A stretch of 64,000 bases of DNA from Vavraia culicis subsp. floridensis (lineage: Eukaryota; Microsporidia; Pleistophoridae). The notes beneath the pieces were generated by a model, which searched no databases, was not told the origin of the DNA, and was given only the letters and a program-made list of their open reading frames with translations. Location: contig NW_007360614.1 of the NCBI RefSeq assembly GCF_000192795.1, positions 62,001-126,000 of the forward strand, given 5' to 3'. Made by a program: the position numbers and the translations under genes. Positions 1 to 64,000 of the stretch are shown piece by piece (the first letter of the stretch is position 1; every line of letters begins with the position of its first letter).

Positions 1-765
1 TTCCTGTCTATGATGCTTAATAACATGAATTGTAAATTGTAAAGATTTACTCTGTGAATGAGTTGTAAAAGGGGAAATTGTCTAAGAAAATAAGGCATAA
101 AAGGCTTTATTTTCTTTCCATTTCATTTTATTTTTGAATTGGCCCAGTAAATTTATAATACGTTAGAGGCACTTCGTAAAAATGTTCTAGCAAAGTATTT
201 AAGCCGATGCCTACCCATTTTTTGGTACTGTATGCACAAAAAATCACGGTTGACCATGCCAAAGATGTATTACTCAGAAAATGCGATGCAACACGAGTGT
301 TTCCCTTGACAAAGAAAAATAAACCAGACTCAACAAATATTCATTTTATAATGACTTCAGTACTGTTTTTACTCTCTGGCCATTAATAATGAACGTCGCT
401 AGGACCTGGTATTATTGATGAATATTCAGTGCAACTCTTCTTAATGAGAATTTCTTGCGTGAACACTCCCCAGTTAGCATTGATCAGCGTTTCATTTCCA
501 TGGTATAAGAACGTATAGCTCATTTTATTCCACTACATCGTGCCACAAGGAGCTTTTAATAAAGAGAGCAATTTTTGATGACCGACCTATACCACTTTAC
601 GCGTTATAATGAGCATTATGAACGGACAGCTGTGCATTTCTCCTAACATTCAAGTCATTTTTCAGCTTATGAATGCTGTGATCTCCGCTTGCATTCTTAT
701 GTCTCACAAGGCTGCCTCCTACCAATTCCAAATTTATCATGTAAACAAAAAATCTGCCCCTGAAA
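1..765. other. Intergenic, no gene seen
   Basis: AT-rich stretch at the window edge. I see no supported coding frame; the reverse-strand frame over 597-845 has no start signal and overlaps the Rpn5 gene. The last bases (757-760, CCCC) belong to the start signal of the next gene. Confidence 0.5.
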
Positions 766-2013
766 ATGGATGAACTACTGGAACAAGAGCGAGTCAACCG
801 CTTAGACAACAACCACGAAAAGCAATTACAGACATTCACATCCATGCTATCACTTTGTGAGTCGGAAAATGATCTTTTGATCCTTTTAAAGCTTCTTTCT
901 AAGAAAAAGAATCAGATTAAAATTAGTTACCAGTGGCTGATTGACAAAGTATTTGAAATGCATAAGGACGGGCTAGACAGTGAAGAATTCCCCGAAAGGA
1001 ACGTGAAATTTATGGTCGAGGTTTTGACGAGTGTGATCGAGGGGAAGTTGTACTTGGAGAAGCAGCGTCGAGACTATGCAAACTACATAAAGAAAATTTA
1101 TGAAAAATTTAATATGTGTGATAAGGCCCTTGAGATTGCGTATAACGTGCCCATAGAGACATTTAGCAGCCTTAGCTTGCATGAGATTGCGATTTATCAG
1201 CTGGATGTTCTGAAACTGTGCATTTTAACCAAGGATTTTATAAGAGCCGAGATAATGGTTAAGAAGGTAAAGAAGAAGCATTTAGAAGCGGTGAATGACA
1301 AGGTTTCTGTTTTCATGTTGGCTTTACTCAAAACGGATTATTTTGGAATGACGGGAGATCTGTTGGAAGCAACAAAGATCCTAATGGAAATCCTTGAAAT
1401 GCCTGATAGCAGCGATCAGAAGTACGAAGTACCCCAGTTCACACATTTTTTCGAGCTGGGAGGCTGTGCTGAGCATTTAAACCGAAAAATCAAGGAGGTC
1501 TTTTGCATCTACGCATCGTTTTTTGCTATTCTGTCGAACAAAATGAAAGAAAAAACGGAGTATCTCGAGCGGCTGCACAAAAACAAGTACAATGTGGAAG
1601 AGATAAGGAAGCAAATCGATTATTTCAGGAGTATTGAGCTCATTGACAAGGAGAATGTCATGCTTGTACTCAGACGAATAAACAGTTCGTACGAGAAGGA
1701 AATTTTAGATGCAATTAATGATCACAATTTGCGAATAATAAGCCGATTTTGCTCATCGATCACTTTTGCTGATCTGTCTGCTCTTCTTATGTCACCGTTG
1801 AACAAATGTGTTGAGCAAATCTGTGATGAAGTTAACAACCACGACCTGCAGTGTAAGATAGATCAGAACAACGGTGTGGTATTCTTTGAAAATACGGAGG
1901 AGTGCTATCCAGAGATGATTAACCATGTGCTACTCAATGTTGATAAAGCGGTCATGAACATCAGGAAAGAAACACTGAAGAGACAAGTTGCGATGATGAG
2001 GCGTAAAGATTAA
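766..2013 (+). CDS. RPN5: 26S proteasome lid subunit Rpn5 (PSMD12)
   Basis: A 415-residue PCI-domain protein of the 19S regulatory particle lid, which helps hold the lid together for ubiquitin-dependent protein degradation. The N-terminal half is an alpha-helical solenoid; around residues 90-190 it follows the Rpn5 family pattern (EGKLYLEKQRRDYA, then KDFIRAEIMVKKV). The winged-helix part of the PCI domain lies at about 325-380 (ITFADLSALL ... CKIDQNNGVVFF), followed by the long C-terminal helix typical of Rpn5. The match to Rpn5 is better than to Rpn7 or Rpn6. Length is slightly below the usual ~445. The ATG follows a CCCC signal by five bases. The Uba1 gene lies downstream on the same strand, so two ubiquitin-proteasome genes are neighbours. 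Confidence 0.85.
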   Translation: MDELLEQERVNRLDNNHEKQLQTFTSMLSLCESENDLLILLKLLSKKKNQIKISYQWLIDKVFEMHKDGLDSEEFPERNVKFMVEVLTSVIEGKLYLEKQRRDYANYIKKIYEKFNMCDKALEIAYNVPIETFSSLSLHEIAIYQLDVLKLCILTKDFIRAEIMVKKVKKKHLEAVNDKVSVFMLALLKTDYFGMTGDLLEATKILMEILEMPDSSDQKYEVPQFTHFFELGGCAEHLNRKIKEVFCIYASFFAILSNKMKEKTEYLERLHKNKYNVEEIRKQIDYFRSIELIDKENVMLVLRRINSSYEKEILDAINDHNLRIISRFCSSITFADLSALLMSPLNKCVEQICDEVNNHDLQCKIDQNNGVVFFENTEECYPEMINHVLLNVDKAVMNIRKETLKRQVAMMRRKD

Positions 2014-2810
2014 AATACATCGTTGCAGTTCGGTCTTTTAACTTATCATGGTGTTTCTGTCATCACAGAGCAGTACAGCCAGTGGCAATAAAAACATTCC
2101 ACATTTTTACGATGTGCCGCGTTGGTATTCGCATCCTTTCTACCGCAACCCGGTGATCGTTACTTTAGCAATGCACAATTTCACGTTTTTATAATTTTTA
2201 TGGTTGGCACCATTGAACGTGTTAAAGTAGATGAGTTTGATGCTATAAATGTTATTTAAAAGGTATTTAATATCGGTATAAGGAGATAATAACCTTAAAG
2301 TAAGCATTTTTTAGTGACTTGGTTTGGTTAGCGAATTGCTGTGTCAATGATTTATCTAACATTGATCAATTGATGCACGACAGCATTTCTATTCCGTTTA
2401 ATATCCGACTATGTACCCAATTATAATGAAATATTGCGATTCTGTGGATACTCTCGGTACCGTTTGACTGAATGTCCTCGCGGATATTGTGGCTGGATCT
2501 TAGATTCCTGGGTATTTCACGTCAGTGGTACAGATAACGTGTTCACTAACCAATATCGGTTGGTGTTGCTAAATGTGTGGCGCATACACCATAATACGAA
2601 CATTCCCATGTATGTAACAGCATTTGTCTTTTACATCTTATTTTCACGTGATAAATTAGAAAGTGCTAGGTTTTTTACGATGATGAATTGTAAATATGAG
2701 TATTTTTAACTAAAATAAAAAATCACAACATGCTATCTACACGCGAATTACATCGGTCGTAAGCGTGCAATTTCATAATTTTAGATTGTTGATAACAATT
2801 AAACACTTAA
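2014..2810. other. Intergenic, no gene seen
   Basis: Gap between Rpn5 and a transposon relic. A 91-codon open frame at 2434-2709 begins with TTG, has no start-proximal CCC/GGG signal and resembles no family I know, so I do not call it. Confidence 0.4.
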
Positions 2811-3398
2811 ATATCGTATTTTGCGCTGAACCGTACATCATTCATTGGCGATGTACTACGAACCATTCTCCATTGGTATGGAAAAATTCAGCAGGGATCT
2901 GAATACCTGAGCGAAGTACGATTAACTACAAAATACTATCAAGTCCATAATCATATTATCAGATCAATGAATAACAGCTGCTCACAATTGAGCAAATTGT
3001 TGCGGGTATCCTCAGTTTGGAAACATTACCTGGAAAGGATGGATCTCAACTCGCACATAATTTTCATTACGAAGAGTGCGAAGCCAAGTAAAATATAAAA
3101 AATAGCGTGGTTGTACCTTTTTACTAGGCATAAGTCTATTTGTTTCTCATATAACAACATCCGTATAAACACGCTTCCCGGTCTGCCGGGATATATTATG
3201 TCCACTCGTCTTTAGGTTGTATGTTTTTTTACTCCCGTGGTTGTGCTTTTGGACTGAGCTGTCAAGAGAGAACGCATATGCCTACGGTAAATTTAATATT
3301 TTGCGTGTTTCCTGTCCAAGTGCTCTTATCAGATATTCTCTAATGAGATTTTCAATGTTTACCATTGGCTATTGGTCAATCAGGTATTAGCCGTGTGA
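2811..3398 (+). pseudogene. Decayed Ty3/gypsy-like pol relic (RT connection and RNase H)
   Basis: One reading frame here carries, in the order found in Ty3/gypsy pol, fragments resembling the RT connection segment (HWYGK...SEYL), the RT/RNase H junction (LSKLLRV...KHYLERMD, compare family LETDAS) and a later RNase H strand (FNVYHWLLV, compare VYTDHKALV). The first 96 codons are open; five stops interrupt the rest. There is no start codon and no long terminal repeat that I can see. This is pattern matching by eye against the family consensus; individual pieces are weak but their shared frame and order argue against chance. Confidence 0.42.
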
Positions 3399-3567
3399 AC
3401 ATTATGAGCCCCAATTTTCATAGGATCTCCATGCACAAATAACTTTTACGCAGCATACACAAATCATTTCCGAGTTCAATACATCCTCCTTGGCAATTGA
3501 TTGGTGAAATTTGCAAATTTTCGTTTTGTTTTTTCTGATAAATAAAAATTCTTTGCCGACCCTAGGG

Positions 3568-6495
3568 ATGCAAACAGACGCCACGGGATCATCAATCAAC
3601 GAATCTTTATACTCGAGACAACTGCTTGTACTTGGACCAAAAGCTCATGTAAAAATGATGCAGTCGAAGGTTTTGATAGTTGGAATGAGCGGGCTCGGCC
3701 AGGAAATAGCCAAAAATCTGATACTAGCAGGGATAAGGACAGACATCTATGATAATTCACTGGTACGGATGAACGATTTGAACACAGGGTTTTATTTTCA
3801 ATCGCAGAATGTGGGCCAGAGGAAAGATGAAAGCGTTCTAAATGCGCTAAAAGAATTGAACACGTATGTGCATGTGGGCATCTGCGATATCATGGAAAAC
3901 GAAGGTATGAGAGAGGATGTTCTCAAGAATTACACCCTGCTCGTACAGGTAGATGCGGACCTGCGGAAACAGGAGCGTGCAAACGAGGCAACGAGGCGGT
4001 GCAACATTGGGTTTATCGGGTGCATGCAAAAGGGATTAGCTGGATGTGTGTTTAACGACTTTATACACTTCACAACACGAGATGTAAACGGAGAAAGTCC
4101 CAAGCTGGGGAGCGTGACCAATATATCGTACGAAAGAAAGGATGATGAATATACGGAAGATCTTATCGAGCAACATCGTAGGGACAAAAAGCAAAAAACA
4201 GAGGAGCACAATGTGTACACGTTGCGAACAGTGGATCGGCACAATTTTGAGAGCAGAGACCGTGTTAAGGTCGGTGACTCGGTTTTCAGTATTACGGTGA
4301 TAAATCCATTTGAATTCCAAATTTGTACGACAGGTACGGTTGAAGGCGATACGTATGAGGAGATTAAGAAAACAAAGGTTTTTGAATTTAAGAGCCTTGC
4401 TGAGTGTGGAAAAGAGGAAAACGACGATATATTTAAGTTATTTTATACACACGCACTTTTTAGAGATGAACATGGAAGAGATCCTTTTCCACGTGATGAA
4501 TCAGACAGAGAGAAGTTCTTGGAAATTTATGAGAAAAACTACGGCAAAGCGAGCAGTGAGTTACCTGGATTGTTTGCTGAGACATGTGCAGCTGCATTTA
4601 TGCCTATTGTAAGTATTTTGGGTGGGTACGTTGCGCAGGAAGCGCTCAAACTCTGTTCAGAACGTTTCATGCCGCTGCTCCAGTTCTACTTCTTTAATTC
4701 GTACGATTTGCTCCTGCCAGATCTTTTCAGCGACAAAACGGAGGAGGAAAGCAACAAGGACAAAAACAAAAACGTGGATTTAGATGACTACAAGCATGAA
4801 GACAGCAAGTTTAGAGATCTTGTCGTGTTATTTGGTAATAGAAAACTGGATCAGATACTAAACGCCAAGATCTTCCTTGTTGGTGCCGGAGCAATAGGCT
4901 GCGAGCACCTAAAGAACCTGATATCTGATGTTACGGTGACAGATATGGACACAATTGAGGAGAGCAACCTCAATAGGCAGTTTTTATTCCGCAAAAAGGA
5001 TATTTCTGATTTCAAAAGTGCTGTGGCAGCAAATGTAATATGCCAAATGAGGGAAGAAACTCGAAAAGATAAAATTGTTCCGTACACACTCGCAGTTAAT
5101 TCTAACACAGAGAACATCTTCAATGATTGCTTTCTCAGCAAATTCGATCTTTTTGCACTTGCTCTGGATAACGCAGAAGCGCGGCAGTACATGGACGGAC
5201 GGGCCGTTATTCTGAAGAAGCCTCTGTTTGACGGTGGAACCTTGGGAACGAAGGGCAACGCACAATGTGTAATTCCTTATCTGACGGAGAGCTACTCATC
5301 AAGTAGAGACCCGCCCGAGAAAGAAATCCCGCTTTGCACGGTGCGAAACTTTCCACACCTGATCGAGCACTGTATTGAGTGGGCTCTCACACAATTTCAA
5401 ACGCTCTTTACCGAAGTAAAGCAGAACAACAATTCGGATGAATCCAGAAGTGCAAACGTGGTAGATGAGAGTGGCGCGAAATCAGACGAAGTCAAGCTTG
5501 GCGAGAATTTGCTCGAATATATCGGCCAAAACCCGCCATGCTCAAAGAAGGAGTGCATAAAATATGCGGTGGAGCTGTTCGTGTGCTTCTTTAAGACAAA
5601 CATCCAAAAGCTCAAGGAGCTGTTCCCTGAAGACCATATCACCGAGGAAGGACTGCGGTTCTGGGAGCCGCCCAAGAGGGTGCCAACAGAAATAGAGTTG
5701 TCAGAAGGTGATGAACTGCATTTGCTGTTCCTGTTGAGCTGCTCCAACCTGCTGAGCACGTGTTACCTTGATGGTAGGAAAGTTACGAAAGATGATTTTT
5801 GTGACGACATGGATGAGGAGCCATGCGACAACATTCAGAAGAAGAAGATCATCTTTGAGAAGGATGATGATAGGAACTGGCACGTAGACTTTGTCTATGC
5901 TGCATCCAACCTCAGAGCGCAGAACTACAAGATAAAGAATGCGGAAAGACTGGACGTGAAACGAATAGCAGGCAAGATAATACCAGCGATTGCAACAACT
6001 ACTGCAGTGGTGAGCGGGCTTATTTGTATAGAAATGTACAGGTACCTGTTCAACAAGGATAAGCTGTCCGAGAGTCATGAGAATGAGGTAAAAGAAGATG
6101 AGCTCCAATTCATCCAAATAAGACGCAAAAGCGAGATTATCTTCAAAAATTCGTTTATCAATCTTGCTTTACCGTTTATCGCACACTCCGAGACTCTGCC
6201 GCCCATTGAATTTGAGTGCAAACTTTTCAATAAAAAGTTTAACCTCTGGGATCAGTTGGAAGTGAAGGACTGCACTATTGAGCAGTTCATCCAAATGTTT
6301 GCCGACGTGACAGTAGAGATGATCAGCCACGGCAATAAACTGCTCTACTGCTCGTTCTACGATATGGAGAAAAACGAAAGGTATTACCGTAAAAATATCA
6401 TGAGTACCGCCGATGAAAACTGTGATTTTGTGGTGCTGGATGTTCTATTTGATGTGGAGTGCGATCATTGCATGAATATTATTGTGAAGCGATGA
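3568..6495 (+). CDS. UBA1: Ubiquitin-activating enzyme E1 (Uba1)
   Basis: Activates ubiquitin by ATP-dependent adenylation and thioester transfer, in cytosol and nucleus. At 975 residues it is a little shorter than yeast Uba1. The inactive adenylation half begins near residue 35 (VGMSGLGQEIAKNL). The active half begins near 435 (VGAGAIGCEHLKNL, then DMDTIEESNLNRQFLF). The catalytic cysteine is Cys590 in PLCTVRNFPH. The return of the adenylation fold (YKIKNAERLDVKRIAGKIIPAIA) and a C-terminal ubiquitin-fold domain follow. I chose the ATG at 3568: the open frame extends upstream only through a TTG, while this ATG sits directly after ACCCTAGGG. Insertions between the second adenylation motif and the C-terminus are rich in Asp/Glu/Lys. 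Presence of the catalytic Cys and both half-domains makes function near certain. Confidence 0.96.
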   Translation: MQTDATGSSINESLYSRQLLVLGPKAHVKMMQSKVLIVGMSGLGQEIAKNLILAGIRTDIYDNSLVRMNDLNTGFYFQSQNVGQRKDESVLNALKELNTYVHVGICDIMENEGMREDVLKNYTLLVQVDADLRKQERANEATRRCNIGFIGCMQKGLAGCVFNDFIHFTTRDVNGESPKLGSVTNISYERKDDEYTEDLIEQHRRDKKQKTEEHNVYTLRTVDRHNFESRDRVKVGDSVFSITVINPFEFQICTTGTVEGDTYEEIKKTKVFEFKSLAECGKEENDDIFKLFYTHALFRDEHGRDPFPRDESDREKFLEIYEKNYGKASSELPGLFAETCAAAFMPIVSILGGYVAQEALKLCSERFMPLLQFYFFNSYDLLLPDLFSDKTEEESNKDKNKNVDLDDYKHEDSKFRDLVVLFGNRKLDQILNAKIFLVGAGAIGCEHLKNLISDVTVTDMDTIEESNLNRQFLFRKKDISDFKSAVAANVICQMREETRKDKIVPYTLAVNSNTENIFNDCFLSKFDLFALALDNAEARQYMDGRAVILKKPLFDGGTLGTKGNAQCVIPYLTESYSSSRDPPEKEIPLCTVRNFPHLIEHCIEWALTQFQTLFTEVKQNNNSDESRSANVVDESGAKSDEVKLGENLLEYIGQNPPCSKKECIKYAVELFVCFFKTNIQKLKELFPEDHITEEGLRFWEPPKRVPTEIELSEGDELHLLFLLSCSNLLSTCYLDGRKVTKDDFCDDMDEEPCDNIQKKKIIFEKDDDRNWHVDFVYAASNLRAQNYKIKNAERLDVKRIAGKIIPAIATTTAVVSGLICIEMYRYLFNKDKLSESHENEVKEDELQFIQIRRKSEIIFKNSFINLALPFIAHSETLPPIEFECKLFNKKFNLWDQLEVKDCTIEQFIQMFADVTVEMISHGNKLLYCSFYDMEKNERYYRKNIMSTADENCDFVVLDVLFDVECDHCMNIIVKR

Positions 6496-7576
6496 ATAAA
6501 AGTTTTTCTGTTGATTAGTGGCCTAATGTTCTTGTAATTCGTGTCCAGGGGTTGCTCATGTTTTGACAACCATTTTCAAATTTTCTCTATCGATTCTGAC
6601 ATACCTTTTACCATGGCAGAATCGATACATTGTACGTCCTTAGTTATCATCCCGATGATATATCACGTTTAAGGAAGTATGCCTGGTAAATTTTGCTCAA
6701 AAGTTGTTACTTCTGTACTGATTTTAGACAGCGAAGATAAGTACTGTTACGACTCAAAAGTGTGAATGATAGTCATAATTAATGGTACATACCTAATTTA
6801 AATGTATATTAATTGTGTTAGCTCATCGTTAAATTTTTTTAGCAATTTAATTCTTAGCTTTGTCTTTTTAATTCTATAAATCGATGAAGCTCCAAAATAA
6901 ATACCGTTTTCGTTCGTAAAAATCTATTTTTCACTTTAAATACGGGTACTTGGAACAATCTGAAGAGCTATTTATATTTTTGTCCATTTTTTAGTACTAG
7001 ATGCCATCATAAATATCGTGCAGGGACCTTCACTCGTTGAAAGACATTTTGAATATTTTTTACGACAAATACACCTCCCTGTCACAACATACATATTTCT
7101 TTATGGAAGTTAATTTATTAAGCATGACTACAACCTCACCATAAACAAACTCATCCTGTTCATACATCCAATATAGCACCTGCAACCTTGTATTCTGGGT
7201 GAAAAAGCCGTAAAAAGCTACATTAGCACGTCAGCAAGGATCTAATATGCTAAGAAAGATTTAACAACGTAATGAACGTGCAGAATTGCAAAAATACCAT
7301 ACATAGCGAATTAATACCATTCCACTCTGAAATATAAAATATTGGTAAATAATTATCTTTGTGCCATATAATTAAGCAATACAATAAATCAGAGTAATCA
7401 AAAAATAGTAGTATTGCAATGCAATACTCGCTAACACTTTATAAATGCATACGTTTGCGATATTTATTTTCTGCTTCTATGATCTTCAATTTTATCCTCT
7501 TTACAAGCTTAAGCATTGGTACAACTTCCGATGATAAGCACCGCCCGATACAGCACCAAAGAAACTATTCGGTATG
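6496..7576. other. Intergenic with one short inverted repeat
   Basis: No coding frame that I can support. A perfect 11-base inverted repeat (TATCGATTCTG at 6588-6598, its complement at 6617-6627) with an 18-base loop lies just past the Uba1 stop, where an mRNA 3' end would be. The remainder is AT-rich. Confidence 0.5.
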
Positions 7577-7876
7577 TCAGCATCTCATAGTTCGCACAAG
7601 ATCATCTATTTTTTCATCGTTCCACAAGGTCAGTTCTTTTTCTCCAAATCCTATCAGCAATTCGTGCACCTTTTCGTTTTTAATTCGGAGTAATTTGTTA
7701 ATTCTGTTGATGTCCACTTTCTTGTTCTGTACCAGTGCATCTAAATCCGATACTTTAAGGAAACTACACGCCCTCTCAATAACGGTTTTATCTATTGTTG
7801 ATGGTTTAGCAGACGGGTTCTGCTTTATCTGTTCGATAAGAGCCCGAATACGAGCAGAATGCGAATCAATGGACAT
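7577..7876 (-). CDS. Small conserved-looking protein, function unknown
   Basis: 99 residues, not recognised. It is mainly helical and charged, with Lys/Asp/Leu-rich heptad-like stretches (residues 30-75) and no signal peptide or membrane segment. Support for a real gene comes from its start: on the minus strand the ATG is preceded by CCCC (7882-7885) and, further up, by an AATTTTTG element, the arrangement seen at several housekeeping genes here. A longer opposite-strand frame (7419-7916) covers the same bases but lacks such a signal and reads like a shadow. Confidence 0.6.
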   Translation of the reverse strand: MSIDSHSARIRALIEQIKQNPSAKPSTIDKTVIERACSFLKVSDLDALVQNKKVDINRINKLLRIKNEKVHELLIGFGEKELTLWNDEKIDDLVRTMRC

Positions 7877-8562
7877 TGCAAGGGGTGTGGAATATCAAAA
7901 ATTATACCCTGTTTAACAACATGTTGTGGTAGATTCTGCTTGCAATTTGTCTATCGTGCCAATGCTGTATTATGCATGATTTCTAAAACGTGCCAAGCTG
8001 CTTGTCATCATTAACAAAGCTCATTTATCCGACCAAATGCGTCAAATGCGAGACCGCCCAATGGATACATTCGATCAACTTTTCAATTGCAATCACTGCA
8101 TGTTCTACACATATGGATGACCTGCCAGACACAAAATAAAATAACAACTGCCAGATGACAAAAGTCAAATATAACTACGATGGTTACCTCTTTGTTTAGC
8201 AACATGACGAGCAGGAAACATAAATTAGGATGATAGTCATGAACACGAGTATAATAATGAACACACTTACATGAAGAAATGAAAGATTTATCAATCTAAT
8301 TAGACTATTTATTGTTATCATTACAAAATGTATTTAATGGTGAGGTGAAGAGATCATGTCAAATACACACTAACAAAGCATTTGGATGCAGTTCAAATCC
8401 TACTTTTACAATTTTTGCACAAGCTGATCGATTAAACTATTTTCTGCGTGAAGTGTCGTGATCCAGGGGCAGAAGGACCAGAAAGTGTGTTGATTCAGAT
8501 GTTGCTGTGCAAAGAGATATATAATCGATTTTTAGTGAAAAAAAAACTGTGGCAGGGTAACA
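7877..8562. other. Intergenic, probable divergent promoter region
   Basis: Lies between two divergently transcribed genes. Apart from the CCCC signal of the leftward gene and the GGG of the rightward one, I see no gene, RNA or repeat. Confidence 0.5.
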
Positions 8563-9477
8563 ATGGAATCGAAAAAAATCAACAAAACGATAAAATTACT
8601 CAAAAAATGCTACAACCAACCAATAATATTTCAAATATTGCACAACCATCTCTCCTTCCTTGTACAAGACGAGTACAAATTTCCGTTTCATCTCTATCCC
8701 GATATGTTTTCGAAAATACTGATTGCATCGACAAGCTCACAAGCGTATATAAATTTGGACAGCAAAATTTTGGTTTTCTTGAAGGAATGCAGGGAAAGTG
8801 CAAAGTACTCGCTGATTATCAGATACAAAATGAAAATTATCCTTTATTATCTGATAAACCAACCTTACGATATGTTCAACAAATTCATTTGCTTTGAAAT
8901 TATCAATAATTATTGTAAAGTACCGGAGTTGGAATGTTTGATCGCTGATTATATCAGAAAATATGCGTTGGCCAACTTTTTTGAAGTAAAACTGAAGAAG
9001 CCGATGCCTGCTGAATATTTAGACTTGTATTTACGAAAGAGTGTGAGCGACAACATTAATTTAAGAATGAAACTTCTGCCTTTGTGTGCAGTGCATGCTC
9101 ACAAAGGGATCAGTTTAAACGATTTTAACTTTGATTACAACGTGCAGAGTACCGTTTTACTGGAGGCGCTGACCTTTTACGCTAAGTTTACAGAGAAGGT
9201 TCTCGATATAAAACACATCTTGCCCTCGAACGATAATTTCGTTCTTTTTTTCAAAATATTTTTGAACAGAGAAAGAACACAGGGCAGAAACGCTGAAAAC
9301 CAGAATAGTACGGTGTTTAAGGAATTGGATTATCGCAAATTAATGATTCGTGATAATTTGTTATTCAAATCTTTAAAAGAAGAATTTTTATTAACTGAAG
9401 ATAAGAAGAAATATTTGTGCGAGCTTAAGAAGGTGGTCATTGAGTTAGAAAAAACGTGCAAAGGATTTAGCACCTGA
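8563..9477 (+). CDS. Helical protein of unknown function
   Basis: 304 residues, no family recognised. The sequence is rich in Leu, Ile, Lys and Phe, predicted to be all-alpha and solenoid-like, with no signal peptide, no clear membrane helix and scattered cysteines. The ATG at 8563 is five bases downstream of a GGG signal (8555-8557), which supports this start over the longer frame in another register that overlaps its 5' end. The next gene downstream is the sugar porter on the same strand, 785 bases away, so no operon-like linkage. Confidence 0.65.
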   Translation: MESKKINKTIKLLKKCYNQPIIFQILHNHLSFLVQDEYKFPFHLYPDMFSKILIASTSSQAYINLDSKILVFLKECRESAKYSLIIRYKMKIILYYLINQPYDMFNKFICFEIINNYCKVPELECLIADYIRKYALANFFEVKLKKPMPAEYLDLYLRKSVSDNINLRMKLLPLCAVHAHKGISLNDFNFDYNVQSTVLLEALTFYAKFTEKVLDIKHILPSNDNFVLFFKIFLNRERTQGRNAENQNSTVFKELDYRKLMIRDNLLFKSLKEEFLLTEDKKKYLCELKKVVIELEKTCKGFST

Positions 9478-10262
9478 TAATTTAGAAGATTGCTTAATCG
9501 ATGTAAGTTGCATTTTGCAGCTTTAATAAAAAATTGTCTGTTATAGCATCCCTTCTCACGTACTACATCATTAAAAGTTAATTTAAACATGTTTTGTTCG
9601 TTAAAACCGATCACAACGACCCGCTGGAGTGTTGCATGTCTTGAATGAATAAATTAACGATTATATTCATGATGAAGACTTTCTGTTAGGACGGTATGCC
9701 CCTTTTTTGCACGCGGGTTTTTCGTGATGATCAAATAATCAAGTAATTTTTGTAAATTGATCAATCAGGTATAAATTTTGTTTTTTGGTATTTTAAGGAT
9801 ACATATAGTAGTAAATACGCCATTTATCTTGTAGTAGGCATATTATCCGTTTTTAATAATTTATTGCTTACAAAACGTTCTTTGCTTTGACCAGAGCCAA
9901 TTTGGTGATATTAATTGGATCGTGGCACAAAGTCTTATTGCAAATTTTCTTCTTTACCAGGCTATTTGCCGGTTTCTTTCTCAAATGCTACATCACATTT
10001 TCTTACCATCAAACTATAAAATATTACAAGCTCCATCATTTAAATGACAGATAATTTGTTCTTTCACTGGTGCAATATAGTACCTTATTTCTGAAATGCA
10101 AATTTCTAGCGGTACCGACCACTCATACTATCATACTGTCGTACATATCATTCCCTATTTGTATGTGTTTGCGTTTAACATGATATGGCAGTGCATCAAC
10201 CAATGACCTGCCTTGTTTAATAAAGGAGCAAAATATGAAAAGCACGTTCTTCAAGCCGTGAC
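9478..10262. other. Intergenic, no gene seen
   Basis: AT-rich gap with several AATAAA-like 3' signals shortly after the upstream stop. No coding frame or structural RNA that I can support. Confidence 0.5.
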
Positions 10263-11510
10263 ATGCCGAAATACTACTACGGAAGAAGAAATCCTGTGGA
10301 AGAACAGGAATCGTTCGAGCACAGATATAATCCTCTCTCAACAAAAATGCTGCTGTATTCAACGGTAATGAGCTGTACATGTTCATTTTTTTTTGGTTTC
10401 CATACCACATCAATGGAAATACTGAAATCGCTATTTTTTGGAGAAGGAGAAACTGCGCCTTTCAAGATAGACGAAAACATGTGGGGAATGCTATCGTCCA
10501 TAATATTTTTAGGCGCTATCATGGGAAACATATTCATTGGATTTCTGAACATCAATCCCAAGATGTGCATGCTCATCAATGTTTTTATATTTTTTATCGG
10601 ACATATTCTGATCATGGAAACACTAAATTACTATGTGATGGTTTGTGGTCGGTTGGTAATTGGCATAGCGTGTGGCACGAGCTGTGCTACTGTGCCAGGC
10701 TATCTCAGCTATCTTGCGTCCAGGCATCAGCGCGGTATGGTTGGCTCGGCTCACCAGCTCTTCATCGTTATAGGTATTCTTGTTGGGCAGCTGTTTTCGT
10801 ACTTTGTTGAGGACCATCGGCTGATAAAGATATTTTACCGCGGCTTTATCCTATTTTACATAATCGCTCTTGTCCTTCTGACGGCAATCAAGAACGTGAG
10901 ACGAGTGACGACCGGTCAGTCGAAAAGCGTATTGGATCTTTTGAAATGCAGAGAGGCAAGAAAGTCTTTAACAATAGATATAGCGTTTCACATGGGACAG
11001 CAAGCCAGTGGGATAAATGCTATGATACTGTTCAGTAATGACATTTTGAAAAAAGCTATGAGCGATCAAAAACTAGGTACTATTTCGTTGGGTGTTTGTT
11101 CCATTATTTTTACGGTCGTTTCGATGTGTGTTGTCGACCGTTTTGGGCGCAAACCTATGGTACTCACCTCCACGTTTCTCGTCCTAATCGCCTTGCTCAT
11201 GTTAACAATTAATAGATGCGTTCTGCCATCCCTTTATATTTTCATTATTGGGTATGCTTTGGGTCTTGGGCCAATTGCGTGGTTTATCATTAACGAAATC
11301 TTTAGAGATGAGTACAAGAGAGCAGCAAATACTCTTTCCATGACGGTTAACTGGGTTACTGCGTTTACAGTGACTTTTTCATTTTCGTACCTGATCAGTT
11401 ATATGGGAAATTTGTGCTTTCTAATTTATTTTACGCTAATGGTAATTTTCTTCTTTATTGTGCTTCTTTCTTTCACAGAAACGAAAGGAAGACGATCAGA
11501 GTTCCAGTGA
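10263..11510 (+). CDS. MFS sugar porter (hexose transporter type)
   Basis: A 415-residue plasma-membrane permease of the Sugar Porter family, with about 12 hydrophobic helices. Family signatures visible: GRLVIGIACG in helix 4, the sugar-binding QQASGIN in helix 7 near residue 246, DRFGRKP after helix 8 and a C-terminal ETKGR. It would import host hexoses. Two features are reduced: the PESPR-type motif after helix 6 is not recognisable, and the central cytoplasmic loop (about residues 213-235) is much shorter than in fungal or animal members, which explains the small size. The start ATG lacks the CCC signal seen at most housekeeping genes in the window. Substrate cannot be read from the sequence. 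Confidence 0.88.
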   Translation: MPKYYYGRRNPVEEQESFEHRYNPLSTKMLLYSTVMSCTCSFFFGFHTTSMEILKSLFFGEGETAPFKIDENMWGMLSSIIFLGAIMGNIFIGFLNINPKMCMLINVFIFFIGHILIMETLNYYVMVCGRLVIGIACGTSCATVPGYLSYLASRHQRGMVGSAHQLFIVIGILVGQLFSYFVEDHRLIKIFYRGFILFYIIALVLLTAIKNVRRVTTGQSKSVLDLLKCREARKSLTIDIAFHMGQQASGINAMILFSNDILKKAMSDQKLGTISLGVCSIIFTVVSMCVVDRFGRKPMVLTSTFLVLIALLMLTINRCVLPSLYIFIIGYALGLGPIAWFIINEIFRDEYKRAANTLSMTVNWVTAFTVTFSFSYLISYMGNLCFLIYFTLMVIFFFIVLLSFTETKGRRSEFQ

Positions 11511-11877
11511 TACAACTAAATTTGTTGGCATAGGAGAATAGTCCACATTAAATACATTGATCAGCATCATTTCGCACTTGTTGTGCATTGTAACAAGATG
11601 AAAGCAAGGAAAAAGCTCTTAATTAAATGAACAAAGTCAAATACTCAAACACAAATTTCCAACAAATCTGCCAATTTTCTTGGTACAGAATTGCGTTTGA
11701 TAGTACCATAAAAAGAACATTTTTGTATACCACGCCGAATTGAGTAGTGGTTTCAAACTTTAAATGTTTAATACTTGATATTGTATCTGCTGCCGACTAT
11801 AAAGAATCATGCATTTTATGAAAGATACTTTACTATATTTTGAACGAAGGTGTAATTATTTTACCACTTTTAATGAC
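11511..11877. other. Convergent intergenic spacer
   Basis: Short AT-rich spacer between two genes that converge (sugar porter and LRR-like protein). Nothing recognisable besides AT-rich 3' end sequence. Confidence 0.5.
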
Positions 11878-14781
11878 TCATTTTGGTTCTTTGCAGATTT
11901 TTATTGAATCGGGATCATTGGGCTGGCACATTGTTTTCGCAGTGAGAACTTCAAAGGTTAAAGGATTGATCACAATCGAACTTTCCTCCGAAACAAGTGT
12001 ACAATATTTTAGAAAACGAAGGTCGATACGCCGTGATAACAAACGGACAAATGCGATAAATTCTTGTTTTTCTATCGTTGGCGATTTCAGATTAATCATT
12101 TCTTCTTTACACTCAATAAACAGTTCTTCCAGCTGTATTACGTCATCATGTACAATATAATCAGCTTTACACATCGGATCAAATTGAATTTTAAGTATCA
12201 TGAGAGATGGCAGCAAGAGACCGATATTTGGTAGTTGGAACAAAACTTTTGCAGAAAGTGATGCGATTTTAACGTTATTTGAATAGTTCCTTCGGCCATT
12301 ACAGGTATTATGTTCTGCACTTTCATAGAAAATGTGTGAACCAGAGACATCGAGTATTCTGAGGTCTATCGGCAAGCATTTAAAAAAATTGTAGGTAAGG
12401 CTTGCTGACCGGATCTTAAGTATTGCTAAATTTGATAAACTATTTACCAGGTCGTAATTGTTTGGTGTTATTGTAATAGATGTTAGTTCCAATTCGGTAA
12501 CGGAATCAATGAAATTTTCGGTGAAGATCTCACTTAAAATGAAATTCACCGCAAATTCTGATTTCTTATAAGCCGTTTTGAGATAGCAGTCCTCATGCGA
12601 TGGTAAATATTCGGGCACAGGATTCACACTTTTACCGAATATATTCTCAAATATGGTGCTCAAGTTTACATCACTACCTATGTCATCCGCTTCGTCTGAG
12701 TAATTAAATGTAAACTGCAGATGTTTTACCTGTTTAAAGCACTTAAGCTGAGATTTAACAACTTCCACATTCCCACAAATATTACGAAGATGAAGATGGT
12801 TGACAACTCGCGAGCCAACAAATCTAATGTCATTATCTTTGTATATAGAATAACATATAGTAATGTTCTCAAAGTATTCTGCATCGCTTATATTGAATGT
12901 CCCGCTACATCCACTGATCACAAGCCTTTTACATGCTTTATTCAACAATACTGACGCGTTTTCATCCACAACGACGTTCTCTAACACAACATATTCATAA
13001 TTATTAGGCAATATGATGTTCTGATCCAGTTGAATGTTGCGCAGCAAGATGTAAGATAGACTTATTTCTGAATTTTGAATGGGAAGCACTTTAACCGCCA
13101 TATTATATGTGAACAACTGTTTAAATCCTATGTAAGCCTCCAAATCGAAAAGACCTTGTGATCGTGATATTTGAATGCTTTGACCTGTATGCGGAAACAC
13201 GATGGTTGAGTCCGATAACAATTGAACACATTCAAACGTTGCCTCGTGTATATTCTCTGAAATGGTTATTGGCATCGCCATTTCCATGATTTTGGCATCA
13301 ATCAGTTCCAGAACGCCTCGATGAGTTACAGGCTCTTTATTGAATTTGAAAACAGAATTTTTAGAATCACCCAAAAACACTTCTTCAAATCCAACATAAC
13401 CATTCATTTCAATTTTTATTGGTTTTCTCGTCTTTACCGTGACATTCTCATAGTTCTTACCGAAGGAAAGTACGTCATTTGAGTCAATAGGACAGCAATC
13501 GATAGTGATAGATCGTATTTTTCCAGAAATTTTTGAGCAATCGCTTATATCGCAGTTGCTATATGACACATTTACGATATTACTTGGTGTCTCTTTGAAT
13601 AGGTTGTCTGTTTTATCCTCTGATAGATACATTTCAATATTGATTTGTTCCGGTATAGATTTGACAAAGTTGAGCGAGCATTTCCAACATATAATATCAT
13701 TTAGCATTTTCAGATGATTAAGGCATGTGAAATCAAACTTTTTCTTGAAATGAGCGAATTGTAGACCGATGCTGCCAATATTTCCGGCTAAAAGGAACCT
13801 GGATTGTGTTATTACGCTGAGCTTATGTGAAAGAATTTGGTTTTCAGATGTCAAATCTGGCATGACTGTATCTATTTCGTTGTTAATAGCGTAAATTTTG
13901 ACGGATTCTAGCAACTCTTTCGGTTCTTTGCAAAAAATTGAGTTCAGTGCATCTTGATTTTCTTTGAAACTATAGTAACTCATTTCAAGATGTTTAATTA
14001 GAAACTTTATGGTCAAGCGATTGATTGAAACAAAGAAAAAGACTTTTCCTGGGCATTTTTGGCCAGCATAGGCATATATTACACTATCACTGTCCTTTTG
14101 ACTCACCAATTTAAAACCAACTCGGGTGCTTAATATGTCGCTGAAGCTGTCTCTAGTGCGGTTTGTATTAAACACGACCGATGAAAGGAACCTTGTTTGT
14201 GGGCTATAGTGTGAGGATTCTGGGTTATTCACACAACCAATCAGCTCATGAACAAGATCGGGATTATTTTGCAAATGTGAACATATTGAGTGTGCGAGCA
14301 ATTCTGCCCTGTCCTTGTATGGTAGAATATCAGTAATGATGGTGCATATTTCGTCAGTTGTAAAAGTGGGAATATGATGCTGCGATAGTTTCATAATCTT
14401 CATGAAGAATGGCCTATGCAATGGAACCTTAATGACTTTGTATTTGATATTTTTATCCTTTTCAATCAGAATATAATATGGTTCATATTCAAGCTTTTTG
14501 AAGCCGAAAACATGACTGAAATAATACGATGTGCCATTGGCTAAAGTTTTCTTTTGGTCACTGGTGCCCTTCAAAGGATATATTCTCTCGAAATTCTTCA
14601 TAACGCACGTTAATATGCATTTATCCGCATCTTTTTCACACGCATTTAGGTATCTCACCATGCCCGTATCCTCTAGGTCATCAAGAACGATATAATCTTC
14701 GTTTAAGCCGTCGATGATTGTTTGAAACACCAGGATATACTTTAAGAGCTTCTCAGCATATTTTTGTAGAAGAAATAGCAT
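11878..14781 (-). CDS. Large leucine-rich-repeat-like protein
   Basis: 967 residues. No enzyme domain is visible. From about residue 300 to 900 there are many short, irregular beta-strand repeats with spaced Leu/Ile/Val and Asn (for example LEVLTAKTM, LRILDVSGSH, LTSITITPNN), typical of divergent leucine-rich repeats; the N-terminal 280 residues are a separate helical region. There is no clear signal peptide: the first residues (MLFLLQKYAEKLLKYIL) are hydrophobic but interrupted by charges. Families of large LRR-like proteins are expanded in some microsporidia, where they are thought to be involved in host contact; that role is inference here. The gene stands alone, with 1.7 kb upstream of it empty and no CCC/GGG start signal. 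Confidence 0.7.
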   Translation of the reverse strand: MLFLLQKYAEKLLKYILVFQTIIDGLNEDYIVLDDLEDTGMVRYLNACEKDADKCILTCVMKNFERIYPLKGTSDQKKTLANGTSYYFSHVFGFKKLEYEPYYILIEKDKNIKYKVIKVPLHRPFFMKIMKLSQHHIPTFTTDEICTIITDILPYKDRAELLAHSICSHLQNNPDLVHELIGCVNNPESSHYSPQTRFLSSVVFNTNRTRDSFSDILSTRVGFKLVSQKDSDSVIYAYAGQKCPGKVFFFVSINRLTIKFLIKHLEMSYYSFKENQDALNSIFCKEPKELLESVKIYAINNEIDTVMPDLTSENQILSHKLSVITQSRFLLAGNIGSIGLQFAHFKKKFDFTCLNHLKMLNDIICWKCSLNFVKSIPEQINIEMYLSEDKTDNLFKETPSNIVNVSYSNCDISDCSKISGKIRSITIDCCPIDSNDVLSFGKNYENVTVKTRKPIKIEMNGYVGFEEVFLGDSKNSVFKFNKEPVTHRGVLELIDAKIMEMAMPITISENIHEATFECVQLLSDSTIVFPHTGQSIQISRSQGLFDLEAYIGFKQLFTYNMAVKVLPIQNSEISLSYILLRNIQLDQNIILPNNYEYVVLENVVVDENASVLLNKACKRLVISGCSGTFNISDAEYFENITICYSIYKDNDIRFVGSRVVNHLHLRNICGNVEVVKSQLKCFKQVKHLQFTFNYSDEADDIGSDVNLSTIFENIFGKSVNPVPEYLPSHEDCYLKTAYKKSEFAVNFILSEIFTENFIDSVTELELTSITITPNNYDLVNSLSNLAILKIRSASLTYNFFKCLPIDLRILDVSGSHIFYESAEHNTCNGRRNYSNNVKIASLSAKVLFQLPNIGLLLPSLMILKIQFDPMCKADYIVHDDVIQLEELFIECKEEMINLKSPTIEKQEFIAFVRLLSRRIDLRFLKYCTLVSEESSIVINPLTFEVLTAKTMCQPNDPDSIKICKEPK

Positions 14782-16544
14782 GTGTATGAGTCAATGTTGA
14801 TCATTTATAGTTTCATAATTAGCTTTATTTCAGTTCCTTCTTATAGAGCTTAATATTTAATTGAACAGTTTACGATATAAATCGAAGCTATCACAGTAAT
14901 CACTTGGTAGAAGAAGCAACAAGCAACATATCTATGACCATGAGAAGAGAATAAATCACATGAGCACTAACAAAGTACCATAATTTTGAAGATTTATGAG
15001 CAAAATGATTATCAAAATAAATTTAACTGATAATGGCTTATTGGATATAAGAATGGCATATGAGCATGCATGTGGTAAAATTGTGATTGTATCCATCATT
15101 AAATATCGAATAGATAATTACTTGGGGATATAGCAAGTGTATGGCCGAGACATGCAGTCATACGGTGGTGATTTTCGTGATAGTGCTATGACTAAGCTAG
15201 GAAAAAGTTCTTGCCCAGTATTACACGTTCATAAGAAGCGAAAGAAACTACAACAAGTTTCAACAATAATGTTAGGATAAAAACGTGATTTGCCACTAAT
15301 CAAGTATTGATCAGCACTACTGCCCTGAATAAATTATAAAAATTAGCCATTATTTGAATAAATGATAATTTGCAGGTCATTTGATGTAATATTCCTTTAA
15401 ATGATAGTAAAGGAATAAAGCGCGTATAAAGACTAGAATAGGTGATGTTGTGAATAAAAATGATCAAGGAGTTAAAGCAAGTGAACATGCTATTAAAGTA
15501 CTTAGTTTACCACTTTTAGTTAATAACTAGTCGAAATATATTTTTGGTCTCGATATTGTTCATAAGAACTGCACAAGAAACACATTTATCACGCAGAAAC
15601 TTGTATTAAAATTTATTTTTGTTCCACATATCGTTCAAAACATTACCTAAAATGTCTTGTTTAGCATTCTCGAAATGTATTTTATACACAATATTTGAGC
15701 CAAGTTTTGATCTAGAACATCTTGTACACATCTCATCACATTTGACTGCCATGCTAAGTACTATAAAACGTTAATTTTATTCTAGCGATAGTTAAGCACC
15801 GGGTCGGTCACGTTCGATAAACCATACAATATAGTTAAAAATTACTTCAGCTGAGTTTAACAGGCACGATATCCGATTTTATTAAAGATTCTTTGGTCAA
15901 CGGATGTTTCTACCATAAATATGTTTAAATAAGTTTTTGTATTCCGAAACTGTTAATAGAGTTAAAAATACGATTTAGTTACACCTATTGTATTAAACAG
16001 AACAATTACATTCATTTATATCATGGTTATGATACAATACGCAAACATTGATCAACCAAAATTTGTTTTACCATTTCCGTTGCATCGTATAAATGAGTGC
16101 ATCGGCACTATCACATGATGAAATGAGATTTTATTACATCTCTGTTGTATTAACTTCAGACAACAGCTTTGCATACGTTTGAATGCTTATGTAACTTTTA
16201 TAGCGATGAATAGCAACAGGAGCTACTTACTTCAACTATACCCCTCCAATGAAAATAACCGACAATAACACGAGATGCAACAGTTAAAACAGTTGAGCAT
16301 GCTTAACTATGCTGTTTATTAGGGGGATTCTCATGTTTACAACAGCTTTATAAATTTCTATAAGCGTATGCTTACATATAAATTAATATTTCACTCGTTA
16401 TTTACAGCCATGTAACATATTTGGTACCTAATATAAGAGCTCGTAGACAACAGTGCAATGCTAGCATCTCGGTAAGGGCAGCAACCTGACTTGTTGTAAA
16501 GCTATGGGCTAAACATCATTTAATACGTACAAAGTGGTCCCCTC
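14782..16544. other. Long intergenic region, no gene seen
   Basis: 1.76 kb of AT-rich sequence. All frames are short. I looked for pol, integrase and transposase motifs and for tRNA T-loops and found none I could defend. The final bases (16539-16542, CCCC) belong to the next gene's start signal. Confidence 0.5.
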
Positions 16545-17003
16545 ATGATAAATAACAAATTTTACGTAGCATTTTTGGAAGAAACTGTTCAAAAACACGA
16601 TTATAACTGTGAGTTGATAGGACTGGCCTTGGCACGCCTTTTTCCAAATCCATACGGCAAGGACGGTGCATTCGACCTTGACAAATACTTTCTGGTCACG
16701 ATATGGAAATTGTTAACTTGTGAAGAGATCTTTGAGCTTAAGATGGAAGATGGAATGTGTGTCATTGGATCACATGTTCCTCCTCTTTACGAGTCGTTGC
16801 GATACGACCCGGATAAATACTTGCAAAGGTTGAGCAGGATATTTTCAATGTACAAAGACATCATACAGGGTTACCTACGAGGCTACAAAATTAATGCTTA
16901 CGTGGAAATAAACCACAATAATTTTCTATATCTTAAGGTAAAACGAGCTGGTGGTAATGAATCGGTAATCACATCGATAGACGAACGTGTACAGGACCCA
17001 TGA
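16545..17003 (+). CDS. Protein of unknown function (152 aa)
   Basis: 152 residues, not recognised. It is a soluble alpha/beta-looking protein with a hydrophobic patch at about 38-50 (FDLDKYFLVTIWKLL) and no signal peptide or membrane span. The start is convincing: the ATG follows GGTCCCCTC, the CCC-type signal typical of housekeeping genes in this window. It converges with the DRG GTPase gene 85 bases downstream. I could not assign a family. Confidence 0.65.
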   Translation: MINNKFYVAFLEETVQKHDYNCELIGLALARLFPNPYGKDGAFDLDKYFLVTIWKLLTCEEIFELKMEDGMCVIGSHVPPLYESLRYDPDKYLQRLSRIFSMYKDIIQGYLRGYKINAYVEINHNNFLYLKVKRAGGNESVITSIDERVQDP

Positions 17004-17088
17004 GGACCAAGAAAGTGCAATAAAAATTTCATTCTAGCCACAAACACACAAATTTAATATTTCATTGGTATAAATCTATCGCATAGAC

Positions 17089-18153
17089 TTAATTTATGTA
17101 AATCTGTACGACATCCTCGTCAGAGAGAACATGGCCCAGCCCTACACGCTGTGGCAGATGCTTGACACTTCTGCCCCACACCAAGCAGCTTTTAAACTTC
17201 TTGATGAAGTCTTTGTGTATTTTTTTACACAAATCCGAGATTTTTCCATCTTTCCTTATGATCACGGGCGTATCCAAGTCGGGGAACTCGCCCTTCTTTT
17301 TTGTGTAAATTCTTTTGAGCGACAGTGTACGCCATATTACGTCTTTCAAGGTGTCAAAATTCCATCCCTTTTCTGAACTGATCGATACGCCATCAATTCT
17401 CTTTATTTCCTCAAGACTGAGATTATCAACCTTGTTGTACACAAAGATACAATCCATGTAAACTGCCCGCTTCGTAATTGCATCAATCATATCCTCATCG
17501 GTTATCCTGTCCTGTATTGTCACCAAGCAATTATTAATCTTGAACTCCTTCAAAATAAATTTTATCATTTCCTCGTTGTTTTTTTCCAGCGAATTTATGT
17601 TAATGCCACCAGCTGTTGTTTGATTTATACTTATTCGTGGTTTTGTTCTGTTAATACGTATGCCCATTTCATTGAGTTCGTTTACGAGCAGCTCCTTTTC
17701 CTCTTCCTTGGTCAGGATCATAACGATGAGATTGCATGTCCTGGCCACGCTTATGACTTGTTTGCCCCTTCCTTTGTTGCTAGCTGCGCCTGTAATGATG
17801 CCAGGAAGGTCCAGAAGCTGTATGATGCTTTCTTCGATACGAAGCTGACCCGCAATCACGTCAACCGTGGTGAACTCGTGCTCAGCAATTTTGCTCTGCG
17901 TATTGGTAATTTTGCTGAACAGCGTGGACTTTCCCACGCTTGGAAATCCTATGAGCGCGACACGGGCATCTCCGCTACGGATTACATCAAATGTGTCTCT
18001 GGGCGCAACCGTTTTGCCCTTCTTTTCGTCCATACTAAGTTTCAACCGACTGATACGAGCCTTCAAATGACCGATATGTCGTTCAGTTGCCTTGTTTTTT
18101 TGTGTGCGTGCTATTTCTTCTTCAATTTCAGTAATTTTGTCTTGGATGCTCAT
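17089..18153 (-). CDS. RBG1: DRG-family GTPase (Rbg1/DRG1-like)
   Basis: 354 residues of an Obg-related translation-associated GTPase. An N-terminal helical hairpin (1-45) precedes the G domain: G1 GFPSVGKST at 69-77, switch threonines in EFTTVDV, G3 DLPG at 115-118 and G4 NKVD. The C-terminal TGS domain covers about 285-354, ending GLGHVLSDEDVVQI as in DRG proteins. Family members bind DFRP partners and associate with ribosomes. Length is close to the usual 365. On the minus strand the ATG follows AACCC directly. DRG1 versus DRG2 is judged from overall resemblance and is less certain than the family. Confidence 0.9.
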   Translation of the reverse strand: MSIQDKITEIEEEIARTQKNKATERHIGHLKARISRLKLSMDEKKGKTVAPRDTFDVIRSGDARVALIGFPSVGKSTLFSKITNTQSKIAEHEFTTVDVIAGQLRIEESIIQLLDLPGIITGAASNKGRGKQVISVARTCNLIVMILTKEEEKELLVNELNEMGIRINRTKPRISINQTTAGGININSLEKNNEEMIKFILKEFKINNCLVTIQDRITDEDMIDAITKRAVYMDCIFVYNKVDNLSLEEIKRIDGVSISSEKGWNFDTLKDVIWRTLSLKRIYTKKKGEFPDLDTPVIIRKDGKISDLCKKIHKDFIKKFKSCLVWGRSVKHLPQRVGLGHVLSDEDVVQIYIN

Positions 18154-19315
18154 GGGTTCGCAATAAGCTGCAAGTAAATCAGCCGATGTCGTGAGAACAA
18201 GAAATTTTTAAGCAACCGCTTACAAGAACCAAAAACAAACTCGTACAACAGAAACGAGGTGAATAACGGTGCTTAAAATTTGTATAATAGACGCAATCAT
18301 TAATGTAATCCAAAAGCAGTGAACGTTCAAACAAGCAACGTGCACATTGCTTTGAATACTTAGGCTAAAGCAATTTTATACATGACAGTATCACTAACAT
18401 GCAGTACTTCGTTAACAATTAGTAAATTAGTACGCCATAGCACATTATTTTTCTTTTATATCGTATAAATTGCACTCGCTGAACACAATGAAAAGTCCAG
18501 AACAATAATGAATTTTCCTGGTATTTCTCAGCCATAGTAGTGTATAATAAGCTATAACGTAGAACTGCTGCTCGTATTCTTTCGTTGTGGTAAAATAAAA
18601 GCATCAAGTATCTGAGCTGTTAAATTTGTGTTATATCAATTTTTTACTGGAGAGAACAACTAAACTGCCTACAAAACCAATTTTTGTACGTATTTTGGTA
18701 TCAAAGAGTACGAGCTTGATCAAATTACAACATGGTGCTATCTTGTCAATAATACAGATGCGTGTGAAAAACTTGTCAGGTATTGTTCCGATGGCACAAA
18801 CTTACTTGCTCGTTGATCATGCATTGTTGCAAGGAAATCATCGTAAATGTTTGTTCGTGCAAAGAATTGTCAAACTGCTGCACATCTCAAGGTCATTTAT
18901 CTAACGCGTTTCACGAACATGAAGAAGCACGGCAACATTCAATGAACAAAGAAATAAAACACCTAGGCAATACAGAGCCATGATTTTTTTCTTAGCTGAA
19001 TAACCATTGAAATAATTACGTGTTGACTTGGAACAAACAGATCAACAACTCTTGTACGTTCCAGAATTTCCACTAACCTTTAAAAATTGTGTTAAGAACT
19101 GATGCATTGTTCTATACCTTGATCATGTTACGGTTTGCCCACAATATTAACCTAAGCGATTTCTTGGTCCATATGAAACAGAAAATGGTAGTGGTAGAAT
19201 TGCTAAATCTATTCACATTTCCACAACCAAATACATTCATCAACGTTTTAAAAAGGCGTACGGGACGAAACCTACGGTTTTTCCTGAACTCATTTTTTAC
19301 ACCTACCCCTGGTAA
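18154..19315. other. Divergent intergenic region
   Basis: Separates the DRG GTPase from Mcm7. Open frames at 18626-18904 and 18783-18983 overlap in different registers; a third frame in the same place contains Cys/Trp-rich text, so a decayed mobile element is possible, but I could not identify one. The Mcm7 start signal CCCC is at 19306-19309. Confidence 0.4.
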
Positions 19316-21412
19316 ATGTCGAGCGAACTGAAACGAGAAAAGATCGAAATCGACTATTACGCCGACAAGTCCATATTATCATCATTCATACACTTCTTCA
19401 CAGACAATAACAACGAACCGAAATATCTGAACATGGTATCTCGAAAGAAAATATCACTGGATCTGAACGACATTGCCATACACGACCATATGCTCATGCA
19501 AAGACTGAAAAACAACTTTGCAACGTATTTAAGAATGCTGTACGAGATAATCGATGGTGTTAACACGCCAAGCGATGTGGCGATGATCCATCGACTCGAA
19601 CGTATGAAGGAGAAATATCCTGGTGTGGACGCGACAAAGATATTTCCGCCGTCTTTAATGCGTGATTACCTGTTTAGGATAGTGCCACACACACAGTACA
19701 CGCTGGGCATCAGAATGCTGCGCAGTGATAAAATCGGTCATTTCATCACCACACGTGGTATCGTAACAAAGGTGTCACACACACGACCATCTATAAAGGT
19801 GGCCGTATACGTCTGCGATTCGTGCGGTTCTGAAACGTACCAACAGATTAACAACCAGGAATTCAGCCTGCTTGCCGTGTGCCAAAGCGAGAAGTGCAAA
19901 ACCATGAAAATCAGAGGCACACTGTCGCTGATCACTCGGGTATCTAAGTTCGAGCCATTCGTGAGCATTTGCCTGCAGGAGATGCAGGGTGACACGCCTG
20001 AAGGGTGCATTCCTAGAGTGGTAAACATCGAGATGAAAGAGGCCGATGTGCGCCCTGGGGACTGTATCTATGTGTGTGGTGTGCTCATGGCCAGGCAGGT
20101 CTTCGGCCTAATGAATGAAATCTATCTGGAAGGATTCGGCATCGCTGAATGCAAAACCAAAGGAACTGATGAATTGATGCTGGACGAAGTAGTCGATGAT
20201 CAGATTGGTGACGAGAATCAAATACCCGATGAGATTAAGTGGGATGGCGATATAAACGAGGCAGACCGAGCAAATTTCACCGTACAGAACTTGGTGGCTT
20301 CCTTTGCACCGCATATTTACGGCATGCACGATGTCAAAAAGATCCTGCTCCTGATGCTTATCGGCTCACCAAGCATACAAAAATCGGATGGGATGAGAAT
20401 ACGCGGTGATCTGAACGTGATGTTGATGGGCGACCCGGGTATCGCCAAGAGTGAACTTCTCAAGTACTGCATGGGCCTTTCCAAGCGAGGTGTGTACACA
20501 GCTGGCAGGGGAAGTAGTGGTGTTGGGCTGACTGCAAGTGTTCTGAGAGACCCTTTCACCAAGGAGTTTGTGTTGGAGGCAGGAGCTCTCGTCCTGAGCG
20601 ACAAAGGAATCTGCTGTCTGGACGAGATGGATAAAATGGACGAGAATGACCGCTTGAGTCTGCACGAGGTGCTCGAACAACAGAGTATAAGCATAAATAA
20701 GGCGGGTATAAATGTGCGGTTGAATGCGCGTTGTTGCGTTCTTGGTGCTGCAAACTTCAAAAGAGGATTTTACGATGAGAAAAAAAGCTTGGAACACAAC
20801 ACAGGACTGCCTGTGTCCCTAATAAGCCGTTTTGACGTGATTGTCATTCTAAGAGATGATAGGGATGAAAATAAAGATAGAGAGTTGGCCGATTATGTGG
20901 CACGGCAGCATCTTAAGGAGAGCGATACGAATGACCATAGCGCGGCGTTGAGTCAAACTGACTTAAAGAACTTCGTACAAAAGGCGAAGACCTTGAATCC
21001 ACGTATACCTTCTCATTTGAACGATCGTATTGTGAACGCGTATACGGATGCCCGAGACAAGTATGAGCGGCTCACACCGCGCTTTCTTTTATCGCTCATC
21101 AGATTGTGCATGGCACACGCCCGGCTGCGCCTGTCTGACGAGGTGAATGAGGGGGATGTTGAAGAAAGTGCTAGGCTGTTGGAGGTGAGTAAACTACATA
21201 AGACCAAAGAGAAAAAGAAAGAAGTTTCGTCAAAATACCAAATTTACAATCAAATAATGAAAATGAAGGCAGATAGGACACGTCCACTCCGGTTAGAAGA
21301 CCTGGTACGGAACATAAATTACGATGAGCAAACGATTTTAAATGTGATCAAGGAATTTGAGGAAAATGGTATTTGGGTGGTTGAAGATGGCGAATTGCAG
21401 ATATTTGATTAA
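19316..21412 (+). CDS. MCM7: DNA replication licensing factor Mcm7
   Basis: 698 residues; subunit of the MCM2-7 replicative helicase, nuclear. The N-terminal zinc ribbon shows CDSCG...CQSEKC at about 170-200, with the ETYQ following the first pair as in Mcm7. The OB region contains RPGDCIYVCGVL. In the AAA+ domain Walker A is GDPGIAKS starting near residue 372, the GRGSSGVGLTA sensor-type strand follows, Walker B is LDEMDKM, and the arginine finger is SRFD near 505. A C-terminal winged helix ends the protein. IRGDLNVMLMGDPG and the zinc ribbon favour Mcm7 over other MCMs. The start ATG lies seven bases after CCCC. Confidence 0.93.
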   Translation: MSSELKREKIEIDYYADKSILSSFIHFFTDNNNEPKYLNMVSRKKISLDLNDIAIHDHMLMQRLKNNFATYLRMLYEIIDGVNTPSDVAMIHRLERMKEKYPGVDATKIFPPSLMRDYLFRIVPHTQYTLGIRMLRSDKIGHFITTRGIVTKVSHTRPSIKVAVYVCDSCGSETYQQINNQEFSLLAVCQSEKCKTMKIRGTLSLITRVSKFEPFVSICLQEMQGDTPEGCIPRVVNIEMKEADVRPGDCIYVCGVLMARQVFGLMNEIYLEGFGIAECKTKGTDELMLDEVVDDQIGDENQIPDEIKWDGDINEADRANFTVQNLVASFAPHIYGMHDVKKILLLMLIGSPSIQKSDGMRIRGDLNVMLMGDPGIAKSELLKYCMGLSKRGVYTAGRGSSGVGLTASVLRDPFTKEFVLEAGALVLSDKGICCLDEMDKMDENDRLSLHEVLEQQSISINKAGINVRLNARCCVLGAANFKRGFYDEKKSLEHNTGLPVSLISRFDVIVILRDDRDENKDRELADYVARQHLKESDTNDHSAALSQTDLKNFVQKAKTLNPRIPSHLNDRIVNAYTDARDKYERLTPRFLLSLIRLCMAHARLRLSDEVNEGDVEESARLLEVSKLHKTKEKKKEVSSKYQIYNQIMKMKADRTRPLRLEDLVRNINYDEQTILNVIKEFEENGIWVVEDGELQIFD

Positions 21413-21599
21413 AAGTAATTTATTTCAGGTGTGTTGATGGCTGTGTTATTGTTTTTTTAGTTTTCTGCTTCGTGAATTACGGATCGCTTTACAAATTCGC
21501 TCGGTTCATGAGCACCATTTCATGTGTACGTTACAGTTATTCATCAGTATTTGGTATGGAAATGTGATATTAAATACCTGGTTGCTTTCCTGCATTTAC

Positions 21600-22100
21600 T
21601 GCCCGTTCATCTGTTCTACTCCTTTTTTATTCGATTTTGAACTTCGCACTATTCCTATGGTAAACATTTTGGCGGCTGTGCAGGTACGAAAGGATTGGCC
21701 TGCCGCACCTCTCACAGACAGCGACATACGCATGGATGACGCACACAAATTTGTTCGGATGCAGATTAAAAACTATGGTAAAAGCATCCGAAACGTAAAT
21801 ATGGTGCCAGAAAAGCTGAGCTTGGTATTGACACGTATGAACACATCTATCGGACTAGTTTATGATTGCCTTAGGATAAATAGGTGCAGTACGAAAGATA
21901 AACCGTGGCGGCCGTTCTATTTTGTTATATGATGCTGTTCAAGAACGATTACAATTGTGAATAGGTAACATCAACCGTGCCACATGTTTGCGCACAAAAT
22001 GATGCCGTTCCTCTCTTTGTAGCGGGAGAAAGACTGTATAGACCGTCTCACAAGAATATTCTGTCCGTATTATGAACAGGTTCATCAAATGTTTTGGAGC
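21600..22100 (+). pseudogene. Ty3/gypsy-like pol relic (RNase H end, linker, integrase zinc domain)
   Basis: One frame runs from an RNase H C-terminal motif (FDFELRTIP, compare DFEVRYRPG) through the linker (RKDWPAAPLTDSDIR) to the HHCC zinc domain of a Ty3/gypsy integrase. The last piece reads DCIDRLTRIFCPYYEQVHQM at 22032-22091, close to the family form KTIDRLTRIFYWPGMYEDV. Three in-frame stops (21930, 21966, 22020) break it. The 136-codon open frame at 21522-21932 that looks like a gene is therefore best read as part of this relic. Order and frame agree with pol over about 500 bases, which makes this the strongest transposon remnant in the window. Confidence 0.62.
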
Positions 22101-22125
22101 TTTTGACCAACTTTATTTATTTAAC

Positions 22126-23709
22126 TCAACCACACATATCTCTCTGTTGTTTCTTGGGAGCCTCGGGGATTTTAATGACTTCATCAATCCTAAGTATCGA
22201 AATGGCTACCTCAGTGGCAGCTCGTAGCGCGCGTATTTTGCTAATACCGGGCTCAACGATTCCCCTCTTGATGTTGTTAACAATCTCACCTGTACGAATA
22301 TCGAGACCGTAATCAAAACACTCTGACATTCCCTCCTGGTTACCGTTGTTCTGGAACGCACGCAGCTCGCTCAAGGACTGGTTGGCATCCAAACCTGCGT
22401 TCATCGCCAGTGTCTTGGGAATGACAAGAAGCGACTCGCTGTACGTGAAAATGGCAGCTGCTTCTTTACCGGGTAACGAAAATGCATACTCTTCCAAGAA
22501 AATGGACAAGGCACACTCAAACGCACCGCCACCAGCCAACACACTCTCACATTCCAGTGTTCGTTTAATGGCGCACAGCCCGTCGTTAACACTTCGCTCC
22601 ATCTCTTCAAGCAGCGTGTCGTTACCTCCTCTCAGAACGATTGATGACAAATTCTTTCCAAATTTGAATATCGTGTAGTTCTCGTGTGCTAGTTGCTCAA
22701 CCGAAATCTCATCAATCTCAGCCACCTCTATCTCCTCTGTCTTACTAATAGATATGTTGAGGGCCTTGCTGAGCACCTTCAGATCCTTCATCGGCACCCG
22801 TTTAATTCCGATCTTCTTTCTCTCAATTATAGGCTTTACACAGAAATCATCGATATTTCTGCTACTCAAAATTACATCTGCACTGTCAAGGATCATATTA
22901 ACACGATCTAAGGCTATGCTGATCTCATTCTTCCTGTTCTTCTCAAGCATGTCCGGATCGTCAACCACGATGTTTACGTTCAACGGGAGGCGCACCTTAC
23001 CAAGATCGAAATCAAGCAGTGCAACTTTTACCTTCTTCATGTTTGTAGGCATTTCCTTTGAACACGGCTGTGCATTTATCGCATAGCCCTCCACAGCAAA
23101 TGAATCGGCCATTTGACCGCCTTCCTTCTTCAGAATGTTGATGTTCTGAATTTTGTACTTCTTTTTGCCCAGAAAGTCTACGTGTTCGACTGCTTTCACC
23201 GCTCTGAGCGTAAGCTCGTTAAAATGCTTCGAATAAACAACCTTGGAACTCAGTGTAGTATCAACCACGGCGTTGATGTCCACACCTTTGTTCTCTAGCT
23301 TCTCCTTTATGAACCGCTGACTCTCTCTAAATGCCATTTTATATCCGCTCACAACTATACTTGGATGCAGCCCACGCTTGATCAGCTCATTTCCTCTTTC
23401 GATGAGTGCACTCGCTAGCAAAACAACACCAGTGGTACCATCACCCATCTCTACATCCTGCTGCCTCGAAAGCTCAATGATCAGGTTGGCGATGGGATCC
23501 TTAACATCCATATTTGTGAGAATGGTCGCTCCATCATTAGTAATCAGAACATCACCGGTTGTTCCTATGCACATCTTGTCAAGACCAAGTGCACCATACG
23601 AGGTCTTTACTGCATTAGTAAGTGTTAGAACAGCCTTGGTAACGGCATTGCGCGCTGCCTCTGCTGTTGTGCGTGTGGTGCCTGTGAATGGATCGATTGT
23701 CTCGGACAT
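22126..23709 (-). CDS. CCT1: Chaperonin CCT subunit alpha (TCP1/CCT1)
   Basis: 527 residues of a group II chaperonin subunit, part of the eight-membered cytosolic CCT ring that folds actin and tubulin. Nucleotide-binding motifs are intact: GLDKM at 42-46, TNDGATIL at 57-64, GDGTTGVV at 89-96 and the late LAGGGAFE with IRALRAATEVAISILRIDEVI near the C-terminus. The final segment and the VEPGISKIRAL motif fit the alpha subunit best; another CCT paralogue is less likely. Start signal is textbook for this genome: on the minus strand AAAAATTTTT then CCC, then ATG. Length is slightly under the usual 550. Confidence 0.9.
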   Translation of the reverse strand: MSETIDPFTGTTRTTAEAARNAVTKAVLTLTNAVKTSYGALGLDKMCIGTTGDVLITNDGATILTNMDVKDPIANLIIELSRQQDVEMGDGTTGVVLLASALIERGNELIKRGLHPSIVVSGYKMAFRESQRFIKEKLENKGVDINAVVDTTLSSKVVYSKHFNELTLRAVKAVEHVDFLGKKKYKIQNINILKKEGGQMADSFAVEGYAINAQPCSKEMPTNMKKVKVALLDFDLGKVRLPLNVNIVVDDPDMLEKNRKNEISIALDRVNMILDSADVILSSRNIDDFCVKPIIERKKIGIKRVPMKDLKVLSKALNISISKTEEIEVAEIDEISVEQLAHENYTIFKFGKNLSSIVLRGGNDTLLEEMERSVNDGLCAIKRTLECESVLAGGGAFECALSIFLEEYAFSLPGKEAAAIFTYSESLLVIPKTLAMNAGLDANQSLSELRAFQNNGNQEGMSECFDYGLDIRTGEIVNNIKRGIVEPGISKIRALRAATEVAISILRIDEVIKIPEAPKKQQRDMCG

Positions 23710-23710
23710 T

Positions 23711-23731
23711 TCCAGGGATCAAAAATTTTTT
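23711..23731 (-). promoter_or_regulatory. AAATTT plus CCC start-proximal signal of CCT1
   Basis: Reading the minus strand, a run AAAAATTTTT is followed by GATCCCTGG and then the ATG. The same composite occurs at the TBCA gene (53289-53310). CCC-like and AAATTT-like elements just upstream of start codons are described as microsporidian transcription signals. Confidence 0.6.
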
Positions 23732-24482
23732 GTGTTAAAGGCGTATTGCCGAGGATCCGTGGCCAAGATCAATCTAAAATTACCGAAAAGACATGTTCAT
23801 TTTAGCAATGCTGCAAGTGAGAACAAACATGAACATTTATGAAGACGGGTGCTCTTCGTGGTCTCCATGAGAATGTTCAAGATGCTCAATCGAATGCATC
23901 TACGTCATAAGAAATGGACCCGATAAGCGAATTTGTAGCACATCTATCATAATCGGTTACTTGGACAGTATCAGGTGCCACAACGTGTACATGGTGCCGA
24001 AATTTTGGTGAACACCTAGGAGACGAAGAAACGCGAAACGGATGCAAGCACATTTGAAAAATGGAATGGTAAACGTTGCCACGTTGTGGTATTAATGAAG
24101 GACATTTTAGTGCTGTGTAAAGGTTTTTTACTTGCCATGAGGTATCCTAGACAGACACGATACTACGTGCCCAAGATTTTGTCCTCCGTGATAAAACACT
24201 GAAAATGCACGTTTTCGCTAGATAAGAAAGAATGTAACAGGCATACAGCGCTATAATCACTTAATAATAGTGTTATCGTTTAATATGCAAGCTATTATAA
24301 GGTCCTTTCTCATTTCTAAAAGCTTACAATGACTTTGTAGAGACGCGTAGTTTCCCACTCAGGTCGAGCCATAAATCACAATAAACTTTATTTTTACAGT
24401 TCAAACAGTACATTCTATTCATTTTTACGCTTTGTTGATTTCAGCTAATCACTAATTCGCATATTTCATTTGTGCCTGAGAA
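23732..24482. other. Intergenic, no gene seen
   Basis: No supported frame. One forward frame near 23980-24050 has a cluster of cysteines and histidines that faintly recalls a retroelement zinc knuckle, too weak to call. Confidence 0.35.
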
Positions 24483-24950
24483 CTACGATTTTGAACATCT
24501 CATGAACACTTTCAAGTTCGGGTTGCTGTTTTCGATAAATGTCTTAAAATTTTTGAAGGTGATTTCATTGCATTCCAAGTCTAAAAAGCATCTATCGACA
24601 ACATTTTGTATATTAGAATCGCACAAGCTCTCATCACTGAACATCTTTATCACGTTGAAAAGATCACATCGCGAAATAACGCCATCATTGTCACAGTCAT
24701 ACAGATCGAACAGCAGCTTTATCTTAGGTGACAGCTGGTCATTGAGCGCAAATTCCCTCAAGGCGTCGAGAAGTTTTTCGAACTCAAATGTACCGTTTAT
24801 GGTGAATTTCTTGAGAAGGTGTTTTGTTATCGGATTATCCCTGATGGATGTGATTTTCAGAATATCCTTTTTGCGTATTTTCGTCTGCGTACTCGTTATT
24901 TTTGCTATGGCTGCAGTTATCTGTTCATTTTTCATTAAAGCGCGTGTCAT
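24483..24950 (-). CDS. CNB1: Calcineurin B-like EF-hand protein
   Basis: 155 residues. Only one canonical EF-hand is visible: the loop DCDNDGVISRCD at 85-96, equivalent to the third hand of calcineurin B, followed by the family's LFNVIKMF helix. The fourth hand (LDLECNEITFKNF) keeps the fold but has lost most calcium ligands, and hands one and two are unrecognisable. The C-terminal half tracks calcineurin B (NIQNVVDRCF, FIENSNPNL). The protein lacks an N-terminal Met-Gly, so no myristoylation. It would be the regulatory subunit of the calcium-activated phosphatase, but no catalytic subunit lies in this window. A CHP-like relative is the alternative. Confidence 0.65.
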   Translation of the reverse strand: MTRALMKNEQITAAIAKITSTQTKIRKKDILKITSIRDNPITKHLLKKFTINGTFEFEKLLDALREFALNDQLSPKIKLLFDLYDCDNDGVISRCDLFNVIKMFSDESLCDSNIQNVVDRCFLDLECNEITFKNFKTFIENSNPNLKVFMRCSKS

Positions 24951-25090
24951 TTCTTTGCTTTTAAATCTTTAAGGAGAAACTCGGCGAATTATCTTTCACT
25001 CGCGTACCAATCAAAGCTTGCACGCACATCATAACATATTTATTTTTTCAAGCGCCGATTCTTTTTATTCTCGTGCCCTCAGCCGTTCCG

Positions 25091-25408
25091 ATGCTTCCCA
25101 AGGAAACCATAATAACACCGCGGGACAAGTTGCAAAATCTCATTAGTGATGTGACCGAACAGCCGTTCGATCGGGAAGTGATAAACAGAATGCAGCAATT
25201 TAGTAGAAAGTTTGTCAATGATGTGCTCACAAGATCGGCACTGCTTTCTGAACACAAAAATATAAGCGCTATCACATCTGAAGAGATTTTTTACGTGGTG
25301 GAAAAGGAGTTTGACTACTGTTTTGGGGACAGGGAGATACTCGATACGCAGAAAACCCCGGCTGTTGAACACACTGACAAAATGGCAGAGTTGAGCAGAC
25401 ATAAATAA
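25091..25408 (+). CDS. TAF12: TFIID/SAGA histone-fold subunit TAF12
   Basis: 105 residues consisting almost entirely of a histone fold (about 10-75): DKLQNLISDV, then INRMQQFSRKFVNDVLTRSALLSEH split across alpha-2, and ITSEEIFYVVEKEFDYCFG, which follows the TAF12 pattern (the family ends QWNMWIPGFG). It would pair with TAF4 in TFIID and with Ada1 in SAGA. The open frame extends upstream to a GTG, but the ATG at 25091 follows CCCTC and starts the homologous part. Most TAF12 proteins carry long N-terminal extensions; here the protein is stripped to the fold. Confidence 0.75.
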   Translation: MLPKETIITPRDKLQNLISDVTEQPFDREVINRMQQFSRKFVNDVLTRSALLSEHKNISAITSEEIFYVVEKEFDYCFGDREILDTQKTPAVEHTDKMAELSRHK

Positions 25409-25695
25409 ATATTTAATCAAGCAGATCGTACTATCAACGGCGTAATATCATTGTAATCCTGAATTTATGCTGTTTTAACAATTTTACGCCTTTAAATTTT
25501 TGTATTTTCGCATGGAGGTGGTACACGACTATAAGTGGGGTACAGTCCACTGATCAGGTGCATACTTCTAGAATTACAAATTTTCCTTTGTCAATATTTG
25601 AATGACCACGAATTATACTCAAAAATCAGCTCTTCTTGCTTGACGCGTCTTCTGATCTGTTGCTTCAAACTCAAGTTTTGGTTCAAACCCTGGAA

Positions 25696-26040
25696 ATGCC
25701 TGGGCCGAAGAAAAAAAGTACATCCACTAAGTACGCCAGACAGAAGTTGATCCATGTGAGAAGCATTGTAAATTTTTACACCGAAGAACTGTCACGTATA
25801 TCAACGGATGCAGATTTACTTCGAAGCCTGCTCAAGCGGAAAGACATAACGGTTAAGGTCTGTGAGTACGCCTTCAAAGAGGTTGTTATAGATGGTAATT
25901 TCTTCATGTGTTTGAACAGTGAGTACTATGCTAGCGGTAATATATACGAGATTGCACAGGTATTGCACTGCAAGTTAGATTATATTAAGATGAGAATAAA
26001 AGAACTGGCACGTAAAAAAACATATTCATCCTACACATAG
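25696..26040 (+). CDS. Small basic protein, function unknown
   Basis: 114 residues. It starts with a very basic segment (MPGPKKKSTSTKYARQK) and ends with a predicted helix-turn-helix-like stretch (IYEIAQVLHCKLDYIKMRIKELARKK), so a nucleic-acid-binding role is plausible but not shown. The open frame continues upstream to a TTG; the ATG chosen is preceded by TTTTGG...AAACCCTGG, the composite housekeeping signal. It follows TAF12 by about 290 bases on the same strand. Confidence 0.65.
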   Translation: MPGPKKKSTSTKYARQKLIHVRSIVNFYTEELSRISTDADLLRSLLKRKDITVKVCEYAFKEVVIDGNFFMCLNSEYYASGNIYEIAQVLHCKLDYIKMRIKELARKKTYSSYT

Positions 26041-26984
26041 ATTGTGGTGTATTAGTAGTCGATTTTACACCACAATTTGATCAAATATTTAACATTGAGG
26101 AGCTTTTTAGTTCTGCAGGAGAGAATAAAAAATATCATTCACACCGGTAAAGAAACACGGGCGAGAGTTACAGATAAATTGTGAACTGTGATAGAAATTG
26201 AAATATTTGGTAAATAAAGTGCTTTTTTGCTTAGTATGAAATGGAAGTCGCAGAAATAACATAAATGGAATTCCAAATATTATTGTACATAATTTACATG
26301 TTAATTATCTGTTTTTGTTTTAGTATTTTTGTTATGGTACGAGCATGATTATATTTACACTTTTTGCTAAGGATCTTAGAAGTAACGTCCTGTTAATATT
26401 TCAAACCTGAGCATAGCACATATTAAGTATGAAAATGTTTGAAATAGCTGATGTTACATCATAGACGTTTTCTATGTCGATGAGCCAAACGACAATGTCA
26501 GACCAGGGGATAGATACAAAGTTAACCTGGGCAGATTACGAGGATATGAGCTGTATCTCGAATCATAAAATACTTGTTTATCGCTGTATGTAGTGTAATA
26601 CCGCTCTATGCACCGATATATCTGTTTGGTGGCCCAACTAACAAGATGCAGCATCAATTTGCAGGTAAAACAGGAGTGTACAGGTATGCAAATAAAACGC
26701 AAATTTGTAATAAAAAACGCATCTCGAACAACAGCGTGTTGCACCGTGTTTTTCGTTAGTCATAACTTGGTCAGTAGTTTGGAAATATGCAGTGCTGATG
26801 TAAAATGGTTTATTCAACGATGAAAGGAAAAATCGTTTCTTAACAGATGTTATAACACACTTCATTTATCGGATACTCTTTATTTGTACGTGGATGTACA
26901 ACATGAGCATATTCTACAAACAGGCAAATTTTTTTAATGGTATTTATACCGCATCCATTATAACACAACTCATACATTTCTGTT
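26041..26984. other. Convergent intergenic region, no gene seen
   Basis: Several overlapping frames of 60-90 codons on both strands (26472-26865) contradict one another and have no start signal. AT-rich 3' end sequence at both sides. Confidence 0.45.
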
Positions 26985-27800
26985 TTATACAGACTGCGTT
27001 AGATAAGGCGTGATGACTTTGAAATACCCGCTGAACATAACAACAAGCGAAACTAGTGTCATCAGCACGAGTGGCATAAAACAAGATATGAATTTCTCAT
27101 CGTCATATACGCTAAACGCGTTCAGAATATTTGCGGCACTGGAGCCATATGATGCCAGGTTGTTGGTGGTAAAGAAATTAACTATTATTCCGATAAATGA
27201 TGGAAGAACACCTGTTTTGAGATCCATGTATTTATACTCATCATTTCTACGATATATACGCCTTTGTCGTGTTGATAAATAGATGTTTACATTCTTGTAC
27301 CCTGGCTTGCTTCTATATTTGGTGATAGCCTGGTATATATTCATCAGTATGGTGATTGGCATGGAAGCCAAAAAGCCAATGGTAAATATCTTTGAATACC
27401 AAGCTTCGCCCGAGTTGATATACTGGCTGGTGGCCGAGGAGATATTGCTGTAGTCACCAAATATTTTCAGCAAATACGTCTGATACAGATAATATGCTAA
27501 TATGATGGAGACAACAATATAGAATGCGTTCAGGAGATAGTTTCTTATCGTTCCGTAGCTTTTCTTGATGCTTGCCATTTCATACAAACTATTCACAGCT
27601 GCGTAGGCAATAAATGCGATGCCGAACACTTTTAAATATTCGGTTTCCAAGGAGCAGATGAAATAATATGTTAGGGCAGCGTATATCACCGATGACAGCG
27701 GACTCAATACTTGTAGGACCTTTTTCACAGGTGTCAGAGATGAACATAGGCGGTCTATTGTTTTGTTAGACTTTGTGTAGAATGTTTTTATGGTGTCCAT
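26985..27800 (-). CDS. Multi-pass membrane protein, function unknown
   Basis: 271 residues with about six hydrophobic spans, roughly at 27-50, 57-75, 86-112, 138-162, 200-222 and 240-262. A basic loop (YRSKPGYKN ... TRQRRIYRRNDEYKY) lies between the fourth and fifth. There is no cleavable signal peptide: a 25-residue polar N-terminus precedes the first span, as in ER or nuclear-envelope proteins. I do not recognise the family. The ATG is preceded by ATAGGG, a GGG-type start signal, grouping it with the housekeeping genes. Confidence 0.75.
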   Translation of the reverse strand: MDTIKTFYTKSNKTIDRLCSSLTPVKKVLQVLSPLSSVIYAALTYYFICSLETEYLKVFGIAFIAYAAVNSLYEMASIKKSYGTIRNYLLNAFYIVVSIILAYYLYQTYLLKIFGDYSNISSATSQYINSGEAWYSKIFTIGFLASMPITILMNIYQAITKYRSKPGYKNVNIYLSTRQRRIYRRNDEYKYMDLKTGVLPSFIGIIVNFFTTNNLASYGSSAANILNAFSVYDDEKFISCFMPLVLMTLVSLVVMFSGYFKVITPYLTQSV

Positions 27801-28512
27801 CCCTATCAGGACAGCTGTAGCGTTATATAATGCGGTAATTTATTCAACAATTCACTTTGGTACTAATTAATTGCACAGGGGGACATATAACTTAATTAAA
27901 AGATTATACGGCTGAATGATTCCCAAAATGCATCGGTGACGTGGATATTCCTGAAGTACTACACTAATGCACTTCGAAGGATTGGTGGTCACCCACTATA
28001 AAGAATGCGATTTGTCTAAATACATGACATCAGCAATATAACCATTTACAGTATGGTATACGTTTGGGCATACGGTCATTTCAGGCATATCCTGTCCGAT
28101 ATGTGCTTTTTCATTAGATTATTCAGATATGAAAAAAATGATTCGCCATTGCAGCAAAGGAACTATACCAGATGCAATATCATACTGTAGAAGACAAAGC
28201 ATCCCCTTTTTCACACATATTACTATTTATAAGCAGTTAATTAAAATGAATTTGCAAGTGGTAGATATGCCATAATTTTTTTATTTCCTCAGTACTGATA
28301 AGTTTACTTTGTCATCTGAAATTGTCCAACATTTCCGACATGCTCATAATTCATTAAATTAGCAATTGCTCAACCTTTATATAGCTAGGTACCTATATTT
28401 GAGTATAATTTGCCCAAATAAACTATACAGCAGGTCGTTGGTTATTATTTTTGACGTCTGATGCATAAGATAAGGAAAAAACAATAAAAAGCCGAGATTA
28501 TTATCGGTTACA
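27801..28512. other. Intergenic at the border of the secreted-protein region
   Basis: AT-rich, divergent spacer. I see nothing beyond the GGG signal of the leftward gene. Confidence 0.5.
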
Positions 28513-28695
28513 ATGAGAAAAATATTCAGCTATCTGTTTATTCTTGGTATGCCATCTCAAATTCATGGTCTTTTAAGGTCACACGAGTACTATTTCGGTT
28601 CACCCGCTCACAAAAGACGGGCATATGAAGCACCAGATTATGATCCATACAGTTATTTTCCAAAAACTGAAATGCATCGATCGTTTCCTATCTAA
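28513..28695 (+). CDS. Very small predicted secreted protein (60 aa)
   Basis: 60 residues with a plausible signal peptide (MRKIFSYLFILGMPSQIHG, cleavage near 19). The mature part of about 41 residues is rich in Tyr, Pro, Arg and His (EYYFG, EAPDYDPYSYFP). No cysteine, so not a disulphide-stabilised peptide. First member of the run of secreted proteins on this strand. No CCC/GGG signal before the ATG. Short length leaves real doubt whether it is expressed. Confidence 0.5.
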   Translation: MRKIFSYLFILGMPSQIHGLLRSHEYYFGSPAHKRRAYEAPDYDPYSYFPKTEMHRSFPI

Positions 28696-29984
28696 AGAGT
28701 TAACTCGATGAATTTTGAGCAATGTAGAATAAAACTTTTGCTTAGGTACACAAAACGAATTTGCGCACAACAAACTGAGCTGTGTGTACAATAATACGAC
28801 AATCCCACATTTTATTTACAAAAAGTAACTTTCTTATCATTATGTGCTGCGGTCAGTACATGAAACATACTGAGCCGCAAAAACAGACATATTATAAATG
28901 AATTTGCGTTGCTGCTAAAGATTCAACTTGAGACAGCATGTATTATGAAAAAAGATGAGAGCATTGACTGTCAAAATCTTAAGCAATGGTATCGGAGCGA
29001 TCTGTTTTATGAACGTCCTTACATTCGTGAGTTAAATATAGCACGGCCATTTCTGTACTTCTATAATTCAATTTACTCATGAGTGTTGGTGTCGCATAGA
29101 ACTTCAAGCTCGATATCTCAGAGAGAACACAATTCGTAGATAAAAGGTTAGTTCAGGTATTTTAACAATTTGAAGATAGCTTGAACTATGTAGCTATCAA
29201 AATAATCACCTGATTGCTAGTGTTGAAAAATAAACACCGTAATGCTTAGCATAGTCCGTAACTTCCAAAATGTCATCATAATTGTAGAATGATCATTTAA
29301 ATCATTAGCTTGTGTCGCTCAGCTATTTTTTACCTGAAACTGTCTAACGTGTTTTAGATAAGCCATCAACGATGAAAATTAGAAAATAACTGAACCATTA
29401 ATGATAAAAATTGAAATCACGGCAGTTATGCATTTTATAAGTGGAATGCGGATGCTATTCTTGTGACAAGCTTTCTCTTACCGAAACATATGGCAAACTT
29501 GTAGGAGAATGAGAAATATGTCATATTCTACTAAACGGACCTTTGATATAATGTGATGAAAACTAAAAAACTTTGTAGAATGCTTAGTCTTCACTGCAAT
29601 TTACTTCTTTTTTGAACATTGATTGCAGCTATTAGCCGAATATTTTTATCGAAGCGATATCATTTGTACTATTTAAAATAATCAGACAAGTACCAGTTTA
29701 CTTATGTGGATTAGCATCATTAATTTGAACAATAAGAGGGAACTATGTCGATTTGTATAACACCAAAACGGTATTATTTAATGTTGTAAACAGAAATATC
29801 TGTTTCACAAAACCATATTAAACATATAACCAAGGTGAAATAGCTTCAAATTAATTAATACCAATTATATTCCTGTGATTCATGATTAACAAATAATATT
29901 CTTTGGTAAATGAGCTTTTCGATACCATACTAAAACGTAAGGAAACAAAAAGTATTTATTTCTATCAGATTCATTTAATTAAGA
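28696..29984. other. Intergenic, one unassigned open frame
   Basis: 1.3 kb, very AT-rich. A forward frame stays open from about 28866 to 29082 and contains a 45-residue ATG frame from 28945 (MKKDESIDCQ... ending FLYFYNSIYS). It has neither signal peptide nor start signal, so it may be a remnant rather than a gene. Confidence 0.35.
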
Positions 29985-31607
29985 ATGAAAAGAATATTTT
30001 CGTGTTATATGTATTTGTATTTTCTGTACGTATTACGAATAGGTACACAAACATGGTACGGTGATGATTATCCAGATGAATATCTTCCTTACACACCATA
30101 TGATGATGCTGCCAGGAATCAAGGTTATGCAATGCAGCAGGATGCAAATAATAGAGCGAGAGTTTTGGGATATCCAAGTGCTGCTACTGCCTCTGATATG
30201 GCAGGAGCTGCTAATGCGGCTGATGCGTCAAGACTTGCCGGCGCAGTGAATGCAGGAAGACTTGCAGGTGCTGCCGGTGCTGCGGGACTTGCAGGTGCTG
30301 CCGGTGCTGCGGGACTTACAGGTGTTGCTAATGCTGCACATGCAGCTGGTGTTGCAAATGCACTAGGAGCAGCAGGTGCGCCGTATGCTGCAGGAGCTGC
30401 AAATGCTGCAGCTCTAGGACTCCATAACCGATCGATTTATCCAATGGGTGGTGCGTATCGTCATTTAGGAACCAGAGATGGGTACGGTTATGATGGTGGC
30501 GCACCAGACTATTATGAATCATTTAATGGACAGTATTTCGAACCATATAATTACGGGCACAGAGCTAACAGATTCGGAAGTGGTGCTCATGCACGGAATT
30601 TTGCAGACTTTGAGGTTGGTGTTTTAAGCGGTGAATCAACACAAGAAAGTGAAGAACTGGGACAGATGTATGAAGATGTCACCGGTCAGCACAATACTGG
30701 CTTGAATATAGGTCTTAGAGGCGGCTTCGGCGGCTTAGCAGGTGTGGCGGGCGCAGCGGGTCTTGAGGGAGGCCTTGGCCATGGAAGAGGGAGTCACACG
30801 ATTTGGACGCATCCCATTGGTCCTAATGCACTAGCGAGTATAGTCGAAATTAATGAACTAGGCGGTCCGGCTGGGCATTCAGCCTTTAGACAGGAGCGTG
30901 TCAATAACTTAGCGCATGATATTGCTAATGGACGTGTTGGCGGAATGCTTGGAGAGGCTGCACTGAGAGGAAATGGTGGTCTTACTGGTGCCGCTGGTCT
31001 AGGAAAAATTATAGGAAACGAGCCAGGATTTGGATCAAATCTCGGTGCATTTGCCGGTATTGCCACTGCATCGGGCTTAAATGGCGGGATAACCATGAGC
31101 CCCGAGGACCTGGGATATGAAGGTAAGGAGAGTCTGGGCGCAACTTCCAGAGTGGCAGCTGCAGGCAAACTCGGCCAAAGCCTAGGTATAAAAGCTGGTA
31201 TTAATGCTGGAATAGGCGACTCGCTAAGTTTGGAAACGCTAGCCGGGCTGGGACAGGGGATGGCCGTGGCCCATGTACTAGATGATCATACGAATGCCAT
31301 AAAGATAGAGGGTATAGAAGGACCAGCAGCCAAGGTTGCAGGATACGCAGGCATTCCAGGATCAGGCGGATACGGCAGCTATGCATCATTGCTGGGGATG
31401 GGTCCGAGCGGATCCGCATCATGGGCGGCATCCCATGCTCTTGGTGCCCGCGGAGGTGATGTGGTAGCCGAAAATGCAGCGTTTAACGATGTTAAATTGA
31501 TAAAACGACTGAACGAGGACATCCAACGCAAGAAAGAGGATGTTATCGAGGACACGCTTAAGAAGAAAATGCTAGAAACCGATCTTGAAGAAGAGCTCAA
31601 GAAATAA
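29985..31607 (+). CDS. Secreted Ala/Gly-rich repeat protein
   Basis: 540 residues. A hydrophobic N-terminus (MKRIFSCYMYLYFLYVLRIG) is a likely signal peptide. Residues 60-150 are dominated by Ala, Gly, Leu and Asn in repeats of about nine (AGAAGAAGL and variants); at DNA level two exact 27-base copies stand at 30259-30285 and 30286-30312 with a diverged third. A Tyr/Gly/His segment, further Gly/Ala-rich blocks and a highly charged coiled-coil tail (about 500-540, KRLNEDIQRKKEDVIEDTLKK) follow. The composition suggests an extracellular structural protein, for example of the spore wall or polar tube, but it matches no named PTP or SWP that I know. Higher GC than its surroundings. Confidence 0.78.
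   Translation: MKRIFSCYMYLYFLYVLRIGTQTWYGDDYPDEYLPYTPYDDAARNQGYAMQQDANNRARVLGYPSAATASDMAGAANAADASRLAGAVNAGRLAGAAGAAGLAGAAGAAGLTGVANAAHAAGVANALGAAGAPYAAGAANAAALGLHNRSIYPMGGAYRHLGTRDGYGYDGGAPDYYESFNGQYFEPYNYGHRANRFGSGAHARNFADFEVGVLSGESTQESEELGQMYEDVTGQHNTGLNIGLRGGFGGLAGVAGAAGLEGGLGHGRGSHTIWTHPIGPNALASIVEINELGGPAGHSAFRQERVNNLAHDIANGRVGGMLGEAALRGNGGLTGAAGLGKIIGNEPGFGSNLGAFAGIATASGLNGGITMSPEDLGYEGKESLGATSRVAAAGKLGQSLGIKAGINAGIGDSLSLETLAGLGQGMAVAHVLDDHTNAIKIEGIEGPAAKVAGYAGIPGSGGYGSYASLLGMGPSGSASWAASHALGARGGDVVAENAAFNDVKLIKRLNEDIQRKKEDVIEDTLKKKMLETDLEEELKK
30259..30325 (+). repeat. 27-base tandem repeat coding AGAAGAAGL-type units
   Basis: Two identical 27-base units (starting GACTTGCAGGTGCTGCCGG) at 30259-30285 and 30286-30312 and the start of a diverged third unit. 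In frame with the Ala/Gly-rich protein, so copy-number change would lengthen or shorten it by nine residues without a frameshift. Confidence 0.85.
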
Positions 31608-32017
31608 CGGAGATGCTAAGAATGGATAACTTGCCAGATAATCAGGTCACGCTTTGCGTTAATATATTGCACTTCCCCCCAGACAAGTAGAGTCGTAACG
31701 ATGCATTCTTTTAGAAACACAAAGCATGAATTTTGATGAAACGATGTGTTTTAAACGGCAGTTTCAGTTAGCAATCGTTGAATAAAGTCCTTTGCCGCTT
31801 TTAATAAAGAAATAAAGTCCCTCGTTTTTGAACTGTGGCTTGTTAAACGTTTAAAGTGCCAATAGTAAAACATTGTGTTGGATGTTTTGGGTTTACAATT
31901 AACACTTCGTTGACAGATCAGTTCGACACGATAATGTGCAAAACATGATATTTTAAACGTTGTTATCTATGTTTCCACGGTTAGAACCGGTATTTATTGA
32001 AAGTATTCACACTAAAA
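31608..32017. other. Intergenic, no gene seen
   Basis: Spacer between two same-strand secreted-protein genes. Contains AATAAAG-type 3' signals at about 31780-31820. Confidence 0.5.
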
Positions 32018-32374
32018 ATGCTAATGCTTTTTCTGTTTATGGGACTCATCATGTCTTTGGCATCTTCAGTATACAGAGGTGAAGGAGGTGATTACCGTGG
32101 GAGACATATCGATCTCAGAGATATACGTAGCAAACTAAATGTATATGATTCGGATGCAAAGAACGAGTACAATGAAGACCACACGAAGAGAAATGTTATC
32201 ATGGATAACGATACGTTTGATATGTTTTTCCGTCCGGATGAAGGAGAAAAAAAAGAAGATGAATATATTCCAACGAAGGATGAATTAAAGGCAGAAGAAA
32301 ATATGAGAGAGTTTGAGGATGACAAGGACAAGTATCTCTCATTTTTGAGAAAAGAGTTTGGTATAACGAGGTAA
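32018..32374 (+). CDS. Secreted protein, W/F-motif family member 1
   Basis: 118 residues from the ATG at 32018; the open frame begins at an upstream TTG, but the ATG gives a compact signal peptide (MLMLFLFMGLIMSLASS). The mature protein is acidic and helical. It carries KRNVIMDNDTFDMFF in the middle and ends DKYLSFLRKEFGITR. Both motifs recur, diverged, in the proteins at 33679, 43481 and 45059 (for example TKRDTIIRNEVFDWML; RFLQWVKKKLGVQ). Function unknown. No CCC/GGG start signal. Confidence 0.72.
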   Translation: MLMLFLFMGLIMSLASSVYRGEGGDYRGRHIDLRDIRSKLNVYDSDAKNEYNEDHTKRNVIMDNDTFDMFFRPDEGEKKEDEYIPTKDELKAEENMREFEDDKDKYLSFLRKEFGITR

Positions 32375-32648
32375 AGCATGTTATCAAATAAAATATTTTG
32401 CCGTAATTCTGCAGCATGGTTCTAAGACAGGCAAAACTATACGGGCGATTACTTTTCTAAAACGTTGATAAACTGTCTATGGTGTTAATTTGGATCGATC
32501 AACTTGTAGAAACATTTAACGTCGGATATTTTTAACGTTGTGCTGACTGAAAGTCACTAATATCGTTTTGATACACCGATGCTGATGTGACTCTTCTAAC
32601 ATTACATTATATGCTGTATTTTGCAAATAACCATACGTTGTTACGGCC

Positions 32649-33092
32649 ATGAATCTTATATTACGAGTTCTTTTATTCGTACCGGTAATATTAGCCTATA
32701 TAGGTGAATACGGTCGTTCCAGGATGGCAAGCATTTTACAAGAAAATAAACTCGCTTATAGCAGTTTGTTCCCCACAGAATGGAAAAACTCGAAAACAAA
32801 TGCAGCAGAAGAACGAGAAAACGAGGATATGCTCTCAAACATTTTAGCATCAGGCGGAAAGAGGGCATATAATGACTTGGTCGAGAAAATTCATGAGTTG
32901 GATCGAAATAACAGAAAGGCCAAGAAAGCGGACGAAAACGTTTTGAACTTAACATGTTGGATTTATGATGAAGATAATTGCACCAAAAAAAATAATAACA
33001 AAGAATTGAACGGAGTATTAGAGTCAGATCCTGGTTTTCTCATGGAAAGAGCGAAACATTACGCTTATTTGGATCGGAAGTTCACAATATAG
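32649..33092 (+). CDS. Secreted protein, W/F-motif family member 2
   Basis: 147 residues with a clear signal peptide (MNLILRVLLFVPVILAYIG). The mature part is charged, with the motif NVLNLTCWIYDEDNCTKK at about 98-115, containing two N-glycosylation sequons (NLT, NCT) and a pair of cysteines that could bond. It ends HYAYLDRKFTI, the shortened counterpart of the FLxW tail in its neighbours. About 270 bases separate it from the preceding family member on the same strand. Function unknown. Confidence 0.72.
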   Translation: MNLILRVLLFVPVILAYIGEYGRSRMASILQENKLAYSSLFPTEWKNSKTNAAEERENEDMLSNILASGGKRAYNDLVEKIHELDRNNRKAKKADENVLNLTCWIYDEDNCTKKNNNKELNGVLESDPGFLMERAKHYAYLDRKFTI

Positions 33093-33678
33093 TAAAGAAT
33101 CGGTAGTACATGTTTTTAAAGCATATTTGTTGCCACGAATGTTGCATCTTCTCTCCTAGTGATTATCCCCAATTGTTGATGTATCGGTATGCAGTTCGTG
33201 ATAACACTGACCAAATAATTAGTTGTTGATAATCGATTTCTCATTAGCTTTTATTTTAATAACAATATCATGCTTAGGAATCTCTGGTACACCCAATATC
33301 TTACAATTTTGTCTTTATTCGACGTGTATAGAGAAAAAAACTTGATACTGGGATTCATCAACGAATTCACACATGACAATATTTAATAATCTCTATGTAC
33401 TTCTTTTAATATAATGAACATATTAGTTGCTGCAATTCCGAATTATAGTAATCTTAAAATATTTAGCTAATCTTTATTCTACAAACTATAGTTTATAGTT
33501 AAACTGCCATGTGCAGGTTTCAATGATGTGTGCACTACTACGTTACATTAGGTTCACGCTACAACTCCTACACGGTAAAAGCTGAAATGGTATGTTTTGG
33601 ATGTTACACACAGTTTTATGAGTGGGAAGTCATTTACAATACAACACATTGAATCAACCAAGATAGACAGTTTTAACC
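33093..33678. other. Intergenic, no gene seen
   Basis: AT-rich spacer between secreted-protein genes. The frame at 33597-33824 runs in another register over the next gene's 5' end and is not supported. Confidence 0.45.
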
Positions 33679-34269
33679 ATGTTTGTATTAGCATATCGGT
33701 GTTTAAATACACTTCCAGCATTTTTATTCGCGAACATGTTCCTTTTTATTGCTTTTGCAAACACATACAACCATTTGCACACTCCCAAAAACGTGGATTG
33801 GGCTTCTATGATGAGCTTAAATGATAATAGGAGTGTAGAAGATTGGAGGGCGTTGGAAGATATCACGCAAGACTATACTCCGGAGATCCCAAAAAATCAG
33901 AACAAGCAAAATGTTAGAGAAATGCAAGAAGCTGATTTTAACGAAAACTACAATCCCGACTACACCAAGCGTGATACCATAATAAGGAATGAAGTGTTTG
34001 ATTGGATGCTCAGCAAAAACGATTTTAGTCCGGTAGAGCATGAAATAAAGAATATGATACGGAAAGATCACGAAGACTACAAAAATACCTTAGCTGAAAT
34101 TGGCATACTCCCAAACATAGACTATTTGAACGAAATGCAAGCGGCTTTAAACGATAAAGATGTAGGTCCGGAACAGAAGGAAGAAATTGCACATAATATT
34201 GAGGTTCAAAAGCAAAAGAATTTTCTCCTAAACAGGTTTGAAGGTGATTCGTACGATGATGTTGATTAA
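33679..34269 (+). CDS. Secreted protein, W/F-motif family member 3
   Basis: 196 residues. Two starts are possible: the ATG at 33679 and one at 33736, which would give a tighter signal peptide (MFLFIAFANTYNHLHT). The mature protein is acidic and helical. The pair TKRDTIIRNEVFDWML and EDYKNTLAEIGIL aligns with the two motifs of the protein at 32018; a further 60 residues, largely charged (ALNDKDVGPEQKEEIAHNI), extend beyond the second motif. No cysteines in the mature part. Function unknown. Confidence 0.7.
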   Translation: MFVLAYRCLNTLPAFLFANMFLFIAFANTYNHLHTPKNVDWASMMSLNDNRSVEDWRALEDITQDYTPEIPKNQNKQNVREMQEADFNENYNPDYTKRDTIIRNEVFDWMLSKNDFSPVEHEIKNMIRKDHEDYKNTLAEIGILPNIDYLNEMQAALNDKDVGPEQKEEIAHNIEVQKQKNFLLNRFEGDSYDDVD

Positions 34270-34680
34270 ATCGTTAATGCACTATTATAACCGGGTTGAA
34301 ACAGATAATTTTATATAAATTATTTGAAGCGAATGGTGGAACGCATTTTTTATTCGTAGTGGATATATTCTGCATACTAAGTGCTTGAAAAGCCTTTCAC
34401 TGTGACATACAGGATAGTAAACATAGACTATAGTATAAAAAGAACAACTAAAATTGAGTTTGGTTAAATAGTAGATTATGACACACGTACTATTTTTTCG
34501 GTGATAGAAAAGTGAAACACCATGTTTAACATATGTGTCAGATATTGGTGTTAAACGACTAATGTATTTATTTGTCTTATTGTTTTCAAATATACGGTAT
34601 CAAAAATTTTCTGAATTTGCTTTTTTGGTTATGCACACAAAACATAAATAGTAACTAGGTGTATTTATAGATTATCCGCA
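34270..34680. other. Intergenic, no gene seen
   Basis: AT-rich sequence between a secreted-protein gene and the first copy of a direct repeat. Confidence 0.45.
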
Positions 34681-35025
34681 TTTTATCAGATTCACCTGTA
34701 TAAATAAAAAGACAACTCGAAAGTTGATCGGTCAGTTTGAAAAGAACAAATTACCTGATCCTTCATAGGAAATCAAAGTTATTTTTTCTTATTTTTATGC
34801 GAAATAAATAGTTAAAAGTTATTATTTGATTCGTTTTTACAATATTTGTTCAGTCATCCCTTGCAAACAACATCAGAAGTACATGATTACCAAATGAAAT
34901 TAACTATTGTCCCCTACCAAAAGATCTAAAACAAATGAAAAAGAATGGTATGACATATGAAAAGAAGGAAGTATCGTTTAATAGCTAATCGAACTTTATT
35001 CTGTTTTGTTAACGGAAATATATTA
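34681..35025 (+). repeat. Diverged direct repeat, copy A
   Basis: Roughly 340 bases that align in the same direction with 37420-37760. The left end shares TATAAATAAAAAGACAA; the right end shares a 36-base block (34985-35020 against 37721-37756) with a single mismatch. Between them the similarity is patchy but collinear (for example ATGATTA.CAAAT). The two copies bracket the secreted gene at 35393-36961. Confidence 0.6.
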
Positions 35026-35210
35026 GTTAATATTACCATAATATTGGAAATATAGTTTGGTTTCTTCACTAATACTCGTTTATTTATCTCCTCATACAAC
35101 AACACCGAGATAAACATACTTTTCAGATTTGTAGGGATCGTTCACAGCGTCATAAGAAAGGAAAGGGCCATTAAAAGTGGTGTAGAAGGGCGTGCCTAGC
35201 CATAAACTGT

Positions 35211-35363
35211 TCAAAACAATCTCGTCATGTCAACGAAAAATAAGTTATTTTCATGGCGTACACAAACACCTTGTAGAACGAATGTATCTACCAACACCAT
35301 TTTCTTCGCTAGGTCCTTATCATCCATAAAAGCTCCTTTTCTACTAAAAGCAATACCATTCAT
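35211..35363 (-). CDS. Possible 50-residue frame downstream of the 522-aa gene
   Basis: ATG at 35363, stop at 35211. The text (MNGIAFSRKGAFMDDKDLAK ... FFVDMTRLF) looks protein-like, and the frame is open through the stop of the neighbouring gene, one base out of register. It may be the lost C-terminal end of that gene after a frameshift, or a separate micro-protein. There is no start signal and no signal peptide. Confidence 0.3.
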   Translation of the reverse strand: MNGIAFSRKGAFMDDKDLAKKMVLVDTFVLQGVCVRHENNLFFVDMTRLF

Positions 35364-35392
35364 ACGATAGTACAGATCTTTTATGTCGTCCC

Positions 35393-36961
35393 TTACTCCT
35401 CATCATTCACTTTGGTCTGCACGAAGACCTCCACTACAAACTGGTAGATTTTGTAGAACTTCAGTATCGCACCAGCAGCTACACGATCATTTACACCGCT
35501 GATACCTTTCATGATCTCCTTCTTCAGGTCGTCGCACCCAGTCTTAACCACATGTTCCGATGCAAGCATTCTTCTCATATTCATGCCAAACGCTCTTTTG
35601 AACTTTGGAAATAATGATTTAAGTACTTTCTGCAGCGGTATGTTTTCGTGCAGTGCTTTGCAGGTAATTTCTTGATCCCACGAATGTTTCATGGTAATAT
35701 TGGAAAAACGCAGTGCACCAAATAAATCTGTGGCAACAAAGAAGAATATGTCATAGAAGTTAGGCACTTCCTTTCCAATGCTCATCAGATACGCATACTC
35801 CAGCCTGCTGAAATAAACGTATTTACTGACTATATTTATGCCAGTATCAAGAGCAATCAGGAGTTCGCTGAGTAGCACATCTCTCACAAACAGGCGGGTG
35901 GCTATCAGTTCTGTGTTGTACTGTTGACGCATACTGCTGTAGTGCAGTAACCTGGGCAGGACAGCTTCTATCTTGCTAGCAATGTAAATTGAGATCAGCC
36001 TGGTTCTGATACAGATTTGCTGTGCATGTGTACGAAAGAGCGTGTATTGGTGATACACAGAGATAAACTCAGGAAACAGCGAAAGCTTGGCACAGAACCG
36101 TGTTTCGAAGAGAACATGCATCGAATATGCTTGTGCTACTGCAAGATGATTCATTATTTTACGGTAATTCCTGTTGCCTCTGTAAATAGTCATATCGATC
36201 CGAGTACACAATTCGAAAAATGCTTTTGATTGCTGAACATACAAATTATCATATTCTGCGTTCCTTCCAAACCATTCGTTGTGTGCAATTGATTGGTTTG
36301 TTGGTGTTGCTTGCTCTTGCACACCTTCGTTCGTGTTACATTCCTTTGTACCGATAAGACGAGCGAATACACACATAAGATCATGTATTAATGTGCACTT
36401 ATCCATTGTAATGCTCAGTTGAAGTATTTCATGCAGAATCTCTTCTATCTTCTGTACGTAATAGCACCTTGGCTGTTCTTTCATAATTTTCTCGCATTCC
36501 GCACTAAAACGTGCTATTTCGTGTTTCTTTTCTTTTCGATTTGCTTGTTTTAACACTAAAATATGCGACTTGCGGAATGAGTCTGCAAGTTTCAACAGTT
36601 CATTTCTTAGGCCGATGAAGTACAATCTTAGTGATTCGTCATTTTGTGATTTTCTAAGCATTTGTTCTACTTCATTAGAGTTGTAATCTCTAAAAGCATC
36701 TCCAAAAGATAACAATGCATGATATATCTTATTATATTTTGCTTTACCTTCTAACATATCGTTATGTTTTTCCCTAAATTCTTTCATACGCTCTATGTTA
36801 CTCATTATTGGTGTGTTATGATGTGTACTCCACACATAATCATTTCCACCATCTACTCCGCTATTCTCACCATATGCATTCGCCATATTTGCTAAGTCTC
36901 GTGCACCACCTTGAGATGCCCTGATCAAAGAAAGAATGAAGATAATCCAAAGACAATCCAT
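35393..36961 (-). CDS. Secreted helical protein (522 aa), function unknown
   Basis: 522 residues with an N-terminal signal peptide (MDCLWIIFILSLIRASQGG, cleavage near 19). The mature protein is almost entirely alpha-helical, with scattered single cysteines and no repeat or enzymatic motif that I recognise. Unlike the other secreted-protein genes here its ATG is immediately preceded on the minus strand by CCC (36962-36964), it lies on the opposite strand, and it is bracketed by two diverged direct repeats. A protein-like frame continues past its stop one base out of register (to 35211), so the C-terminus may have been shortened by a frameshift. Confidence 0.72.
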   Translation of the reverse strand: MDCLWIIFILSLIRASQGGARDLANMANAYGENSGVDGGNDYVWSTHHNTPIMSNIERMKEFREKHNDMLEGKAKYNKIYHALLSFGDAFRDYNSNEVEQMLRKSQNDESLRLYFIGLRNELLKLADSFRKSHILVLKQANRKEKKHEIARFSAECEKIMKEQPRCYYVQKIEEILHEILQLSITMDKCTLIHDLMCVFARLIGTKECNTNEGVQEQATPTNQSIAHNEWFGRNAEYDNLYVQQSKAFFELCTRIDMTIYRGNRNYRKIMNHLAVAQAYSMHVLFETRFCAKLSLFPEFISVYHQYTLFRTHAQQICIRTRLISIYIASKIEAVLPRLLHYSSMRQQYNTELIATRLFVRDVLLSELLIALDTGINIVSKYVYFSRLEYAYLMSIGKEVPNFYDIFFFVATDLFGALRFSNITMKHSWDQEITCKALHENIPLQKVLKSLFPKFKRAFGMNMRRMLASEHVVKTGCDDLKKEIMKGISGVNDRVAAGAILKFYKIYQFVVEVFVQTKVNDEE

Positions 36962-37419
36962 GGGATGGCACGCTGCTGAACATTAAATAGTTCCAACTTA
37001 TTGATAGACATGACAGTAATGCGAGATATGGTATGTCTATTGACACTTGAAATGCTGTCATAAACGATGTAAAAGTACTACTCTGTGTGTTTTGGTATAT
37101 GCGTACATTACTGTTCTGTAGAATGTAAATCGTGGTGTATTTTACCGATAACTTGGACTAAATCAGCATTCTACACGTCAAAAAATCATTTCTTAAAAGA
37201 GAAGAACAACAGCATAGAAGGATGTTTGTCAGAAATAGTACCACCATGCAACCAACTAATAAATCATTCTCATTCAGCAACGGTATTGAGTAAATGTTAT
37301 TGTTTGTTCATATTTTGTGATGTGAGAATATAAATAAATAACTTTTAGTGAAAAAGGAAAAATAATAAATCTGATTTACTAGAAAATTGCTAAATTGGCA
37401 ATGAGTGTTATGTTCACTC
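36962..37419. other. Intergenic, upstream of secreted gene
   Basis: Upstream region of the leftward secreted gene. An 82-codon frame (37085-37333, forward) lacks a start signal and is not supported. Confidence 0.4.
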
Positions 37420-37760
37420 TCTTGTATCATGTATTCATATAAATAAAAAGACAATTCAAATGTTCAGAAGTCGATTCTGTGAAACAAAAAATATGACCTT
37501 TTAGGAGAAATATAAAACTGCGCTTTCACTTTATACACGAAATATAATGTCTAAGTTTTTGTTCAATTCATTCTCTACATGAATGCTAGGCTGTTCTTTT
37601 CAACAACACCAAAATGATTTGATTATCAAATCAAAATTGATTCTTTATCTCGATTAAAAGAGTCAGAACAAGTAAAAAGTATAACATGGTATATTAAAGG
37701 AAAGAAGTACAGTTTAATAACTAATCGAACTTTATTCTGTTTTATTAACGGAAATAGCGT
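37420..37760 (+). repeat. Diverged direct repeat, copy B
   Basis: Second copy of the repeat at 34681-35025, same orientation, about 2.74 kb to the right. The 36-base block CTAATCGAACTTTATTCTGT... at 37721-37756 differs from copy A at one base. The remainder is more diverged. Confidence 0.6.
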
Positions 37761-39071
37761 AGCTAGTAAAAAAGTAAGTATTATTAATAATTATCAGTAG
37801 ATTAGCACAAACAACTTAGAATTATATCACATATAACTATCTATTTCTGAAGATTGAATAACACTTTAATATTACGAGTAGAAAATATGCAAGTTAAAAG
37901 TTGTAGAGATATTAACGATCATTGTGATGAATGAGATGGTGAACAGCTAGTTAAAGAGAAGATGATTGCTTGTAAATAGTATTGTATCTATGTGGTTTAC
38001 TTGAAGGACAGAACACAAATAGCACTTTTTATCGTTCCTTTCGAATTTTTTGAAAGTAAAATAAGGTACCACTGTAAAACTCATTATTTTTCGTACCATA
38101 TCAATATTTTTCTAGACTGTTATGCTCGTTAGCGTTTTCACACGCTTTCCTATACTACTGAACAATCCTTTGAGTCAATCCTGTTTTATTTTTTTTGGAA
38201 ATATCGATACCATTCGAATAATTAAGTTAATGCAACAAACCGGTTTTCGTAGAAATTTTCTAGCGTTATTGATATCCATTTTTACCGAAATATGAGTTCT
38301 CGCTGCTAAACACCTCTTGTTGATTTCATTTAGGGCATTCGCACGGTGTACTTTACTTAAATGATTTTTCATTCATTGAGTGCACAATTTTGACTATTTA
38401 AAACGAAAAGGTATTGGTAAATTCTGTTAAATTTTGTTTGGTTCAATTTTTTGGATGCATGATAATTTTATCTGGGCTATAAACAGAAATAATGTCGTCA
38501 TTTTGGTTCTATTTGTTCATAAAGTTCATACAAAAAGGCCTGGATCGCGAGATATTTTTACAACAATAGGTACAATCTGTCCTATAATCGAATTGTCTCG
38601 ATTAATTGTTTGAGGCTCAACCGCATGCGTCTTCGAAATTGCACTACTAGTTATCTTAGTTGGATATTGGCGGTTCGAAAACAGTCTCTATCGCAGAAAG
38701 CATGTGGACCCTAAATATTTTAACGTACAACCATGTCTATGTTTCAAATATTTTGAATTGATCAGAACGAAACCGAATTCATACGTTTGAGAGCAACTTG
38801 TTTTCCTCTATACGTTGTGGAACATAGTTGATTCAAACAAGTGTTTCAAATACAAGCATGGACCGTATGATTATGATGAAACCTTGGAACATGATTAACG
38901 AGCCTGAGAATTTTCGTAGAAAACACTTTTCTACAGAGACTAAAGCACGAATTATTTTGAAACAGGTCTAAATCAATAGGCCCACGGAATACAACAAATT
39001 GATAGCTGAAATAAAACATCTGTATCGCCTGAAAATATAAAAATAAATATCACATACTTTGACACATTTCT
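37761..39071. other. Intergenic with a Tc1/mariner-like relic
   Basis: Apart from the relic at 38101-38372, which has its own entry, this 1.3-kb stretch holds only short frames in AT-rich sequence. Confidence 0.45.
38101..38372 (-). pseudogene. Decayed Tc1/mariner-like transposase fragment
   Basis: On the minus strand 38372-38175 reads a 65-codon frame with VHRANALNEINKRCLAART followed by HISVKMDINNARKFLRK, which follows the Tc1 transposase pattern (second helix-turn-helix, then the K-P-x-I-S-x-K-N-x-x-x-R-x-x-F-A segment). Further on, 38154-38101 gives YRKACENANEHNSLEKY, resembling the later Tc1 stretch between the first and second catalytic aspartates. The register changes and stops show it is dead. 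No terminal inverted repeats found by eye. Confidence 0.42.
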
Positions 39072-39986
39072 ATGTTATGTATAGTTCTCCTTATTAACTT
39101 ATTATTAGCCATGCTTGTCAGATGTACAATGTCTGGATTCTCTAATGACGGTAATCCTGAAATATCTAAGCGATTCATCAGCTGGTTTTTCATGACAAAA
39201 TTGCCTATTATGTTCAGGACAAGATCTAAAACAGCAAGCATACAGACGAATACGGCTGTTGTTGACGATAAACCAAATGAACTTTCGGAAAATGAAGTGA
39301 TTAGGCAGTATAGAAAAAAGAAAAACAAAAAGAACATATTAGGAAATCCAATATTTGATGACAACGGAAATTTAATCATATTAAATCATAACAGGAAAGA
39401 TAACAATAATGTTAAGGATAGAGCTGGTAGAAGTGCCGACAATATGAAGAGAAATATTGCATCTGCCAGCACAGTATTTCATAGAAAAGTACCCGATGAT
39501 GAAAAAATAGTTCTTTTTAAACGACAAGATAAGCTTTTGCAGAATCCAAGAAAGCAGAAGCGAAACGATGTAGAAGGAGAATTATATACAGAATCTGTAT
39601 ATAGAGGAAACTTAAAAACAAAATTCAATAAAGACGAACAACGGGTTCACATTCAAGATCACAGTTCTTCGTCTGATAGTAGTACGACAAACTTTGATTC
39701 TTCACATTATGACGAACCCACGCGAGAGGAAACCTATTCAGTACCGCTTTCGGAAAGAGAAATGATTAACAAGTGCTATCAATCCAAACCACACGAAAGA
39801 AAAACATGTGAAATTTCAATGTATCAAATTCCAAATAGTGCGCAAATCAATCCTGCAGTTCCCATTAATGGATTGAACGACACAAGCCATTGCTTTGCTA
39901 TGCAGAATAATCGAGGGATTCGGAATTCTATCATTGAAGCACCTACATACACGGGTCGCAATGATGTAAATTTTAATAGTGAATAG
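39072..39986 (+). CDS. Secreted basic, low-complexity protein (304 aa)
   Basis: 304 residues with a signal peptide (MLCIVLLINLLLAMLVRC). The mature N-terminus has RFISWFFMTKL, which recalls the FLxW tail of the small secreted family, here at the front. The rest is hydrophilic and low in structure: basic blocks (YRKKKNKKN, PRKQKRND), a Ser/Asp run (HSSSSDSSTTNFDSS) and three cysteines near the C-terminus. Basic clusters could act as nuclear signals if the protein enters the host cell, but that is speculation. No family recognised; no CCC/GGG start signal. Confidence 0.65.
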   Translation: MLCIVLLINLLLAMLVRCTMSGFSNDGNPEISKRFISWFFMTKLPIMFRTRSKTASIQTNTAVVDDKPNELSENEVIRQYRKKKNKKNILGNPIFDDNGNLIILNHNRKDNNNVKDRAGRSADNMKRNIASASTVFHRKVPDDEKIVLFKRQDKLLQNPRKQKRNDVEGELYTESVYRGNLKTKFNKDEQRVHIQDHSSSSDSSTTNFDSSHYDEPTREETYSVPLSEREMINKCYQSKPHERKTCEISMYQIPNSAQINPAVPINGLNDTSHCFAMQNNRGIRNSIIEAPTYTGRNDVNFNSE

Positions 39987-40893
39987 TAAACGTACAACTA
40001 AGTAAAACGTATTTATGTCACGTTGGGTTTTAAGCCAGGCCGAAAGACCTCCATTTGTAACTTTCAAGGATTTAGCTTATTGTCCACGTCATGGTTAAAG
40101 TATGCTATTGAAGCAACTACAAGTAGAATAGTTAGTTCGAAGATCAGGTATGGAACCTTATATGATACAGAATGTGAAGCGAGTTCGGAATGATGTACTG
40201 AAACAATGATATGTGCGTGGTGCTTCGATGATAGATTAGTATTTATTGGAAAAGCCGAAATTGATGGTTCTGTACAACATGGATAGCTGTATTACACAGA
40301 ATATGTGTTGACTTCATACGAAAAATAATTTACGGGGTGTGATATTCTACGTTATGAGGTGCTGCACTATTGATTGAGGAAGGACTAAAACATGGACATT
40401 CAACGATAAAAGATTATTTTTGGTATGTTATATAGCCAGTTCTAGCCATATAATAAAACTATGAGATTTAAAGTGTATTTTTGCCAATACGAGAAAATCC
40501 AAAACATTTGCAGCGTATTGCTATGTGTGACCTGAATATCACATCATGATAGTGGTATTAATTCCATGTTTTAGGCACCGTAAGAATTTTATCCACTAAA
40601 AATGATCATATGCTCACAATTTGCTCGTCTGGTGTAGCCATACCTGGTGAGCTTCGGTTCAAACGGCTAGGAGGATGATATGATCTTCCAAACGCTAATT
40701 GATGCAAAACATGATATTTTTATGAGTTAATCGTACAACACCAAGAATTATCATAGTTCCGCAGCTTCACGGTTTTCTGCTTCGTAACCAAAATATACTA
40801 TTATGACAAAATATTTTCCTATCGTAGTAAGAATAATAATCCACGAAATGCGAGCTTTATAAACACAAAAGTTCAATTGATGCAACATTCACA
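39987..40893. other. Intergenic with transposase relic
   Basis: Contains the Tc1/mariner-like fragment at 40150-40440. No other supported feature. A T-loop-like GGTTCAAA near 40652 lacks pairing arms, so it is not a tRNA. Confidence 0.45.
40150..40440 (+). pseudogene. Decayed Tc1/mariner-like transposase fragment
   Basis: From ATG 40206 a forward frame reads MICAWCFDDRLVFIGKAEID, close to the Tc1/mariner strand VMVWGCFS...LVFIDG around the second catalytic aspartate. Just before it, one base out of register, stands NVKRVRNDVLKQ, which fits the preceding VKHGGG region. After a stop, TKTWTFND at about 40384-40407 resembles the WIFQQDN strand with the second Asp. Stops and frame changes mark it as a relic. 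Confidence 0.45.
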
Positions 40894-41166
40894 ATGCCCC
40901 AGGAGGATGAGCTCCAACGCTATCACGATGTAGTATCTAGAACGATCGTAGTGATACGGAAGACAGTTGTAAAACCTTTATATGGTCACAAAACACGAAT
41001 CAGTATTGCATATTGCCTAGCAAGTATTCTATCAGCTTTGAAAATATATTTTACTGTGTATGGAATTACTTCCATAAAGTCCGCACACAACATGCTGAAA
41101 AATAGAACAAGTTGTGTGTACAAATTAATTTGGGAGACAAATATGGGAACTCGATTTATTTACTGA
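40894..41166 (+). CDS. Doubtful 90-residue frame
   Basis: 90 residues from an ATG, soluble, with a central hydrophobic helix (ISIAYCLASILSALKIYF). The codon pattern looks coding at the 5' end, but I recognise no family, see no start signal, and it follows a transposase relic, so it may be a transposon remnant. Confidence 0.3.
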   Translation: MPQEDELQRYHDVVSRTIVVIRKTVVKPLYGHKTRISIAYCLASILSALKIYFTVYGITSIKSAHNMLKNRTSCVYKLIWETNMGTRFIY

Positions 41167-41203
41167 ACGTTAGATCAATACACATCTGTAAATTCGCTCG
41201 TGA

Positions 41204-42181
41204 TCACCTCTTATTCCATTCCAAGAGATACGAATTTTTGATTCTTTCTCCGCAGTTAAGAATTAATTTTACCTCATCAACATCCATCTCACCGGTGTAA
41301 AGATGATTTTTATATAAATCACAACTGGTAGAGGTTTGAGTTGACTGTTTTGTGTTGTGCAATGGTGCCATGTCCGTGGGATCAAGCGAATTAATTCTAG
41401 TCTGTGTATTATTAACCGCATTATCTGGAAAATATGTGGATGAGCTGTGGCCTATTTCCATCGGTGACTTGTTAACATGTCCGTTCCTACTGACAATGCT
41501 ATTATCACCACCACGATACACGATTATACGATGTTCAATGTTTTCGTTCAGCTCCTTCTCTGTGCAAGTTATTATACTGCTTTTAGCGGAGATACTAGGT
41601 ACATTCTCAATTATATCCCTTTTTTTTTTCATATTGAAGCCATCATCGCGTTTCCTAGATTTATCAACGTGTTCTTTATTAGATAGGTCTGCCAAAACAA
41701 TTTTCTGTGTTTGATTATAACTTGGCTTACAAATTGAGATGGGTGTTAGCTTCTCGGAACCGCTTTGTCTATTTAAATACTTCTTACGTTCACTAGCCGC
41801 TATAATTGATGGTTTTACATAACAGTTATCGAGATCAAACGCATGGTTCAGCCTGTGTGCGCGAGGTAACTTCGTTGCACTCAGGGTTTCACGTAATTTA
41901 ATGCCTACTTTGACCTCTGTTCCAAGATCAGGAGATGAACTAAATCGTTCTACTTTTGCAACGAGTCCATTATTTCTCAAGCCATCAACATCGCCTGTCT
42001 TTGTTATGGTGCGATTATCGAGTTCATCAACAATTTTCGACCACTGGTGGAAGTAATTGCTGTTTGTCTTAGCAGGTGCACCCCCTACAATTCTCTGATG
42101 CAGAGCCTCTTGCATACAAACGACTTTTCCCTTGGTTATGATTTTATCCTCATAAAATTGTATCAAGTCGCGAACCTTCAT
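41204..42181 (-). CDS. Non-secreted low-complexity protein (325 aa)
   Basis: 325 residues, no signal peptide (starts MKVRDLIQFYEDKIITKGKV). Only the first 60 residues look folded; the rest is hydrophilic, rich in Ser, Asn, Thr and Lys with a basic patch SRKRDDGFNMKKKRDI near the middle that could be a nuclear localisation signal. No domain recognised. It sits among secreted-protein genes but on the opposite strand and does not share their motifs. The start has no CCC/GGG signal. Confidence 0.6.
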   Translation of the reverse strand: MKVRDLIQFYEDKIITKGKVVCMQEALHQRIVGGAPAKTNSNYFHQWSKIVDELDNRTITKTGDVDGLRNNGLVAKVERFSSSPDLGTEVKVGIKLRETLSATKLPRAHRLNHAFDLDNCYVKPSIIAASERKKYLNRQSGSEKLTPISICKPSYNQTQKIVLADLSNKEHVDKSRKRDDGFNMKKKRDIIENVPSISAKSSIITCTEKELNENIEHRIIVYRGGDNSIVSRNGHVNKSPMEIGHSSSTYFPDNAVNNTQTRINSLDPTDMAPLHNTKQSTQTSTSCDLYKNHLYTGEMDVDEVKLILNCGERIKNSYLLEWNKR

Positions 42182-43480
42182 TGTTTACCAATTTTTTCTC
42201 CTTTTTATACACATTTGTTTATTTTGATGTTTTTCTATCATGATAAATAAGCAATGATGCATGCTGTGTAATTGTCATTAGCCATCTTATTTGCTCCATT
42301 CTACATTCATTGACCGTGTCATTCAACCTATTCTCTTATGAAATCGTTTAATTGCCCATCAATAAAATTACTCGTATAGTTGAAGTGATCAATGTAAATT
42401 CTACAGCAATGAAATAAATGTTATCTGAGAAATATCACGGCTGTTGATTGGTCTGAAACGAACATGTAGGTTAAAGGGGTAGAGAAGTACGTTGATCAAA
42501 TTTCTTATTAGTGAAAAAATAAATAAATTATTTATTTATTTTATTCCTGATCAGGAACAGAGCCAATATGAATTTGAGCATTTTGTTATTTGTGCAATTT
42601 AGAATGCTGCACAAATAGTTTACTGCTTTAAAGCATTGTATTTATCCAGACGATGACATGAAGGTAGGTTAAAAGTTTTACATAAAGTTAGATGAAGTGT
42701 CTTACCTGTTCAGGTAAATTGAAAGAATGGATTTTAGCTCAGAGAAGTAGAATTAATTAGATCAGATTCTGAGCTGTTTATTCAAATCCGAGGAAACATT
42801 GACTTGAAATTTAAAGGTAATAGGTAGCAATCCGAAGTTAGCATATGACACTGAGATAACACAACTTGTTTTTATTATTGTTTGAAAATGTTTAATCTAA
42901 ATTTAATACAGGAAAATGGCAATTTAATACTTTTGTCTTGTTGTAAAAGATGAGACTGGTATATACTATCATGCCTTTTAAAAGATATGATAGTGATGGT
43001 ATCACCATATAATGCAGTAGTATTGGCATAAAGCATCACTTTCGAATCGTGGATGATTATTCCAAGAGATATTGTGCAAAATTTTTGCATTTATTCCTCA
43101 TATCTAATGTCCTTTTCATCTTTTTGATAAGTAGGGTATTAATGATAAATTAAACCGGTAAATTTTTCTGACTTAAACCAATATAGGCTTAATATCGGTC
43201 ACTTTACATAATTTTTCCATTATAGGGAAACTCTGCATTTTTCGGATAGCTTTCTTGTCATTATCCTTATAACTTCAGTTTAACACCGGATTAAATATCG
43301 TGTGTGACCAGTTTTATCAACATCTCTGCTTATTGATCCAAAGTAATGTTTGACTGTATCGTATTGTCGTATCCGGTGTATTGATTAGATATTTCGTACT
43401 TGACAGCGAACACTTGTTTAGAACTAAAAAGAATCAAATCTATTTTTTGTTTTCTCTGACATTTTGTTCATGAATATATA
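42182..43480. other. Intergenic, AT-rich palindromes
   Basis: No supported gene. A perfect 14-base palindrome TTCCTGATCAGGAA stands at 42544-42557 next to an imperfect AT palindrome of TAAA/TTTA units at about 42520-42542. Purpose unknown. Confidence 0.5.
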
Positions 43481-44155
43481 ATGTATGAGTTATTTTGCGA
43501 CATGTTTCTTTGTGTTGTTCACTATATATGTAATGTCAGGAGTAGCCGTATCAATTATATGCCTTATAGGTACCCGAAGGAGGATAATAATGATATTAAT
43601 GGCGCATACTCATATCAATATCACGATAGGAGGAGCCCAGAGGATAATATACTTTACAAGCAAAAAAATAATAATGACAATGGGATGGACTTTAACCGAC
43701 GATTATACGAAAACATGGAACAAGTGCTGAGAAAGCAGTCGATATTTAATATATACCACAATAATGGACTCGTTGATTACAATAACTACGTAAAAGAACA
43801 GGTTGGTCAGGGTACAGCTACTCCGAGTGAGTATAAGGATTTTAAGGAAGTGGAAAAGGAAGAGATCCGTACGGAAGAGGAGGGACAGCCAATTGCAGGA
43901 GAAAGAAATAATGTCAATAAGGATAAAGAAAAATTTGATATTTTCAAGTGGTTAGAAGACAAGGATAATGTGATGGAGAATGATTCAGAAGAAGAATTAC
44001 AGAAAATGTTAGAATTGGAACGTAAAGAGCAAGAGGAAGAAATTAACGAGCAAAAAAAGAAGGCAGAAATAAAAGAGAAAGAAGCTGCTAAGGATATGGA
44101 CAACAGAAAGATTCGTTTCCTGCAATGGGTCAAAAAAAAGTTGGGAGTACAATAA
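43481..44155 (+). CDS. Secreted protein, W/F-motif family member 4
   Basis: 224 residues. The body is acidic and strongly helical with long Glu/Lys runs (about 140-205), the motif FDIFKWLEDKD near residue 150 and the tail IRFLQWVKKKLGVQ. The tail is nearly the same as in the next gene (NRFLQWARHEYNVK). The N-terminus in this frame (MYELFCDMFLCVVHYICN) is a poor signal peptide; four bases later another frame begins with a far better one (MSYFATCFFVLFTIYVMSG), so a small indel may have moved the true signal out of register. Function unknown. Confidence 0.65.
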   Translation: MYELFCDMFLCVVHYICNVRSSRINYMPYRYPKEDNNDINGAYSYQYHDRRSPEDNILYKQKNNNDNGMDFNRRLYENMEQVLRKQSIFNIYHNNGLVDYNNYVKEQVGQGTATPSEYKDFKEVEKEEIRTEEEGQPIAGERNNVNKDKEKFDIFKWLEDKDNVMENDSEEELQKMLELERKEQEEEINEQKKKAEIKEKEAAKDMDNRKIRFLQWVKKKLGVQ

Positions 44156-45058
44156 CCATATACCTTGTCTGAGACAATAAAAAATAGGTTATACGTTATT
44201 TTGGTCCAACATGGGTTGCTATCAACACCGGGTAATGTTTTATTTGTTGTTGACAGAAGACGAGATTTTTTAGCGTTATTTTATGTTGTACACCGCGATG
44301 ATGTTTTGGTGTCATATATAATACGAGATAATACACAGTTTTATTGGGAATGTATCTGTTCCAATGTATATTGAATGGCGTTATACGTCAATTTCGCCGT
44401 AATAATACGAATTAAAAAATATTGTTTTTTGGTATCCCGAACACTCGTATTTATCCCATATCGTATGCAGATATTTCCTATTAAAACATTTGTAATCAAC
44501 AAAAAGTGGCACAAATCATAAGCTAAGAGTTTTTAAGGCCATGGTAGGTGCTGAGAAAGTTTTTCTTGTTGTAGCTGTGAGATAGTAATTAAAGTGATTT
44601 AAAAAGAAGCTGAACGAAATGTTTTTCTGTAAAAGCGTGTTCATTGACTAACAGTAAACCGGATACTTCGGCACACTTAATACCATAGAGCACGTTCTGC
44701 TGAAGCAACAGTCATAACCAAACAAATATATTACACTGCCTGGGATTAGTTTCTTAATCTTCGGAAATACGCCTAGCGGCTCTATCCGTGTTAGACAAGC
44801 GAAACGAGTACATTCGTATCATTTCAAACATTTTAGTTCTAGAAATAATATGGTATGTGTTGAATGCCATTTACTGTTTGATTCTGTTAATACGATCTGT
44901 TGCAAACTTCAATTTTTGTACAAAAAGAGTTTGCTTCAAATCGGCTAACAGAACATTTTTGAATCATTATAAAGACATATCGTGGATATTTTGATTGTAT
45001 GAAAGATTAAACAGTTCACTCGTCATAAACTTAAAATATTCTGAGAAGACACTTTCTC
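44156..45058. other. Intergenic, no gene seen
   Basis: A TTG-initiated frame at 44165-44374 and another at 44788-44994 have neither signal peptide nor start signal. Nothing else noted. Confidence 0.45.
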
Positions 45059-45634
45059 ATGCTAACTTTATTCTTCAGTTTGTCGTATTGTTATTACGGA
45101 AAAGATGTTCTTGGCTTTTATAAGACAGATAAGCCTCCATTTAACGTAACTGCCCGGTATTTAAAACCGTATGATCAGAGGAACCATGAAGACAACGTAA
45201 ATTTCCGTAAATCTGATGAAATTGTGCAAAATAATCCCGAACCCTCGTATTTTGAGCAACAGGTACAAATAGCAGGCATGCTCGATACCGCACTATCCGG
45301 ATATCGAAGCGATTTGAACAAGTTCAAGCATGTGGATGACAAAATGAACAACATACGTGCAGTAATAAAAGAAAATGAATGCGTTATGAACGAACAGGAT
45401 TTGGATGAGGAACCACTTAACGTGGTTTCCTGGCTTTACCACAATAATAAGGAGGAGGAAAAAATAGATAAGGATTTGCAAAGAGAGGTGGAGAATAACA
45501 TCATACATGCCAAGGAAAAGCGGGATAGAATTATGAGAATGGAAGAAGATCATCTTAAAGACAGGCGATCGGAGGATCGTGAGCACAAAAATCGGTTTTT
45601 GCAGTGGGCAAGACATGAATATAACGTTAAGTAA
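45059..45634 (+). CDS. Secreted protein, W/F-motif family member 5
   Basis: 191 residues with a short signal peptide (MLTLFFSLSYCYYG). The mature part has a Tyr/Pro-rich N-terminal segment containing NVTARYLKPYD (one N-glycosylation sequon), the motif LNVVSWLYHNN near residue 123, a long charged helix (EEEKIDKDLQREVENNI ... LKDRRSEDREHK) and the tail NRFLQWARHEYNVK. Spacing between the two motifs is about the same as in the gene at 43481, its closest relative here. Function unknown. Confidence 0.75.
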   Translation: MLTLFFSLSYCYYGKDVLGFYKTDKPPFNVTARYLKPYDQRNHEDNVNFRKSDEIVQNNPEPSYFEQQVQIAGMLDTALSGYRSDLNKFKHVDDKMNNIRAVIKENECVMNEQDLDEEPLNVVSWLYHNNKEEEKIDKDLQREVENNIIHAKEKRDRIMRMEEDHLKDRRSEDREHKNRFLQWARHEYNVK

Positions 45635-46758
45635 AACTTGAAGTAAATCCTAAGTGGTTAAAATCGCTTGTCCATTTTAATGGATGAAATTATGTGGTGA
45701 AGCAGTTGCTTAAATGTAGTTATGTGATCGTAGAGAATACATGAGATTTTCATTGTATAACAGTACAGGCTGTGATAAAAGTTCAAAGGATCAGAAATTC
45801 GGTTTATTGTTGAAATTTATGGTAGAAATTTCATATGCAAAGCTACAATCATTAAGAACATAAAAAATTGCAGAACTTGGTTCATATTGAAGTTGAACGG
45901 GAAACAAATCTATTGTTCGTGAAAAACATTCATAATAACATTTTTTATAATGAATTTACATTCTAATCCGGGCTATTTTATTCATCTCAAATTACCAGCA
46001 CAATGTTGAATTGCGCTGGTAATTTGAATGTTAAGCAAACTTCGGCCTTGGTACGAGTCTTACTGTGCTTTACCCATCGAAATATGTTCAAACACATTAA
46101 ATAATACCAAAATTATAATACAGTATCTGAAACCAGGTTACACGCAAGTATTCGCGTATAGATGGTGTTTCTAGTAAAAATATACTTCGCTATGTTAGCA
46201 TTCAAACATATACAAAGCTTCTCAATGTTTCCAAATACCTTTTTGAGGTGAGATAAGTTGTTTGGTTAAGGTACAGTATCATTTAATAAGAAAAATATTA
46301 GAAATTTCCAAATTTACTGTGTATATTCTGGGAAATAAAATGCAATGATATGTTAATAAGAAACAATAATGCTGTCATAACTCACCGTTGAGAAAAACTT
46401 AATCACAGTCCTACGAGCTGCAAGAATAAAAGCAGCTATGACAAGAGAAATGCGATTAAACTCATGCAGCTCCAAAACCAATTCCGATACAATCAGAAAA
46501 TTCGGACCATCCCGAAAAGAATACTTAGATAAGAATTGACGAATCAGTCATTAAAACGATTTTAATGAAAGCGCTATTGATAAGTATCTCATGGAAATCG
46601 GCCAAACAAATAAAGTTACAGCAATACGCTACAATGAATACATCATCAGTATTTTACGTAGTACCTGAACTACCGTATGAATTACCGGAAAATGAGTGTT
46701 TATAAAATAAATTAAACATAGAACACTCGTACAGTAACTGCTTTAATATTTATAAACA
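45635..46758. other. Intergenic with a strong hairpin
   Basis: No supported gene. Contains the hairpin at 45988-46026. Both flanking genes end here (convergent), so it holds their 3' regions. Confidence 0.5.
45988..46026. repeat. 17-base inverted repeat (hairpin) with 5-base loop
   Basis: Left arm CAAATTACCAGCACAAT, loop GTTGA, right arm ATTGCGCTGGTAATTTG. Sixteen of 17 positions pair; the single A/C mismatch is what one transition would leave. It could be an RNA hairpin near an mRNA 3' end, or the core of a small palindromic element. Confidence 0.85.
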
Positions 46759-48630
46759 CTACGGACAATAATTCACTATTTCTCCGTTTCGTGTGCAATA
46801 ACCCTTTTGCTCCAGTGCCACAACCCTTTCACTAACCTTTATCTTACCGCCCTCATCATACAGATCCTCAACTTTGCATTTTTTCATTCTCTTCAGCTTC
46901 CTCATGATTCTCGCATCAATCTTGTAATCGTCGTTTTGTGCGACGGACGATGTTTTATCCTTCAACAACCTGAAATCAGGACATAAGTTCAGAGTGTCTA
47001 CGATATGAAACGATAAGTTATCGCTTATTATGTTGCAAATCGGATCAATATGATCGTAAAACACATCATGTTCCGTTTTGTTTTTAAGAAAACTCTTAAA
47101 GAATTCTCTTTTATCCTCGATACCTGCAAATTTTGTTTTCCTGATCTTCTTGTAGATCATATTTTTGTTGCCACAGTTTTCAACGACATATTTTATCATT
47201 TTGTACTGAAACAAAGTGCAAATAACTTCGATGTCGTTTATCTTTATTTTTAAGGTGCTCAAGGTCTTATTGAATTCAAAATCGCATTTTATCTCCGGAG
47301 GAACCGAAAAAGTAAGTTCCTCATATTTCGGCCATCTGAAATCAAGGACAGGTTTCTCGCTGTTCTGCATCATCTGCAACGATTTCCTGAATATTTTATT
47401 CCTCATCACCATTTTGCCTCTCCCCTTGATATCAAATACTTCAAGTGGCATGCCTTCTTCCACTCCCATATCAATATCATCAGCGATTTCAGTAACTGTT
47501 ACCCGTCTATTCTCCTGGTTTTGTTCCATTATCACGTCATATTCGCGATCAACATTTTCTTTTTTCAATATCATATTGGCCAGGTATATTCTGTAATTCC
47601 TTTCAAACGTATCGATTTGATTCAGAGACTCGAGAATAAAATTCAAGTTCTTCTTGGGCTGTGATTGCAATTTGGACACATTCTTGATAAACATATCTTC
47701 GTTTCTATTCAGAAACTGTTTAAACTTGTCAAGTACACTGCTGAACAAATGGATTTGTAGCATGTACTCGAACGAAAAATTGTTATTAAGGCATTCTTCA
47801 AATTTTTTTGTGAACAAATTATACTGATTCGCTCGTACAAACAAATTAAAAAGATCCTGAAATTTGTCTGTCATCGAAATTTCGTATATATCTTCGAATC
47901 TGTTCAGATATAGATCAAGAAAACATGACTCGATCGTTTTAAAGTCCATGAGTCCCTTATTTTCCTTCTCTAATATCTTAAAAATCATGTCCAATTCCTC
48001 CTTTTTGTTCGACGTCCTGCTTATTTCCAGAAAGTAACTGTTTATTACCTTCTTCTTTACGTACTTAAAAACTACATTATATACTTTATACCGCTTCAAT
48101 ATACTAATCGTTTCCTCATCCACCGTACTATTATTTAAGAGTATTTCATTCTGCAGCTTTTCTATATTCCTGAGCGTGTACTTTTTGTAAACATTTTTGT
48201 ACCTTTTGTACAGCCTCAGTCCCTTAATCGGAGAAAAAACCATACCCAGTAGACTGATCAGCTCTCTGTACTTTCTCTCGTTCTGAACAAATGACTCTAA
48301 ATCGACATACCGTACCTCGTTGATGTACATCTCGATCAGTTCAATTATTTTTTTTGTGTACAATTTGTCATGGTTCAACAGAGAGATATTAGAGGCTACT
48401 TCAAGTATGCAGGCGTACCTCACTGTAGGCCTGCTCATGAACATGTTGGTAAGAAAAACATTTAAAGACGGCCAATAAGCCAAATCTATCATCCTAAGGG
48501 ATGGCTTAAAATTTAATTTTTGAATGACAACGCGGATGAGAAAAATGGTCTTAGATGTTATCAGATGAGGTAAACACATCTTTTCCTTATTAAAGTGGGA
48601 AGAAAAAGGTACAGATACACCATTCCTCAT
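46759..48630 (-). CDS. Cullin, scaffold of a RING ubiquitin ligase
   Basis: 623 residues, shorter than the usual 740-780. The N-terminal two thirds are divergent helical repeats; the cullin homology region (EELTFSVPPEIKCDFEFN, then LSTLKIKINDIEVICTLFQY) binds a RING subunit, and a C-terminal winged helix ends NGEIVNYCP, the counterpart of YxYLA. In the neddylation segment IDARIMRKLKRMKKCKVEDL, Lys580 aligns with the NEDD8-accepting lysine of CUL1 (IVRIMK), so modification remains possible. That argues for a cullin rather than APC2. Which cullin cannot be decided. It would use ubiquitin charged by the E1 at 3568 and feed the proteasome. Confidence 0.78.
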   Translation of the reverse strand: MRNGVSVPFSSHFNKEKMCLPHLITSKTIFLIRVVIQKLNFKPSLRMIDLAYWPSLNVFLTNMFMSRPTVRYACILEVASNISLLNHDKLYTKKIIELIEMYINEVRYVDLESFVQNERKYRELISLLGMVFSPIKGLRLYKRYKNVYKKYTLRNIEKLQNEILLNNSTVDEETISILKRYKVYNVVFKYVKKKVINSYFLEISRTSNKKEELDMIFKILEKENKGLMDFKTIESCFLDLYLNRFEDIYEISMTDKFQDLFNLFVRANQYNLFTKKFEECLNNNFSFEYMLQIHLFSSVLDKFKQFLNRNEDMFIKNVSKLQSQPKKNLNFILESLNQIDTFERNYRIYLANMILKKENVDREYDVIMEQNQENRRVTVTEIADDIDMGVEEGMPLEVFDIKGRGKMVMRNKIFRKSLQMMQNSEKPVLDFRWPKYEELTFSVPPEIKCDFEFNKTLSTLKIKINDIEVICTLFQYKMIKYVVENCGNKNMIYKKIRKTKFAGIEDKREFFKSFLKNKTEHDVFYDHIDPICNIISDNLSFHIVDTLNLCPDFRLLKDKTSSVAQNDDYKIDARIMRKLKRMKKCKVEDLYDEGGKIKVSERVVALEQKGYCTRNGEIVNYCP

Positions 48631-49267
48631 TTTTTAACGTATAACCTTCACATTTACAACCGAAAAGTGTTTAATTACGGTATATAAATCTTGCACAGCA
48701 AATAGTTATTCACACGTGGTATATAATCGGCATATAATATGGAACATATAACGTAATATGGATAAACAATTCATTCACATAACTATTTTTAAGGCAGGAA
48801 TATATCGGATGATTTCTGATCGGAAAACACGAATATGAAAAGCAAAACAGCTCGCGTCTTCAGGATAAACATGACTGAACTGCGGCACACATCGTATAAG
48901 CTTCATTACAGCAAGAAAGAGATTTAAGCAAACCATTAATTCAAATAAAGCTCAAAATCAAAAAAGTATACAAAACACTACACATAGTTTGTAAAAAATA
49001 TTTTATTTGATAGGAGAATGCGCGTACGCTTCCTCCCTACACAAAAATTTGGTGGCTGACACTCCTAGTACGGAGAATCAATGCTGTAGCATGAAGATTT
49101 GTTCCGCGTCCGGATCTTCTCCACGAGGTAAGTAGGGGTACAGTTTTGAAAACTTAATAATTCGTTGTTTTGGCAGAATTTACTCAGAAGGAGGAGAAAT
49201 GCGACAATTCTAGTCCTGTTTGCGAAGGAAGAACTATAAAACACGCAAGGACCAATAGAAATGCATG
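48631..49267. other. Intergenic, no gene seen
   Basis: Upstream region of the cullin gene; AT-rich, nothing recognised. Confidence 0.45.
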
Positions 49268-49483
49268 CTATCGGTTACAGAATTGAATGAGCATGCTCCG
49301 ACCTATCGAGGGATTTTGGATCAAATACCAGTGTTGCGATTTTTTGTGCATCATAGCAGTGAAAGGATCAAAATTATCAAAAATTTCATTTAATGTGGCT
49401 CTAGGCACACAAAAGAACCACATAGAAGTCTTGAACGTGCAATAATTGTTCCATAAACCACAACGCAACGAACTATTTATCAT
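49268..49483 (-). pseudogene. Possible reverse-transcriptase relic
   Basis: A 71-codon minus-strand frame contains CTFKTSMWFFCVPRATLNEI, which resembles the Ty3/gypsy RT segment YEFKTMPFGLCNAPATFQ before the catalytic YLDD. No YLDD is seen in frame afterwards. Suggestive only. Confidence 0.28.
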
Positions 49484-49612
49484 TCTTTACGCTGCATTTA
49501 TGCCACGGATACATCATGATATTCTTAAACAAATCTTCAGAATCAATACAACTATCATGGCTTTAATCCACATAACCACATTGAAACCTCTCAGCACTAT
49601 TGTCAGGCTATG
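49484..49612. other. Intergenic, no gene seen
   Basis: Short AT-rich spacer; nothing recognised. Confidence 0.4.
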
Positions 49613-49795
49613 TCAACTAGTGTCTTTATGAAACCAATCCGCTGTGTCTAACTTCCCCGCTACTACCTTTTTCTTCCCTTTTTTACTCGGATTAGGAATC
49701 AACCTAGGATCTGGTGACATAGAAAAGCTAGAGCCAGCGTACTTTTCCTTCATATCATCGACCGATTCTCTACGTGCTTCCCTATCATCTGTCAT
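49613..49795 (-). CDS. Small hydrophilic protein (60 aa)
   Basis: 60 residues: an acidic N-terminus (MTDDREARRESVDDMKEKYA), a Ser/Pro segment, a basic patch (PSKKGKKKVV) and the tail GKLDTADWFHKDTS. Upstream on the minus strand stands AAAAAATTTTTAATACC, the AAATTT element seen at CCT1 and TBCA, which supports a real gene despite its size. The tail LDTADW is a position-by-position conservative variant of the endosulfine/Igo motif FDSGDY, but nothing else matches that family, so I do not assign it. Confidence 0.5.
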   Translation of the reverse strand: MTDDREARRESVDDMKEKYAGSSFSMSPDPRLIPNPSKKGKKKVVAGKLDTADWFHKDTS

Positions 49796-50241
49796 TTATA
49801 AGGATGGTATTAAAAATTTTTTAAATTGACCGCGATTTTAAACCGCTGATCCCTTGTTTCTCAAGCTTTCTCGGGATTAGCAAACGTGCAAAGTAGTTGC
49901 AAAGCAAAAAATAATTGGTAGAACAGTTGGAAGACCCTCATATTTGCTAAGAAGTTTGAATCACTTTTATTCTTCTGCATGCCTTCTGGAGGATGTCTCG
50001 GCATGAGACACACTCTCATGCGGCAAAAACTACTTGTTTTTCTTTAGTCATATTTGATGCATTTGTTCGTGTTCTTTCCTTGTTCTTCTACAAATCAACA
50101 GCTTTTTCGTCCTAGTTTGCGATCACCAAGTAAAAATTTAACGCATGTAAGTGATGTGCCTAGTGAACAGTAGTATTCTTAATATTTCAAATTGAATAAT
50201 TTAACCTTATTCCTTTCTATTGTTTGTTTTTTAAATTTTGT
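49796..50241. other. Intergenic, no gene seen
   Basis: AT-rich. Nothing recognised; it would contain the integrase core if the relic to the right had been complete, and none is visible. Confidence 0.4.
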
Positions 50242-50475
50242 TTAATTGTCACCTTGCACCAATCCTCTATACCAATCTTTAAATGATTTAAACACCGCGT
50301 CATGGGTAATTGAAGACTTCTTTAAGTTCATTCCATGGTGCATTACACCTATCAAGCGGTCAGGCACATCAATTCTACCATAAAATACCGATGAATATTC
50401 AATTTGCTGGCGAGCCACGATTCTATTATCTTTAGTACTAAAAGCTGAACTTCCTACCGTACTTACAACAGTAAT
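50242..50475 (-). pseudogene. Possible Ty3/gypsy integrase zinc-domain relic
   Basis: A 77-codon open frame without a usable ATG overlaps the last bases of the endonuclease III gene. It reads VFYGRIDVPDRLIGVMHHGM, then THDAVFKSFKDWYRGLV, in the spacing of the integrase HHCC domain (family: lyY.g.i.VP..l...+..H...H.G..kt...i...yYW.gm). The CxxC pair is missing. Ends in a stop after GDN. Confidence 0.35.
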
Positions 50476-51112
50476 TCACGACACATTCTTTGCATTTTGG
50501 CTTCTTTGGCAGGCATACGGTTTGCCCAAAGCCTACCATCACCTTATTAATTTCCTTCCATTCCCTCCTGTCATAGATTTGTTCAAGCTTGATTCTAGTC
50601 TCTTCCGGTGTCCTAGTTGTAACAATACCCAATCTATTAAATATTCTGTGCACGTGTGTATCCACGCCTATTCCAACAGTTTTATTGCACGCTATCTGCA
50701 AGTAAAGAAACGCTATTTTGTTGCCAACACCCGGCAACTTTATCAATGCATCATATTCGGTCGCCATTTTTTTATCCAGAAAGTACTCAGCTATTATTTT
50801 GATGTTCTTGGCTTTCTTTATGTAATAGTTGACAGCCTTGATCGACGAGCTGAGCTCATCAAGTGAAAGCAAACTGACGGTACGTGGGGAAATACCCTCG
50901 TTGTATTTCTTGACCAGCGATTCGTTAAGGTTATGAACCGTGGTGTATGTTGTCTGATCCCGTGTTTGCTGAGAAAGCATTAACATCACCAGTGTTCTGA
51001 ACTTCTTATGCTCTTCGTCCTTTGTGAACGGTATACAAGAGCATCCCATCGTGTCTACCGGTGCAATTAGCGACTTTCTCTGCTCCTTTATCACTTGAAG
51101 AACCTCCTTCAT
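50438..51112 (-). CDS. NTH1: Endonuclease III (Nth1), base-excision repair glycosylase
   Basis: 224 residues of a HhH-GPD DNA glycosylase/AP lyase that removes oxidised pyrimidines, acting in the nucleus. The helix-hairpin-helix is LPGVGNKIA at 126-134 with catalytic Lys132; the second catalytic residue is Asp151 in VDTHVHR. The [4Fe-4S] loop is complete: Cys200-x6-Cys207-x2-Cys210-x5-Cys216. The length matches bacterial Nth (211) and lacks the long N-terminal extension of yeast Ntg proteins. The ATG is preceded by AATCCCCA on the minus strand, the CCC-type signal. Confidence 0.94.
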   Translation of the reverse strand: MKEVLQVIKEQRKSLIAPVDTMGCSCIPFTKDEEHKKFRTLVMLMLSQQTRDQTTYTTVHNLNESLVKKYNEGISPRTVSLLSLDELSSSIKAVNYYIKKAKNIKIIAEYFLDKKMATEYDALIKLPGVGNKIAFLYLQIACNKTVGIGVDTHVHRIFNRLGIVTTRTPEETRIKLEQIYDRREWKEINKVMVGFGQTVCLPKKPKCKECVVNYCCKYGRKFSF

Positions 51113-53021
51113 TGGGGATTAACGGTGATTTTTTCGCGTATTAAAAATATCCGTACTTTACACGAATAGTTCAATTCTCCACATGTTCCTTCAATCAGTC
51201 GTTGCTGAATCTAGCTCTCAATTTATGACCGGTTCCGTTACTGCCTCTACTTCATACATGGTATTTTTGAGATATAAGACTTTTGACACCGAGTGGTGTG
51301 ATGAACGAATATAAAAGTATATTAAGAGGAAGTATTCCGTGTTAAACCTTACATGATCTTCTTATGTAGTTTCTATGTAATATTTTGCTTCATGTTCCCT
51401 AATGTAGCATTTTCATAAACACTTGCCAGGTAAAATGACATGCAAGAGGATTGTGCGATGATGAGCGTATCAAACTCAAAATTCTGTATCAACGAACGAT
51501 GAATTCGTTGTACAATTTATTATCTGAGGTATAGCAGCTTGAACGTGGTCTGATGTCTTTTTTCCCAGTATGAGTACAAAAACCTTTATTCAACTCTGCT
51601 TATCCGCTTTCAGTGTCAAATTGTGATAATCTTGGTTGACTCGGTACCATTATTTTGCAGATCACCTCATGCATCTTATAAACACAGAGGCCCAAATATA
51701 GTGCAGAAAACGGTAACCATCTGCAACTAGCTCTAAAACCATATATTGCCATCAAGTATACCAACGGTACAACAACAAATCTTTTGTCTTTAAATATGTG
51801 CTACAACTCTGCAAGTAAGTCCTAAAAGGCTCAATTATAATTACATTCCGTGCACAGCCTATGCCGAATAATTTCGTTTTTGAACAACACTTTGATTATT
51901 CTGAAACAACAGCTCGCAAAATAAACCATATTTTAACTACAACATCCAAAAATACAAAAATCTCTCGTGTAAAAAACATTCATTCATCTCAACCATATAA
52001 TCCAGCATGATATACGTGTACATTTCCGAAAAGCCCTAATTGATAGATAAAACGATATAACTAAACAAAAAAATAATGAGCACTCTTAGATACAGGAATT
52101 TCTTGCTCTTATACTGTTCCATTGAAAAGCTGAGCAGAGTAAAATTTAAAGAAATGACCCCTTTATTACTAGCCTATCAAATTGCAAATCATCAGAAACT
52201 ATTCGTTCATCACCATTCAGAACAGGTCAATGAAAACTATTCATCACTTGATTTCGAAAATGGTCGCTGCTATCCACGCGTCCACCTCTACGAGACCGAA
52301 CACCGCTAAAACACAAAGTTAAATAAACCAACGAATACACCACGCCGACACTATAACATAAATATCGCGCAAACAACGACAATACCACGCAATAACCGGA
52401 TTAAACCGTATAATATGCATAGACCTTGTAGCAAACACATGCTCTATCCTACTTTCAGGATTTTTACATTCTCCTAGGGGTAAAATTTTTGCTACGTTTT
52501 AAATGCCAAAACAAATATTTTTGGTGAGCTGAACCATTTGGTTATCAAAACCTGATCGACCGGTGTTCGGATCATCTACACACGGTTAATGATGCGTGTC
52601 ATGATGTTGCTGTGTGAGGTGATAAATAAATAACTCTTTGTAGAACAATTAATGATGCATGTCTTAGCTGCGCTTCTGATTCGCCCTCTTCATCATCAGC
52701 GGATTATAAAATACGATACGACTGAAAAATGGTGTTTGACACCCTGAAATGCATTTTTTGTCCCTTTACCGATGATTTGAAAACCTCTGCACCGTGATAT
52801 TCAAAACACGTGACAACGATCCGACACGCACATAATTGACAGCAATGTCCAAGCTACTTTAGAAATCATATTCTACCATATTAGAGGGGACTAAGAAAGG
52901 ACATTTGCGCTGGCATTTCATAAAACGGGTGATACGCACGAAAAAACGTACAAATGGTGCATTTAAAAGGAACCACCTATGATACATGAATCAAAAAGGG
53001 AAATGAACAGTACTTTACTCT
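51113..53021. other. Long intergenic region, one doubtful frame
   Basis: 1.9 kb. A 77-codon ATG frame at 52076-52309 (MSTLRYRNFLLLYCSIEKL...) lies in unusually A/C-rich sequence and has no start signal or known family; I do not call it. No repeat or RNA recognised elsewhere. Confidence 0.45.
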
Positions 53022-53288
53022 TTATAAACCATAACTTTTCTCAGCATGCTGCTCGTTCTTATCTAGCTTCTCTAGTTTCGAAATATACTCCTGGATACTT
53101 GACTCAACACACGATATGGTCTGCTCAACTTCCTGGAACATCTCATTTAACAATCTAATTTCGTATTCGTCACCACCATTGTATCTCTTAATCTTATTTT
53201 GTACATCTTTCCTCTCCTCAACGTAGTACTCATGCTCCTTCTTCAACCTGTCCAACGCGCTGGTGAAGATCTGCCGCTTTTTTACCAT
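53022..53288 (-). CDS. TBCA: Tubulin-binding cofactor A (TBCA/Rbl2)
   Basis: 88 residues forming a three-helix coiled coil, the fold of cofactor A, which receives beta-tubulin released by the CCT chaperonin. The pattern matches TBCA closely: LDRLKKEHEYYVEERKDVQN (family VKRLVKEKVMYEKEA), an Asp/Glu turn (GGDEYEIRLLNEMFQE against GENYDIKKQAEILQE), then VESSIQEYISKLEKL. Slightly shorter than the usual 100-108. The start signal is AAAAATTTTGAACCCAGGG directly before the ATG. A prefoldin subunit is the alternative but fits less well. Confidence 0.8.
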   Translation of the reverse strand: MVKKRQIFTSALDRLKKEHEYYVEERKDVQNKIKRYNGGDEYEIRLLNEMFQEVEQTISCVESSIQEYISKLEKLDKNEQHAEKSYGL

Positions 53289-53310
53289 TCCCTGGGTTCA
53301 AAATTTTTAT
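53289..53310 (-). promoter_or_regulatory. AAATTT plus CCC start-proximal signal of TBCA
   Basis: On the minus strand AAAAATTTTGAACCC is followed by AGGGA and the ATG. It has the same order and spacing as the element at CCT1, another tubulin-folding gene. Confidence 0.6.
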
Positions 53311-53593
53311 GTCGATATGTTTTGTTTTACACGGCTGTACAGCGACACAGTGCAACGGTAATGTCCTTCTGTGACAGAAAAAACAGCTCGACAAATAAAT
53401 TGGCGACTTGCACAATAAAACAGGAGAACGTGTTTTTAGTGATTGGCTGTTTAAGAAACGGACAGACAAGCGAAAAGTATCAAATTTCCCAACAATGCCG
53501 CCTAGCATTAAAGTGATTGCTCAACCAACATGAAGATTGTTTATGATCCACGTGGTTTCAAGGCTTTAGCTCATCATAACTTCTAACACACGA
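53311..53593. other. Divergent intergenic spacer
   Basis: About 300 bases between the TBCA start and the next gene on the other strand. Shadow frames cross it on both strands; I see no further signal. Confidence 0.45.
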
Positions 53594-56119
53594 ATGTTTC
53601 AAAATAAGAAAAAAGTAAAAAGATGGATCGTTCGGAGCGGCATGCACATAAAAGCATTTAAAATGGACATTAAGCCACGGCAGTTTCTCTTCATTGATCG
53701 CACGCTTTATCTGCTCACTCATAGTGCCATACACATAATTGATTTCAAGGGCGATATAAAACCTGACATACCGCTGCAAAACGCGGTATTGAGAAAGACG
53801 AAGAAGAGAGGGCCGCACAAAAATGACATTGCAATAAGGGGAACGGACAAGAACAAAAGAAAACACGTGATAACCGACATGCACACCGGCGGCAAAGCGA
53901 TTAATATAGCAGTGAAAAATATAAAAGTAGTGGGAAAATATATTTTGGTACAAAGTGCTGATGACTATATGTATTACGTTAAGATTGGCGAAACTGATCT
54001 TACAAGATATTGTATGAAGGTTGAGAAGGTTGTATACGACGGAAAGATGTACTTCATTAATGATAATTGCATATTTGAGACAAATGTAACGAAGTTAAGG
54101 GAATATCCGAGGGTGATTCTGGTTTTTCCTGGCAAAATTGACAACTTAGAAATCATAGACGGCAAATTACTATTCTTTGCGAACAGAAGAGCGTTCTTGG
54201 CTGAAAAAACAGGGTTTGATTACGAACAACATATTTCTGGTGTTCGTACCGGAAACGATAGTCGCACCACCTATGAACTAAACGGTGAACAGCAGGAGGG
54301 CGCCACGAACAAAAAAGGATGTGGTATCTTTAATTTTGTTGAAATTGGTGCGCTAAGTGAACTAGAGTTCACACATACTGCGAATAACAAACGATTCGTA
54401 CTATTAGTTACTGAGGATAGCATCATAGTTTTCTCTTATAACACGGAAGCAGTTGTGCTAAAACGACCTGATGATTTCCATCAAGCCGTACTCGTCAAAT
54501 CGTATGTTTTGATCTTCTCGCACAAAGTTCTCATTTACAACGCGATCGACGGCACATTAATCAAAGAAATAGCGTTGACCGCTTTCAGTGCAGTGTATGA
54601 TGAGATAAGTGACAGTTTAGTGATGTATAACAGCGTGCTATTTTGTGCCCACATCTCTGATTTACTCAATGGATCCGATAAGGAGGTTGAACAAATTAAT
54701 CTTACGGATGGCAAGGAGCAGAACAAAGGGAAATTGAATCGAAGTGCTCAGAATCGAGAGGAACAGTTCGTTGAAGAGAAGAATATTGCCAACAACCATA
54801 TGAATAGCGAGGAATCTATCGGTTGTCTGATGAATGAACAAGTAGAAAACGATCGAATTGAGGATAGAGATGGATCTGTGAAATGTTTGAATAGCGATAA
54901 AAAGACTTCAAGCGCTGTCATGAAAGAAACAAACGATGATTTTATCGCAGAGAATAAGGACAGGCTTCATAGGGAAACAAATACTCAAAAGAAGACCCAT
55001 TTTGACGCTTTGATAGAACACAAGCTATTCAAGTTCGCTTACCCAATCAATCCAAGGCAAACATTTCTGCATTACAGCAGATGTGCGTACAAATCGCAGA
55101 ATGTTTTGAAAGCGCTTTTCTTCTACGCACAGACAGCCAAAAAGTATTCGTTTAACAGATCAAATGTTATAGAACTGTGCCAACAAAGAAAAAAAATAGA
55201 TCTTATGACATACAAAGTAGTATTGGAATGCGATATAGCAGACAATATGCGAGTAACAGTAAGCGATTTGATATATTTCCTATGTATAAGAAGTGTTTTC
55301 ATGAAGAAAGAGATAAATTATCTCTTTTATCTGTTCTGCATCTTAAAAATGAGGAAGCACCAAAGAAATCTTCTCAGATTTGCGATTGAAAATGAACTGC
55401 GAATCAAACTGCTGGACAGAATTGATCATGACGAGCTGCTCAACGGTAAAGTTGAACAGGAAAAGGCAGATAGAAAAGATCAAGCGTGCAATATGGAAAT
55501 GGATGAGTTGCCGATCCAGGGAGAGAGCACCAAAGACACGTCATCTGCGGCATTTCTATCGGTAAAACCGCTGAATGAACACACTTCAGCTGAGAAAAAG
55601 GGGAATCGATTCTTGATAACCAAACAGCTGTCCAAAAAATTGGTATTGCAGTACTGGAAGATTCACAGACCTGAGAAAGCAGTCCTTTATTACTTCACCA
55701 CTGAGAAATACAGAAAATGTACGCGCATACTTCTAAAAACATATCACAAAATACCACAACTTCAACACTTACTCTTTCAAACCCTACTATTTACTAAAAT
55801 ACCAAACGTGTCCGTGCTCAAGCTCTATGACCTGTATTTCCCTGACCTACTAATGCTTCTAACAAAACATGAAGCGTTAGAAAGCCTGGTTCTTTATTTC
55901 AAGCATGTTATTGATCCACTCAAAAACTCACAAGTAATTTTGAAAAGCGTGCAGCGAATGGATGCAAATGAATGTGAAATGATTGTGAGTATCGTTAATG
56001 ACATGGAAATGAACGAAAGTATGAGTGATTTTAGGGAAACATTAGAATTTGTGTGTAATGAGCGAAAGGAGATGAAAGGTAGTATATTTAAATGCAGTGG
56101 AAAGATCATCAATCCATGA
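53594..56119 (+). CDS. Large protein, beta-propeller-like front and helical solenoid rear
   Basis: 841 residues. Residues 1-370 are made of short beta-strand repeats with aromatic and Asp/Gly turns (LFIDRTLYLLTHSAIHIIDF, YILVQSADDYMYYVKIG, VLLVTEDSIIVFSYNTE), suggesting a beta-propeller. A hydrophilic linker of about 110 residues rich in Asn, Glu and Lys follows. From about 480 to the end it is alpha-helical solenoid with tandem Leu/Phe/Tyr-rich helices. Propeller plus solenoid is the layout of Vps-C/HOPS, nucleoporin and coatomer-like proteins; I cannot choose among them. A second in-frame ATG at 53663 could be the true start. No CCC signal. Confidence 0.7.
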   Translation: MFQNKKKVKRWIVRSGMHIKAFKMDIKPRQFLFIDRTLYLLTHSAIHIIDFKGDIKPDIPLQNAVLRKTKKRGPHKNDIAIRGTDKNKRKHVITDMHTGGKAINIAVKNIKVVGKYILVQSADDYMYYVKIGETDLTRYCMKVEKVVYDGKMYFINDNCIFETNVTKLREYPRVILVFPGKIDNLEIIDGKLLFFANRRAFLAEKTGFDYEQHISGVRTGNDSRTTYELNGEQQEGATNKKGCGIFNFVEIGALSELEFTHTANNKRFVLLVTEDSIIVFSYNTEAVVLKRPDDFHQAVLVKSYVLIFSHKVLIYNAIDGTLIKEIALTAFSAVYDEISDSLVMYNSVLFCAHISDLLNGSDKEVEQINLTDGKEQNKGKLNRSAQNREEQFVEEKNIANNHMNSEESIGCLMNEQVENDRIEDRDGSVKCLNSDKKTSSAVMKETNDDFIAENKDRLHRETNTQKKTHFDALIEHKLFKFAYPINPRQTFLHYSRCAYKSQNVLKALFFYAQTAKKYSFNRSNVIELCQQRKKIDLMTYKVVLECDIADNMRVTVSDLIYFLCIRSVFMKKEINYLFYLFCILKMRKHQRNLLRFAIENELRIKLLDRIDHDELLNGKVEQEKADRKDQACNMEMDELPIQGESTKDTSSAAFLSVKPLNEHTSAEKKGNRFLITKQLSKKLVLQYWKIHRPEKAVLYYFTTEKYRKCTRILLKTYHKIPQLQHLLFQTLLFTKIPNVSVLKLYDLYFPDLLMLLTKHEALESLVLYFKHVIDPLKNSQVILKSVQRMDANECEMIVSIVNDMEMNESMSDFRETLEFVCNERKEMKGSIFKCSGKIINP

Positions 56120-57224
56120 AAGATATTCCAACAGTTTGGTACGTCTGAAAGAGTATCATGTATGATTGGTGACGAATCGATGTTCACTTTACACAAATAA
56201 GGGATCGAAGCAATTTGCCGATGAAATGTGACATCTCGCTAGTAAAATCATTTGTTGTATTTTGAAGCATTTGGATGTATCCTTACGCATGAACCAAATA
56301 TTGAATAGGGTGTGGTAGGTGCTAAATCACAGCGCAGGTACATTCACGCCATCTTTCTATTCAAGGTACCAGTCATTTTCACATCATAATCTTTCTTTTT
56401 ATATGATGAGCCGCGACATGTAAAAGTACGTCAAACAGATTCCGTTAATAATTTTTTAACGTGTTCTCTGCCATCAATCAATTTACGAATATATTTGTGT
56501 ATTCATTCCATAATTTTTACCAACACCTATAGATATGAGGAATATGCGGCTGTTCATAGCAGTAGAAAATGCAGCATCAAGAACAGAAGCACTAGTCGTG
56601 TTGCATAACCAAACGAGAAGCTGACATAAAATTGCTACCTTGTAGAAGGATATTTAATTCTTACGATTGGCCCCTTGTTAAAAATATTACCTCCCTATGT
56701 CAGCAATAAAATAACCTTTCTACAGCAATGATTGTTACAATGTAAGTAACATTTTCCGTTTCTAAACTCAGATCTCGACAGTCACTGAAAGTTCCTGTAA
56801 ACAATTCTGATCGAGACTATTATTATACCCGCAGTAAAAACTATTACAGTTTGTCATTATCTATGCTTTTCTTGTTACGTTCAAAACACCATTTTATTGC
56901 TTGATCAGCTGAAAAAATGATTTTGCTGCTCACTACATCACAAATTAAAATAATTTGACTTAAAGGAGTACGTTGTTATCATTTGATGTAAACTTATGTT
57001 TAAGCCTTATTTCAATGCTATAGGGCATAGCACTGCTGTTCTAACACAAGTATCTTAAGTACGCACTTAAAATTTAATTTGTATCACCGTAAAGTATAAA
57101 TTACCATTTCTCATGTTCACATCGGCTAAAACATTTTTCAACTAGCAAAATTCAGAAGAATCCTGGTAAATAATCTAAAAATAACAGCGCACCGTTAAAC
57201 CACTGTCTTATACGAAATAATTCT
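56120..57224. other. Intergenic, no gene seen
   Basis: 1.1 kb, AT-rich. Nothing recognised. Confidence 0.45.
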
Positions 57225-57518
57225 TTACCACAATTTGGAATTTAAACAAAGGAAGTGATAGTAACTCGCATAATGCACCACTCTAACGATACATACCTGT
57301 ATATAGGGCGCAAAATAAATTATTATTAAATATATTAGAGCATACAAACATTGTTTGTTAAAATGTTTGGTTCTATCGATAAATACTTCAGAAGTGTGTT
57401 CCGTAGCATATCTAAAGATTTTGATTGGCCATATTACGAAGTATCTGTGATATTTCAAATCGTTTACCCGCTTACTACACGGGCATGGTTTTAAAATGAT
57501 AAATTGCGAATTCAACAA
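57225..57518 (-). pseudogene. Possible Ty3/gypsy RNase H relic
   Basis: A 97-codon minus-strand frame contains HRYFVIWPIKIFRYATEHTS followed by EVFIDRTKHF. This resembles the RNase H stretch YFAIVWAIKKFRYYLEG...FTVFTDHKAL, including the Asp-x-x-(K/H) end. No other pol motif is adjacent. The frame's C-terminal half (hydrophobic, ALIYLIIIYF) does not fit. Confidence 0.32.
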
Positions 57519-58035
57519 ATGTTAAAAAAGGATTATTTGTTCTTGAAAAAGGAGAGATTAGAAGAAAAAAATTTTGCAGGATTACTTCACAATCTTGGAC
57601 CAGTAAAACGTTGTACGCTGGTTTGTATGCGAATGGCCGTGCTGTCACCACGCGATTTTAATTAATAATTAAATTCTGCCCAAGAAAAAATTAATTAGCC
57701 GGTTAAAGCATGTCTTCAAAAGTGTAATTGACAAATAAACAGTGCAAACCACAGCAGATAGGACGATAATAGGTTGCTAGCTCATGTATCGTATTGTATT
57801 ACAGATAGTGCGTACCATGAGACAGTGAATGTAGATCTCAAGCGAATCTGATACTCCTTAAATATGTGTGTTTTACCTATTAATCACATATTTTTGATCT
57901 TTATAGCAGTGTTAGTGCCTATGATGTAAGATTCGTGCTTTATATTTCAGATAAATGGTAACCTGTTATCAGCAATTTATCTCCATACGGTCAAATTAAA
58001 AAGGAGAGGATAAAAAACTCTTTCTTTTTCAATCC
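57519..58035. other. Intergenic, no gene seen
   Basis: AT-rich upstream region of the next gene; a purine-rich stretch AAAAAGGAGAGG lies at about 57998. Confidence 0.45.
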
Positions 58036-58578
58036 ATGCCTCTCAACCTCGAGAAAATAGAAAAGACGATCACGTCAATGGATCGCACCTACGATGCCAA
58101 TTTTGGTGAATGGATCCGGAACGAGGAAAACTGCAAAATAATAGCTTACCATCTAAAAAAGTACATAATGGATTATCCGGCCCACGATTTTGTGGTTGTA
58201 TTGAAGTGGATTGTAAAGGACTGGACGTTGCGTAGCATAATAATACTCACCAAAATGATGATTATCACGGATTTAGAGGAATCCCTCGAAAGGAAGATGG
58301 ATATTTTGCAAGGACTCATTTTTACGTGGAACCCTGTATTTATAGCTGAGTTTGTGGTGAGTGTTAGCAGAATGCTCAGCAACACCACCAAGAAGACGTT
58401 TGTCCTCGGGTTATTTGAAGAGTTTGAAAAGGAGCGGATAAAACTAGTGGTGGAGCAGATGGGAAATAAAATAGAGGACGGTATTAAGGCCGTGCTCATG
58501 AGGAGTATGAGTGACAGTAATAGAAAAAAGAGAAGTGTTAAAAGAAAGCGATTGCTTGAGGCTTATAACATCTTATAA
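58036..58578 (+). CDS. Helical protein of unknown function (180 aa)
   Basis: 180 residues, all-alpha, no signal peptide. The first 60 residues are polar (MPLNLEKIEKTITSMDRTYD), the middle amphipathic (FVVVLKWIVKDWTLRSIIIL), and the C-terminus strongly basic (SNRKKRSVKRKRLLEAY), which looks like a nuclear or nucleic-acid-binding tail. Proposal: nuclear HEAT/ARM-like or negative-elongation-type helical protein, not assigned. Only a CC precedes the ATG. In the +2 frame after its stop, a cysteine-rich text runs for 45 codons (from about 58569), which I could not interpret. Confidence 0.65.
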   Translation: MPLNLEKIEKTITSMDRTYDANFGEWIRNEENCKIIAYHLKKYIMDYPAHDFVVVLKWIVKDWTLRSIIILTKMMIITDLEESLERKMDILQGLIFTWNPVFIAEFVVSVSRMLSNTTKKTFVLGLFEEFEKERIKLVVEQMGNKIEDGIKAVLMRSMSDSNRKKRSVKRKRLLEAYNIL

Positions 58579-59660
58579 TAGAGTATGTTGAGTGCAATGA
58601 ACGCTGTGATGAGAACGGTCTATGTGCTATATCAACGTATACATCAGCCCTTTTACATCTATCACACAACACGGATGTGTTGGTCAGTGCCGGTTTCTGT
58701 GCGTATCACGAGGCAAATGCGTTTCAGAACTGAATCAAAGAAGTACACGTTTGCACAACCTGCGTTAAGTTGTTAATAGAGCAATGGTTGGTTGTTGACA
58801 GTACTTTATATACCACATTTATGATATGGTCCCTCTACGCTCCTATTATTTGATAAATTTGCCACACAATTAAATCCTTGGTGATGATTTTTGTTTGTTA
58901 TATTGTGTTTTTGACGCCAATAATAAATTATTTCAGGATGGTAGATTCAAGGGCTGTGTGACACGGTACAAGCTCTTGGTGGTCAAACGAGCAATTTATT
59001 GTTCTTTCTATTAACGATGATGAGGTGGTGAATTATTTGATAAGTACCAAGAGCATCTTTTTTCCACGAGAAATAAGTCTATATTTATCTTCACGCACCA
59101 GCAACGTCCAAAAAAAACATACTTTTCTGGTTCACTGGAGTTGACCATGGCCATTAGTCCCTGCTTCATGGAATATTAAGCGTATTCGTATTGTATGATA
59201 GATTATTGCCAATAAATTTGTTTCACGGCAAAACAAGGTAATCGTGGTGAGTAGCATTCAATAACCGGGATATTGCGCTAAAATACTTGCTAGTTATTAG
59301 AACGTGTCCTTTCAATACGCCATTTAATTAATTTAACACGATAAATCCTCTGTAAAATACACGAATGTAATTAAAAATGCATTATATTCCGCAAATAAAC
59401 AATATGTCAGGTAATTACGAAAAAACGAAGTAACATTGTAGATTGGCATAAAACCAAAATATGTTTGAGTAATATGTCCGTATACAAACCGTTTTACACA
59501 AAATTTAATAAAAATTGCGATTAAATGACTTAGGAAATCAGTGGCACATAAAACAAAATTAAAAAAAGCACATGTATGCCTGATCGGGCAGCCTACCGAT
59601 ACAAATAATGGCGCAGATCAGGCTGTCAATGGCGAATCAATCAAACATCATTTAATTATC
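58579..59660. other. Convergent intergenic region
   Basis: No supported gene. A 63-codon ATG frame at 58585-58776 has no start signal; a second frame over the same bases is Cys-rich. AT-rich beyond 59200. Confidence 0.4.
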
Positions 59661-60323
59661 TTATGAATTGTCATCTGGCAGCTGCATATTCTGCGCCTTG
59701 TGCACAGCATCCATAACACGTTGCGACTCGTATATGGTTTCGGGGTCTAACACAACATCAGGTGGCTGCAAATTAATATTCTCCACAAATTGCAGGTCCT
59801 CAATGCCAGTGAGCTTTCTAGCAGCAACAAGGAAAGGCACCTCAAAATGGTGGTTGCTCTTGGCCGATATATCAACATAACAGGTAATGTCTCGGCTGAG
59901 ATGCTCCCTGATGTATTTCTGATTCACTTTCCTGTCTTTTAGATCAATTTTGTTACCACACACTATCACCGGTATGTTATTGTTGTTCTGGGTAGTGAGC
60001 AGACGCAGCTTGCGCAACCAAGTCTCTACGTTTCGGAACGTAATACGGGAAGTCACGTCAAACATTATGATTGCTGCGCTAGCACCAATGTAATACACAT
60101 CATTAAGCTGAGCATACATCTCCTGACCCGCTGTATCCCACACTTGAAACGATATTTCAGTATCGTAATTCGTCTTAAATGTCACGTCGCGCACGTCTAC
60201 ACCAATTGTGGCGATGTACTCTCTTCTGAACGAGCCCTCTTTTACCCTCTGAAGATATGTCGTCTTACCTGTACCACCATCTCCTATTAATATTAACTTG
60301 TATTGATTGAATTGCTGGGCCAT
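59661..60323 (-). CDS. RAN: Ran GTPase (nuclear transport)
   Basis: 220 residues of the Ran/Gsp1 GTPase that drives nucleocytoplasmic transport. G1 is GDGGTGKTT at 14-22, switch I contains ATIGVDV, G3 is WDTAGQE, G4 NKID with the Ran-specific KDRKV following, and G5 SAKSN. The C-terminal switch helix and the acidic end LPDDNS (family ALPDEDDDL) are present, so binding of Ran-binding domains is expected. No prenylation cysteine, as in all Ran proteins. I take the ATG at 60323: the frame is open further up, but homology begins there and ACCCCTAGAA precedes it. Upstream residues would not match the family. Confidence 0.95.
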   Translation of the reverse strand: MAQQFNQYKLILIGDGGTGKTTYLQRVKEGSFRREYIATIGVDVRDVTFKTNYDTEISFQVWDTAGQEMYAQLNDVYYIGASAAIIMFDVTSRITFRNVETWLRKLRLLTTQNNNNIPVIVCGNKIDLKDRKVNQKYIREHLSRDITCYVDISAKSNHHFEVPFLVAARKLTGIEDLQFVENINLQPPDVVLDPETIYESQRVMDAVHKAQNMQLPDDNS

Positions 60324-60350
60324 TTCTAGGGGTGAAACGAAAATATTTTT
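60324..60350 (-). promoter_or_regulatory. Start-proximal CCCC signal of Ran
   Basis: On the minus strand AAAATATTTTCGTTTCACCCC precedes the Ran ATG by a few bases, an AT-box plus CCC arrangement like those of CCT1 and TBCA. It decides the start against the longer open frame. Confidence 0.55.
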
Positions 60351-61159
60351 TAAAAATAAATTACAAAAAGAAATAAAATTGGGAACGTATGGTTTTAATC
60401 CTGCACAGTGAAAAATGGTTGATGGCATCGAAGTAAAATGCCTAGATAAACAAATAAGAAAACAAAATTCAAAATCTAGCTATTTGATTTGACCTTTCTT
60501 TACATGAACAGTTCATTTATTTACCAGTAGAACTCCTGGTAACAAATAATTACGTCAAACGTTTAACTTCAATTTAGCTGTTTTAGCACCGTTTTGTCTG
60601 CACAGAAATTGCAATGAGAGTTCTAGACAGGATAGCGCCATAGAGCGGGTGCAATCTACGAGTGAATGACGTTGAAGGCATAAAATAACATCGATCTGGT
60701 AAAACATTGTTTAAAAATACAGAAAAAAAGATAAAAAGAGTCAAAAATACTTAGCTGTTCGAAATATTATTCTACAGGAGATGAAACAAAGCATTCTCAA
60801 CAATATAAACATTTTTAACACGTAGTAACCGGATGGTTAGGCCGAATGCACCTATTACATAGAAAACAAAATTATCCTCGCTTTAAAAATGATACAGTAC
60901 GGATATTAAACACATAAATTATCAAGGCTCGTAGAACTAAGCTAGTACTCACAGTATGCAAACAAAATCATCAATATTAACATGTAACAGTAATCGCAAA
61001 AAGCAATTCACTCATTGCCAACCGCATTTAGAAAAGACACCAGATTAAATATTTATTATAATGTACGACAGGCATTTCAGCATGTCAAACGTAGAGAAAG
61101 ACCTATTTTATGACATATGCAATGAATTACATCAACATGAAGTTTTAAATTAAACTCGT
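60351..61159. other. Intergenic, no gene seen
   Basis: AT-rich spacer between two leftward genes. Nothing recognised. Confidence 0.45.
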
Positions 61160-62278
61160 TCATTGGTTCAACACATTCTTTACGCATTGCATTATTTCAT
61201 CTTTGCATGCGCTAACAGCTACTTTTCTGCCCACTAACATGCTCAAAAGGGTTTTAAAACATTTTGTTCCTCTTTTGCCTCTAAAAATATTCATCAATGG
61301 CACAACATCACATGATTTTATACTTTTGTTCTGATCTAGCGTATCAAGATACGTTTTTATAATGTGGTAATAATCTATTTGTCCTTCAGAGCCATTGCTC
61401 TCATTTGTCGAACTTAATGAATCGCTCTGCTCAACTTCGTTCTTTTCACCTTCTTCTGTTCCATGACAAGTTTTTAAATTTGCTGAGTCTGTGTTAACAT
61501 CACTTAAATAGTCTTGGCAGGCACAATCCTCTCCGACAGGAGACTTGTCATCCCCACAGGCTATTTTACCACGTATTCTTATGTCCTCAAACACGAAGAC
61601 ATTCTTTACAGCAGCTCTTCCTAACATAACACCATCCAGTCCATCCCCATCATCCAAGCTCTTTACACCGCCATTCAAATGCACCTTCAAACATGGCATC
61701 ATGCGCTTAAGTGCACGCACAAATTCATAGTTGAGCATAGGAATGTTCCTATTCTCTTTTGGCGACAGCCCTTTTAACCAACATTTCCGAGCATGCACAT
61801 AGAAATCTCTACATTTCGTATTACCTGCCACTTTTTCAACGAATTTGTGGAAAAATGCAAAAGTATCGTTTTCATCCACTCCAATTCTACATTTAACAGA
61901 TAATACAGTGTTTGCAACATTGTATACTTCGTTAATAATGTCTATTACCAACTGTACGTCCAGCATCAAAGAGGCTCCAAACTGTCCTTGGGTTACCTTC
62001 GGTGACGGACAACCCAAATTGAGATTGAACATGCGAAAATTTGTTTGCTTAATTACTTTCAAGACTGCAAGACTGATTTTCTTCGGATTGTTTCCTCCCA
62101 ATTGTATGATAGTGAGCGGATCATACGTTCCTATCCGTGTTTGGTACCCATCATTGTTCAAAATATACTCAGCTGATAGCATTTCTGTAAATAAATAGAC
62201 ATCGGATGAAATGATCCGGATCAAAGACCGGAATTGTGGTGTTGTGACTTTCAACATTGGTGCCAAGCTTAATATCAT
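61160..62278 (-). CDS. tRNA-dihydrouridine synthase, DusA type
   Basis: 372 residues. Reduces uridine to dihydrouridine in the tRNA D-loop with FMN and NADPH. The TIM-barrel begins SLAPM near residue 4, with YLFTEM; catalytic Cys90 lies in NLNLGCPSPK, the RNA-binding VHARK at 161-165, and NGG at 202-204. The stretch HARKCWLKGLSPKENRNIP is the hallmark of the bacterial DusA branch rather than fungal Dus1-4. The barrel's last part is shortened (between NGGVKS and LDGVMLGRA). An acidic, Ser/Asn-rich segment of about 60 residues (245-305) is inserted before a C-terminal helical end. The start follows CACCCTC on the minus strand. Possible ancient transfer; see findings. Confidence 0.88.
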   Translation of the reverse strand: MILSLAPMLKVTTPQFRSLIRIISSDVYLFTEMLSAEYILNNDGYQTRIGTYDPLTIIQLGGNNPKKISLAVLKVIKQTNFRMFNLNLGCPSPKVTQGQFGASLMLDVQLVIDIINEVYNVANTVLSVKCRIGVDENDTFAFFHKFVEKVAGNTKCRDFYVHARKCWLKGLSPKENRNIPMLNYEFVRALKRMMPCLKVHLNGGVKSLDDGDGLDGVMLGRAAVKNVFVFEDIRIRGKIACGDDKSPVGEDCACQDYLSDVNTDSANLKTCHGTEEGEKNEVEQSDSLSSTNESNGSEGQIDYYHIIKTYLDTLDQNKSIKSCDVVPLMNIFRGKRGTKCFKTLLSMLVGRKVAVSACKDEIMQCVKNVLNQ

Positions 62279-63262
62279 GAGGGTGACTTAAAAACAGCAG
62301 TTATATGTGATAAATTAGGAAAATTAAAAGGAATACGATACGATAGAGCGACAGACCGTTTAATATTCATGGTGAAGAATTATTATGAACGGTAAAATTT
62401 AGTGGTAGGTAGTAAACAGCATTATATATGGAGCAAAATCAAAATTGCTATAATATGGCGCTTATGAAAGTTAAGATGCAATAATACGATGCAAGTATTT
62501 ATGTTCTTCTGTAGCAGAACAAACAAGATACTTGTTTGATTCATAGCCATTATAATTTATGGCTGGATTTAGTAATTGTGGAATGGCCCAAACCAGAAAC
62601 TTAATGAAAAAAATACGGATAGTGGCATCTTTAAAGATAATAGATTACAAAAAACAATGAAAAACGAGTATGATTGTATAGATCGTTTTATGTTACGAGT
62701 CATAATTCACAGATTTTGATGATGGCTCCGTATGTACGCTTTCGTTAGCAGAGAACAGATTTATTTCCAAAGCCGTTGATTAAAGCTTTAATTGATCTTC
62801 AATTTTTGTAAGAAACTGGTTTTGTACACTTTCATTAGCAAAATGCTGTTAATACTGCTTTGACAGGCCGACCTGTTCGGAAAATATGGTTGTTCTTTAT
62901 TCGGTAATTATTGATTTTGTAACCATGAAACAGTTGGTAGAAAGTAATGACCTGATGTTGCAGTTATATTCAAAAGCGCTGTCTTAACATACTATCCATT
63001 CATACACACATTTTTGAAAAACGGGATAGCGCAGCTAGTCGCTCAATAAAACAACGCAAAAATTAATAAAATCAAGCGCAATGACAAATTGTACTTCGGT
63101 ATAGGAGTGTGATTGGTATAAATTGGTAAAAAAGGAAGTGAATCAAATACGTGAGTAGATGGTAAAAATATCACATAAACTGGCAGCGATGATCAACATT
63201 AATATTAAAGAATTATTAAACATGTTTATATACAAGAATAGCGATGCTTCGTAACACCTGGG
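62279..63262. other. Intergenic with a short direct repeat
   Basis: No gene. A 17-base element GTACGCTTTCGTTAGCA (62734-62750) recurs with two changes at 62824-62840, period 90 bases. Otherwise AT-rich. Confidence 0.45.
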
Positions 63263-63784
63263 TTACTCCTTGGTGAATATATCAAATAAACTAAAAAATA
63301 AAAATACGCCTACCACACCAAATAGCATCGATAGGAACCAACCAGGAAGTGTTTCTATTGTTTTGGTAAATTTTACATAAAAGTACAAAAATGGCAAAAG
63401 TATATAAGCACAGATTCTCGTGAATAAATTGTTGGGATATGCTTGTTTGTGAGACATCCATTTCTTCTCATTTACAACTTGTTTTAGTTCCTCAAATGAA
63501 TACACGTTCAGCTTGTAAAAACGGTCTTTTTCATGGACTGTGAATGCTGGAAACGTCGTTGTAAACAAACAAAGCCCGAGATAAACATCTTTGTATGGGT
63601 TTAATGTATAGATTGGAATGTCAAGTTCGGGTAATCTTCTTTCTATTGCTGTACACAGCGTGCATCTCAGGTTTTCTCTTTCAATATAGTGAAATATTAA
63701 GAAGGTTTCCGCGGAGTGGAAGGCATCCACTGTTAGAGACGGGTAAGTTTGATGAGATAGCAGTAAATAAAGCAAAATATTCAT
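63263..63784 (-). CDS. TMX-like thioredoxin-domain membrane protein
   Basis: 173 residues. A signal-like N-terminus (MNILLYLLLSHQTYPSLTVD) leads into a compact thioredoxin fold: active site CTLC at 41-44, the cis-proline at TTFPAF (Pro79), then a beta strand (RFYKLNVYSF) and helix. Two hydrophobic spans follow, near 124-140 and 148-168, so the redox domain would face the ER lumen. It fits the TMX class of membrane-bound protein disulphide isomerases, although the CTLC motif differs from the usual CPAC/CGHC and the first helices of the fold are shortened. Role in disulphide formation of secreted spore proteins is plausible, not shown. Confidence 0.62.
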   Translation of the reverse strand: MNILLYLLLSHQTYPSLTVDAFHSAETFLIFHYIERENLRCTLCTAIERRLPELDIPIYTLNPYKDVYLGLCLFTTTFPAFTVHEKDRFYKLNVYSFEELKQVVNEKKWMSHKQAYPNNLFTRICAYILLPFLYFYVKFTKTIETLPGWFLSMLFGVVGVFLFFSLFDIFTKE

Positions 63785-64000
63785 TTGTTGGGGTTGGGAA
63801 CATAAACATGTGAGAATATGCGTTATAAATTAAATAATTTATGTTTTTGTGTGATTCAGGCCAATTTGACATAATGATGCATGAATACAGTACAAAATGC
63901 CGGAAATCGTTCATACTTATAGAATACGACTTTTTGTACATATGAAGCTAAAATATTAAACATTATCAACTGTACAATTCAAATTTACAGGCGTTGATGT

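What the first reader, a model, noticed from the sequence alone, without database searches (positions are those of the whole stretch)
32018..45634. Divergent tandem family of small secreted proteins with a two-motif design
Five predicted secreted proteins (32018, 32649, 33679, 43481, 45059), all on the + strand, share an order of parts despite low overall identity: signal peptide, variable region, a W/F motif (DTFDMFF, LTCWIYDED, VFDWMLSKND, FDIFKWLEDKD, VVSWLYHNN), a charged helix, then a tail (KYLSFLRKEFGITR, HYAYLDRKFTI, DYKNTLAEIGIL, RFLQWVKKKLGVQ, RFLQWARHEYNVK). The last two are clearly related; the others are joined by short motifs. A rapidly diverging family exported by an intracellular parasite is a candidate for host-directed effectors or spore-surface proteins.
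Basis: partly seen in the sequence, partly recalled or inferred. Interest (0 to 1): 0.78.

Follow-up and report, generated by a model that had tools for sequence, protein, structure and literature searches.

The report
Old cluster of secreted microsporidian proteins
A short stretch of a microsporidian parasite genome holds five small proteins of unknown function with export-type starts; most look like very old, much-changed copies of one gene, and at least three are kept by a related parasite, so they fit an already described class of parasite surface or secreted proteins rather than a fast-changing new family.

Summary
The five ORFs are real and lie where stated. Four have clear hydrophobic N-termini; 45059 is borderline. 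The family claim holds in graded form. 33679 and 32018 share a TKRxxIxxNxxFDxM block; 32018 shares the tail with 43481 and 45059. 32649 is joined only weakly, and the 'tail' given for 33679 is internal. The array is not contiguous: three other ORFs separate a triplet from a pair.

'Rapidly diverging' is not shown. Trachipleistophora hominis keeps 32649, 43481 and 45059 at 57-69% identity (THOM_0327, 0332, 0333), so the 43481/45059 duplication predates that split; the 45059 tail is the most conserved part of its protein. For 32018 and 33679 no T. hominis relative was found. Genome searches, of low sensitivity, found no further close copies. AlphaFold gave a long, uncertain helix for 45059 and nothing usable for 32649.

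Best reading: lineage-specific secreted coil-like proteins, plausibly of the parasite's surface coat, docked by the C-terminal tail. The class is already described (T. hominis/V. culicis-specific families are enriched in signal peptides); this locus is a new instance. Function is inferred.

The parts
32018..32374 (+). Secreted-type protein, 118 aa; shares the TKRxxIxxNxxFDxM block with 33679 and the C-terminal tail (KYLSFLRKEFGI) with 43481/45059
   Evidence: ORF; z about 7 with 33679; tail vs 45059 and vs 43481: 0 of 170 background tails score as high; 98% identical P0007; no T. hominis match found
32649..33092 (+). Secreted-type protein, 147 aa; weak member (W motif VLNLTCWIYDEDN); T. hominis homolog THOM_0327
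   Evidence: best local matches among 180 comparators are 43481 and 45059; profile comparison not significant
33679..34269 (+).
   Evidence: 96% identical P0001; no T. hominis match found
43481..44155 (+). Secreted-type protein, 224 aa (true start may be 43502, where T. hominis THOM_0332 begins); three motifs DRRSPEDN, KFDIFKWL, RFLQW tail
45059..45634 (+). Paralog of 43481, 191 aa; weak hydrophobic start; motifs DQRNHEDN, LNVVSWL, RFLQW tail; T. hominis homolog THOM_0333
   Evidence: AlphaFold model mostly helix
35393..36961 (-). Secreted-type 522-aa ORF that interrupts the array; no relation to the five detected
   Evidence: no Pfam family above cut-off; not among the four best matches listed for any of the five
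39072..39986 (+). Secreted-type 304-aa ORF that interrupts the array; no relation to the five detected
41204..42181 (-). 325-aa ORF without strong hydrophobic start (hydropathy 1.29) that interrupts the array
29985..31607 (+). Ala/Gly-rich 540-aa ORF with moderately hydrophobic start (1.54) and charged C-terminus; borders the cluster

Best explanation
An old local cluster of small exported proteins of the Trachipleistophora/Vavraia lineage of microsporidia. Shown: the ORFs, hydrophobic starts (one borderline), the 43481/45059 paralogy, and T. hominis homologs of three genes (hence a 43481/45059 duplication older than that split). Supported: 32018 and 33679 belong to the same family; 32649 possibly. 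Inferred: each protein enters the secretory pathway, loses its signal peptide, and extends a highly charged helix whose conserved aromatic/basic C-terminal tail (and perhaps the W motif) docks onto a partner or membrane, making it a building or linking element of the parasite surface coat (plaque matrix or vesicle wall) in contact with host cytoplasm.
For: Three shared motifs in 43481/45059 and profile P=3.7e-5. Homologs THOM_0333, THOM_0332 and THOM_0327. The 45059 tail is the single most conserved 19-residue window (19 of 19 vs T. hominis, 17 of 19 vs P0004, which is 45% identical overall; 1 of 173 windows, itself, in each). D, E, K, R and N make up 40-49% of the five vs 26% mean and 38% 90th percentile in 170 background ORFs. 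AlphaFold: long helix 122-188, ten-residue block means above 90 pLDDT for residues 141-180. Secreted-type ORFs (hydropathy 2.2 or more, 100 aa or more) crowd here: 8 of 14 on the 132-kb contig lie in the cluster; two of the 8 and at least one of the other 6 overlap a longer ORF on the other strand and are probably not genes. T. hominis/V. [quoted passage not shown] T. hominis has a plaque matrix that infiltrates host cytoplasm and contains secreted hexokinases (PMC6460350, passages).
Against: No localisation or expression data for these genes. Pfam gives nothing above cut-off. The 45059 model has pTM 0.26 and the 32649 model is unusable (mean pLDDT 44). The tail is not common to all: the C-terminus of 33679 resembles only that of 32649 (score reached by 4 and 0 of 170 background tails), that of 32649 also 32018 (0 of 170) but not 43481 or 45059 (106 and 27 of 170). 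The 43481 tail is not specially conserved against T. hominis (11 of 16; 101 of 202 windows reach it), nor is its W motif (5 of 8; 146 of 210); the 45059 W motif is reached by 23 and 50 of 184 windows. In 32649 the most conserved stretch is another block, AAEERENE...GGKRAY. 29985 also scores against 43481 (p 0.0033), so charged helices alone can mimic such matches.
Confidence: 0.33

Rival explanations
1. Diffusible host-directed effectors released into the host cytoplasm or nucleus, with the W motif and tail as host-protein binding motifs.
For: Export-type start, narrow spread and no known domain are properties of host-exposed proteins in Nematocida (PMC5423893, passages). V. culicis has 169 secreted, expressed proteins without predicted domains, treated as candidate effectors (PMC4435813, passages).
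Against: No sign of copy-number expansion: 6 own-genome protein searches each returned one place, the gene itself or the window gene homologous to the query (low sensitivity, since 43481 and 45059 do not find each other this way). Three genes are kept at 57-69% identity in T. hominis.
Confidence: 0.3
2. Spore-wall or polar-tube structural proteins, with the Ala/Gly-rich protein 29985 next door as partner.
For: Adjacent low-complexity protein with a hydrophobic start; charged coil-like composition.
Against: No spore-wall, polar-tube or chitin-binding family in the Pfam scans; only 0-3 Cys per protein; the only named homologs are from T. hominis and are called hypothetical.
Confidence: 0.2
3. 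Not one family: two unrelated pairs (43481/45059 and 32018/33679) plus an unrelated 32649, alike mainly in charged composition.
For: Profile tests beyond the two pairs are weak: 32018 vs 43481 P=0.0048, the other five P 0.077-0.28. 33679 and 32649 show no overall similarity (z about -1.2). The full ordered three-motif score taken from 43481/45059 is reached by 2, 2 and 9 of 176 background ORFs for 32018, 32649 and 33679, and by 13, 34 and 346 of 2000 shuffles.
Against: Composition-corrected 32018-43481 z 4.3-5.1 and tail matches reached by 0 of 170; all five best matches fall inside the set.
Confidence: 0.3

Closest known systems
T. hominis/V. culicis-specific signal-peptide families (PMC4654818; citing PMC3879972)
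   Same: Secreted-type, no domain, and three of the five have T. hominis homologs (THOM_0327, 0332, 0333)
   Different: The passages seen treat the class as a whole; text searches for THOM_0333 and for THOM_032 or THOM_033 as word starts found 0 papers; supplements could not be read
Nematocida large host-exposed families (NemLGF1, NemLGF5; PMC5423893)
   Same: Signal peptide, clade-specific, members of the large families often adjacent on the chromosome
   Different: The four large N. parisii families have 18-169 members; here five were found and at least one duplication is old; no Nematocida protein was returned by name
Plaque matrix (PQM) coat of T. hominis (PMC6460350)
   Same: A coat at the host interface that holds secreted parasite proteins
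   Different: The proteins localised there are hexokinases; no link to this locus is shown

Membership tests
One paralogous family (the five proteins) | Mutual sequence similarity above composition-matched background | tested here: met
   Met for 43481-45059, 32018-33679 and 32018-43481, not for all ten pairs
One paralogous family (the five proteins) | 32649 joins with significance | tested here: inconclusive
   Best matches are 43481 and 45059, but z 3.1 at most and profile P 0.14 and 0.28
One paralogous family (the five proteins) | Shared C-terminal tail in all five | tested here: not met
   Clear only among 32018, 43481 and 45059; 32649 matches 32018 and 33679 only; 33679 matches 32649 only
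One paralogous family (the five proteins) | Shared fold | tested here: inconclusive
   45059 long helix, pTM 0.26; 32649 mean pLDDT 44; the other three not modelled
Clade-specific secreted proteins of T. hominis/V. culicis | Homolog in T. hominis | tested here: met
   Met for 45059, 43481 and 32649; none found for 33679 and 32018
Clade-specific secreted proteins of T. hominis/V. culicis | Predicted signal peptide | tested here: inconclusive
   Hydropathy only; no signal-peptide predictor available; 45059 borderline
Clade-specific secreted proteins of T. hominis/V. culicis | Absent from other microsporidia | tested here: inconclusive
   Searches report only T. hominis by name plus proteins of unnamed contigs; the search depends on shared 5-residue words, and three of the five proteins shared one search
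Microsporidian large gene family as defined in PMC5423893 | At least 10 members in one genome | tested here: inconclusive
   Five found; no more in 6 low-sensitivity own-genome searches or two motif scans (with 41, and 71); 12 of the 42 sites were not examined
PQM coat protein | Localises to the plaque matrix | not testable with these tools
   Needs immuno-EM

The most novel reading that the evidence does not exclude
The tail ([KR][FY]Lx[WF] followed by 8-9 residues to the stop, seen in 43481, 45059 and 32018) is a lineage-specific C-terminal docking signal by which otherwise unlike secreted proteins are retained in the parasite coat at the host interface, comparable in role to a sorting or anchoring tag.
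Probability: 0.08. Interest if true: 0.6.

Novelty: new member of a known kind. Interest (0 to 1): 0.3.

Why it matters
Lineage-specific secreted proteins are thought to be a main interface between microsporidia and host cells, but few have recognisable parts. A small, old set whose order appears kept, with a strongly conserved C-terminal tail in one member, gives a short concrete element to test for coat retention or partner binding. If they are only ordinary orphan secreted proteins, the locus adds little beyond annotation.

Tried and rejected
W motif as a property of all five: rejected for 32018, weak for 32649. A wider W-motif family: a 385-aa secreted-type ORF at C11:53075-54232 carries a similar SDNILEWYSAKDH, but none of the five has it among its four best matches; left open. 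A block-sharing protein in L039 (1609-2925) proved to be a 438-aa ORF with, by eye, a RING-like Cys-rich start and a 12-residue chance match. The duplicated intergenic stretch near 34.7 and 37.4 kb was first taken as a trace of gene duplication; it is a dispersed repeat. Weak Pfam hits (TnpV, MgsA_C, HlyC and others, all below cut-off) were discarded. No structure library search was run: the models are too poor.

The background for ranking was 176 mechanical ORFs of 90 aa or more (170 after dropping those with X) from the window and part of the fetched loci; many are not genes, and few are as charged as the five, so the ranks are indicative only.

After the one check of this report I added the tail match of 33679 with 32649, the three-motif totals, the hhalign probabilities and the poor conservation of the W motif, all in calls already made, and lowered the best explanation from 0.35 to 0.33.
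Full report
What was checked. The window is bases 62001-126000 of contig C11 (132,345 bases) of a 5.63-Mb, 80-contig genome. Homologs named Trachipleistophora hominis at 57-69% identity point to a Trachipleistophora/Vavraia-type microsporidian; the species itself is not shown by any search. The five ORFs stand where stated.

Is it a family? Pairwise local alignment with shuffles first gave 32018-33679 p 0.00019, 43481-45059 p 0.0023, 32018-43481 p 0.0024, 32649-43481 p 0.019 and 32649-45059 p 0.037; the other five of the ten pairs were 0.13 or worse. In the same call 43481 and the Ala/Gly-rich 29985 gave p 0.0033, which shows that a charged helix alone can reach this level. I therefore ranked against ORFs of the same genome: each of the five finds another of the five as best match among 180 comparators, and composition-corrected z-scores leave 32018-33679, 32018-43481 and 43481-45059 with 0 to 2 of 170 background ORFs at or above them, and 32649-43481 with 2 and 3 of 170. 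Profile-profile comparison gives P=3.7e-5 for 43481 vs 45059, 6.4e-4 for 32018 vs 33679, 0.0048 for 32018 vs 43481, and 0.077-0.28 for the other five of eight comparisons made; hhalign's own probabilities are 71, 28 and 7% for the first three and under 1% for the rest. 32649 was not compared by profile with 32018 or 33679. So 43481/45059 is settled, 32018 and 33679 are probable, 32649 is open.

The design. 33679 has NDNRSVEDW; with the W motif it outscores all 176 background ORFs, but shuffles of itself reach that in 82 of 2000. 32649 with its W motif also outscores all 176 (19 of 2000 shuffles), though its best stretch for the first motif is not convincing; nor is that of 32018, whose two-motif score 41 of 176 reach. 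The full ordered three-motif score is reached by 2, 2 and 9 of 176 background ORFs for 32018, 32649 and 33679 and by 13, 34 and 346 of 2000 shuffles. The W motif in leave-one-out tests is reached by 0 of 176 for 33679 and 43481, 2 for 45059, 5 for 32649 and 54 for 32018. C-terminal tails: 43481, 45059 and 32018 match each other better than any of 170 background tails. 32649 matches 32018 and the true C-terminus of 33679 (0 of 170 each from its side; 4 of 170 from the side of 33679) but not 45059 or 43481 (27 and 106 of 170); 33679 does not match the other three (16-17 points or less, 18 or more of 170).

Age and spread. 45059 matches THOM_0333 (69%) and an unnamed-contig protein P0004 (45%), both exactly 191 aa. 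43481 matches THOM_0332 (63%) and 32649 matches THOM_0327 (57% over all alignment columns). All three T. hominis entries report the same longest contig length, 311,951. The four numbers between 0327 and 0332 equal the four window ORFs between 32649 and 43481 (33679, 35393-, 39072+, 41204-); that these are counterparts is an inference. The 43481/45059 duplication therefore predates the split from T. hominis. For 33679 and 32018 only near-identical proteins of unnamed contigs were found (96% and 98%); 32018 shared its search with two other proteins in one alignment, so a miss is possible.

More copies? Six single-protein searches of the genome each gave one place, the gene itself or the window gene homologous to the query; these searches do not even link 43481 with 45059, so only close copies are excluded. 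A pattern for [FY]LQW gave 42 sites (30 for the reversed control); of the 30 held as loci only the 43481 and 45059 sites lie 8 residues before the stop of an ORF of 100 aa or more; 12 sites were not looked at. A DRR(S/T)PEDN-like pattern with up to two mismatches gave 3 sites, 43481 being the only exact one, with 2 in the reversed control; 45059 differs too much to be found by it.

Constraint. In 45059 the tail EDREHKNRFLQWARHEYNV is 19 of 19 identical to T. hominis and 17 of 19 to P0004; no other window of that length reaches this (1 of 173, itself, in both). For 43481 the tail is not exceptional (11 of 16; 101 of 202 windows reach it) while its DRRSPEDN motif is fairly so (11 of 13; 10 of 205). 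The W motif is not specially conserved in 43481 (5 of 8; 146 of 210) or in 45059 (23 and 50 of 184). In 32649 the most conserved part tested is AAEERENE...GGKRAY (21 of 24; 2 of 127), not a reader motif; its W motif is kept 13 of 15 (16 of 136).

Structure. AlphaFold on three sequences of 45059: mean pLDDT 66.9, pTM 0.26, helices 2-15, 40-58, 64-110 and 122-188, the last confident in its middle. 32649 on two sequences: mean pLDDT 44.4.

Surroundings. The nearest ORFs outside the cluster, 26985- and 46759-, have no Pfam family; further out lie ordinary genes (chaperonin, MCM, TGS-type GTPase, sugar transporter, ubiquitin-activating E1, HhH-GPD repair enzyme, Ras-type GTPase, Dus). Within the cluster 29985, 35393- and 39072 are further domain-less ORFs with hydrophobic starts (1.54, 3.05, 3.12). 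CCC or GGG within 15 bases before the start codon occurs in 7 of 11 other window genes and 1 of 9 genes of the cluster (Fisher p 0.028).

Mechanism. Export by a signal peptide, a charged helical spacer, and docking through the C-terminal tail is my best reading, with the plaque-matrix coat as the likeliest site. Export rests on hydropathy; the helix on one model of modest confidence; docking and site are inference. Lineage-specific secreted genes of this kind are described as a class (PMC4654818: section 10 read, passages elsewhere; PMC4435813, PMC3879972, PMC5423893 and PMC6460350 by passages). Text searches for THOM_0333, and for THOM_032 or THOM_033 as word starts, found 0 papers; supplementary tables could not be read, so the genes may be listed there.

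Noticed in passing
34699-35052 and 37438-37789: A dispersed repeat of about 0.32-0.35 kb (two copies here, 67% alike) with 23 matches in the genome at E 0.001 or better, 66-100% identity including itself; at least three of them begin within about 330 bases of a contig start. Possibly a non-autonomous mobile element or solo LTR (guess).
   Followed up: partly
29985-31607: Ala/Gly-rich, silk-like 540-aa ORF with a moderately hydrophobic N-terminus and a charged C-terminus, with short tandem repeats in its coding sequence.
   Followed up: no
starts of 20 window genes: CCC or GGG within 15 bases before the start codon in 7 of 11 other genes but 1 of 9 genes of the secreted cluster (Fisher p 0.028); suggests a different promoter or expression class.
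   Followed up: partly
L044:3075-4232 (C11:53075-54232): A 385-aa secreted-type ORF outside the window with a W motif (SDNILEWYSAKDH) like those of the cluster.
   Followed up: partly
35393-36961: 522-aa secreted-type ORF without Pfam family above cut-off, with a copy of the dispersed repeat on either side.
   Followed up: no
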